NCBI RefSeq assembly: GCF_014859695.1
Contig: NZ_JACUTS010000014.1
Span: 1 to 39,432 of the forward strand
DNA: 39,432 bases
DNA from: Sulfurimonas sp.
GTDB taxonomy: Bacteria; Campylobacterota; Campylobacteria; Campylobacterales; Sulfurimonadaceae
Direction: 5' to 3'
The first letter of the stretch is position 1. Each line of letters starts with the position of its first letter. The notes beneath the pieces were generated by a model that was not told the origin of the DNA, did no database searches, and was given only the letters and a program-made list of their open reading frames with translations. The position numbers and the translations under genes are program-made. This document shows, piece after piece, positions 1 to 39,432 of this stretch.

Positions 1-10
1 TAGCTTTTAG

Positions 11-96
11 GTATGCTAACCAATGGCATACTCCATTATAAGGGGGTTGTAGGGACCTTTGTCCCTGCCACTAAAACGGACGCGTTCGTTTTAGTG
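11..96. repeat. Cluster of three intergenic hairpins after lpxD
   Basis: Three inverted repeats follow each other in the non-coding 103 bases beyond the lpxD stop: GTATGC (11-16) with GCATAC (26-31); AGGGAC (51-56) with GTCCCT (61-66) around a 4-base loop; and CACTAAAACG (69-78) with CGTTTTAGTG (87-96), extended inward by a G-T and an A-T pair. No T-run follows any of them on either strand, so a classical Rho-independent terminator is not supported. The compact array suggests a dispersed intergenic repeat or a structured 3' end of the lpxD transcript. The window edge prevents seeing its far side. Confidence 0.5.
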
Positions 97-103
97 CGTA
101 ACA

Positions 104-1054
104 TCAGTTGTTTAACTTCGCTATCCTCACCTGAAGCCTTTTCCAATCTTTATGATTCATAAGGGGAAATCCGCTGTAAACTCCACCGCTCTCATCTATG
201 CTCTTTGTAACTCCGCTTCTTGCGCTAAAGGTAGAAAACGGTGCAATACTGAGATGATCACTAAAAGCGCTCTGCCCGCTTACAACGCAATTGCGTCCAA
301 GCTTCGTAGAGCCGCCTACTCCCGTCTGTGCCACAAAAAGAGAGTGCTCTCCGATGTCACAGTTATGCGCGATATGGATAAAATTATCAAGCTTTACGCC
401 GCGTCTGATGATTGTAGAGTTAAAAACTGCTCTGTCTATTGCGCAATTTGCGCCAATCTCTACATTATCTTCTATTATAACATTTCCGTTTTGATATATC
501 TTTATATGTTCGCCTGTTTTTGTATGAGAAAAACCAAATCCGTCAGCCCCAATGACCGTTCCTGCATGGATAATACAGTTGCTTCCAACAACACACTCTC
601 TATAGATGGTAACATTTGGATATATAAGGGTATTGTCCCCAATTGTAACATTTGTGCCTATATAAGCGCCTGCCATTACAGTGACATTTGAGCCGACTAC
701 TGCACCCTTCTCAATCCTAGCCAGAGAGTCTATATAACACTCTTCGCCTATAACCGCATCGCTAAGCTGTGACTCAATAGGTTTTTTATGAAAAAGCTTA
801 GTAGCCTCTGCCATAGAGATAGAGACATCCTCGCAAACAATATAAGAGGAGTCAAGAGGAAGATACTCTATTAATGAATTTGTTATTAAGAAGGCTTTTG
901 CTTTGGATGAGTTTAACTCGTTTGCATATTTTTTATGAACAGCAAATGCAAGTTGTGAGGGCGAAGAGAGAGAAAGCTCATTCATAGAGTCTATCTCTAC
1001 ATCTCTTCCGATAAACTCAAGTTTTAGATGTGAAGCAACATCGCTAAAAAACAC
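104..1054 (-). CDS. lpxD: UDP-3-O-(3-hydroxyacyl)glucosamine N-acyltransferase LpxD
   Basis: Third enzyme of lipid A synthesis; transfers a 3-hydroxyacyl chain from acyl carrier protein to the 2-amino group of UDP-3-O-acylglucosamine, in the cytoplasm. The 316 residues show the N-terminal uridine-binding domain (about 1-100) followed by left-handed beta-helix hexapeptide repeats (about 100-280, for example IGTNVTIGDNTLIYPNVTI). The AHN-CDIG motif puts the expected catalytic histidine at H230. Length is slightly below the E. coli enzyme. The start is GTG at 1054, five bases after the ilvH stop, with a purine-rich GAGAGA upstream. It is the last gene of ilvB-ilvH-lpxD, an order also known in Campylobacter jejuni, so it is probably expressed with branched-chain amino acid synthesis. 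Confidence 0.96.
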   Translation of the reverse strand: MFFSDVASHLKLEFIGRDVEIDSMNELSLSSPSQLAFAVHKKYANELNSSKAKAFLITNSLIEYLPLDSSYIVCEDVSISMAEATKLFHKKPIESQLSDAVIGEECYIDSLARIEKGAVVGSNVTVMAGAYIGTNVTIGDNTLIYPNVTIYRECVVGSNCIIHAGTVIGADGFGFSHTKTGEHIKIYQNGNVIIEDNVEIGANCAIDRAVFNSTIIRRGVKLDNFIHIAHNCDIGEHSLFVAQTGVGGSTKLGRNCVVSGQSAFSDHLSIAPFSTFSARSGVTKSIDESGGVYSGFPLMNHKDWKRLQVRIAKLNN

Positions 1055-1059
1055 TTAAT

Positions 1060-1533
1060 CTATCTCTCTAGTGCTACGGCACCGCTTCTTACAATCTCTT
1101 TTGGGTTGTATTTGTTGATAATTTTCAAGAAGTTATCAACCCTTTTTGGCTCATCAGCTACCATCGCTATGATAATGTTGTCTCCAACATTAACAATCTT
1201 TCCGTTATATGCACTACAAAGAGTTGCAATATCGGTAATATTTTCAGATGCAGGAAATTTTATGAGCGCCATCTCTTTTTCAACCAAGTCGGCATGTTCA
1301 TAAACCCTTAAAACAGGTATCAGTTTATGGAGCTGTTTTGTAATCTGCTCTATAACTCTAACCGAGCCTGATGTAACGATAGTCAAACGAGAGTATTTGC
1401 TTTCAGGGATAGGAGCCACAGTTAGCGACGTAATGTTATATCCGCGTCCCGAGAAAAGGTCTGTAATACGAGACAATACGCTTGCTTCATTTACAACAAT
1501 AACAGAGATAACTCTTCTTTCACTTTTCTCCAT
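1060..1533 (-). CDS. ilvH: Acetolactate synthase small (regulatory) subunit
   Basis: Regulatory subunit of acetohydroxyacid synthase, which activates the IlvB catalytic subunit and gives it valine feedback sensitivity. The 157 residues begin with an ACT domain (about 6-80: RRVISVIVVNEASVLSRITD, then GRGYNITSLTV) followed by the C-terminal ALS_ss_C domain (about 85-157). Length is normal for the family (about 160). The ATG at 1533 overlaps the ilvB stop by one base (TAATG), so translation is very likely coupled to ilvB. lpxD follows five bases downstream. Confidence 0.97.
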   Translation of the reverse strand: MEKSERRVISVIVVNEASVLSRITDLFSGRGYNITSLTVAPIPESKYSRLTIVTSGSVRVIEQITKQLHKLIPVLRVYEHADLVEKEMALIKFPASENITDIATLCSAYNGKIVNVGDNIIIAMVADEPKRVDNFLKIINKYNPKEIVRSGAVALER

Positions 1534-3230
1534 TATTTTTTCTCCTTTTTCTCTAATAGCATCATGTTGAAGAGTGAGCCACCTGATGGCACCATTGGCA
1601 TAACATTCTCAAGTCTCTCAACCACAACATCTATAAAAGTAACTATATTTTTCTCGATAGCATCTTTAAGTGCGGCGTCAAACTCATCTTTAGTCGTAAC
1701 TCTATACCCTATTCCGCCGAATGCCTCTGCAAGCTTTACGAAATCAGGCTGAACACTCAAGTCAGTCTCGCTGTGTCTCTTATCATAAAACAGCGTCTGC
1801 CACTGACGAACCATTCCAAGATAGTTGTTGTTTAGTATGATGTTGATAACTGGCAGCTTTTTCTCAACAGCCGTCATAAGCTCCTGACAATTCATAAGTA
1901 TTGAACCATCTCCCGTAATATTTATGCTTACTTTATCCGGAGATGCTGCTTTTACGCCCATGGCAGCAGGAAAACCAAAGCCCATTGTTCCAAGTCCACC
2001 AGAGCTTATCCATTGACGGGGGCGCGTAAAAGGGTAGAACTGTGCAGTCCACATCTGATGCTGTCCAACATCAGTTGATATGTTTGCATCATCTCCCAAA
2101 AGTTCGCCCACTCTTTGTATAACCCATTGCGGCTTCAATCTGTCTGTGTCTTCATGATAAGTCAGAGGATGCAGCGTATCAAAGTTTTTAATCGTATCTC
2201 TCCACGATGCATACTTGAGAGGATTGATATTGCTAGAGAGTCTTAACATCTCCTCAACAACATTTTTAACATCACCTACTATCGGGTAGTCTGCATTTAC
2301 AAGTTTTGAGATACTCGCAGGGTCGATATCAACGTGAATAACACCTGCATTTTTAGCAAACTCGGAGAGTTTTCCCGTTACACGATCATCAAATCTAGCA
2401 CCCAAACCTATAACTAAATCGGTCTCGCTCATAGCCATATTTGCGGCATATGAGCCATGCATACCTAGCATTGAGATTAAGTACTCATCATCATGACTAA
2501 GAGTGCCTCTTGCCATAAATGTCTCAACGGCAGGAATTCCGGTTGCGTGAACCAAATCTCTTACTTCATAAGCCGCATTCGAGTTTATAATACCTCCGCC
2601 TAGATAAAAGAGAGGTCTTTTTGCTTTTGCAATTGCCTCCATAGCCTTTTTAATCTGACGAGGATTTCCCTTTGTATGAGGCTTGTAGGTCTCTAAATCC
2701 AGCTCAATCGAGTAGTCAAAGTTTGCTATCTGAGCAGTTACATCTTTTGGAATATCAACATGAACAGGACCCGGACGACCGCTAGAAGCGATATAAAAAG
2801 CCTCTTTTAGTATACGCGCCAAATCCTTAGCATCTGTGACAAGATAGTTATGCTTCGTACATGAGCGACTTATTCCAACAGCATCAATCTCCTGAAATGC
2901 ATCTGTACCGATAAGGCTCATAGGAACCTGACCGCTTATTACTACTATTGGAATAGAATCCATATATGCATCAGCAAGTCCTGTTACTGCATTTGTAAAA
3001 CCGGGACCGCTTGTAATCATTGCAACACCGACTTTTCCGCTGGCTTTAGAGTACCCTTCTGCAGCATGGACGGCAGCCTGCTCATGTCTAGTCAAAATAT
3101 GTTCAAATTTATCTTGCTTATAAATCTCATCATAGATATTCATAATTGCTCCGCCGGGATAGCCAAAAACCGTATCTACCCCCTCTGCAATTAAAGCTTC
3201 AATGACCATCTGCGCGCCGCTTATCTGCAT
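1533..3230 (-). CDS. ilvB: Acetolactate synthase large (catalytic) subunit
   Basis: Thiamine-diphosphate enzyme that condenses two pyruvates to acetolactate, or pyruvate with 2-oxobutyrate, the first common step of valine, leucine and isoleucine synthesis. From the chosen start it has 565 residues. The catalytic glutamate lies in LTRHEQAAVHAAEGY (E50), and the ThDP/Mg motif runs from GDGSILMN to NNNYLGMVRQWQ near residues 440-475. The frame stays open to 3260, but the ATG at 3230 has the strong site CAGGAGA five bases before it and the usual family N-terminus (MQISGAQMVIEAL), so the first ten codons of the longer frame were dropped. First gene of ilvB-ilvH-lpxD. ilvA, which supplies 2-oxobutyrate, lies about 5 kb away. 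Confidence 0.97.
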   Translation of the reverse strand: MQISGAQMVIEALIAEGVDTVFGYPGGAIMNIYDEIYKQDKFEHILTRHEQAAVHAAEGYSKASGKVGVAMITSGPGFTNAVTGLADAYMDSIPIVVISGQVPMSLIGTDAFQEIDAVGISRSCTKHNYLVTDAKDLARILKEAFYIASSGRPGPVHVDIPKDVTAQIANFDYSIELDLETYKPHTKGNPRQIKKAMEAIAKAKRPLFYLGGGIINSNAAYEVRDLVHATGIPAVETFMARGTLSHDDEYLISMLGMHGSYAANMAMSETDLVIGLGARFDDRVTGKLSEFAKNAGVIHVDIDPASISKLVNADYPIVGDVKNVVEEMLRLSSNINPLKYASWRDTIKNFDTLHPLTYHEDTDRLKPQWVIQRVGELLGDDANISTDVGQHQMWTAQFYPFTRPRQWISSGGLGTMGFGFPAAMGVKAASPDKVSINITGDGSILMNCQELMTAVEKKLPVINIILNNNYLGMVRQWQTLFYDKRHSETDLSVQPDFVKLAEAFGGIGYRVTTKDEFDAALKDAIEKNIVTFIDVVVERLENVMPMVPSGGSLFNMMLLEKKEKK

Positions 3231-3259
3231 AAAAGTCTCCTGTATTAAAAAATTCGCCA

Positions 3260-3265
3260 ATTATA
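3260..3265 (-). promoter_or_regulatory. Probable -10 box of the ilvB-ilvH-lpxD operon
   Basis: On the minus strand TATAAT is read from 3265 to 3260, about 30 bases before the ilvB ATG at 3230. It lies in an AT-rich stretch with no clear -35, which is normal for the main sigma factor of Campylobacterota. The implied leader is only about 20-25 bases, too short for an attenuator or riboswitch. Confidence 0.55.
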
Positions 3266-3342
3266 TATAAAATGAGCTATATCAGAGTTTAAATCTGTAA
3301 CATAAAAAAATCACACAGCATTTTGTTTCTCTATTTTTATTT

Positions 3343-3361
3343 TGTGATAAAATAATAACAA
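3343..3361 (+). promoter_or_regulatory. 19-bp repeated site, copy 1 (upstream of porin)
   Basis: TGTGATAAAATAATAACAA occurs here and again, identically, at 5009-5027 upstream of the small exported peptide gene. The first 18 bases form an imperfect dyad (six of nine symmetric positions pair: TGT-n-AT-n-A against T-n-AT-n-ACA), as expected for a site bound by a dimeric regulator. It lies about 90 bases upstream of the predicted porin transcription start. The regulator is unknown. Confidence 0.45.
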
Positions 3362-3433
3362 AATTAACATCTTAAAACAAAAATGTAAAGATATTGTAAA
3401 GACTTTGTCAAATAAAAATTGACACTATGCTTT

Positions 3434-3439
3434 TATAAT
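3434..3439 (+). promoter_or_regulatory. Probable -10 box of the porin gene
   Basis: TATAAT lies 30 bases before the porin ATG, giving a leader of about 24 bases. TTGACA at 3419-3424 is too close (9 bases) to serve as its -35. The 209-base gap upstream is AT-rich with A/T tracts, the usual form of strong promoters in this phylum. It also holds the 19-bp site at 3343-3361 and a looser TGTAA/TCACA dyad at 3296-3315. Confidence 0.5.
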
Positions 3440-3469
3440 TTTAACATCTAAACAATAAAAGGAATTGGG

Positions 3470-4720
3470 ATGAGAATATCAAAAACAACAGCTCCGTTTC
3501 TAGCTTTACTGCTAGCGGCGTCGGCATATGGGGTAGAAAACGTAAAGGTAAGTGGAGGTGCAAAGTATTGGTACCAAACAACTGCCGTAGAAAACGCTTC
3601 TAACAATGATATGTTCCAGCAAAAAACAAGCGTTGGGGTTGCTGCTGTTGAATTGGGAGTAAGTGCTGATCTTTATGATGGCTTAAAGGGGAAAGCAAGC
3701 GTTATAGGAGTTGACAGCCTTGGACTTGAGCAGAGTTTTGTAAAAGATATCTCATCTGCCGGTGCAGGATGGGAAAGTGACAACGGTTACTACAGAACAC
3801 AAATCTGGGTAAGCGAGGCAAACCTTGATTATAAAATATCAAATACATCTGTAATTGTAGGTCGTCAAGCGCTTAATACGCCACTACTCTTTACAGAGAG
3901 ATGGAATGCTTCATATAATACATTTGATGCCGCAGTGGTTATGAACAGCGATATTCCATATACAACACTTGTCGCTGGATATGTTCATCAGCACAATGGT
4001 GGAGCTGTTAGAGGCGCAAACAACAATACTCTTACAAATTTCCCAAGTACAACTATGCATAATGGAAGCTACTACGGTTTTGGAAGTACCTATAATGGTA
4101 CATCGGTGACAGACGGTGATAAAAGAGTATACGCATTCGGCGCAATAATAAAGCCTCCTGTTGAGAACTTAGCGGTAAATCTATGGTACTACAACGTAAA
4201 CTCTTTATTTACCGCATACTGGGCAGATGCAGAATACAAAAAATCAGGACTTTTTTTCGGAATTCAAAATGCGGGGATAAATTTAACAAATTCAAGTGTT
4301 GATGATGCTATGGTTACAGCTGCAAAAGTCGGATATAGTGCCGGAAAGTTCAGTGCAGACGTCTCCCTTTCTACAACTGCAACGGGTGAAACTGGTACAG
4401 CGACAATTGCAAATGCTGCAACAGGCGACAAATCTAAAGTATATACGCAGTCTGTATTTCAAGATGGTGCATTTGTTGGAGCGCGTAACACAGATGCTGT
4501 AAGAGCTGCGGCAAGTTACCAGTTTGAAGGGTTAAAGCTTACGGCTTCACTTCAAAATATAGATCAGACTTCAAGCGAAGGAACGGAATTTGACCTCATT
4601 GCATCTGCAAAAGTGGGCAAGTATGTAAATTTAACGGGGATATATGTTCATCAAGATATTGATGCAGCAACAGACAAAAAAGTTGACGCTATCCGTCTAA
4701 TTGCTGCTGTTAAGTTTTAG
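3470..4720 (+). CDS. Outer-membrane porin (OprD/Opr-like beta-barrel)
   Basis: Predicted major-type porin of 416 residues. The N-terminus is a Sec signal peptide (MRISKTTAPFLALLLAASAYG, cleavage expected near residue 21). The mature part alternates polar and hydrophobic residues as in transmembrane beta-strands, and the chain ends in AAVKF, whose terminal phenylalanine is the usual signal for BAM insertion. The segment IVGRQALNTPL and the stretch after it resemble the OprD-type porins of Sulfurimonas and relatives. The start is supported by AAAGGAATTGGG before the ATG. The gene stands alone with its own promoter region, and a converging 44-residue exported peptide gene follows. Substrate specificity cannot be read from the sequence. 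Confidence 0.85.
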   Translation: MRISKTTAPFLALLLAASAYGVENVKVSGGAKYWYQTTAVENASNNDMFQQKTSVGVAAVELGVSADLYDGLKGKASVIGVDSLGLEQSFVKDISSAGAGWESDNGYYRTQIWVSEANLDYKISNTSVIVGRQALNTPLLFTERWNASYNTFDAAVVMNSDIPYTTLVAGYVHQHNGGAVRGANNNTLTNFPSTTMHNGSYYGFGSTYNGTSVTDGDKRVYAFGAIIKPPVENLAVNLWYYNVNSLFTAYWADAEYKKSGLFFGIQNAGINLTNSSVDDAMVTAAKVGYSAGKFSADVSLSTTATGETGTATIANAATGDKSKVYTQSVFQDGAFVGARNTDAVRAAASYQFEGLKLTASLQNIDQTSSEGTEFDLIASAKVGKYVNLTGIYVHQDIDAATDKKVDAIRLIAAVKF

Positions 4721-4735
4721 GAAAAATCATGTTCT

Positions 4736-4789
4736 ATGCTCTGACTCTAAAAGTTTCTCTCCTACAATCAACTTAAAGAGTCGTAGCAT
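4736..4789. other. Long-loop inverted repeat between convergent genes
   Basis: ATGCTCTGACTCT (4736-4748) pairs with AGAGTCGTAGCAT (4777-4789) at 11 of 13 positions around a 28-base loop. It lies between the stops of the porin (4720) and the converging small peptide gene (4802), where a bidirectional transcription end would be expected. There is no T-run, so a terminator role is only possible. Confidence 0.3.
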
Positions 4790-4801
4790 ATGCAAATCTT
4801 G

Positions 4802-4936
4802 TTAGTACAAGATACCTTTATCGGGGTGAGGTTGCTCACCTCTGATAACCGACTTGTCATCACTGGCAGTTTGAGTTGCACTTAGGGCAATAGCCATACT
4901 CATCATCACAAAAATCATAGAAACAACTTTTTTCAT
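4802..4936 (-). CDS. 44-residue exported peptide, function unknown
   Basis: A short gene that is easily missed because of its length. ATG at 4936 is preceded by a near-perfect ribosome site (AAAGGAG, 7 bases before the start) and the frame runs to TAA at 4802. The first 20 residues (MKKVVSMIFVMMSMAIALSA) form a classical Sec signal peptide with a likely cut after ALSA. The mature peptide would be about 24 residues, polar, ending in GEQPHPDKGILY, without cysteines or a lipobox. A possible -10 (TATATA, 4973-4968) gives a leader of about 25 bases. The gene converges on the porin and shares with it an exact 19-bp upstream sequence. No family is recognised; it could be a periplasmic or secreted micro-protein. 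Confidence 0.68.
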   Translation of the reverse strand: MKKVVSMIFVMMSMAIALSATQTASDDKSVIRGEQPHPDKGILY

Positions 4937-5147
4937 AGGTGAACTCCTTTATCATAAAATTTGCACTTATATAATCAATCATGGTATGAAGATGATTAAA
5001 AATACAAATGTGATAAAATAATAACAAGTTAAAGAGTATTTTTGTCCCCTTTAGCCAATAAATTAAAAAAACTTATTCAACTTGTTCAAATCGTAACACT
5101 TTTTATTATAAGCTTCCTTATAACTATTTATAATATTGTTGTTTTAT
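4937..5147. other. AT-rich intergenic region upstream of the peptide gene
   Basis: This stretch holds the ribosome site and possible promoter of the 44-residue peptide gene and the second 19-bp site at 5009-5027. Bases 5028-5147 are AT-rich, end at the stop of the WD40 gene, and show no gene or clear hairpin. The whole gap between porin and WD40 gene (4721-5147) is otherwise accounted for by the inverted repeat and the peptide gene. Confidence 0.5.
5009..5027 (+). promoter_or_regulatory. 19-bp repeated site, copy 2 (upstream of peptide gene)
   Basis: Exact second copy of TGTGATAAAATAATAACAA. It lies 73-91 bases upstream of the peptide gene start and is inverted relative to that gene, whereas copy 1 is in the same orientation as the porin. 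An orientation-independent site fits an operator better than a promoter core. Confidence 0.45.
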
Positions 5148-7271
5148 TCACAAGATTGAATTAACTATCATAGATGGTCTCCAGCTCTGGGTAGAGCCTT
5201 GTTTTTGTGAGTTGATATTTATTTTACTCTCAGAAAACTTTACTTTAAAATCCTCAAAATAGCCCTCTATACGCTTAGTTAAGCCGTAGTAGAGTATGTA
5301 GTTTTTTATCCCGTTTTCTATACTTTTTTGATCTCTCTCTTCATCAAGAGCTCTGTAAAGTTGAGTAACATGAGCTTTTGAAAAAACATCTGCTATCTCT
5401 TGGCTTTTTGATTTTATATTCATATACTTTGCCAAAACTCTCTTTGCTCCCTCTATGTCAGCATAAAGGGCAAGATAGCCGGCTTTTTCGAGATCTTCTT
5501 CCCACTGTGCCTGGAGCATTTTTCCATTATTACTCTCTTTTAAATCCTCAAACTCATCCATAATAGTATACGCAAGAGTGCTGTCTCCATCTTTTAGAGC
5601 AGTGAAAAACTTTCTCTCTGCCTCTATTTTCTCTATACTCTCCTTCGCTTCATCCCTAAAGTCATCAAAATCGAGCAAAACACGAAAAATTTTAAGAGCT
5701 GAATTTGCATCACTGTTTCCAAGCATCACCTGTGCTTTTATATAGAGATTGTCGGAGTAGTTTACAAGAGCTCTATATTCCGGATACTCTTTTAAAACCT
5801 CCGCCTGCTTTAGGATTTCAAAAGCAAGTTTAAATTTTCTTTGAGTAATTGCTTCTTTAAATCTTTTATACGCATTTATATTTTGTGTAAGTTCTTGAAT
5901 CAGAAGCGTTTTTTCACTTATTCCTCTGTACGGAGCCAATATCTCCTGAACTTTGTGGCTCAATTTCTGCTCAAGCATATACTTTTTTGCAAGAGCAAAA
6001 TCCTTCTCCCACTCAGCCTCCATCGACTTGTAAACCTTCGTCTCTTTGTAAAGCGGATGAAGATTTACCAGAGCGTATGCAAGAGAGAGCTTGTTTGCTT
6101 TTACATATGCGAGGAACTTCTCATACTCAGAGTACTCAGACATAAGCTTTTGCATCTGCTGTTTTTTAGATGCAATACCCAAAAAATCTTTAAACAGCCC
6201 CTCTGCCTTGGCTTTTTCGCAGTTTTCTAAAAGCAGTTTTGCTCTTTGGATTGTTTTCTCCCAAAGCATCTCAAATGTTTTGTATGGTTTTGTATATACC
6301 AAAAGCGGATTCTCTTTTATGCAGCTTGAGAGATTGGCATACTTTTTTTGCTCAAACAGTTCTCGCAAATGCCCCTCTTGCTCAAAAATATCGTAAACAA
6401 GAAGCTCGCCGTTTGCGCTTGCTACTATCAGCTCTTCTCTCTTCTCATTAAAGCTTAAAGAGGTAATTGCATCGGGGAGTTTTATATACTTTTTTGAGAT
6501 CTGTTCATAATTTGCTAAATCATATACAAGAATATATCCGAGTTTTGTACCTAAAAAAAGAAACCTACTCTTGCTTGCCTCGCAGAGAGATATAACCTCG
6601 TCATGTATGCCTTTTAACCTTGCAATAACTTTTGCGCTCTTTGCATCCCAGACTATTGCGCCGCTCTTTTTATCGAGACTAAAAAGCCTTCCATCCCCTA
6701 GAAAATGAAGCTTTAGCACGGGAGAGGAGTGGGCTTTTAACTTGCCTTGCGGAGTCATCATAGCCAAATTGTATAGGGAGATGTTTTTATCGTAACCGGA
6801 AGTTGCCACCCACTTACCATCCTCTGTAAATGCTATGTCGGTTGCAAAATCTTTATGCGGCGGAAGCGTAAAAGCAAGCTGGGTGCTCTTTATATCAATG
6901 GCGTATATTATGCCGTCATCACCGCATGAAAACATATATTTTCCATTCGGGTCGATTGCGACACATGAGACCTCGCCCTGATGTCTATCCATCGTAGTAA
7001 GAAGTTTTTTTCCTTTTGTCTCAAAGAGCATAGATTTTTTACACTCTTTGTCAATTAAAGCAAAATATTCTCCATCCGGAGTAAACGAAACTACCTTTGA
7101 GCCCTGTCTTGTATGCACAACATCGACTTTTAGTTCATCCTTGAGACTTAAACTCTCTATATCCAAATACCTTATAGTTGTACGCGCATCAACCGCCAAA
7201 AGCGTTTTAGCATCCAAGATTTGTGTATATATTATCGCTTCGCTAAAACTACTTTTTTTTATTGGTTTCAT
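5148..7271 (-). CDS. WD40-repeat protein with C-terminal helical repeats
   Basis: A 707-residue protein without signal peptide or membrane segment, so probably cytoplasmic. Residues about 10-300 contain at least six WD40-like blades (for example HQGEVSCVAIDPNGKYMFSC then GDDGIIYAIDI; HKDFATDIAFTEDGKWVATS then GYDKNISLYNL; HSSPVLKLHFLGDGRLFSL), predicted to fold as a beta-propeller. Residues about 310-690 are helical, with repeated short units rich in A, L, Y and K that resemble TPR-like repeats. This architecture suggests a scaffold for protein complexes, but no function can be assigned. The ATG at 7271 is seven bases after the ilvA stop, so it is probably cotranscribed with ilvA and the CoA-binding gene. 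It is the last gene of that group. Confidence 0.8.
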   Translation of the reverse strand: MKPIKKSSFSEAIIYTQILDAKTLLAVDARTTIRYLDIESLSLKDELKVDVVHTRQGSKVVSFTPDGEYFALIDKECKKSMLFETKGKKLLTTMDRHQGEVSCVAIDPNGKYMFSCGDDGIIYAIDIKSTQLAFTLPPHKDFATDIAFTEDGKWVATSGYDKNISLYNLAMMTPQGKLKAHSSPVLKLHFLGDGRLFSLDKKSGAIVWDAKSAKVIARLKGIHDEVISLCEASKSRFLFLGTKLGYILVYDLANYEQISKKYIKLPDAITSLSFNEKREELIVASANGELLVYDIFEQEGHLRELFEQKKYANLSSCIKENPLLVYTKPYKTFEMLWEKTIQRAKLLLENCEKAKAEGLFKDFLGIASKKQQMQKLMSEYSEYEKFLAYVKANKLSLAYALVNLHPLYKETKVYKSMEAEWEKDFALAKKYMLEQKLSHKVQEILAPYRGISEKTLLIQELTQNINAYKRFKEAITQRKFKLAFEILKQAEVLKEYPEYRALVNYSDNLYIKAQVMLGNSDANSALKIFRVLLDFDDFRDEAKESIEKIEAERKFFTALKDGDSTLAYTIMDEFEDLKESNNGKMLQAQWEEDLEKAGYLALYADIEGAKRVLAKYMNIKSKSQEIADVFSKAHVTQLYRALDEERDQKSIENGIKNYILYYGLTKRIEGYFEDFKVKFSESKININSQKQGSTQSWRPSMIVNSIL

Positions 7272-7278
7272 TCTAGGC

Positions 7279-8481
7279 TTAATCTCTTATATAATTTTCT
7301 TCTTTTAGCACTTTATATATCATACTTTGGTGCTCTTCTCCCTTGGTCTCAACATGAACCGTTACGTTTGCGTCGCCGTAATCAAGCGATATGGAAGTTC
7401 TGTCATATGCAATATGCACTATGTTTGCGTTAAGCTCTTGAAGTATCTGCGTAAAACGCATCAATGAACCCGGTTTGTCAACCAAAGTGACCGTCAGCTT
7501 CATCTTTCTGCCTGATTTTAAGAGACCCTTCTCAATGATGACTGAGAGCAGTGTTACGTCCATGTTTCCGCCGCTGAGCACTAGTGCTACTTTTTTACCC
7601 CTTAAATGCTCTAGTTTACCATGCAAAAGTGCGGCAACACCTACGGCTCCAGCGCCCTCCACAACAAGCTTTTGCTTCTCAAGCAAGAAGAGAATCGCGC
7701 TTGCTATCTCCTCATCGTCTACGCTTATAAATCTATCTACGCTCTGTAGCATATAACCAAGAGTAATCGGCGAGGTGTCACGAACCGCAATCCCGTCCGC
7801 GATTGTTCTCACACTAAGCGAGTCTACGGCAGTTTTCAACTCGTAAGAATTTTTGAGCGCCGGCGCACCTTTCGCGCTTACTCCGATAACTTCTATGTTG
7901 GGATTTACGCTCTTGATGGCAGCAGCCATGCCCGATATAAGCCCGCCGCCGCCAACAGGTATAACAACAGCATCCAAATCCTGACACTTATCTAAAATAT
8001 CAAGCGCCAAAGTTCCCTGACCTGCAATAACCTCTTCATCTTCAAAAGGATGAATAAAAGTCAGAGAGTTTTTCTTGCCGTGCTCAAGTGCATAAGCATA
8101 CGCTTCATCGTAGTTTATTCCGTGCAAAATAACCTCTGCACCGTAGTTTTTTACGCCGTTTATCTTTGTAAGCGGTGTGGATTCCGGCATAACTATAACC
8201 GCTTTAATGCCAAACATGGAAGCAGAAAGTGCAACTCCCTGAGCATGATTGCCAGCACTTGCCGCTATAACGCCGCACTCTTTTTGCGCACCCTCAAGTG
8301 TTGCTATTTTATTGTACGCGCCTCTGATTTTAAAAGCACCGGTTACTTGAAGATTCTCTTTTTTTAAATAAACTTCACATCCCGAACTTTTGCTGAGATG
8401 CGGAGCGTATGAAAATGGCGTATCTACGACAACATCTTTTATGCGCTCTCTGGCTTCGTAGATTTTCTTTACATCAAACAA
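7279..8481 (-). CDS. ilvA: Threonine ammonia-lyase (threonine deaminase)
   Basis: PLP enzyme converting threonine to 2-oxobutyrate and ammonia, the entry to isoleucine synthesis. The 400 residues have the PLP lysine in TGAFKIRGAYNK (K51), a glycine-rich phosphate loop PVGGGGLISG (about 176-185) and one C-terminal ACT-like domain (about 328-400). This is the roughly 400-residue class with a single ACT domain, not the E. coli biosynthetic form with two. Translation starts at TTG (8481): AGGAGG lies five bases upstream inside the end of the preceding gene and there is no nearby ATG. It directly abuts the CoA-binding gene. Its product can feed the IlvBH acetolactate synthase encoded at 1060-3230. 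Confidence 0.93.
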   Translation of the reverse strand: MFDVKKIYEARERIKDVVVDTPFSYAPHLSKSSGCEVYLKKENLQVTGAFKIRGAYNKIATLEGAQKECGVIAASAGNHAQGVALSASMFGIKAVIVMPESTPLTKINGVKNYGAEVILHGINYDEAYAYALEHGKKNSLTFIHPFEDEEVIAGQGTLALDILDKCQDLDAVVIPVGGGGLISGMAAAIKSVNPNIEVIGVSAKGAPALKNSYELKTAVDSLSVRTIADGIAVRDTSPITLGYMLQSVDRFISVDDEEIASAILFLLEKQKLVVEGAGAVGVAALLHGKLEHLRGKKVALVLSGGNMDVTLLSVIIEKGLLKSGRKMKLTVTLVDKPGSLMRFTQILQELNANIVHIAYDRTSISLDYGDANVTVHVETKGEEHQSMIYKVLKEENYIRD

Positions 8482-8919
8482 CTACGCCTCCTCTCTCAAA
8501 ACTCTATGCTCTACCATTGTGCACATATTTTGAACCACTCTCATGCCAGCCGCCTTAGCGCGAGCCGCAGCTTCATTGTTGACTATATCTTTTTGAGCCC
8601 AAAAAACTTTCACATCACCTCTTTGTATACATGCGTCTGCCACATTATCAAGCTCTTTTGGCTTTCTGAAGATATCTACCATATCAACTGCAAAAGGAAC
8701 CTCTGAGAGTGAGCGGTAGACCTTCTCGCCCAAAATAGTCTCCTCTTTTGGGTAGATAGGGACGATTTTATACCCCTGCTCTTTAAGGTACTTTGCAACT
8801 CTATGACTCGCTTTTGACTCATCGGGAGAGAGCCCGATAATTGCTATTGTCCTAGTTATATCAAAAATTTCTCTTATCTCTTGTTTGTTTGAGTTTACTG
8901 TAGGGATTTCGCACTCCAT
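8482..8919 (-). CDS. CoA-binding domain protein (YccU-like)
   Basis: A 145-residue single-domain protein of the CoA_binding_2 (YccU) family. It has the Rossmann-type start ITRTIAIIGLSPDESKASHRVAKYLKEQGYKIVPIYP (residues about 21-57, broken here only by quotation) and later VFWAQKDIVNNEAAARAKAAGMRVVQNMC. The family is related to the CoA-binding domain of succinyl-CoA synthetase, but its cellular role is unproven. The ATG at 8919 has AAGGA six to seven bases upstream. It is the first gene of a three-gene unit with ilvA and the WD40 gene, and has a convincing promoter at 8949-8977. Confidence 0.88.
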   Translation of the reverse strand: MECEIPTVNSNKQEIREIFDITRTIAIIGLSPDESKASHRVAKYLKEQGYKIVPIYPKEETILGEKVYRSLSEVPFAVDMVDIFRKPKELDNVADACIQRGDVKVFWAQKDIVNNEAAARAKAAGMRVVQNMCTMVEHRVLREEA

Positions 8920-8948
8920 GGAGTATCCTTTTAAAAAAATAGTTATGG

Positions 8949-8977
8949 ATTATAGCCAAAATAGCTATAATCAACAA
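8949..8977 (-). promoter_or_regulatory. Promoter of the CoA-binding-ilvA-WD40 unit
   Basis: On the minus strand, TTGTTG (8977-8972) and TATAAT (8954-8949) are separated by 17 bases, a good match to the housekeeping sigma consensus. The start of transcription would be near 8942, about 23 bases before the gene start at 8919. The region is divergent with the MFS gene promoter. Confidence 0.6.
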
Positions 8978-8991
8978 ATTGATAATTTTTG

Positions 8992-8997
8992 TATAAT
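8992..8997 (+). promoter_or_regulatory. Probable -10 box of the MFS gene
   Basis: TATAAT lies 30 bases before the chosen MFS start at 9028. The longer open frame (from 8989) would read through this promoter, which is one reason to prefer the internal ATG. Confidence 0.5.
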
Positions 8998-9027
8998 AGT
9001 AAAAAATTTAACACACCAAAAAAGAGC

Positions 9028-10212
9028 ATGAAAAAAGCACCACTTAATAGAAACATTGTCGGACTCGGAGCCAACAGCTTTTTTACGGATTTTTCCACAG
9101 AGATGATTCTTCCTCTGCTGCCTCTGTTTTTGGAGCGTTTTTTACATGCAACCAAAACACAAATCGGCATCATCGAGGGTCTTGCTGAACTCTCAGTGGC
9201 TCTGCTTATCGCACTCTCGGGCTTCTACTCGGATAGGCTCGGGCGAAGAAAAGGTATCGTCGTCTTTGGATACGGTCTCTCAAACCTCATAAAACCTCTC
9301 GCTTTTTTTGCCCAAAGTGCGACCATGATTATGACCATCCGAATAGGCGACCGCCTTGCCAAAGGGATTCGCGTTGCTCCAAGAGATGCTCTTATCAGCG
9401 CCTCTACGCCAAAAGGCTCCAGCGGTTTTGTGTTCGGTTTTCACAAGATGATGGACGGAGCGGGCGCACTGGTCGGCTCATTGAGTGCGTTTGCTCTTTT
9501 GTGGTGGCTCGGAGAGAGCGAAACGACCTTTCGAACCATTTTCGCGCTCAGTATTATTCCGGGGCTTATATCCATGGCAATTCTCATCTTTATAATCACG
9601 GATGTGCCCTTTACGCCCTCTCCAACGAGGCGTTTTCGCCCTAGTGCGCTTCCTTCTCAATTTTATTGGCTGGTTGGATTTCAAACACTCTTTAGTTTGG
9701 TTGCGATGAACTACTCGTTTATGATATTAAAAGCGGGAGATAACGGGCTCTCACTTGCAATAATCCCTCTTGCATACGCGCTATACAATCTTACGCAGTC
9801 CTTTTTTGCAATCCCCATAGGCAAACTTGCCGACAAATTCGGCAAAGCGGCTCTGCTCTGTTTTGTCTATTTGGCTTTTGGCTTGGGGGCAATCGCGATG
9901 TCTAGCGGGAGCGTTCTCGGAGCTTGGATTGGTTTTGCCATATATGGATTTTTTGCGGGAGGGTTTAACTCCTTGGCAAAAGCCATCATCTCAGACACCG
10001 CACCCTATGATTTGAAAGCGACCGCGTATGGAGTTTACTACACATCAGTCGGCATTGCGACACTAATATCTCTAAGTGCTGCGGGATGGATATGGGATGG
10101 CTACGGAAGCACTCTTTTGTTTCATATTGCCTCCATATCCGCCGTTATTTTGGCATTTGCTCTTTTTATAATGAGAGAAAAATTCTCTCACACAAACGAC
10201 AACTTCTCCTGA
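9028..10212 (+). CDS. Major facilitator superfamily transporter
   Basis: Inner-membrane transporter of 394 residues with about 12 hydrophobic helices. The loop between helices 2 and 3 carries the MFS signature (GFYSDRLGRRKG), with a related motif in the second half (GKLADKFGKA). A conserved-looking stretch follows (RIGDRLAKGIRVAPRDALIS, then GFVFGFHKMMDGAGALVGSL). The substrate cannot be assigned. The frame is open from 8989, but the ATG at 9028 gives the natural N-terminus (MKKAPLNRNIVGLGANSFFT) and sits just behind a TATAAT. Ribosome site weak (AAGAG). Its last 25 bases overlap the end of the converging TIGR02757 gene. Confidence 0.87.
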   Translation: MKKAPLNRNIVGLGANSFFTDFSTEMILPLLPLFLERFLHATKTQIGIIEGLAELSVALLIALSGFYSDRLGRRKGIVVFGYGLSNLIKPLAFFAQSATMIMTIRIGDRLAKGIRVAPRDALISASTPKGSSGFVFGFHKMMDGAGALVGSLSAFALLWWLGESETTFRTIFALSIIPGLISMAILIFIITDVPFTPSPTRRFRPSALPSQFYWLVGFQTLFSLVAMNYSFMILKAGDNGLSLAIIPLAYALYNLTQSFFAIPIGKLADKFGKAALLCFVYLAFGLGAIAMSSGSVLGAWIGFAIYGFFAGGFNSLAKAIISDTAPYDLKATAYGVYYTSVGIATLISLSAAGWIWDGYGSTLLFHIASISAVILAFALFIMREKFSHTNDNFS

Positions 10213-10946
10213 CCGATGCGGTAGAGTGCAAAATCGTACTTTAGCGGGTCGCTATCATCAAACTCTTTTAACTTACATGTAAGCTCAATGGCCGCTTGTA
10301 AATCGTAACTTTTTCTATCCAAAAGCCCCATTTTTTTTGAGACGTTAAAGGTATGTGTGTCAAGCGGAATAATAAGGTCGCTTTTATCGACTCCGCTCCA
10401 CAAACCCATGTCGATATTATCCTCTCGCACCATCCATCGCAAGTACATCATCCACCTCTTCAGCGCCCCTGCTCCCTTTGTTTTTAGAGTTACTTGAGAG
10501 ATTAGAAAGTTATACCCCATAGATGAGTGCGGGTAAATATCTTGCAGAGTTTTTATAAGAGAGTTTACACCCTCTATCGTACTTCTATTTTTGCTATACC
10601 CCATTTTAAAAATCTCTTCTAGCGTACTTTTTTCATTTAGTCGTTTAAGGGCGATAAAAAGAGCCGCCACATCTTCGCTTTTTTGAAATCTGTAGTAGTG
10701 ATTTTTCAGCCCCTCTCTTATCTCATCATCACTTTTCTCCAGAAGCGAAAAATCAAGAGAGTTTAAAAACTTAACAATCTGCTTTACATTTCCATAAGCA
10801 AAAAGCGCGCATATAAGCGAGATACTCGGGTCTTTATACTTGTGTGCAACCATGATGGGGTCTAGCCGCTCTTCGCATATCTCGCCCTCGCAGTTACGCT
10901 TAGCAACTTCTAAATCAAGTAGTTGTTTTATATTTATGTCACTCAT
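10188..10946 (-). CDS. TIGR02757 family (DUF2400) protein
   Basis: A 252-residue helical protein. It resembles the TIGR02757/DUF2400 family through the N-terminal DPIMVAHKYKDPSISLICALFAYGN region (about residues 26-50), the central RWMMYLRWMVREDNIDMGLW and the LDTHTFNVSKKMGLL motif near residue 195, ending DFALYRIGQEKL. Overall it is reminiscent of helix-hairpin-helix DNA glycosylases, but no catalytic role is established and none is claimed. No signal or membrane segment. It is a single minus-strand gene whose 3' end overlaps the MFS gene by 25 bases. Confidence 0.85.
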   Translation of the reverse strand: MSDINIKQLLDLEVAKRNCEGEICEERLDPIMVAHKYKDPSISLICALFAYGNVKQIVKFLNSLDFSLLEKSDDEIREGLKNHYYRFQKSEDVAALFIALKRLNEKSTLEEIFKMGYSKNRSTIEGVNSLIKTLQDIYPHSSMGYNFLISQVTLKTKGAGALKRWMMYLRWMVREDNIDMGLWSGVDKSDLIIPLDTHTFNVSKKMGLLDRKSYDLQAAIELTCKLKEFDDSDPLKYDFALYRIGQEKLSFV

Positions 10947-11193
10947 CTATTAAACCTCAAAAACTTTATCATTTTTTTAAGCGTATGCTATCACAAAATA
11001 TAAATATTTAAACAAAATTTATTTCAATCTTCCCAAAATCTTTAAGGCTTGCTCCGATGTGATCTATCTTCAAAGTGGAGTTTGGTTTGCAGAGTGTGGC
11101 GTAGCCGAAAATATTTTTTAAAGCTCAATTATTATTTTAATTGACTTTGTTTTGCTATTATTCATTTTTAAAATTTAATAAACCGGAGTTCGC
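10947..11193. other. Intergenic region with a short start-less reading frame
   Basis: This 247-base gap lies between two divergent genes. Bases 11008-11124 on the minus strand form a 38-codon open frame (containing GYATLCKPNSTLKIDHIGAS) that begins right after a TGA, has no ATG, and is less AT-rich than its surroundings. It could be a decayed gene fragment or chance. A CAATTA/TAATTG inverted repeat lies at 11126-11143. Confidence 0.25.
11153..11161 (+). promoter_or_regulatory. Extended -10 promoter of the DUF350 gene
   Basis: TGCTATTAT matches the extended -10 form TGnTATAAT with one change. Transcription would begin near 11168, about 26 bases before the ATG at 11194. TTGACT at 11141 is too close to act as its -35. 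Confidence 0.45.
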
Positions 11194-11595
11194 ATGGTAG
11201 AATCGTTTTTAGCTTTTGGTCTGTTTTTTACAACAGCCGTTGCCTTGGTAGGTCTATTTTTATACCTTTATGCCATAGTTACCCCATATGATGACTATAA
11301 GCTCATTTTTCATGAGAACAATATGGCTGCATCTTTAACGTTTAGCGGTGCGATTATAGGCTTTTCAATCCCGCTTTACAGTGCGTTGGTAAGTTCAGTT
11401 TCTTATGGAGATTTTTTAATCTGGGGAAGCGTTGCTATGTTCATTCAACTTTTTTTCGCTTTGGTATTTACAAGAATCCCTAACAAATTTTCTCTCCAAG
11501 AGCAGATAAACGATGGTGTTGTCCCTGTTGGAATGCTCATGGCATTTTTATCTGTCTCCATCGGACTTCTAAACGCAGGTTCTATGAGCTACTAA
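11194..11595 (+). CDS. DUF350 (YjfL-type) inner-membrane protein
   Basis: A 133-residue protein with four predicted membrane helices (about 5-28, 48-70, 75-95, 108-130). It matches the DUF350 pattern: a first-helix hairpin, then NMAASLTFSGAIIGFSIPLYSA, and a final GVVPVGMLMAFLSVSIGLLNAG. DUF350 proteins such as E. coli YjfL have no proven biochemical role. The start has CCGGAG eight bases upstream. It is a single gene, converging on the small minus-strand frame at 11601-11756. Confidence 0.83.
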   Translation: MVESFLAFGLFFTTAVALVGLFLYLYAIVTPYDDYKLIFHENNMAASLTFSGAIIGFSIPLYSALVSSVSYGDFLIWGSVAMFIQLFFALVFTRIPNKFSLQEQINDGVVPVGMLMAFLSVSIGLLNAGSMSY

Positions 11596-11600
11596 AAGCA

Positions 11601-11756
11601 CTAAACTTCCTCATTCTCATGCTCTTTCTCGTTCACATCGTCCTCGATGGGAATGCAGGAGCATGCGAGAGTTGTTTTCTCGCCTCTTCTTAAAAATACA
11701 CACTCCAAAATAGCAAAAGCCGTTAAAGGGTTATCTATGCATACTTTGGCTAACAT
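11601..11756 (-). CDS. Probable 51-residue protein, function unknown
   Basis: An open frame from ATG at 11756 to TAG at 11601. The product has a hydrophobic centre (NPLTAFAILECVFLRRGEK), three cysteines besides the N-terminal one (LEC, then ACSC) and a strongly acidic tail rich in E, D and N. Glu codons are nearly all GAG, which also occur often in neighbouring real genes. The acidic tail and amphipathic middle look protein-like, not random. Against it, there is no clear ribosome site (T-rich before the ATG), and it shares the narrow space upstream of ychF. It ends five bases from the DUF350 stop. No family recognised. Confidence 0.42.
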   Translation of the reverse strand: MLAKVCIDNPLTAFAILECVFLRRGEKTTLACSCIPIEDDVNEKEHENEEV

Positions 11757-11791
11757 TACAAAAAAATATAAAACAGCACAAAAGGTAAATT

Positions 11792-12892
11792 ATGGGTTTA
11801 AGTATCGGTCTTGTAGGACTTCCAAACGTAGGCAAATCAACAACTTTTAACGCACTTACAAAAGCACAAAACGCGGAGGCTGCGAACTACCCGTTTTGTA
11901 CCATCGAGCCAAACAAGGCAATAGTTCCTGTTCCTGATGTAAGATTGCAAGAGCTTGCAAAAATAGTCAAGCCTGAGCGCATCCAGCACTCTACTCTTGA
12001 TTTCGTAGATATCGCAGGATTGGTTAAAGGTGCAAGCAAGGGTGAGGGCTTAGGAAACAAGTTTTTATCAAACATCCGTGAGACTGAAGTTATTTTGCAT
12101 ATTGTCAGATGTTTTGAAGATGATAACATCGTCCATACTGAGGGAAGTATCCACCCGCTAAGAGATGTAGAGATTATCGAGGGAGAGCTTATTTTAGCCG
12201 ACATCGAAGTTTTGCAAAACAGAGCCGACAGACTTAAAAAACAGGCAAAAACCGACAAAAGTGCGGCTGCTGTTTTAGCTTTGGCAGAAGAACTTTTAGA
12301 GTATTTAGCTGATGGAAACCTTGCTAAAAACTTTCCAAAAGCAGATAGCGATGAGTTTAAGCAGCTAAACCATGAGGTAAGACTCTTAACCGCAAAAGAG
12401 ATTATGTACGGTGCAAATGTTGATGAAGATGGTCTGGTTGAAGATAGCCAATTTGTACTAGACCTCAAAGAGCATGCGGCAAAAAACAACTGTGAGCTTA
12501 TAAAACTTTGTGCGAAGATTGAAGAGGAGCTAGTCGGTCTTGATGATGATGAAGCAGAGGAGTTTTTAAGTTCTCTTGGCGTTGAAGAGTCTGGACTTGG
12601 ACAAATCATCCAAAAAGGGTTTGACAAACTAGGACTTATGAGCTACTTTACCGCAGGTGTAAAAGAGGTTCGTGCATGGACAATCCGCAAAAACACTACG
12701 GCACCAAAAGCGGCAGCCGTAATCCACAACGACTTTGAAAAAGGTTTTATCCGCGCCGAGGTCATCGCATATGAAGACTTTATAGCATGCGGCGGCGAAG
12801 CTAAAGCTAAAGAGGCGGGTAAAATGCGTCTAGAAGGTAAAGAGTACATCGTGCAAGACGGCGATATTATGCACTTTAGATTTAACGTATAG
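11792..12892 (+). CDS. ychF: Redox-regulated ATPase YchF
   Basis: Universally conserved Obg-family P-loop ATPase (ATP preferred over GTP in the family) that binds ribosomes and is linked to stress responses. The 366 residues start with the G1 loop GLVGLPNVGKSTTFNAL (residues 5-21), followed by the switch motif DFVDIAGLVKGASKGEGLGN, a coiled-coil insertion (about 130-200) and a C-terminal TGS domain (about 280-364, TAGVKEVRAWTIRKNTTAPK). Length is normal. The ATG at 11792 has AAAAGG upstream, and a weak TATAAA at 11767 may be its -10. A hairpin terminator follows directly. Confidence 0.97.
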   Translation: MGLSIGLVGLPNVGKSTTFNALTKAQNAEAANYPFCTIEPNKAIVPVPDVRLQELAKIVKPERIQHSTLDFVDIAGLVKGASKGEGLGNKFLSNIRETEVILHIVRCFEDDNIVHTEGSIHPLRDVEIIEGELILADIEVLQNRADRLKKQAKTDKSAAAVLALAEELLEYLADGNLAKNFPKADSDEFKQLNHEVRLLTAKEIMYGANVDEDGLVEDSQFVLDLKEHAAKNNCELIKLCAKIEEELVGLDDDEAEEFLSSLGVEESGLGQIIQKGFDKLGLMSYFTAGVKEVRAWTIRKNTTAPKAAAVIHNDFEKGFIRAEVIAYEDFIACGGEAKAKEAGKMRLEGKEYIVQDGDIMHFRFNV

Positions 12893-12921
12893 TCTAAAGT
12901 AGGCTACTCAAGACTTCTTTT
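12891..12921 (+). terminator. Probable terminator of ychF
   Basis: AGTCT (12891-12895) pairs with AGACT (12911-12915), and AGTA (12898-12901) with TACT (12905-12908) inside it. A TTCTTTT tail follows (12915-12921). It starts at the end of ychF and overlaps the last codons of the converging ABC permease gene. The two mismatches in the stem lower confidence. Confidence 0.4.
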
Positions 12922-14016
12922 AAAAGTTAAAAGCGCAAAAGCGAAGAAAAATAGCCCTATCAAAAAGATAGCGGCTAAATCGAGCCAGATTATCTCAAGC
13001 CCTGCCCCTCTAAATAGTATCGCCTGAGCTACCTCCATAAAGTGAGTCGTAGGCGATAGGTACATAACATACTGCAAAATTTTAGGCATACTCTCATAGG
13101 GAGTTATGCCTCCTGAGAGCATTAAAAGGGGCAGTACGACCAAGATAAACATCATCCCAAACTGCGGCATAGACTTTGTTATGGTTCCCATAAATATTCC
13201 CATAGAGGTTGTAGAGAAAAGAACGAGGAAAGTACCGAACAAGAAGAGAGGTATAGAGCCGATAATAGGAACATTCAAAAACATCTCAACAACCACAAAA
13301 ATTGAAAAAACCACACAAATCATAATGACAAAGAGCGTTGAGAATATTTTTGCAAGCATTATCTGCACTGCATTTAAGGGCATGACCAAAAGATGCTCTA
13401 TAGTTCCGTGCTCCTTCTCCCTCATCAAAGAAGCCCCCGCCAAGAGAATAGAGAACATCAAAATATTGCTTATAAGCTCGTTTATGCTCCCAAACCAGCT
13501 GCTTTGTAGGTTTGGATTGTATTTGTAGTTCGTAACTAACTCAATAGGTGCTACAAATTCAGGATTTGCAAAAAAAGCATTAACCTCTTGGTTGATTATT
13601 GCAGTTATATATCCGCCGCCGATTCCTGCTTGAAGCATCCTCGTGGCATCGATATTTAGCTGAATATCAACACTCCTGCCACTTAAAACATCTCTCTCAA
13701 AACCGCTTGGAATAACCAGTACAAACGTGTAGACTCCTGCGTCCATCCCCTTGTCTATCTCATCGTAAGAGATCATTTCAGGCGTCATAAATCTAGGCTT
13801 GTAAAAGGAGTCTATGATTCTCTGTGAAAGCGTTGATCTGTCTTCATCCACAAAAGCTATCGGCGCGTTGTTTAGTTCCGTAGAGGACTCCACCGCCCCC
13901 AGATAGATTGCTACGCTAAATGAGTAGATGATAAAGATGAACATAATCTTATCTCGCAAAAGAGTCAGTAGCTCCTTTAAAAAGAGACGGTAGATGATTG
14001 AGATGTGCTTCATCAT
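12904..14016 (-). CDS. ABC-2 type transporter permease (YhhJ-like)
   Basis: Inner-membrane permease of 370 residues in the ABC2_membrane_3 family. One N-terminal helix (about 22-42), a large periplasmic domain (about 45-175), then five helices grouped at the C-terminus (about 178-365). The motif LMREKEHGTIEHLLVMPL is the typical cytoplasmic coupling segment of this family. AGGAG lies five bases before the first of two adjacent ATG codons, and the stop of the upstream ABC fusion overlaps the start by one base. With the fusion ATPase and HlyD-type protein it reproduces the E. coli yhiI-rbbA-yhhJ arrangement, so the three probably form one export system. The substrate is unknown. Confidence 0.9.
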   Translation of the reverse strand: MMKHISIIYRLFLKELLTLLRDKIMFIFIIYSFSVAIYLGAVESSTELNNAPIAFVDEDRSTLSQRIIDSFYKPRFMTPEMISYDEIDKGMDAGVYTFVLVIPSGFERDVLSGRSVDIQLNIDATRMLQAGIGGGYITAIINQEVNAFFANPEFVAPIELVTNYKYNPNLQSSWFGSINELISNILMFSILLAGASLMREKEHGTIEHLLVMPLNAVQIMLAKIFSTLFVIMICVVFSIFVVVEMFLNVPIIGSIPLFLFGTFLVLFSTTSMGIFMGTITKSMPQFGMMFILVVLPLLMLSGGITPYESMPKILQYVMYLSPTTHFMEVAQAILFRGAGLEIIWLDLAAIFLIGLFFFAFALLTFKRSLE

Positions 14017-16718
14017 TATCTCTCCTGCTTTTTTAGTAACATAAGGCTTATGGAGGTAATAACGACGATGGAGAGAGCAAGAGCGACAAAATCAAAGTAG
14101 TGCCCCTCAAAACCTATGTCTTTGCTAAATATACCCCTGCTTATGTTGATGAAGTATGTAGCTGGGAATATATTGCCTATAAACGCGCCAACGCCCTCGA
14201 GTGAACTTACAGGGTCTCTAAGTCCTGAAAAACTCACTGTTGGCAGCATGGTAGCTATCGCCGTTCCTCCAAGTGCCGCGATTTGTGTTTTTGCAAAAGA
14301 GGACATTAAAAAACCCAGACCCGTTGTCGCGCTTACAAAGAGAAGGGCTCCAAAAAACAGAACAGCAAAGTTTCCTGCAACTGGAACTTTAAAAACATAG
14401 ACCGCAAGAAGCATAAGCCCTAAAAAGCTAATCATACTAATAAAAATATATGGAAGCTGTTTGCCCAGTAAAAACTCCAGTTTTCTAACGGGCGTGGCGT
14501 AAAAGTTGGTAATTGAGCCGAGCTCTTTTTCTCTCACAACGCTAAGAGCCATCAAAATGGATGGGATAAAGACCAAAAGAATCGGGATTACGGCGGGAAC
14601 CATTGAGTTAAGACTCTCAAAGTCCTGATTGTAACGGTAACGCATCTCAACTCCAACCAAAGGTTTGGCGTCTACGTTGGAGAGCTCACTCAAATATGTA
14701 CCGTGAAGCCCCTCCATATACCCTTTTATAGTCTCTGCCCTAAAAGATATGGTTCCGTCTATCCACGCCCCTACTTCTGGGTTGGAGCCTTTTTTCAGGT
14801 CACGCCCAAAGTTTGGCGGTATCTCAATAGCAAGAGCAATCTCCCCTCTTTTCATCTTCTCATCAAGCTCTTCGTAAGAGGTAAGACCCTCCTGCTCTAA
14901 AAAGTATCTTGAACCGGATATATACTCTACATACTCCCTGCTCTGCGGGCTTTGGTCATTATCAAGGACTGAAAACTTAAGATCTTCAACATCCATACTG
15001 ATACCATAGCCCATAACAAACATCAAGATCACGGTTCCCAAAAGCGCAAATACCAAACGCACGGGGTCTCTTACAAGCTCCAAAGACTCTCTGTAGGCAT
15101 ATCCAAAAAATCTAAGAAGCGAAAAAAATCCGCTAGGCTCTTTGTGGCTGCTTTTATCTATGGCTATTGCGCTCTCATCCATCTCCTCTTTGTCCATCGC
15201 GCCATAGAGATACTCTACAAAGGCATCTTCGAGATTCTCTTTATCTTTGGACTCTGCAAGGGCTTGCGGCGTGTCGCTTGCAAGAACACGTCCTTGATGC
15301 ATCAAAGAGACTCTGTCACATCGCTCTCCCTCATTCATAAAATGGGTGGAGATAAAAATAGTCACTCCATCCTCTCTGGATAAATCAATCAAAAACTTCC
15401 AAAACATATCTCTAGATATAGGGTCAACGCCAGATGTCGGCTCATCCAAAATAAGCATCTTAGGCTTATGAATAACGGCAACCGCCAAAGAGAGTCTCTG
15501 CTTTATTCCAAGCGGCAGATCATGGGCTAAAGCATCTTCATATTTTTTAATATAAAAACGCTCTAACATCTCCTCTACCCTCGCATCTATAAGACTTTTT
15601 TCAATCTGATAGAGATGTGCATGTAAAAAGAGATTTTGTTTGATTGTAAGCTCATTGTAGAGCGAAAAAGACTGCGTCATGTAGCCTACATCTTTTCTCA
15701 TCTCCAAATTGTGCCCTTTTATGGGAGTCTCAAAGAGTCTGATATCTCCGTGCGTAGGAATAAGAAGTCCTGTAAGCATCTTCATCGTAGTAGTCTTACC
15801 GCATCCGTTTGAGCCTAAAAAACCAAAAATCTCACCCTGTTTGATTTTAAAACTCACATTCTCAACGGCAGTAAAATCTCCAAACTTCATTGTCAGCTCA
15901 AAAGCCTCTATTGCCAATATGTCATTTTGGATCTGGCTTTTTTCAGAGATAGGAAAATCTCTATGCTCTTTGGTCTGCTTTTTTGGCAGAAGCTCTATAA
16001 AAGCAGAGTCAATATTGTCCGTTTTTGTGATTTTTAAAAGCTCTGCGGGAGTTGTATTTGCGAGTATTTTACCATCATTCATAGCTACCGTATAATCAAA
16101 AAGTTCAGCCTCTTGCATATAAGCCGTAGCAATAAGCACGCTCATCTCTTTTTGCGTCTTGCGTATGAGCTCTATAAGCTTCCAGAACTCTCTTCTTGAG
16201 AGAGGATCAACGCCTGTTGTCGGCTCATCTAGTATAAGCAGGTCCGGGTCATGGATAAGCGCGCAGCAAAGACCCAGCTTTTGCTTCATCCCGCCAGAGA
16301 GTTTTCCAGCCGCTCTATCTTTAAACTCATAAAGTCCGATGCTCTTTAAAAGCTCATCAATTCTCTTCTTTCTCTCGTTTTTTTCAAGCCCGAAAAGTCT
16401 TCCAAAGAACTCAAGATTTTCATATACGGAGAGCAGCATATAGAGGTTTTTCCCAAGTCCCTGAGGCATATAGGCAATGCGCGAGGAGATCTTTTTTCTA
16501 AAAGAAGCGCTCTTTATATCGCCGCCCAACACCTCTACATTTCCGCTTTGAATTTTTCTAACTCCCGCAATGATGGAGAGGAGTGTAGATTTTCCTACGC
16601 CATCGGGTCCGATAAGTCCGACTATGCATCCGGAGGGGATGTCAAGAGTTATGTTGTCGACTGCTTTTGTTTTTTTGTAAAAGTGCGAAACATCCTTTAT
16701 CTTGACAACATAGTTCAT
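14016..16718 (-). CDS. rbbA: RbbA-like ABC protein: two ATPase domains fused to a permease
   Basis: A 900-residue fusion. The first ATPase domain (about 1-235) has Walker A GPDGVGKST (38-46), signature LSGGMKQ and Walker B LLILDEPTTGVDP. The second (about 270-505) has GSNGCGKTT, Walker B MLILDEPTSGVDP, and LPLGIKQ where LSGGxxQ is usual; as I recall this variant is shared with E. coli RbbA/YhiH. The rest (about 530-900) is an ABC-2 permease with one N-terminal helix, a periplasmic domain and a helix bundle. RbbA has been described as ribosome-associated in E. coli, but the context here (HlyD-type partner upstream, second permease downstream) favours an efflux role. It starts one base after the HlyD gene. 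Confidence 0.92.
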   Translation of the reverse strand: MNYVVKIKDVSHFYKKTKAVDNITLDIPSGCIVGLIGPDGVGKSTLLSIIAGVRKIQSGNVEVLGGDIKSASFRKKISSRIAYMPQGLGKNLYMLLSVYENLEFFGRLFGLEKNERKKRIDELLKSIGLYEFKDRAAGKLSGGMKQKLGLCCALIHDPDLLILDEPTTGVDPLSRREFWKLIELIRKTQKEMSVLIATAYMQEAELFDYTVAMNDGKILANTTPAELLKITKTDNIDSAFIELLPKKQTKEHRDFPISEKSQIQNDILAIEAFELTMKFGDFTAVENVSFKIKQGEIFGFLGSNGCGKTTTMKMLTGLLIPTHGDIRLFETPIKGHNLEMRKDVGYMTQSFSLYNELTIKQNLFLHAHLYQIEKSLIDARVEEMLERFYIKKYEDALAHDLPLGIKQRLSLAVAVIHKPKMLILDEPTSGVDPISRDMFWKFLIDLSREDGVTIFISTHFMNEGERCDRVSLMHQGRVLASDTPQALAESKDKENLEDAFVEYLYGAMDKEEMDESAIAIDKSSHKEPSGFFSLLRFFGYAYRESLELVRDPVRLVFALLGTVILMFVMGYGISMDVEDLKFSVLDNDQSPQSREYVEYISGSRYFLEQEGLTSYEELDEKMKRGEIALAIEIPPNFGRDLKKGSNPEVGAWIDGTISFRAETIKGYMEGLHGTYLSELSNVDAKPLVGVEMRYRYNQDFESLNSMVPAVIPILLVFIPSILMALSVVREKELGSITNFYATPVRKLEFLLGKQLPYIFISMISFLGLMLLAVYVFKVPVAGNFAVLFFGALLFVSATTGLGFLMSSFAKTQIAALGGTAIATMLPTVSFSGLRDPVSSLEGVGAFIGNIFPATYFINISRGIFSKDIGFEGHYFDFVALALSIVVITSISLMLLKKQER

Positions 16719-16719
16719 A

Positions 16720-17730
16720 TTATTTATCTGTTTTTAGATAACTTTTTGGAAGATTGCTAAGGTTTTGAGGCCAGATGGCATCCTCTCTTAACGCTATGTA
16801 AGCAACTCCCGGAAGACCAGTTCGCACCTTCTCCATATGCTCCCTTAAGAGATTGTAGTCAATGTTTACCTTTACTCTAAACATGAGCTTTTCGCGCTCA
16901 TCCTGCGTCTCTATCTGCTTTGGCGTAAACTGTGCTTTTGGCGAGATAAATGTCACTTTTGCAGGTATGGCTATATCCGGCAGAGCATCGAGAACTATTC
17001 TGGCTTCTGAGCCGTAGTTTATAAGACCCGCTTGTGAGGTCGGCAAAAATATAGTCATGTAAGTATTTAAGAGATCAAGCAGAACAAGTACGTTTTGACC
17101 GCCTCCGACTACTTCGCCGTTTTGTATCAATTTGTAAAGGATTCTCCCCTCTGTAGGAGCGTAAAGCGTACTCTCGTCTATATTGACTTTTATGGCGTCG
17201 TACTGGGCTTTTGCTGAAGTTATTGAGGCTTCCATCTGTGCGATATCGGCTTTAGCAGCCTGCAGGGCAGCTTTTGCGGATTTATAGGCGCTCTGTGACT
17301 GCTGAAAACTAAGCTGTGAGATGGCATCTTTTTTATAGAGATTTTGCGCTCTTATGAAATTTTGCTCTGAGAGTTCAAACTCGCTCTTTCTCTGCTCATA
17401 AACTGCCAAAGCATGGTTTTTTGCCTCTTTTGTCTGCTTTGTTTGAGCCTCTGAGAGGCGCAGGTTTGCATCAAGCTCTTTGCTGTCTAGTTTGGCTAAC
17501 ATCTGACCTTTTTTTACTATGTCGCCCTCATTTACATAAACTTCAACAAGCCGTCCCGGAATCTTTGATGCAATATCTATCTGGGTAGATTCGATTCTCC
17601 CGTTTCCAAAAGCAAAATCTTTTAAAAGCGCGCTCTTGCTTGATTGTTCCATTAAATAGTTATAGATAAAAACAGTTGCCGCTGCCGCAGCTAAAGCAAA
17701 AAGGGCAAATTTTAAAACTTTTTTAAACAC
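16720..17730 (-). CDS. HlyD/YhiI-type membrane fusion protein
   Basis: Periplasmic adaptor of 336 residues for an ABC exporter. An N-terminal membrane anchor (about 7-26) is followed by a lipoyl/barrel-sandwich half (GRLVEVYVNEGDIVKKGQML), a long coiled-coil hairpin rich in Q, A, K and S (about 75-185), the second lipoyl half (DESTLYAPTEGRILYKLIQN) and a beta-barrel domain. This layout is standard for HlyD_3/EmrA-type proteins. The start is GTG at 17730, overlapping the psd stop by one base. Placed directly before the ABC fusion and permease, it should link them to the periplasm or an outer-membrane channel. No TolC-like gene lies in the window. Confidence 0.92.
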   Translation of the reverse strand: MFKKVLKFALFALAAAAATVFIYNYLMEQSSKSALLKDFAFGNGRIESTQIDIASKIPGRLVEVYVNEGDIVKKGQMLAKLDSKELDANLRLSEAQTKQTKEAKNHALAVYEQRKSEFELSEQNFIRAQNLYKKDAISQLSFQQSQSAYKSAKAALQAAKADIAQMEASITSAKAQYDAIKVNIDESTLYAPTEGRILYKLIQNGEVVGGGQNVLVLLDLLNTYMTIFLPTSQAGLINYGSEARIVLDALPDIAIPAKVTFISPKAQFTPKQIETQDEREKLMFRVKVNIDYNLLREHMEKVRTGLPGVAYIALREDAIWPQNLSNLPKSYLKTDK

Positions 17731-18548
17731 TATTTCAACTCCGCAATCGTATCGCCGTATTTGACATGCTCCCCTGCTCTTACATGAACATCGAGCATAT
17801 CTTTTTGCGCCAAAATAACTATAGTCGAACCCATCTCAAAACAGCCGAAATCATCGCCTTTGTTTAGATGCAGGTTCTCGTAACTGTATGCGCTGCTGTT
17901 GTGTACGTCTGCGTTGGTCTTTATTTTTGGCTCAAAAGAGACCTGCATAACTCCGACATTTAAGGCACTAACAAGCACCATATAGAATCTCTTTTTATCT
18001 GTTGTCTCACACAGCAAAACGACTCTCTCATTCTCTACAAAAAGATTTATTTTCTTTTTGAGTGAGGGTACATTTACAGGGTAGAATTTTCCGGGAATAT
18101 GTACGGCTTTTAGCACTTTCAGGTTTGTAGGCATGTGGTAGCGGTGATAATCTTTTGGAGAGAGATAGAAGTTTATAAAAGTTCCATCTTCAACTATATC
18201 TTTCTCCTCTTTGCTAAAGTGCTCTCCCAAAAGCTCGTCGGAGTGATACTTCATCCCTTTTATCTGAAAGGCATGACGAACATCTATATCTCCGCACTCA
18301 GTTATAAAAGAGTCGCACGGCGATATAAAATCTTTGCTATCTAGCGAATAGTCTCTATCTTCTCTGAGTTTTCTTGTAAAAAGCGCATTTAAAGTCCGGT
18401 AAGTACTTGGCGCATGAAACTCGCTCATATCTAGACCCATTATCTTCACATATGAGCTGTTTATAAATTTCTGGATCGGTTTTGCAAACTCTTTATTTGC
18501 GAACTTTCCAAAAGTTTGCGATATCGCCGATGTTATATGTTTTTTCAT
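17730..18548 (-). CDS. psd: Phosphatidylserine decarboxylase proenzyme
   Basis: Makes phosphatidylethanolamine by decarboxylating phosphatidylserine at the inner membrane. The proenzyme has 272 residues and cleaves itself at the GST motif in FEMGSTIVIL (G240/S241), turning S241 into the pyruvoyl group and leaving an alpha chain of 32 residues. The catalytic histidine region DYHRYHMP (about 135) is present. GST, not LGSS, and the short length fit bacterial psd. The start has GGGAG six bases upstream, partly inside the truD stop region. It sits between truD and the export genes and overlaps the HlyD-type gene by one base. Confidence 0.95.
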   Translation of the reverse strand: MKKHITSAISQTFGKFANKEFAKPIQKFINSSYVKIMGLDMSEFHAPSTYRTLNALFTRKLREDRDYSLDSKDFISPCDSFITECGDIDVRHAFQIKGMKYHSDELLGEHFSKEEKDIVEDGTFINFYLSPKDYHRYHMPTNLKVLKAVHIPGKFYPVNVPSLKKKINLFVENERVVLLCETTDKKRFYMVLVSALNVGVMQVSFEPKIKTNADVHNSSAYSYENLHLNKGDDFGCFEMGSTIVILAQKDMLDVHVRAGEHVKYGDTIAELK

Positions 18549-18551
18549 CTC

Positions 18552-19649
18552 CTACTCCCTTATCTCTCTTTTTTCTGAAAGAAGCTTGCGCTTTGCTATC
18601 TCTTCAATTAAAACCGTGGCATAAGAGCCTTTTGGAAGCGAAAAGTTGAGCTCATACTGAGCTACTTCATTTTTGTATCTTCCCTCGACCTCCTCTGGAT
18701 ATACCCATGCGTATCTTCTCGTACCGTCTGCGTTTATCTCATCATCAAACTCTTTTTCAATCACTCTTGCCGCATTAGAAGCAATTCTTGCTTTTTTGCC
18801 GCACAAAAGACCCGTAACCGATATATTTTTTTCGTTAAACCTTTTGAGATCATCTTCACTTCCGTCATAGTCAAAGAGTCTTCCATGCGGATAATGCTCC
18901 ATGATATCTCCGTTTATAAGCTTAAACGGATGCGTCTGAGTCTTCATTTTTGCAAGCTCCTCATTTGGCATATTGAGCAGAGGCTCCAACTCTTTTGTAT
19001 CGAATTTTTGCACAAGCGCACTTATCTCTAGTCGTCTGCTTAGCCAAAGGTTGAAAAGATGGCTCTGGTATGCGCTGATGAGAAGTTTTCTGATTTTTAC
19101 ATTGCGCTCTTTCTTCTCGCCTTTTGCGATTTTTTCACCGTCAATATGGTTGTTTCCGTCTGTTCCAAAACGCTGATAACCAAAAAAATTAGGCATTCCG
19201 AATGTTGCTATGTTTTTCAAAGCCTCATCTATCTTTTTTGCCGCAGTCGGGTTTACTTTTTTTAACTTAATGTAAAACCTGTTGCCTTTAAGATGCCCTA
19301 TTCTTATCTTGTTGTTGTGGTATGCCTTTGAGAGTATCTTTATATCTTCATGTTCAAACGCATCCATCTTTACTTCATGGGTTTTATGCAGTGAGATATA
19401 CTGCTTTGTCATGGCATGCTTATCTTTTAGCCCAGCATAACCTATCTCTTTGTTTTGAATCCCCAAATATTTAGCGATGATAGAGACAAGCTCAAGAGTA
19501 GAGAGCCCTTTTTTTCTTACAAAGAGTACAAGATGCTCACCCTCGCCGCTTAACTCATAAAGCGGTATCTCCTCCACAACGAAATCTCTTGGGGTCTGTC
19601 TAAAGTGAAAATCTATGCTTGAATGCGAGAGTGAATAAAATCTGTCCAT
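18552..19649 (-). CDS. truD: tRNA pseudouridine(13) synthase TruD
   Basis: Converts uridine 13 of tRNA-Glu to pseudouridine. The 365 residues carry the family motif EIGYAGLKDKHAMTKQYIS, with the catalytic aspartate at D76 (D80 in E. coli), the FFGYQRFG motif, and the TRUD insertion domain in the second half. Length is normal. The ATG at 19649 has AGGA five bases upstream. It lies 15 bases after thiL and three bases before psd in the same run, so all three are probably cotranscribed although their functions differ. Confidence 0.95.
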   Translation of the reverse strand: MDRFYSLSHSSIDFHFRQTPRDFVVEEIPLYELSGEGEHLVLFVRKKGLSTLELVSIIAKYLGIQNKEIGYAGLKDKHAMTKQYISLHKTHEVKMDAFEHEDIKILSKAYHNNKIRIGHLKGNRFYIKLKKVNPTAAKKIDEALKNIATFGMPNFFGYQRFGTDGNNHIDGEKIAKGEKKERNVKIRKLLISAYQSHLFNLWLSRRLEISALVQKFDTKELEPLLNMPNEELAKMKTQTHPFKLINGDIMEHYPHGRLFDYDGSEDDLKRFNEKNISVTGLLCGKKARIASNAARVIEKEFDDEINADGTRRYAWVYPEEVEGRYKNEVAQYELNFSLPKGSYATVLIEEIAKRKLLSEKREIRE

Positions 19650-19664
19650 AATAATCCTAGTAGT

Positions 19665-20483
19665 TTAAAAATGATGCGCTTTGCATCTGTTTTTGTAATG
19701 TTTTCTGGCACTTTGTGCAACTATAGTTATCGGTGTTCTGCAGAGTTTAGCCACTCTTTGCAGAGCCTTTTTGTCTCTTTTGTCAAAACCAAAAAGCATC
19801 TCGTACTCTTCCCCGCTGCACCCTACTCTCTTTGGTATACGCTTGTAAAAATTAAACCCTAATCCATTAGCAGATGAGAGCTTTTTTAGATCGCTAAAAA
19901 GACCGTCTGAAATATCCATGCCGCACTTTAGATAGCGTGAAGCCCTTGAGACAAACTTCTCTCTCAGTTTTATATTTACAAACTTTGAATTTTTATGAAT
20001 TTTGCCAAGGTTTGTTAATCTTCTGAGCTCTTTGGCACTTCGACCAAGCTCCCCCGTATACGCAACCAGATAACCATGTTTGAGCCCTTGTCTTCTTAGA
20101 GGTTTGTCGGTCTGGGAGATAATAGTAATCGTAATATCAAGCTTAATATTGCCGATGGTATCTCCGCCGATAATCTCAACACCGTATTTTGCCGCCGTAT
20201 CCTCAAATCCGGATGCCAGCTCTCTCATCTCTCTCATCGTCATGGACTTGGGCATCGCAACGCCCAGAAGTGCATACTTCGGCTTTGCATTCATAGCGAT
20301 TGCATCCGAAATATTGACCGTCATAGCCTTAGCTGCAATCTGATAGTAGCTCATCCACTTTTTTTTAAAATGGACATCTTCGAAAAAGGCATCTTTTGAG
20401 TAAACACTAGAGCCTATCAAAGCCCCATCGTCACCGATATGAGCGTTTTTAAACTGAGATATAAAATAATTTTCTAAATTCAA
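19665..20483 (-). CDS. thiL: Thiamine-monophosphate kinase (short form)
   Basis: Phosphorylates thiamine monophosphate to the active diphosphate cofactor, which IlvB and other enzymes need. Family features are the N-terminal acidic metal-binding HIGDDGALIG (residues 15-24), the long conserved segment around AAKAMTVNISDAIAMNAKPK, GGDTIG and DISDGLFSDL. At 272 residues it is shorter than the E. coli enzyme (about 325), as in related Campylobacterota. An in-frame stop three codons upstream forces the start to TTG at 20483, with a weak AGAAG site. It is the first gene of the six-gene minus-strand run ending at 12904 and is divergent from the sensor gene. Confidence 0.9.
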   Translation of the reverse strand: MNLENYFISQFKNAHIGDDGALIGSSVYSKDAFFEDVHFKKKWMSYYQIAAKAMTVNISDAIAMNAKPKYALLGVAMPKSMTMREMRELASGFEDTAAKYGVEIIGGDTIGNIKLDITITIISQTDKPLRRQGLKHGYLVAYTGELGRSAKELRRLTNLGKIHKNSKFVNIKLREKFVSRASRYLKCGMDISDGLFSDLKKLSSANGLGFNFYKRIPKRVGCSGEEYEMLFGFDKRDKKALQRVAKLCRTPITIVAQSARKHYKNRCKAHHF

Positions 20484-20542
20484 TAAAACTTCTTAAAATG
20501 CCTTAAGTTACCATTAAAGCCAATGTGTATAAAATAGCGGGA

Positions 20543-20548
20543 TATTAT
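20543..20548 (+). promoter_or_regulatory. Possible -10 box of the degenerate GGDEF sensor gene
   Basis: TATTAT lies 25 bases before the chosen ATG at 20573. TATAAA at 20528 is an alternative. The open frame extends upstream to 20525 but would start before both elements. Confidence 0.35.
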
Positions 20549-20572
20549 ACCATCTATATAGGAAATCCTACC

Positions 20573-21772
20573 ATGAAGCACTCTATAAAAAAGATTTTCA
20601 ACAACCTCTCTCTTTTTCTTTTATTGGCGACTGTGTTTGCAGCGTTTGGAGTGTTGGCAGCGGTTGAGCACTCAAACTCATATGAAAAAATTGACAACCT
20701 AAATAACCAAAAGCGAATTATCAGCTCTCTTTTATCTCTTCCAAAAGGTGACCTTGATTTGGCACTAATACAGTTTAACGGTAAAAGCACCCAGCTTCTT
20801 CACGACATTGATAAACTCCGCAATCAATACGAATTTAGTTTTGTAGAGAGATTTGTACTCTCAAACTCAAAAGAGTATCTGTCCGATTTGGATGAACTAA
20901 GTTCTCTCACAAGAGAGTTCAATAAAAGAGCGAGCGACTTCTATACAAAGAAAAATAACGGCGACAAAGAGAAAGAGGAGGCGTTGCAAAAAAGTTTTGC
21001 CTCTTTATACGATCAAATCAACCACATAGTTTTCAGAGCTATCTCATATAACCAAAAAAAGTTCAACATTCACAAAAATATAACCTTCATGGCATTCGCA
21101 TTAATTTTCTTTATGGCTTTTTGGTACAGAAAAAGACTCGCGGCAATATATAAAGATATTGAGTACCTTTATGATGTGGACAAAAAGGGGTATGAAATAT
21201 TTTCACAAGAAGCAGGTGCAATTTCTGTAAGGATAAGAAGAAAACCGGATATATCAGAAAACCCTGCAATGGTCGACCCGGTAACGGGCATCAACAACCT
21301 AAAAGGTCTAATGAGCGCTTATGCTGAGAAGAAAAATATCAAAGAGAAGAACTATACATCCGTTACAGTATTTGAGATTGACAACTTTTCAAAAACAAAC
21401 AGAGTCTACTCCCAGGAACTGACACAAAACATACTCAAAAAAGTTGCATTTACAGCCTCCCTTCACAAACAGTCGGCGGATGTAATCGCAAGAACGGACT
21501 ACAACCAGTTTACGGTAGTTCTCTCAAGAGAGAGCAAAGAGCTCTCATACAAAGATGCAGACATTATCCGCCAAAGTGTCTCCGAGCTTAAACTAACATC
21601 TCCAGAACTCGGGCCAATCAAGATAAAACTAAGCGGAGGGTTTGTCATAAAACCAAATCATGTATCTCTTGAAGAGGCTATTAAACAGGCTAAAAAAGTA
21701 CTTGACTATGCCAAAGAGACAGGCGGAGATAAAATATCTCAAATAAAAGATTTGGCTCACAGCGAACTATAA
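20573..21772 (+). CDS. Membrane sensor protein with degenerate GGDEF domain
   Basis: From the ATG at 20573 (AGGA nine bases upstream) it has 399 residues. A first membrane helix (about 11-30), a periplasmic helical segment of about 140 residues, a second helix (about 169-185) and a C-terminal GGDEF-type domain (about 232-395) give the layout of a one-component sensor. The domain is recognisable by DPVTGINNLKGLM and VTVFEIDNFSKTN, but the active loop reads ARTDYNQFTVVL where cyclases have ARYGGDEFAVLL (residues 308-313), so diguanylate cyclase activity is very unlikely. It may bind nucleotides or act through protein contacts. The gene is single and divergent from thiL. Confidence 0.82.
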   Translation: MKHSIKKIFNNLSLFLLLATVFAAFGVLAAVEHSNSYEKIDNLNNQKRIISSLLSLPKGDLDLALIQFNGKSTQLLHDIDKLRNQYEFSFVERFVLSNSKEYLSDLDELSSLTREFNKRASDFYTKKNNGDKEKEEALQKSFASLYDQINHIVFRAISYNQKKFNIHKNITFMAFALIFFMAFWYRKRLAAIYKDIEYLYDVDKKGYEIFSQEAGAISVRIRRKPDISENPAMVDPVTGINNLKGLMSAYAEKKNIKEKNYTSVTVFEIDNFSKTNRVYSQELTQNILKKVAFTASLHKQSADVIARTDYNQFTVVLSRESKELSYKDADIIRQSVSELKLTSPELGPIKIKLSGGFVIKPNHVSLEEAIKQAKKVLDYAKETGGDKISQIKDLAHSEL

Positions 21773-21782
21773 TATTTCTTAC

Positions 21783-21805
21783 CCCTGTATTTCACCGCTA
21801 CAGGG
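21783..21805 (+). other. Hairpin after the sensor gene
   Basis: CCCTGTA (21783-21789) and TACAGGG (21799-21805) form a perfect 7-bp stem with a 9-base loop, eleven bases after the sensor stop. No T-run follows, so it could be a factor-dependent end or an RNA-stability element. Confidence 0.35.
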
Positions 21806-21877
21806 CGCCCTCCTTCATCTATTTCACTGAGTAAATATCACAAATCTACACACTTCCGGTCTCTAGTTTTGCCCAAT

Positions 21878-21900
21878 ATGAGTGATAATGAGTGATAATG
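21878..21900 (+). repeat. 10-bp tandem duplication
   Basis: The unit ATGAGTGATA occurs twice in tandem (21878-21887, 21888-21897), followed by ATG. It is in the 225-base non-coding gap upstream of the succinate dehydrogenase/fumarate reductase operon, about 100 bases before its first start codon. The rest of that gap shows only the hairpin at 21783-21805 and AT-rich sequence. Confidence 0.55.
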
Positions 21901-21997
21901 GAACATTTTTACCTTTTATAACAACTTTTTATTATAGACAAAGGCTAAAAATTGTAAAATCCGCCTTATTTTATTCTTAATCAACAAAGGAAAGCTA

Positions 21998-23710
21998 ATG
22001 GGTATTCCTATTTATACTTACGATGCAATTATTGTCGGTGCAGGTCTAGCAGGATGCGCCGCTGCAAGAGAATTACAAAATGCAGGCAAAAAAGTTGCAG
22101 TTATAACAAAACTACATCCGCTAAGAAGCCACTCCGGAGCTGCACAAGGCGGCGTAAATGCAGCTTTTAGCAATGAGGACAGCGTTGAGCTGCATGAGTT
22201 TGACACCGTAAAAGGGAGTGACTATTTAGCTGATCAAGACGCTGTTGAGTTTATGTGTAAAAATGCACCTGAGACTATCCGCTGGATAGAGAGAATGGGT
22301 GCTGCATTTAGCAGAACCGCCGATGGAAAGATCGCACAAAGACCTTTTGGCGGGCAATCATCCCCTCGTGCATGTTACGCAAAAGACAGAACCGGTTTAA
22401 CGCTTTTACAAACTATTTACGAGCAGGCTTTCCGCGCCGGTGTTGAGTTCTGGGATGAGTGGTATGCTGCTGATATCATCTACAAAGATGGCAAGGTTTC
22501 AGGCGTAGTTGCGTTTAATATTAGAGATCTTCAAGTCGCTATCTTCAACACAAAATCGGTTATGTTTGCGACAGGCGGATACGCAAGAAGCTACAAAATC
22601 AACTCAAATGCACATGCAAATACTGGCGATGGTCTCTCGATTGTAGCACGTCACGGACTTCCATTAGAAGATATGGAGTTTGTTCAGTTTCACCCATCAG
22701 GACTTTCAGGAAACGGTGTTTTAATCTCTGAAGCTGCTCGCGGCGAGGGAGGACGTCTTCTGAACTCTCTTGGTGAGAGATTTATGGAAAAATATGCTCC
22801 AAATGCGATGGAACTTGCAAGCCGAGATGTTGTGTCTCGTGCTATTTTAAACGAGATAAGAGAAGGACGCGGTGTTGGACCCAGAAAAGATGCTGTTTTT
22901 ATAGATGTAACTCATCTTGGAAAAGATCTGATTATGGAGAGACTACCTGAACTTCGTGAACTTGCCATGACATTTTTAGGTCTTGATATGATAAAAGAGC
23001 CTATCCTTATCTCTGCAACGGCGCACTACTCTATGGGTGGCATCCCTGTAAATATTGCAGGAAATGTTCGTAAAAACAATGACGAATTTGTAGAGGGATT
23101 CTATGCAGCGGGTGAGTGTTCTTGTGTATCTGTTCACGGCGCAAATCGTCTTGGAGCAAACTCTGTTCTTGAAGCGCTTCTTTTTGGTCGCTTTGTCGGC
23201 AAAACAATGGTAAATGAGATAGATACAATTGAACTTCGTGAAGCAACACAAGAAGATGCACAAAGAGCCCTTGATGAGATCGCTTTCGTACTAAACAACA
23301 ACGGAAATGAGACAATTACGAAACTAAGAGAAGAACTTCAGCAGTGCATGACTGACAATGCCGGTGCATTTAGAACAAAAGAGACACTAGAGATTGCTGT
23401 TGCGAAAGTTAAAGAGTTAAGAGAAAGATTTAAAAACATCCGTATAAAAGACAAATCAAAAGTGTTTAACACTGAGCTTCAAGAGGCGATTGAGTTTGGT
23501 CACATGGTTGACTACTCTGCGTTTATCGTGGAGAGTGCTATTGCAAGAAACGAGAGCCGCGGTGCGCACTTTAGAGAAGATTTTAACACACGTGATGATG
23601 AAAACTTCTTAAAACACACTATGGCTTACATGGATAAAGATGGCAATATAGCACTTGATTACATGCCTGTGGTTCTTGGCAAACATGAACTTAAAGCAAG
23701 AAATTACTAA
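21998..23710 (+). CDS. sdhA: Succinate dehydrogenase/fumarate reductase flavoprotein subunit
   Basis: FAD subunit interconverting succinate and fumarate. The 570 residues start with the dinucleotide fold DAIIVGAGLAGCAAA (9-23). SHSGAAQGG (44-52) places the covalent FAD histidine at H45. Substrate-site motifs include FHPSGLSG, ISEAARGEGG and AHYSMGG, and the C-terminal Succ_DH_flav_C domain is complete. There is no twin-arginine leader, in contrast to the periplasmic MfrA of Campylobacter and Wolinella, so the active site should face the cytoplasm. AAAGGA lies six to seven bases upstream of the ATG. It is followed by sdhB (9 bases) and sdhE (11 bases). In an autotrophic relative it could act as fumarate reductase in the reverse TCA cycle. 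Direction cannot be told from sequence. Confidence 0.93.
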   Translation: MGIPIYTYDAIIVGAGLAGCAAARELQNAGKKVAVITKLHPLRSHSGAAQGGVNAAFSNEDSVELHEFDTVKGSDYLADQDAVEFMCKNAPETIRWIERMGAAFSRTADGKIAQRPFGGQSSPRACYAKDRTGLTLLQTIYEQAFRAGVEFWDEWYAADIIYKDGKVSGVVAFNIRDLQVAIFNTKSVMFATGGYARSYKINSNAHANTGDGLSIVARHGLPLEDMEFVQFHPSGLSGNGVLISEAARGEGGRLLNSLGERFMEKYAPNAMELASRDVVSRAILNEIREGRGVGPRKDAVFIDVTHLGKDLIMERLPELRELAMTFLGLDMIKEPILISATAHYSMGGIPVNIAGNVRKNNDEFVEGFYAAGECSCVSVHGANRLGANSVLEALLFGRFVGKTMVNEIDTIELREATQEDAQRALDEIAFVLNNNGNETITKLREELQQCMTDNAGAFRTKETLEIAVAKVKELRERFKNIRIKDKSKVFNTELQEAIEFGHMVDYSAFIVESAIARNESRGAHFREDFNTRDDENFLKHTMAYMDKDGNIALDYMPVVLGKHELKARNY

Positions 23711-23719
23711 GGAGAAGTT

Positions 23720-24697
23720 ATGAGTACAAATAAAATCACTACACAAAAAGTAAACTTCAAAGTATTTCGCTTTAATGCTGATGAAGATTATCTTCCATAC
23801 TATGAAGATTATAGTATGGATGTTACTTCCGAAGAGGTTGTCTTAGATATACTAAACAGAATTAAGTGGGATTATGACGGAAGTTTTTCATACAGAAGAA
23901 GCTGTCGTCACGGCATCTGCGGGGCATGTGCCATCAAAGTAAACGGCAGAAGTACTCTTGCATGTAAAGAGAGTATGACTACCATGATAGAGTACTTTGG
24001 AAATGATTTGACAATCGAGCCTTTGAGTACAAAAAGAGCTATAAAAGATATGATTATCGACAAAGGTGACTTCTGGGAAAAACATGCAGCCGTGACTCCT
24101 TACCTAGCAGCTGACATTGATGAAAATCCTACATGTGAAAACCTTGTATCTCCACATGATGCAGAGGAATTAAACGATGCCGACCTTTGTATTCAGTGCG
24201 GAGCGTGTCACTATGCCTGTCCTGTTGTTGAGATAAACAGCGATTTCTTCGGTCCTGCAGCATTCGCGGCGGCCTACCGCTTTGAAGCAGATGTTCGTGA
24301 TAGTGACTCTCAGAGACTTATAGATGTCAACGAAGAGAAACAAGGTGTTTGGGATTGTGTCAAATGTTTTGAGTGCGCAGAGGTTTGTCCAAAAGATATC
24401 AACCCTATTGAAAAGATAACAAAACTGCACCAGATGGCGTTTAAAAAAGGGGTTGCAAAGAACAACGTTGCAACTCGCCATGCTGTCGGTTTCTTACACT
24501 CTATCAAAAAGCACGGCATGCTTGATGAGGGCGGCTTGGTCCTCTACTCAGAGGGAGCTCATATAGTCAAACATATTCCTGTTGCACTTCAAATGTTTAG
24601 AAAAGGCAAGATTGTCATGCCTTGGAATATGCCAAAATCAGACAACCTTGATGAGATTCAAAAGCTTATAAAATCATCATCAACAGTAAAGTTCTAG
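23720..24697 (+). CDS. sdhB: Succinate dehydrogenase/fumarate reductase iron-sulfur subunit
   Basis: Carries electrons between the FAD subunit and SdhE. In 325 residues it has the [2Fe-2S] cysteines C62, C67, C70 and C82 (SCRHGICGACAIKVNG), a [4Fe-4S] motif CIQCGACHYACP (C157, C160, C163, C167) and a third motif CVKCFECAEVCP (C213, C216, C219, C223). In E. coli FrdB the third site holds a [3Fe-4S] cluster because the residue matching C216 is valine. A cysteine there predicts a second [4Fe-4S], as known for type-E (SdhE-containing) enzymes. The C-terminal extension beyond residue 235 is longer than in E. coli. GGAGAAGTT precedes the ATG. Operon with sdhA and sdhE. Confidence 0.93.
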   Translation: MSTNKITTQKVNFKVFRFNADEDYLPYYEDYSMDVTSEEVVLDILNRIKWDYDGSFSYRRSCRHGICGACAIKVNGRSTLACKESMTTMIEYFGNDLTIEPLSTKRAIKDMIIDKGDFWEKHAAVTPYLAADIDENPTCENLVSPHDAEELNDADLCIQCGACHYACPVVEINSDFFGPAAFAAAYRFEADVRDSDSQRLIDVNEEKQGVWDCVKCFECAEVCPKDINPIEKITKLHQMAFKKGVAKNNVATRHAVGFLHSIKKHGMLDEGGLVLYSEGAHIVKHIPVALQMFRKGKIVMPWNMPKSDNLDEIQKLIKSSSTVKF

Positions 24698-24708
24698 GAG
24701 TAAAGTAG

Positions 24709-25590
24709 ATGAAAAAATTAAAATATGCACTTTTTACGGGATGTACGGCAAAACAAAGTACTCCGGAACAGATGATGTCAACTCTGGCAGTTGCTAGAAA
24801 GCTCGATATTGAGCTTATAGAACTAACGGAAGCTTCATGTTGCGGCGCTTCTCACCTGCAAGACTATGATGACTTCTTATCGCTTGTACTAAATGCAAGA
24901 AATATAGCTTACGCTGAAAAGCATGGCTTAACCATGGTTACTATCTGTAATACATGTCAGTTAAATACTGCAATGACAAAGCATAGACTAGATAGAAATC
25001 CTGAACTAAAGGCAAAAGTCAACGAGAAGCTTGCAGAGGTTGGTTTAGAGTACAAAGGCACATCAAACATCATCCACTTTTTATATGCTATCATTGATGA
25101 TTTTGGACTCGATAAAATCAAAAAGATGGTTGTGAGACCTCTAAGCGAGTTCAATATAGCTCCCTTTTACGGCTGTCACAACATCCGCCCTTCAGAGCTT
25201 CACGACGAGTCTCACAAACAAAAAGAGAACCCATACAACCCTACTTCACTAGATGACCTCATTATCGCATGTGGCGGTATGAATGTTGACTATGAAGAGA
25301 AAAACAAGTGCTGCGGATTCCACGTTGAACTTCAAGCTCCACATACTGCAGCAGTTTTAACAGGAACAGCTATTGCCGGTGCAACCGACCAGAATGCCGA
25401 CATGATGGTAACACCTTGTCCACTTTGTCACTTAAAACTTGACACGCAGACAAAAAGTGCTTCTGAAGCAATAGGCAGAGAAGTCTCTCTTCCCGTTCTT
25501 CACATGCAACAGATGGTAGGTCTGGCTCTTGGATGCTCTCCTGCAGAGCTTGGTCTAAAACACCACGTCACAGACGTAAACTTCGTATAA
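24709..25590 (+). CDS. sdhE: SdhE/HdrB-type CCG-domain subunit
   Basis: A 293-residue subunit related to subunit B of heterodisulfide reductase. It replaces the haem-containing membrane anchor in type-E succinate dehydrogenases and in MfrABE. Two CCG cysteine motifs are complete: C12, C44-C45, C80 and C83, then C156, C201-C202, C237 and C240 (SCCGASH, CNTC, KCCGFHV, CPLC). There are no clear membrane helices, so membrane contact would be peripheral. GGAG lies eight bases before the ATG. It closes the three-gene operon, with a strong hairpin terminator ten bases after its stop. No cytochrome b subunit is nearby. The electron partner may be a menaquinol or another carrier. Confidence 0.92.
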   Translation: MKKLKYALFTGCTAKQSTPEQMMSTLAVARKLDIELIELTEASCCGASHLQDYDDFLSLVLNARNIAYAEKHGLTMVTICNTCQLNTAMTKHRLDRNPELKAKVNEKLAEVGLEYKGTSNIIHFLYAIIDDFGLDKIKKMVVRPLSEFNIAPFYGCHNIRPSELHDESHKQKENPYNPTSLDDLIIACGGMNVDYEEKNKCCGFHVELQAPHTAAVLTGTAIAGATDQNADMMVTPCPLCHLKLDTQTKSASEAIGREVSLPVLHMQQMVGLALGCSPAELGLKHHVTDVNFV

Positions 25591-25596
25591 AACTAA

Positions 25597-25944
25597 GAGC
25601 AGAGAGATTTCTCTCTGTTTTACAAAAGAGAAATCACATCCGTCATTATACAGATGGTAAATACTAGCATTATTGCAATCGCTGTGTTTGAGCTTGCCAT
25701 TGTCATCAACAAAGAGTACAGCAATGATAATGGGCATAATGTCGTTCATATGCTTAGAAGAACCCTTCCCCGCTTTATCGGAACTGTGTGTGTTGCTTTG
25801 TCGCTTGAGGGGCTTATTATGGTTATCAAGTACAGCCAACTGGACCTGGCAGGGAATCTATATTATCCTGTAGCTATTATTATCAGTGCGGCTTTCCTAC
25901 TGATAGCACTTGGTGTATTTTTGAAATTTTCCCCTACCAAGTAA
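25597..25944 (+). pseudogene. N-terminally truncated membrane-protein remnant
   Basis: The frame is open from just after a TAA (25594) to 25944 and encodes three strong membrane helices (around VNTSIIAIAVFELAIVI, FIGTVCVALSLEGLIMVI and YYPVAIIISAAFLLIALGVF). The first helix is already under way before the only usable ATG (25654), which has no ribosome site. The 5' part of the frame overlaps the terminator of the sdh operon. This looks like the C-terminal two-thirds of a longer membrane protein whose beginning was lost. Alternatively a 96-residue protein is made from 25654 by weak initiation. No family recognised. Confidence 0.5.
25600..25621 (+). terminator. Rho-independent terminator of the sdhA-sdhB-sdhE operon
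   Basis: CAGAGAG (25600-25606) and CTCTCTG (25611-25617) form a perfect 7-bp stem with loop ATTT, followed by TTTT (25618-25621 region). It lies ten bases after the sdhE stop in the correct orientation. Confidence 0.72.
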
Positions 25945-26116
25945 GAAATTACACTCCAAACAAAAAATCCGCTGCCTTATGAGAAGAGAGTAAGTAAAGG
26001 CTTACAAAACATTTAATGACTCTTTTTGAGTAAATTAAGATAGAATTATTAATTGAATAAATAGTTTGCTCTTAACACTGCAAACATTTTATTTTATTTA
26101 ACAATAGGAGTCTATT

Positions 26117-26320
26117 ATGGCTATGACAAGTAAGGTAATAGGAATTATTCTCGTGGTTATAGGTGTTGGAGTTGCAATATGGGGATATCAACTATCTAGC
26201 TCTGTCGGTTCTCAGGTTACACAGGCTGTTACAGGTTCGGATACTGATAAAGTAATGACCTTCTACATTGCCGGTGCTGTCAGTTTTGTTGTCGGTCTAT
26301 ACTTTTTGGCTAGAAGATAA
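26117..26320 (+). CDS. DUF3185 family small membrane protein
   Basis: A 67-residue protein with two membrane helices (about 6-26 and 48-65) joined by a short polar loop (SSSVGSQVTQAVTGSDTDKV). The pattern, with KVIGIILVVIGVGVAIWGYQ at the start and FYIAGAVSFVVGLYFLARR at the end, matches DUF3185; its function is unknown. An excellent ribosome site (AGGAG, six bases before the ATG) supports the gene. The 172-base gap upstream is AT-rich, with a possible TAGAAT near 26041 and no other feature. It converges on mogA. Confidence 0.82.
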   Translation: MAMTSKVIGIILVVIGVGVAIWGYQLSSSVGSQVTQAVTGSDTDKVMTFYIAGAVSFVVGLYFLARR

Positions 26321-26358
26321 AATAAAAAGCAACATAGTAGATTAGTGACCAAAAGGCT

Positions 26359-26892
26359 CTACTTAGCCTTCGGTCTAAAAGCCTTTATAACATCCTCATT
26401 TGTCTCAATATAGGGTCCTTCTATAAGGTCTATGCAGTATGGAACGGCAGGAAATACCGCATCAAGACACTCTCTTATAGATTTTGGTTTACCGGGGAGA
26501 TTTATAATGAGGCTTTTGCCTCTGATTCCGGCAGTCTGACGAGATAGTATAGCCGTAGGAACATACTGCAGGCTTACTTGACGCATAAGTTCACCAAATC
26601 CTGGCATCATCTTCTGACATACATTCTCTGTTGCCTCAGGCGTTACGTCACGAAGCGCAGGTCCCGTTCCACCTGTAGTAACCACTAAACAGCACTCTTC
26701 ATCGTCGCAAAGCTCTATCATAGTCCTCTCTATCATCTCCTGCTCATCTGGGATACATCTGTAAAGTATCTCAAACTCGCTCTTGAGATAATCCTTCATA
26801 CTTTCTTGAATAGCTACTCCAGAAATATCTTCGTATATCCCTTTGCTAGCTCGATCACTTGCCGTTATAACGCCTATTTTTATTTTGCTCAT
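26359..26892 (-). CDS. mogA: Molybdopterin adenylyltransferase
   Basis: Activates molybdopterin by adenylation before molybdate insertion, needed for enzymes such as nitrate reductase and formate dehydrogenase. The 177 residues have the MoCF fold with IGVITASDRASKGIYEDISG (6-25), the nucleotide-binding loop TTGGTGPALRDVTPEAT (72-88) and INLPGKPKSIRECL. The RDVTPEAT form separates MogA from MoaB. Length is slightly below E. coli MogA (195). It is the last gene of the long minus-strand run and starts eleven bases after bioV. Its end lies within a GACC/GGTC, GGCT/AGCC imperfect hairpin (26347-26375), without a T-run. Confidence 0.93.
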   Translation of the reverse strand: MSKIKIGVITASDRASKGIYEDISGVAIQESMKDYLKSEFEILYRCIPDEQEMIERTMIELCDDEECCLVVTTGGTGPALRDVTPEATENVCQKMMPGFGELMRQVSLQYVPTAILSRQTAGIRGKSLIINLPGKPKSIRECLDAVFPAVPYCIDLIEGPYIETNEDVIKAFRPKAK

Positions 26893-26902
26893 ATATAATC
26901 TC

Positions 26903-27424
26903 CTATTTTGTTAATAAAAAATGATTTGCATTTTTGATGTATGTTACCGTAGCAACCTCCAAAAAAAACTCTCTTGCACCCTCAATATCTATAATTCTGT
27001 CCTCTCCACCGAGATAAACCTCTATCTTTACACCGCTTCGCACAATCTCTTTTAGTTCACTTATATCCCACTCATACTGCAGCAGCTCTTCAAGCTCTTC
27101 AATGGAGTTTTTGTCATGCTCAACTATCTTTTTCTCATAGGGTAAAAAGCATATGGAGATGAACTCTCTTAGGTAAGCGTCTTGATTTTTTCTATATCCG
27201 AGCAGCTGGAGTTTTTTAAACTTCTCATCTTTTGTCTGAAAAAAAGCAGCAGAGAAGAGCTGCAGTGTGTCTACGCGCTTTTTCTCAGAGAGCCTCTCTT
27301 TAGTTTCTCTAAGAGCTTTTATGGCTCCGTAACTAAATCCGCAAACAGTGTACTCGGATGAGTTTATATACTCTTCAAAGTAATAGTGCTCATTTTTTAG
27401 AGAAAAACCACTATAAAATTTCAT
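26903..27424 (-). CDS. bioV: Pimeloyl-ACP methyl ester esterase BioV
   Basis: A small alpha/beta-hydrolase of the type found in Helicobacter, where BioV removes the methyl group from pimeloyl-ACP methyl ester to finish the biotin pimelate arm, replacing BioH. The 173 residues begin MKFYSGFSLKNEHYYF, and the nucleophile elbow is CGFSYGA (S31). D142 in GGEDRI and H168 in NANHFLL complete a plausible triad. The lack of a cap domain explains the short length. It overlaps the FtsH-like gene by 14 bases. The assignment rests on motif order, size and lineage. A different small hydrolase cannot be fully excluded. Confidence 0.82.
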   Translation of the reverse strand: MKFYSGFSLKNEHYYFEEYINSSEYTVCGFSYGAIKALRETKERLSEKKRVDTLQLFSAAFFQTKDEKFKKLQLLGYRKNQDAYLREFISICFLPYEKKIVEHDKNSIEELEELLQYEWDISELKEIVRSGVKIEVYLGGEDRIIDIEGAREFFLEVATVTYIKNANHFLLTK

Positions 27425-29054
27425 TTAGTTTCTTTTTCACATCCGCTTTCGTGATACTCTCACGCTCGTTCAAAACGCTCTCTACATACTTTATAACACT
27501 CTGCATAGACTCTAAAAGGTTTCTCGTCTCCTCATAGAGTCTTTTCATCAAAATCTCTTTTTCATTCTCACTTGCTATAAGAGACGAACCCATGCCGTAC
27601 TCTGCAATCATCATCTGGACTATCTCTTTAGCCTCGTCCAAATCGCCCTTGGCACTGCTTGCATGTTCACTGTACTTAATGTTACATGCGACAATGCCCG
27701 CTAAAAGCATCTTAACTCTTGATTCAAGTTCATGCTTTATAAGCGGCTCATCTGTTGCAGGAGTCAGTTTCTCGTTTGAGAGAAGCAGTTTCTCAAAAGG
27801 GAGGTCAAAGTAGGTCGCGCAGATTGCTTTTGCCGCCTGATAAGTTACGCGGTACTGCTTCTGCTCTTCACTTAACATCTGAAGTTTCTTTTTGCCAAAC
27901 ATTACCTTGTCTTTTACCTCATGAAAATGCTCTATCGTGACCTGAAAATCATGCCCTCTTATGGCAAGCAGAGATGCCTCGTTGACAAGAGCCGCCAATG
28001 ATGCTCCGTTAAATCCCACAGTCATGTTTGCGACGGTATCGACATTTACGTCATTGGGAACTTTTTCTAAATATTTTGTAAGGATTGAAGCTCTCTCCCT
28101 CTTTGTAGGAAGTTCGACAAAAACTCTTCGATCAAACCTGCCCGCGCGAAGCAGTGCCGAGTCAAGCACCTCTATCTTGTTTGTAGCGGCTATAACTATA
28201 ACACCGCTTGAGTTTTCAAAGCCGTCCATCTCCGTTAAAAGTTGATTAAGAGTTGCTTCCCTCTCGTCGTTTCTCTGTCCGTCTCTCTTTTTTCCAACAG
28301 CATCTATCTCATCTATAAATATAATTGAGGGAGAGTTGTTTTTTGCCGCCGAAAAAAGCTCATGAACCCTCTTTGCGCCCATGCCGACATATATCTGAAC
28401 AAAAGAGGCGCCGCTTTGGTAGTAAAAAGGAACACCTGCCGCATTTGCAACGGCTTTTGCTATCATGGTTTTACCCACGCCCGGAGGACCTACTAAAAGT
28501 ACGCCGCGAGGCATTCTCGCACCGAAACTTTTGTAGCGCTTGGGTTTTTTCATAAAGTCTATAATCTCTTCAAGCTCCATCTTTACGTCGCTTATGCCGC
28601 CGATGTCATTAAATGTAACATCGCTTTTTATGGACTCGATGGGTTGTGAATGCTCCAGAGAGGATTTAAATCTGTTGCTTGCAATATTGCCGGTATCTAA
28701 CATCCTGTTTTTTTGAAGCCACTTAAAGAGAATCGTGCCGATTCCCAAAAGAAGAACCAAAAAGAGAAAGTAGGCTACAATATTTGAGCCGCTCTTTACT
28801 TTCACTCTGTACTCGCTAAGCATATCGGGGGAGATCTGCGAAGATGCGATTTTGTAAACCTCTTTGTCTGTTTGAAGATAGATAAAATCTTCAGAAGCCA
28901 CAACGCTCTTTACGCTTTTGTTTTGAAGTATCGCAGTTGCATCTTTGAGAGAAATTGACTCTGCATTGTCTCTAAGCACCGCAAAAAGAACCAAGATTAC
29001 CACCAAAAAAGCTGATGCGTATAGTGCTACTCTGTTCGTTTTAGACCCTACCAT
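27411..29054 (-). CDS. FtsH-like AAA ATPase lacking the HExxH protease motif
   Basis: A 547-residue membrane protein with FtsH layout: helix 1 (about 10-27), a short periplasmic domain, helix 2 (about 92-111), an AAA module (about 145-390) with Walker A GPPGVGKT (189-196), Walker B IIFIDEID, pore loop FVQIYVGMGAKR and second region of homology GRFDRR, then a C-terminal peptidase-like domain. Where FtsH has the zinc-binding HEAGH, this protein has YQAAK (405-409), so both histidines and the catalytic glutamate are gone. The aspartate corresponding to the third ligand (near D471) remains. It is probably an ATP-driven unfoldase or chaperone. The end overlaps bioV and the start overlaps mtaB, each by 14 bases. 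A paralogue at this place is, as I recall, present in Helicobacter (HP0286). Confidence 0.9.
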   Translation of the reverse strand: MVGSKTNRVALYASAFLVVILVLFAVLRDNAESISLKDATAILQNKSVKSVVASEDFIYLQTDKEVYKIASSQISPDMLSEYRVKVKSGSNIVAYFLFLVLLLGIGTILFKWLQKNRMLDTGNIASNRFKSSLEHSQPIESIKSDVTFNDIGGISDVKMELEEIIDFMKKPKRYKSFGARMPRGVLLVGPPGVGKTMIAKAVANAAGVPFYYQSGASFVQIYVGMGAKRVHELFSAAKNNSPSIIFIDEIDAVGKKRDGQRNDEREATLNQLLTEMDGFENSSGVIVIAATNKIEVLDSALLRAGRFDRRVFVELPTKRERASILTKYLEKVPNDVNVDTVANMTVGFNGASLAALVNEASLLAIRGHDFQVTIEHFHEVKDKVMFGKKKLQMLSEEQKQYRVTYQAAKAICATYFDLPFEKLLLSNEKLTPATDEPLIKHELESRVKMLLAGIVACNIKYSEHASSAKGDLDEAKEIVQMMIAEYGMGSSLIASENEKEILMKRLYEETRNLLESMQSVIKYVESVLNERESITKADVKKKLNEIL

Positions 29055-30285
29055 AGTTAGACTCCTCTCTTATCTCATACTCGCTCAGATTTATCCAGTT
29101 GCCTACCAAATCCTCGTCTGAGTCGATTATAATTTTGTTAAAATACTGATCGTACCCAATAAAAGCTCCATCTTTTTCGCTCTCTATAAGCACTTCAAGC
29201 TCTCCGCTAAAAGCCTTTCTAAACTCAAGATTTTTAGCTTTTACAATCTCTTGGAGTTCGTGAAGCCTCTCTTTTGCAACTTTTCCGTTTACCTCAGGCT
29301 TCATGACGGCTGATGGCGTGGAGTCTCTTTTTGAGTATGTAAATGCGTGCAGATGCGTCAGAGGCAAATCTCTCACATTTCTCATCGCTTCATCCCATAA
29401 CTCTTTACTCTCTCCGGGATGCCCTGTGATAAAGTCTGTCCCAATCGCAAAACCCTTGCTTGAGAGGAGTTCAAAAAGCTCTCTGTCTTGCTTATAAACG
29501 TTTCGTCTGTTCATAAACTTCAACATCTGCGGAGATGTGTGCTGCAGTGCTATGTGAAGATGTCTCTCCAGCCAAGGTTCATCCAAAATCTCTTTGAACT
29601 CATCCGTTATCTGTATGGGTTCTACGCTTCCGAGTCTTATGCGTCTGACACCGCGAATACGTGAGATCTTTTTCATAAGAGATGCTAAGGAACTCTCTGT
29701 CTTTTGTCCGTAGCTTCCAACGTTTGTTCCGGTTAAGATAAACTCTCCAAAGCCGTTGCGGGCAAGTCTGGTTATCTGTTCAAGGACTTTATCCTCGCTC
29801 ATGCTTCTCGCATCGCCGCGAACGTAAGGTATGATGCAGTAAGAGCAGCGAAAACTACACCCCTCTTGAATCTTTATAAACGCTCTGCTCTTGCCGATAA
29901 AATCATCAACAACGCTCTCATCTATGAAGTTTAAATCACCCGGCTCGTAAAAAGGCTCCTCTTTACTCAACATCTCATCTATTTTTATCTTCTCGCTCTG
30001 CCCAAATACACCTGAAACACGTCCCTGCTTCAAGAGATTCTCACCCTTCGTATGCGCGCCGCATCCTGTTAGGAAAATCTTTGCACCACCGCTGTTCTCG
30101 ACATGAGAGATGTATGAACGGACATGAGTATCCGCTCCGTTTGTAACTGTGCATGAGTTAATGACGACTATATCCGCCTGACTCTCATCTTCCGTCACTT
30201 CATACTCCTGAAGCGAGCCCATCATCACTTGAGAATCATAAAGGTTAGTTCTGCATCCAAAGGTTTTAAAATATACTTTCTTCAT
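29041..30285 (-). CDS. mtaB: tRNA t6A37 methylthiotransferase MtaB-like
   Basis: Radical SAM enzyme that methylthiolates threonylcarbamoyl-adenosine 37 in tRNA. The 414 residues contain the N-terminal UPF0004 domain with the second-cluster cysteines C11, C45 and C75 (TFGCRTN, NSCTV, TGCGAH), the radical SAM motif CSFRCSYC (C143, C147, C150) with IIPYVRGDARS, and a C-terminal TRAM-like region. MtaB is preferred over MiaB because of the TFGCRTN start, TVT-NGADTHVR and IPYVRG features. It starts three bases after mscS and overlaps the FtsH-like gene by 14 bases. Confidence 0.92.
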   Translation of the reverse strand: MKKVYFKTFGCRTNLYDSQVMMGSLQEYEVTEDESQADIVVINSCTVTNGADTHVRSYISHVENSGGAKIFLTGCGAHTKGENLLKQGRVSGVFGQSEKIKIDEMLSKEEPFYEPGDLNFIDESVVDDFIGKSRAFIKIQEGCSFRCSYCIIPYVRGDARSMSEDKVLEQITRLARNGFGEFILTGTNVGSYGQKTESSLASLMKKISRIRGVRRIRLGSVEPIQITDEFKEILDEPWLERHLHIALQHTSPQMLKFMNRRNVYKQDRELFELLSSKGFAIGTDFITGHPGESKELWDEAMRNVRDLPLTHLHAFTYSKRDSTPSAVMKPEVNGKVAKERLHELQEIVKAKNLEFRKAFSGELEVLIESEKDGAFIGYDQYFNKIIIDSDEDLVGNWINLSEYEIREESNYGRV

Positions 30286-30288
30286 AAT

Positions 30289-31935
30289 CTATACAATCTC
30301 TTCATCTGTAGCAAAAGGAGGAGTTCTTTTTGCCGGTTTTTCTAGGTGAAGCATCTGCGTAGGGTATGCGATTGTTATATCGTCTTCTGCCATAAATGCG
30401 TCGATAATCTCCGTTGAAATAACACTTCTAAGAGTAAGTGTCGCGTAAGCGTTTGTAAGATACCAAGCGTCTATAGCTATGCCGTTTGACTCTATAAAAG
30501 AGAAAATTCTCGGCTCAACGTTTGTATTTTTAAGGCTGTACTGATTACGAAGTTTGTTGAGTTGTTTTCTTGTAATATCCGTGTACCCTTTAGAGAACTT
30601 CTTGGTTATCTCTTTTGCAAGGTGCATCGCTTTTTTATGGTTTGAGTCGTACGTAATAGTGATTTTAACGCCATCCCATACGGTTTTTAGCGAGCTATGC
30701 GTATAGTTTGCTATCATCCTCGTAAAAACATAGTTGTTTGGAATAAATATAATTCTTCCAGCTCTTCTGTTGTCCAAAATGGTTGTGAGAGTAATATCCT
30801 CCAAAATTGTCATTCTAAGAAGCGATATATCCATAACATCACCAACGTACTGCATACCATCCATATCGACACGTATCCTGTCACCGACATGTATGCTTCC
30901 GCCAAAGACAATCACAAGCCAGCCGAGTATGCTCATAAACCAATCTTTCATGGCGATGGCAATACCCGCAGACGCAAATCCTAGAATGGTAACGAGGTAG
31001 CTAACATTTTCAATATAGTTGAAAAATAGAATCAAGACAACAAGCGTAAAATTACCAAATGTGATAATCTTGTTTGCCATATAAAAACGTTCATTATCGG
31101 TTATATACTTTTTAACAAACAGCTTTAGCAAGAAGAAGAAAACAAAGACTATAAATATAACAACGCCTATTTTAGCGATTTTAAACATCTGAGCTTCAAC
31201 CTCTTTGTTTATGCTGACCGTTATGATGTCCAATCTTTTTTGATACACATCAGCCGTAACTTTCATAGTATCAAGAGCAGATTCAAATCTCTCAAGCTGT
31301 TTGAGCTTTAGCTCCGCCTTCTCTTTGTATTCGCTCTGTTCATCAAGAGAGAGTATTTCGCCATATATACGAATCTCTGACCTCAAAAGAGAGATAAGAT
31401 TTTTCAACTCATCTTTTTTCAAGACATAATCGTTAAAATCTCTATCCAAAGTTTTAATCAACGAAATACCGGCAAATATATCAAAAGGATTTTTTATGCT
31501 TGGAGTTTCGTCTATATTTGGAGGAGTTAAAAGATCCGAGAATGGAGAGCTATCCTTTTTCTTAAGTTTTTCTATCTGCGATGTCAATATCTTCTCTCTG
31601 GCTATCAACGCACTAAGCTCATCCGCTTCGCTTAGGGTTTTGTTCTTCTTTCTTTGAAGAAAATTTATCCTATCTACTATCTTCTCCAAACTCTCTCTGA
31701 CATCCAAAGATGTAAGGTATGAGGAGTAGCTCTTCATCCAGACACTATCTTTTTTTGCTATTTTCTCCTCAATATTTTTAAGTTCTGATAGATATTTAGC
31801 AATTTTTTCTTTTTTTGCATCCTCTTGGGCAAGCTTTATTTGAAGCTCTTGTTCACTTATATTTTTATCGTTTGTTATATTGCTTGAGAAAAGAAGAGAT
31901 GATGCAATCAGGAGAGAAAATATTATTTTTTTCAT
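30289..31935 (-). CDS. Mechanosensitive channel of the MscS family
   Basis: A 548-residue inner-membrane channel that should open on hypo-osmotic shock. A signal peptide (about 1-17) is followed by a long periplasmic coiled-coil region (about 20-245, rich in K, E and L), three or more helices (about 255-345), and the MscS core. The pore helix region is FASAGIAIAMKDWFMSILGW, followed by the beta-domain motif FGGSIHVGDRIRVD and the C-terminal vestibule. The large periplasmic extension makes it an MscK/YbdG-like member, not a minimal MscS. It overlaps aroB by four bases (ATGA) and precedes mtaB by three. Confidence 0.9.
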   Translation of the reverse strand: MKKIIFSLLIASSLLFSSNITNDKNISEQELQIKLAQEDAKKEKIAKYLSELKNIEEKIAKKDSVWMKSYSSYLTSLDVRESLEKIVDRINFLQRKKNKTLSEADELSALIAREKILTSQIEKLKKKDSSPFSDLLTPPNIDETPSIKNPFDIFAGISLIKTLDRDFNDYVLKKDELKNLISLLRSEIRIYGEILSLDEQSEYKEKAELKLKQLERFESALDTMKVTADVYQKRLDIITVSINKEVEAQMFKIAKIGVVIFIVFVFFFLLKLFVKKYITDNERFYMANKIITFGNFTLVVLILFFNYIENVSYLVTILGFASAGIAIAMKDWFMSILGWLVIVFGGSIHVGDRIRVDMDGMQYVGDVMDISLLRMTILEDITLTTILDNRRAGRIIFIPNNYVFTRMIANYTHSSLKTVWDGVKITITYDSNHKKAMHLAKEITKKFSKGYTDITRKQLNKLRNQYSLKNTNVEPRIFSFIESNGIAIDAWYLTNAYATLTLRSVISTEIIDAFMAEDDITIAYPTQMLHLEKPAKRTPPFATDEEIV

Positions 31936-32984
31936 CTATCTTTTCCAAACTTATTTAAAGTGCACATTATCGTTCCGGTATCAACTTTATCGGTTATAAC
32001 TACATCGCCTATACCAAGTGGCAAAATAAATGTTATAGCGGCGTCTGAACTCTTTTTATCGAGAAAAAATGCCTCATAAAATGCCTTTACATCCGCAATT
32101 TCATACTCTGTCGGCAGATTGTATTTTTGCAGAAGTTTTTTTACTCTAAGTGCCTCTTTTTCACTCATAAGATTCATCTTTAGAGCTATTTCGTTTGCCA
32201 TAACTATACCGATAGCCACCGCTTCACCGTGTAAAAACTGTTTATATTTCGTCTCACTTTCTATGACATGCCCAAAAGTATGCCCATAATTCAGAGCAGC
32301 TCTGAGTCCATGCTCTTTCTCATCCTGAGTTACTACATTCGCTTTGGTCTCAACAGCCTGCTTAATAACATCATGAAGCACTTTGGCATCACTCAAATCT
32401 GCACTCTCTAAAAACTCAAAAAACTCTTTGTTGAATGTAACTGCCATCTTCACTATCTCTGCAACGCCCGCTGCAAATTCTCTTTTTGGAAGAGTAGTCA
32501 AAAAATAGGGGTCGATATATACGGCTTTGGGCTGATGAAAAGCGCCTACAAGATTTTTTCCGTACTTGTTGTTCATGCCTGTTTTTCCGCCAACACTTGC
32601 ATCAACTTGTGAGAGAAGTGTCGTAGGGATTTGAATAAAGTCAATCCCCCTTTGGTAGATGCTTGCCGCAAATCCCGTCATATCGCCGATTACGCCGCCG
32701 CCAAAGGCAATAAGCATAGATTTACGGTTAAAACGATGTTCAAACAAAGAGTCCAAAATAGCATCAACACTCTCTTGGTTTTTATACTCTTCACCATCTT
32801 TAAGTGTGACGACATGGAGCTCTTTGGCACTAATATTTGAGAGAAGATAATCGAGATGAAGAGCCGACACCGTCGGGTTTGTAACAACTGCCACTTTTGT
32901 ATCGAAATCTATTTTGGGAAGCTTGCCGATAGTTATATCATAAGAGTTGTCTACAACTTTTTTAAGTTCTATATGTACTTGCAT
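31932..32984 (-). CDS. aroB: 3-dehydroquinate synthase
   Basis: Second enzyme of the shikimate pathway, converting DAHP to 3-dehydroquinate with NAD and a divalent metal. The 350 residues contain the NAD-binding AFGGGVIGDMTGFAAS, QIPTTLLSQVDASVGGKTG and the metal-binding region NYGHTFGHVIE and LHGEAVAIG. Length is normal. The ribosome site is weak (GGAT). A possible -10 lies at 33016-33011. It is followed by mscS with a four-base overlap. The order aroB, mscS, mtaB, FtsH-like is, as I recall, the same as in Helicobacter pylori HP0283-HP0286. Confidence 0.97.
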   Translation of the reverse strand: MQVHIELKKVVDNSYDITIGKLPKIDFDTKVAVVTNPTVSALHLDYLLSNISAKELHVVTLKDGEEYKNQESVDAILDSLFEHRFNRKSMLIAFGGGVIGDMTGFAASIYQRGIDFIQIPTTLLSQVDASVGGKTGMNNKYGKNLVGAFHQPKAVYIDPYFLTTLPKREFAAGVAEIVKMAVTFNKEFFEFLESADLSDAKVLHDVIKQAVETKANVVTQDEKEHGLRAALNYGHTFGHVIESETKYKQFLHGEAVAIGIVMANEIALKMNLMSEKEALRVKKLLQKYNLPTEYEIADVKAFYEAFFLDKKSSDAAITFILPLGIGDVVITDKVDTGTIMCTLNKFGKDR

Positions 32985-33010
32985 TATTTATCCAAAATTT
33001 AATTAGATGT

Positions 33011-33016
33011 ATAATA
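33011..33016 (-). promoter_or_regulatory. Possible -10 box upstream of aroB
   Basis: TATTAT is read on the minus strand from 33016 to 33011, 27 bases before the aroB ATG, in the 59-base gap after the COG3400 gene. It may add an internal promoter within the long gene run. Confidence 0.35.
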
Positions 33017-33043
33017 CTTAAATAAGGCTAAAAAACGGCTAAA

Positions 33044-34450
33044 TCAAATCTGCACCGGTATAAATATCTGATGATTTGCATCTAGTTTGTGGTAGAGTCT
33101 TTCGCTGTCGGTTGAGAGGGTCGAGTAGATTTTTCTTTGTGTTAATTTTTTTGTAAAAGGGATAATCTGTATAAAATCATTTTTTTGTTTTAGTTTTTTT
33201 ATTGGATTTTCACTCTCTTTTATAATTTTAATGCTCTTTGAGAAGATTGTCGCAAGGTTGTAGTAGTGCTCGATTACCTGCTCTTTAGCCTCTTGATGTT
33301 CGTTCATATAGTTATATAACTCAATATTGAGACTCATCTGCTCGGAGACGTCAAATATAGTTGAGGAGATTTTCTCCAAATCACGATTATCTCCAAGTAT
33401 AATAGAAGCATCCTTTACGCTTGAGAGCTCTCTGTCTGCTATTTTAAAAACAGGCACCTGCGCCTCAAACAGGACTCCTCTCATCTCATAATCATCAAAT
33501 ATCTCGTTTGGAACAATCACCAAGCCTACATGGTACGCTTTTATATCGTTAAAAAAACTTTTTTTGATATTTTGAGAATCATAGTTTATATCGATAATAA
33601 TATTTTCTGCTCTATACTCTTTAACCATCCAAATAACATCAAAATCACTAGGATTTACAACCCTGATTATCAAAGTATGCCCAAGCTTATTATGCACAAA
33701 AATCGCTCTTTGTATAAAATCTTCTATCGTTTTAAGATTTAACAAATCCATATCCAAATAGAGGTAAAGGTTAGAGCCAAAAGGTTCAGGGAACTGCCCA
33801 AGCTCTCTCTTTATCGCCCTGTATACAGATTTTAAAACAGCAGGATCGCCTACTAAAAGCAGAAGGTCATTTGGCTGAATCATTCTTCGGCGGTTTGGCA
33901 TAATTAGTTTTCTGTTTCTGTATATAGCAACAATGCGCCACTCTTTTTGCTCTATAACGCCGATGTGTTTGTAGATAAATGAACTTCCAAATGGAACAAG
34001 TACTTCCATTATCTCGCCCTCGCCTATTCCGACATTTTGAGCAATAACAGGAACATTAGGCAGGTAATCGATTAATCTTGAGGAGAGAATTTCATTGGAG
34101 TCAATTAAAACCACATTGGAGTCATCGTTTTCAAGCTTCCATTTGTTCAGAACAATAATGCGCAGCTGTTTTTTAATGCTTCTTATATTTTTAATAGTAT
34201 GCTGAACATCCAGTTTGCTGTCCATAATGACAAGAACCTGCACAAACTCCATCTTAAGCAGATTTGCAAGCTTATAAAGGCTTGTAGGGTCAAACTCGTA
34301 AAATTTAAAACGTGACGGATTTACATTTTGATATTTTCTTGCTTTGGTCTCTACTACATAGTAGATATTCTCGCTTGTGTGAGTCTCTATAATCCTGTTT
34401 ATAAAGTGTTTAGATACTTCACCATCACCGATAATTAATATTTTTTTCAT
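33044..34450 (-). CDS. COG3400 protein with TrkA-N and TrkA-C domains
   Basis: A 468-residue cytoplasmic protein that looks like the regulatory part of a potassium channel or transporter. Residues 1-120 form a TrkA-N-like nucleotide fold (KKILIIGDGEVSKHFINRII). Residues about 130-215 form a TrkA-C domain (GEGEIMEVLVPFGSSF, then MIQPNDLLLLVGDP). Residues about 220-385 look like a second Rossmann-type unit (YLYLDMDLLNLKTIEDFIQR). The glycine pattern GDGEVS departs from the usual GxGxxG. No membrane helices are seen, so a partner would be encoded elsewhere. The family is typical of Campylobacterota, where it neighbours aroB. Ion specificity is not known. Confidence 0.83.
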   Translation of the reverse strand: MKKILIIGDGEVSKHFINRIIETHTSENIYYVVETKARKYQNVNPSRFKFYEFDPTSLYKLANLLKMEFVQVLVIMDSKLDVQHTIKNIRSIKKQLRIIVLNKWKLENDDSNVVLIDSNEILSSRLIDYLPNVPVIAQNVGIGEGEIMEVLVPFGSSFIYKHIGVIEQKEWRIVAIYRNRKLIMPNRRRMIQPNDLLLLVGDPAVLKSVYRAIKRELGQFPEPFGSNLYLYLDMDLLNLKTIEDFIQRAIFVHNKLGHTLIIRVVNPSDFDVIWMVKEYRAENIIIDINYDSQNIKKSFFNDIKAYHVGLVIVPNEIFDDYEMRGVLFEAQVPVFKIADRELSSVKDASIILGDNRDLEKISSTIFDVSEQMSLNIELYNYMNEHQEAKEQVIEHYYNLATIFSKSIKIIKESENPIKKLKQKNDFIQIIPFTKKLTQRKIYSTLSTDSERLYHKLDANHQIFIPVQI

Positions 34451-34477
34451 ATACCGTCTTCTAACTTTTTTTGTAGC

Positions 34478-34491
34478 ATTATATCATTATA
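34478..34491 (-). promoter_or_regulatory. Two candidate -10 boxes upstream of the COG3400 gene
   Basis: On the minus strand TATAAT is read at 34491-34486 and again at 34483-34478, 28-41 bases before the ATG at 34450, in the 50-base gap after the SH3-like gene. One is probably an internal promoter for COG3400, aroB and the genes beyond. Confidence 0.5.
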
Positions 34492-34500
34492 ATTTTACTG

Positions 34501-34986
34501 CTATCTTTTTATGGTTTGCGCTTGCTTAACCCACATCTCTCTTTGTGCTTTTTTCCACTTTCTCTTTACGAAGTAACCGGAAATTTTAATCCACCCATCC
34601 ATCATGCTGTTGGAGGTAAAAGATGTGCCCTTCTCCCAGAGCTCAATCTTCTCTCCATTGGCGGCGTCATAGATTACACTCTCTGTTTTTAAGCGAAAAG
34701 CACTCGCTGTAAAAGTTATGATTTCATTTTTATCAGGCGAGCTTTTTTTATGCTCTTCTTTCATCATCAGATCCGGAAAAGGGCTCTCTTCTTCACATCT
34801 GTTGCTATATATTAACAGATTATTTTCGTTACTTTCTTTGGTTTTTAAAAGAAACTCTTGCTTTTTTACTATTTTTTCTAATCTGTTTATCTCTTGAATC
34901 AACCTTTTATTTTCTATCTCCAGGTCTATATTTTTTGAATATAAAAATGGCAAAATTGTTAAAACTAGAACCAGTGCCCTCATCAT
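34501..34986 (-). CDS. Exported coiled-coil protein with SH3-like C-terminus
   Basis: A 161-residue protein. A signal peptide (MMRALVLVLTILPFLYS) is followed by a coiled coil (about 20-55, LEIENKRLIQEINRLEKIVK), a charged linker with one cysteine, and a C-terminal domain (about 95-155) with the SH3b-like pattern FRLKTESVIYDAANGEKI, WEKGTSFTS, DGWIKISGYF and then a basic WKKAQREMWVKQ. It should be periplasmic or membrane-attached, perhaps binding peptidoglycan. No named family is recognised. Its ATG overlaps the trmA stop by four bases (ATGA), so it is translated with trmA. Confidence 0.75.
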   Translation of the reverse strand: MMRALVLVLTILPFLYSKNIDLEIENKRLIQEINRLEKIVKKQEFLLKTKESNENNLLIYSNRCEEESPFPDLMMKEEHKKSSPDKNEIITFTASAFRLKTESVIYDAANGEKIELWEKGTSFTSNSMMDGWIKISGYFVKRKWKKAQREMWVKQAQTIKR

Positions 34987-36098
34987 AAACTACCTTTTTT
35001 GACTAATCTGACGCCCATTTCTGCATGGTGCGTATATGGAAATTGATCAAAAAGAGCCATCTCTGCAACAGAGTGTGTCTTACATAAACTCTCCAAATCT
35101 CTTGCAAGTGTTTCAGGGTTGCAAGAGATATACAAGATAGTATCATATCTTGAAGCAAACTCACATGTTGCCTCATCCATCCCGCTTCTTGGCGGATCAA
35201 CGAATATTGTCTTAATGTTGTAAGAATCAATATCTACATCTCTCATTCTGTTAAACTCTCTTACACCATCAAGAGCCTGAACAAACTCCTCAACGCTCAT
35301 GCGCACGAACTCTATATTTTGAACACCGTTTAGACTCATATTTGCTTTTGCGGCGTTTATTGAGGATTTTGATATCTCAGTAGCCAAAACTTTTCTGAAT
35401 TTGAGTGAAAAAGGTATGGTAAAGTTGCCCGCTCCGCAGTATAGCTCAAGCAGATCACTTTCGCTTTTTGGCAGGTTTTTCAAAGCCCACGAGACCATCT
35501 GCTCATTTACCTTTGAGTTTGGCTGAGTAAAACTGTTCTCTACATAGTTGAACCTAAACTCCATTACATCCACATCTAAATGCTCTGTTACGTAATCCTG
35601 ACCGACTACAAGCTTTCGCCCTCTGCTTCGTCCTATTATATAGATACCCAGCTCAGAGGCTATCTTTTTAGCAATCTCTCTCCAAGAGTCATCCAGCTTT
35701 CTATGATAGAGCAGCGAAACAACAATCTCACCTGTTGTCGAACTTAAAAAATCAGCACCGAAAAGCTTAAAGCCTATGTCATACTTTTTTATAGCATTTA
35801 AGAGCTTTGGCATCAAAGCGGCTATCGGTTCGCTCACCTGCGGACACTCATCAACAAAAACAATACCGCTTTTGTTGACATGATTCATCGCATAATAGAG
35901 CTCATCATCTTTATGCCGGATTTTAAACTCGCTTCTTGAGCGATAGTGACTCTGTGGGGATCTAAAAACAGATATCCCCCCATCGTAGTAGGGTTTAAAT
36001 CTATCTTTGTTCAAGTCTACTTTTAACGAGAGTTGATGCTCATACCCGCCTTCATAAACTATACATGCACCACATTCACCGAAATATTTACAATTCAC
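34983..36098 (-). CDS. trmA: tRNA (uracil-5-)-methyltransferase
   Basis: SAM-dependent enzyme making ribothymidine at position 54 of tRNA. The 371 residues show the SAM-binding LELYCGAGNFTIPFS, FVDPPRSGMD, the nucleophile in YISCNPETLARDL (C326) and the general-base region FPYTHHAEMG (E360). The length and the absence of a TRAM domain fit TrmA, not RlmD. The start is GTG at 36098; the overlapping ATG one base off-frame at 36100 reads directly into a stop. Ribosome site weak. It follows fliP by 17 bases and overlaps the SH3-like gene by four. Confidence 0.94.
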   Translation of the reverse strand: MNCKYFGECGACIVYEGGYEHQLSLKVDLNKDRFKPYYDGGISVFRSPQSHYRSRSEFKIRHKDDELYYAMNHVNKSGIVFVDECPQVSEPIAALMPKLLNAIKKYDIGFKLFGADFLSSTTGEIVVSLLYHRKLDDSWREIAKKIASELGIYIIGRSRGRKLVVGQDYVTEHLDVDVMEFRFNYVENSFTQPNSKVNEQMVSWALKNLPKSESDLLELYCGAGNFTIPFSLKFRKVLATEISKSSINAAKANMSLNGVQNIEFVRMSVEEFVQALDGVREFNRMRDVDIDSYNIKTIFVDPPRSGMDEATCEFASRYDTILYISCNPETLARDLESLCKTHSVAEMALFDQFPYTHHAEMGVRLVKKGSL

Positions 36099-36115
36099 AT
36101 TATCTACTTTTATAT

Positions 36116-36856
36116 CTATTTTATGGAGGCTATAAGATTTCCGATTAATAAGTTCCAGCCGTCTATCAAAATAAAGACAAGAATCTTAAAGGGGAGCGCT
36201 ATCATAATAGGCGGCAACATCATCATACCCATAGACATAAGGATGGATGCGACAACCATATCTATGACCAAAAACGGCAAAAAGAGTAAGAAGCCTATCT
36301 CAAAAGCGGTCTTTAGCTCACTGATTACAAATGCCGGAATGATTACCGAGAGAGGAACATCTGCAACGGTTGTAGGGTTTTGCATCTTTCTGATTCTAAA
36401 AAAGAGAGCCAAATCCTTCTCTCTTGTATTTCTAATCATAAAGTTTTTAAACGGAAGAGTAGTCTCATCAAACGCCTCTTCATACCCTATCTTCTCTTCT
36501 ATATATGGCTTTATACCGTTTTCATAAGCTTTTACTCCTACCGGCTCCATCACAAAAAAAGTTAAAATCATCGCAAGCATAACCAGAAGCTGTGTCGGGG
36601 GAACCTGCTGCGTGCCCAGAGCTTGTCTTAAAAAACCAAAAACGATTACAAATCTCGTAAAAGTAGTCATGACAAGCACCATACTAGGCGCCAAGAAGAG
36701 AAGCGTTAAGAGTACTAAAACATTTAAAGAGCTTACAAGCTGCTGCGGCGAAGAGGGTGCAGAGAGCTCAAAGTTCATCGTCGGAATAGCGACGTTTTCA
36801 GCCCCGAAAACCGAGGTTGCTCCCAAGCATAAAAAGAGTAAAAAAAGTTTTAGCAT
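36116..36856 (-). CDS. fliP: Flagellar export gate protein FliP
   Basis: Core protein of the flagellar type III export gate, forming the FliPQR channel in the inner membrane. The 246 residues begin with a cleavable signal peptide (about 1-18), typical of FliP, followed by four helices and the family motifs TTFTRFVIVFGFLRQALGTQ, PPTQLLVMLA and MSMGMMMLPP. Length is normal. The start overlaps the motB stop by one base (TAATG). fliQ and fliR are not adjacent, as is common in Campylobacterota, where flagellar genes are scattered. Confidence 0.97.
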   Translation of the reverse strand: MLKLFLLFLCLGATSVFGAENVAIPTMNFELSAPSSPQQLVSSLNVLVLLTLLFLAPSMVLVMTTFTRFVIVFGFLRQALGTQQVPPTQLLVMLAMILTFFVMEPVGVKAYENGIKPYIEEKIGYEEAFDETTLPFKNFMIRNTREKDLALFFRIRKMQNPTTVADVPLSVIIPAFVISELKTAFEIGFLLFLPFLVIDMVVASILMSMGMMMLPPIMIALPFKILVFILIDGWNLLIGNLIASIK

Positions 36857-37638
36857 TATCTCTGTGCTGCCTTATCTAAGACGCCTTGCTTGACTTTTTG
36901 TTTATCATCAGGGTCTGCACCGTAAAAATGAAGTTCGACTCTGCGGTTTTTCTCTCTGCCGCTCTCGGTTACATTAGTTGCTTTTGGGGAAAACTCGGCA
37001 AATCCTGCCGCATTTATACGCTTTGGGTCTACTCCGTTTAAAAGTAGTTCTTGCAATACCGAAATTGCTCTGGCAGAGGATAATTCCCAGTTGTCTTTAT
37101 ATGGACTGCCAGAACCTGGTAATTGATTGTCGGTATGTCCCTGCACACTTACTTTTGTCCGATTTGGAAGCTCTCCTACTATAAGAGCTATTCTTTTTAA
37201 GAAAAGCAGCGCATCTTCATTTTGAATTGTGGCACTGCCAGATTTAAAAAGAAGCGCAGCGGGGAGCTCAATTACAAAACCATCCTGTGCTTCTTCAAGA
37301 GAAACGGCAGGACCGTCGCCCTCTGCTGTCATCTCATTTATCTCCGTAAGTGCCTGCATAACTCTGTTAACTTGCTCAGATGTCTCATCTGCCGCTTCAA
37401 TAGGTGTTGATTCTTGGATACGTCTTTTGGAAACTTCGGTTTTAATACCACCCTCTAAAACACTCATAGCTCCAGAGAGTGAGCCGATAGCTTCAGATAT
37501 TTTTTTTGCATCCATACTTGACATGGAGAGAAGAAGAACGAAAAAACATAAAAGCAGAGACATAAGATCTCCAAAAGCTGCCAGCCACATTGGAAGACAC
37601 TTTTCGCAATCAGGACACTTGTTTTTTTTCCTAGCCAT
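36856..37638 (-). CDS. motB: Flagellar stator protein MotB, PomB-like
   Basis: Stator subunit that anchors to peptidoglycan and carries the ion-binding aspartate. The 260 residues have a cysteine-rich cytoplasmic tip (CPDCEKC, residues 8-14), one membrane helix with FGDLMSLLLCFFVLLLS in which D24 is the ion-binding residue, a plug and linker, and an OmpA-type domain (about 120-245, VQGHTDNQLPGSG and NRRVELHFYG). The helix region closely resembles Vibrio PomB (FADLMSLLMCFFVLLLSF, D24), pointing to sodium use. Overlaps motA and fliP by one base each. Deciding between Na+ and H+ by sequence is an inference. Confidence 0.93.
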   Translation of the reverse strand: MARKKNKCPDCEKCLPMWLAAFGDLMSLLLCFFVLLLSMSSMDAKKISEAIGSLSGAMSVLEGGIKTEVSKRRIQESTPIEAADETSEQVNRVMQALTEINEMTAEGDGPAVSLEEAQDGFVIELPAALLFKSGSATIQNEDALLFLKRIALIVGELPNRTKVSVQGHTDNQLPGSGSPYKDNWELSSARAISVLQELLLNGVDPKRINAAGFAEFSPKATNVTESGREKNRRVELHFYGADPDDKQKVKQGVLDKAAQR

Positions 37639-38402
37639 TAGTTATATTGACTCACACGCTCTTTTGGAGGCAGATAGCTCAGTAGTTTTGCCTCGAGCGC
37701 TCTTGGAGCATCTCCTGATTGTATCGACATAATCCCCGTCAAAATCATCTCTTTAACAAGCGTCTCTTCATCGTTTCTTATGCCCAATATGTTCGCAATA
37801 GGTGTTCCCAAAACGTTACCGATAATCGCACCGTACATGGTGGTCAAGAGTGCAACCGCCATAGATGGACCAATTGCAGAAGGGTCAGCCATATTTAAAA
37901 GCATGGCAACAAGACCGATAAGTGTTCCAACCATACCCATAGCCCCGGCAAGTCCTGCCCATTGACTAAAGATAGATCCGTTTACCTTATGACGCGTACT
38001 TGTCTGCTCCATCTCAATCTCTAAAAGCTCTCTTATATTGTCGGGTTCATTACCGTCAATAGCCATGGAGAGACCTTTTTTCAAAAACTCGTTCGGCTCA
38101 TCATTAACCTCACTCTCCAGTGCCAAAATTCCGTCTTTTCTGGCTTTTGTAGCAAACTGTACAAGTTTTTTGATAAGCTCGACTCTATCCTCTTGAGGAG
38201 GTTTTATAGCTACCATAAAAATTTTCACAAATGATTTCATTTGAGACGGCTTAAACGACACCATCAAAGCGCCGATACTGCCGCCGATAACGATAAGAAC
38301 AGAAGGGATGTCGATGTAAGCGCCAACGCCTACCCCCATTGCCATAGCACCCATCAGAAGTGCGAAGACTAAAACAATACCTATGACCGTACCTAAATCC
38401 AT
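37638..38402 (-). CDS. motA: Flagellar stator protein MotA, PomA-like
   Basis: Ion-channel and torque subunit of the stator, four helices. The 254 residues begin MDLGTVIGI, close to Vibrio PomA (MDLATLLGL), and contain GAMGMVGTLIGLVAMLLNM and DPSAIGPSMAVALLTTMYGA, again nearly the PomA sequence. The cytoplasmic loop (about 55-145) is charged, with the R and E residues that contact the rotor. Its ATG has AAGG nine to ten bases upstream and an extended -10 promoter at 38441-38433. It heads motA-motB-fliP and probably the whole minus-strand run. I saw no sigma-28 or sigma-54 promoter before it. Confidence 0.94.
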   Translation of the reverse strand: MDLGTVIGIVLVFALLMGAMAMGVGVGAYIDIPSVLIVIGGSIGALMVSFKPSQMKSFVKIFMVAIKPPQEDRVELIKKLVQFATKARKDGILALESEVNDEPNEFLKKGLSMAIDGNEPDNIRELLEIEMEQTSTRHKVNGSIFSQWAGLAGAMGMVGTLIGLVAMLLNMADPSAIGPSMAVALLTTMYGAIIGNVLGTPIANILGIRNDEETLVKEMILTGIMSIQSGDAPRALEAKLLSYLPPKERVSQYN

Positions 38403-38432
38403 TCAAATACCTTATAACAAAATATTGAGCTT

Positions 38433-38441
38433 ATAATACCA
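38433..38441 (-). promoter_or_regulatory. Extended -10 promoter of motA
   Basis: TGGTATTAT is read on the minus strand (38441-38433), about 31 bases before the motA ATG. It fits the housekeeping sigma factor. Confidence 0.5.
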
Positions 38442-38511
38442 CAAAAAATATTAGGCTCTTCAATTAAAAAGGAATTTTGCACATTTAATTTCAAACATAA
38501 GCGCCAAAAGG

Positions 38512-38517
38512 TATAAT
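38512..38517 (+). promoter_or_regulatory. Probable -10 box of glmU
   Basis: TATAAT lies 29 bases before the glmU ATG. The 143-base gap between motA and glmU carries the two divergent promoters and nothing else that I can see. Confidence 0.5.
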
Positions 38518-38545
38518 TTGTCAAACAATTTAAAGAGTTAAAAAA

Positions 38546-39432
38546 ATGAACAAAAACAGAATCAGTATTGTTATCCTGGCTGCCGGAAAAGGAAGCAGAA
38601 TGAAGTCCTCTAAAGCGAAGGTTTTGCACACTATTTGCGCCAAAGAGATGCTCTACTACATTATAAAAGCCTCACGAGAAATAAGCGATGACATAACCGT
38701 TGTTATTGCTCATCAAAAAGATGCCGTACAAAAAGCCGTAAGCGATAACTTTAACGATATAAGTTTTGTCACTCAAGACGATATCAACTTCCCAGGAACA
38801 GGCGGAGCTATGAAAAATATCTCTATTAAGAATGAAAAAGTTCTGGTACTAAACGGGGATATGCCGCTTATAACAGCCAAGGCTCTTGATGGATTTTTAC
38901 ACAACAGCTCTGACATTGTGATGTCTATTTTTGATCTGCCAAACCCTGACGGATACGGACGCGTTATCATTGAAGACAAAGAGGTAAAAAAGATAGTCGA
39001 ACAAAAAGATGCCTCAGAAGCTGAGCTGCAGGTAACAACCGTAAATGCCGGCATATACGCCTTCTCTAAAAGTGTTTTGGACAAATACATCCCTCTGCTA
39101 AATAACAATAACGCCCAAAAAGAGTACTATCTGACCGATATTGTCTCCATGGCAAGAGCCGACGGGCTGAGCGTCTCTCCTCTTTTGGTTGATGAGGAGC
39201 ACTTCAGGGGCGTAAACTCTAAAAAAGATTTGGCAAATGCCGAGGAGATTATGCAGAAAAGAATCAAAACCAAATGGATGGAATCAGGAGTAACGATGCA
39301 ACTCCCATCAACCATCTATATAGAAGAGGATGTGACATTTGAGGGCGAATGCATAGTAGAAAACGGATGCCGCATAACGGGAAGTTCTAAAATAATCAAC
39401 TCTCACATAAAAGCGCACAGCGTTGTTGAAGA
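38546..39432 (+). CDS. glmU: Bifunctional GlmU (5' part; cut by window edge)
   Basis: N-acetylglucosamine-1-phosphate uridyltransferase and glucosamine-1-phosphate acetyltransferase, making UDP-GlcNAc for peptidoglycan and lipid A. The first 295 codons are present. The frame is open to the last base of the window. The pyrophosphorylase domain is clear: VILAAGKGSRMKSSKAKVLH (residues 9-28), QDDINFPGTGGAM, VLNGDMPL, GYGRVIIE and TTVNAGIYAF. The left-handed beta-helix begins near residue 265 (YIEEDVTFEGECIVENGCRI). GTGGAM takes the place of the usual GTAHAV/GTGHAI. AAAGAG lies upstream of the ATG. Together with lpxD it contributes to the same UDP-GlcNAc to lipid A route. Confidence 0.95.
   Translation, partial: MNKNRISIVILAAGKGSRMKSSKAKVLHTICAKEMLYYIIKASREISDDITVVIAHQKDAVQKAVSDNFNDISFVTQDDINFPGTGGAMKNISIKNEKVLVLNGDMPLITAKALDGFLHNSSDIVMSIFDLPNPDGYGRVIIEDKEVKKIVEQKDASEAELQVTTVNAGIYAFSKSVLDKYIPLLNNNNAQKEYYLTDIVSMARADGLSVSPLLVDEEHFRGVNSKKDLANAEEIMQKRIKTKWMESGVTMQLPSTIYIEEDVTFEGECIVENGCRITGSSKIINSHIKAHSVVE

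Follow-up and report, generated by a model that had tools for sequence, protein, structure and literature searches.

A conserved, unannotated small gene for a predicted exported peptide paired with a convergent porin gene in Sulfurimonas

A frame of 44 codons plus a stop, on the minus strand at 4802–4936 of the 39,432-nt stretch of Sulfurimonas DNA analyzed here (the window), is a genuine gene that is selected at the protein level. Its eight orthologues are tied one-to-one to a single subfamily of porins, encoded convergently beside them, and this pairing has been retained through relocation. The product, MKKVVSMIFVMMSMAIALSATQTASDDKSVIRGEQPHPDKGILY (44 aa), is predicted to be exported. We lean, with slightly more confidence than doubt, toward the view that it is a periplasmic peptide acting as an accessory of the convergent porin.

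A small gene under protein-level selection

The start context and the product have the form that a sequence-only reading of this DNA had described. The Shine–Dalgarno sequence AAAGGAG (4944–4950, minus strand) stands seven bases ahead of the ATG at 4936, and the orthologues also carry an SD-like purine run. Codons 1–20 (4877–4936, minus strand) have the features of a Sec signal peptide. In the source genome these are KK, a hydrophobic core (maximum Kyte–Doolittle value 2.6 over 11 residues) and LSA before residue 21; across all eight orthologues they are one or two basic N-terminal residues, a core value of 2.4–2.9 and an invariant alanine at position 20, after which cleavage is predicted. Most orthologues have leucine at position −3 relative to the cleavage point, a residue that signal peptidase I tolerates but that is not ideal. 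Codons 21–44 (4805–4876, minus strand) encode the predicted mature part, TQTASDDKSVIRGEQPHPDKGILY, which is polar, has 24 residues and carries a net charge of −1, in keeping with the polar remainder of about that length in the earlier reading.

Single-sequence and profile searches of 135 Sulfurimonas species recovered full-length orthologues in eight (G000, the source genome, and G005, G021, G007, G112, G027, G125 and G065; loci L001–L008), with profile E ≤ 2e-23. The remaining profile matches in the genus had E > 1e-4 and covered chiefly the signal peptide. A wider sample of 399 genomes of the order contained no full-length match outside the genus, and the leftover matches there were again mostly signal peptides. 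Conservation is limited to eight species of a single genus, short of the Campylobacterota-wide range over which the earlier reading had proposed to search. The source genome contains no paralogue, and the gene is single copy.

A conserved mature sequence with synonymous-biased changes had been proposed as the mark of a real gene, and this is what the alignments contain. In the mature part, pS was 0.47 and pN 0.05 between G000 and G005, and 0.57 and 0.11 between G000 and G021; pS exceeded pN in essentially every orthologue comparison, mature part included. None of the eight frames has an internal stop, and the other five reading frames are almost always stopped. Eight residues are invariant (M1, A20, D27, I31, G33, G41, L43 and Y44), and because the last three of these are fixed, the peptide always ends G-I/L-L-Y before its stop codon. 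G125 and G065 carry a C-x-x-x-C pair at the position of the (E/Q)xHP part. These features bear directly on whether a marginal frame has simply been kept through a neighboring selected gene. The porin does adjoin the frame in every case. However, the large excess of pS over pN, the invariant residues, the eight species free of internal stops, the conserved start context and the stopped alternative frames make such hitchhiking, already disfavored, hardly credible.

The distribution of constraint along the peptide also bears on a second alternative. Type I toxin systems of the AapA kind, in which a small hydrophobic peptide is silenced by antisense RNA, are known in Campylobacterota. Like AapA/IsoA, the present locus has a small ORF with a hydrophobic N-terminus and convergent transcription over its 3′ side. 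An AapA-like peptide would be conserved as a hydrophobic, membrane-seeking sequence, whereas here the polar C-terminal half has fixed residues in all eight orthologues. Between G000 and G021, this polar part is conserved better than the hydrophobic part (pN 0.11 vs. 0.37). The clear cleavage-like site, the single-copy arrangement, the selected polar mature part that is predicted to be exported and the constant porin partner likewise depart from the AapA pattern, and we judge a toxin of this type very improbable.

The peptide belongs to no family tested. With a family match defined as one above the curated cut-off or at E ≤ 0.001, Pfam, NCBIfam, PHROGs and PDB sequences gave no meaningful match; the best value, E 0.015, was subthreshold and inconsistent among members. 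Rfam gave no match, and searches of viral contigs and of plasmids returned none. Small exported proteins are mostly absent from annotation. At other loci in relatives (L043, L045, L049 and L050), short frames unrelated to this one also encode signal peptides, some of them ending in ACERNDYQHPLHRK or containing HHMAxYEDAGIY, and these are candidates for further unlisted exported peptides.

A one-to-one tie to one porin subfamily

The convergent partner (3470–4720, plus strand) encodes a 416-aa Opr-like porin. It resembles Opr-family porins in a weak match to NF033923 (E 5.5e-7) but falls far under the curated cut-off of that family (29 vs. 150 bits), and a fold prediction from a three-row alignment reached a pLDDT of 26. 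We know of no Opr-family porin with a dedicated convergent peptide.

The convergent position relative to the porin, part of the original proposal, is real and is kept in all eight species, even where the outer neighbors differ; in three fragmented assemblies, only a C-terminal piece of the porin lies on the contig of the small gene. Porins of this subfamily (at least 63% identity) occur in exactly the eight peptide carriers, and the next porins of the genus are at about 38%. The peptide thus accompanies the subfamily in 8 of 8 species that have it and is present in 0 of 127 without it (Fisher 4.5e-13, uncorrected for relatedness or adjacency). Since adjacent genes can be removed by one deletion, this value overstates independence, and joint function does not follow from co-occurrence by itself. 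Retention of the pair through relocation and selection at the protein level are stronger arguments than the Fisher value.

Relocation is apparent from the outer neighbors. In five carriers these are the WD40 protein and the ilvB side. G021 has a PP2C-like gene together with an SHP/cytochrome cluster, G065 has ilvA and a kinase–regulator pair, and G125 has a gene judged DUF255-like from its sequence. The distribution of the pair is patchy: in an rpoB tree, carriers stand beside noncarriers (G000 with G032, G027 with G111, G065 with G106), so the two genes have been jointly lost or gained several times. The sisters G032, G111 and G106 have clean empty sites, and in seven noncarriers the gap from the WD40 gene (or ilvA) to ilvB is 42–115 bp, with the ilvB promoter region intact. 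Because the flanks are directly adjacent in species lacking both genes, the pair forms a discrete, patchily distributed cassette of ∼1.9 kb, which by the same empty-site comparison extends approximately over 3295–5147, between the WD40 gene and ilvB. The joint presence and absence of the two genes points to a role of the peptide together with the porin. Overall, the claim that this DNA holds an unlisted small gene is supported: the frame encodes an overlooked, translated-looking and predicted exported small protein linked to the porin.

The flanking 707-aa WD40-repeat protein (5148–7271, minus strand) sits between ilvA and the cassette. It is missing at the site in G134 and G065, and its identity between species is ∼45–70%, compared with 82–97% for its neighbors.

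A possible accessory of the porin

In the reading that we prefer, the Sec pathway would export the product, signal peptidase I would trim it after A20, and a 24-residue polar peptide with the fixed C-terminal end G-[I/L]-L-Y would be left in the periplasm. There it could bind the porin or the porin assembly machinery through its conserved D-D-K-x-x-I-x-G core and C-terminal LY, and this binding would tune porin assembly or opening. The conserved mature part and fixed C-terminus fit a working exported peptide. That the product would be a factor of the periplasm, or one that is secreted, with a link to the outer membrane, as had been envisaged, is an inference. Outer-membrane assembly and periplasmic proteases both recognize C-terminal signals; the constant aromatic end of the peptide recalls such signals, a likeness that we take as a lead only. 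Searches of Pfam, NCBIfam, PHROGs and PDB sequences revealed no resemblance to known porin partners.

The same properties of the peptide, short, polar, predicted to be exported and patchy among species, could instead suit a molecule that leaves the cell, by way of the porin or beside it, and serves as a signal or as a weapon against relatives. We regard this as improbable. The adjoining genes include no transporter, processing enzyme or immunity gene, the sole constant partner is one porin subfamily, and the net charge is negative, unlike that of most antimicrobial peptides.

The accessory reading is closest in logic to small partner proteins such as CioY, a 34-aa protein of the CydX type in Campylobacter jejuni (PMC11955535). 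In both cases, an unlisted tiny protein beside the gene for one membrane complex was found by conservation and synteny. The two differ in compartment, partner and arrangement: CioY consists of one transmembrane helix within an oxidase, whereas the Sulfurimonas peptide is polar and predicted to be Sec-exported, its neighbor is an outer-membrane porin encoded on the opposite strand, and the comparison showed no sequence relation to CioY.

If the peptide does act on the porin, an outer-membrane channel would have a periplasmic peptide as its dedicated partner. To our knowledge, there is no close example of a periplasmic peptide controlling such a channel. The locus offers an unusually clean test bed: one porin subfamily is the constant partner, some species naturally have the pair and others lack it, and a conserved RNA element lies between the two genes.

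A palindromic stem-loop at the junction

That element is a palindromic stem-loop between the two stop codons (4735–4790), which folds on either strand and, on the plus strand, folds far better than shuffled sequences (z = −5.6). Its 12-base loop (4757–4768; CTCTCCTACAAT on the plus strand, ATTGTAGGAGAG on the minus strand) is nearly invariant, the minus-strand form being (A/C)TTGTAGGAGAG, with very little variation, in six species and CTCGTAGGGAGAG in the remaining two. The stems vary more than the loop, and 5 of 17 pairs show a kept two-sided change. Across the 135 genomes, a covariance model built from six of the same junction loci matched strongly at this junction only; the weaker matches that were inspected lay mostly within coding sequence. 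A genome-wide repeat was considered and rejected, as strong matches are limited to this junction. A scan for U-tailed terminators did not report the stem-loop as a canonical terminator.

Both transcripts may end in this one palindrome, in which case their loops would be complementary and could pair. An RNA role for the shared 3′ palindrome is the main rival to the accessory reading, with which it is compatible rather than mutually exclusive. In its strong form, the RNA would matter more than the peptide: the complementary 3′ loops of the convergent transcripts would pair, and encoding the peptide would be only one of two functions of its transcript. In a variant, the CU-rich loop CUCUCCUACAAG at the porin 3′ end would act by base-pairing with ribosome sites. 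We consider this reading, the variant included, possible but decidedly on the unlikely side. The folding, a loop more conserved than its stems, stem pairing kept through two-sided changes, the confinement of strong matches to the junction and the lack of a canonical U-tailed terminator there all argue for it, as does the recurrence, by inspection, of the loop variant GTAGGGAGA in the porin ribosome site of G125 and G065. However, selection clearly acts at the protein level too, six of the eight species show no such match between loop and ribosome site, conservation of a terminator between the two convergent genes would account for part of the pattern, and the covariance model was itself made from six of these loci. 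The two roles could also be combined in a two-gene module, in which the locus would control the porin twice, by RNA pairing between messages that share a palindromic 3′ end with an invariant loop and by the exported peptide acting on the porin protein; we think this improbable.

In G125 and G065 (L079/L110 and L078), where the porin ribosome site repeats the minus-strand junction loop, the 3′ loop of the porin message could pair with its own ribosome site. A separate small hairpin covers the last codons and the stop codon of the small gene (4796–4813; ATCTTGTACTAACAAGAT on the minus strand). It is not significant in every genome: a comparable stop-codon hairpin occurs in six of the eight species, is weak in G007 and G027, and has no common register.

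Distinct promoter sites for the two genes

Returning to the accessory reading, weak coregulation of the two genes counts against it. Joint regulation had been proposed on the basis of a shared 19-bp site. The site itself, the dyad TTGTTATTATTTTATCACA, is real: it occurs exactly at 3343–3361 and at 5009–5027, both on the minus strand, against a chance expectation of 0.05 occurrences in the window, and the whole genome has no others at up to one mismatch. The copy at 5009–5027 lies ∼90 bp before the small-gene start and is presumably a regulator site. A dyad of the form TGTTAT-N6-TATCACA lies 74–91 bp ahead of the small gene in all eight orthologues, weakly in G125, and because the matrix was built from these small-gene sites, that presence is descriptive. 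The copy at 3343–3361 lies between the porin gene and ilvB, oriented opposite to the porin; ahead of the porin, only G000 (an exact copy) and its close relative G005 (a near-exact one) have the site. It could therefore serve the peptide gene in all eight species but the porin in only two, and the case for joint regulation through it is weaker than had been proposed. We rejected the possibility that the two copies are target-site duplications of an insertion, as empty sites lack a copy and both copies lie inside the cassette.

The porin has a promoter element of its own, and of the two promoters only that of the porin carries the TTGTAAAG repeat. A tandem 11-bp repeat, ATGTAAAGATATTGTAAAGA (3383–3402, plus strand), resembles a site for an OmpR-type response regulator and is the only copy in the genome. 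Tandem TTGTAAAGA repeats occur in the porin promoters of five species (G000, G005, G021, G065 and G125). Genome-wide scans of G000 and of G005 found one such site each, both at the porin and none in the small-gene promoter. In seven cassette-free species (L224, L228, L232, L234, L240, L241 and L242), this repeat, in the same promoter arrangement, stands before the SHP (DUF1924)–DHC–cytochrome b operon. SHP operons with a kinase, a regulator and a periplasmic accessory ORF have been described (SHP–DHC–cytochrome b, SK1, response regulator and Orf1; PMC2909971). The Sulfurimonas pair resembles these systems in adjoining a kinase–regulator set in G021 and G065, along with cytochrome genes in G021, and in the repeat shared by the porin promoter of five species with SHP promoters. 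It differs in that the small gene lacks the repeat and in that G007 and G112 have the pair without a close kinase orthologue.

G000, G005, G021 and G065 each have a close orthologue of the SHP-linked kinase, whereas in G007 and G112 there is no more than a ∼42% paralogue and the porin promoters are without the repeat. The neighboring kinase was rejected as an obligate partner of the pair on account of these two species and of the many that have the kinase without the pair. The SHP-linked response regulator is a candidate to bind the TTGTAAAGA repeat, and the porin probably belongs to an SHP-linked regulon in part of the genus, whereas the small gene has its own promoter site. With such membership, the regulon of the SHP oxygen-binding cytochrome system, itself poorly understood, would gain a porin.

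Near-copies of the 19-bp dyad also occur in other species of the genus, where they precede a lolA-like gene (L084, L088, L089, L093, L094 and L099) or a FadL-type porin gene (L091 and L100), both named by eye. Perhaps these sites belong to an envelope regulon of one regulator.
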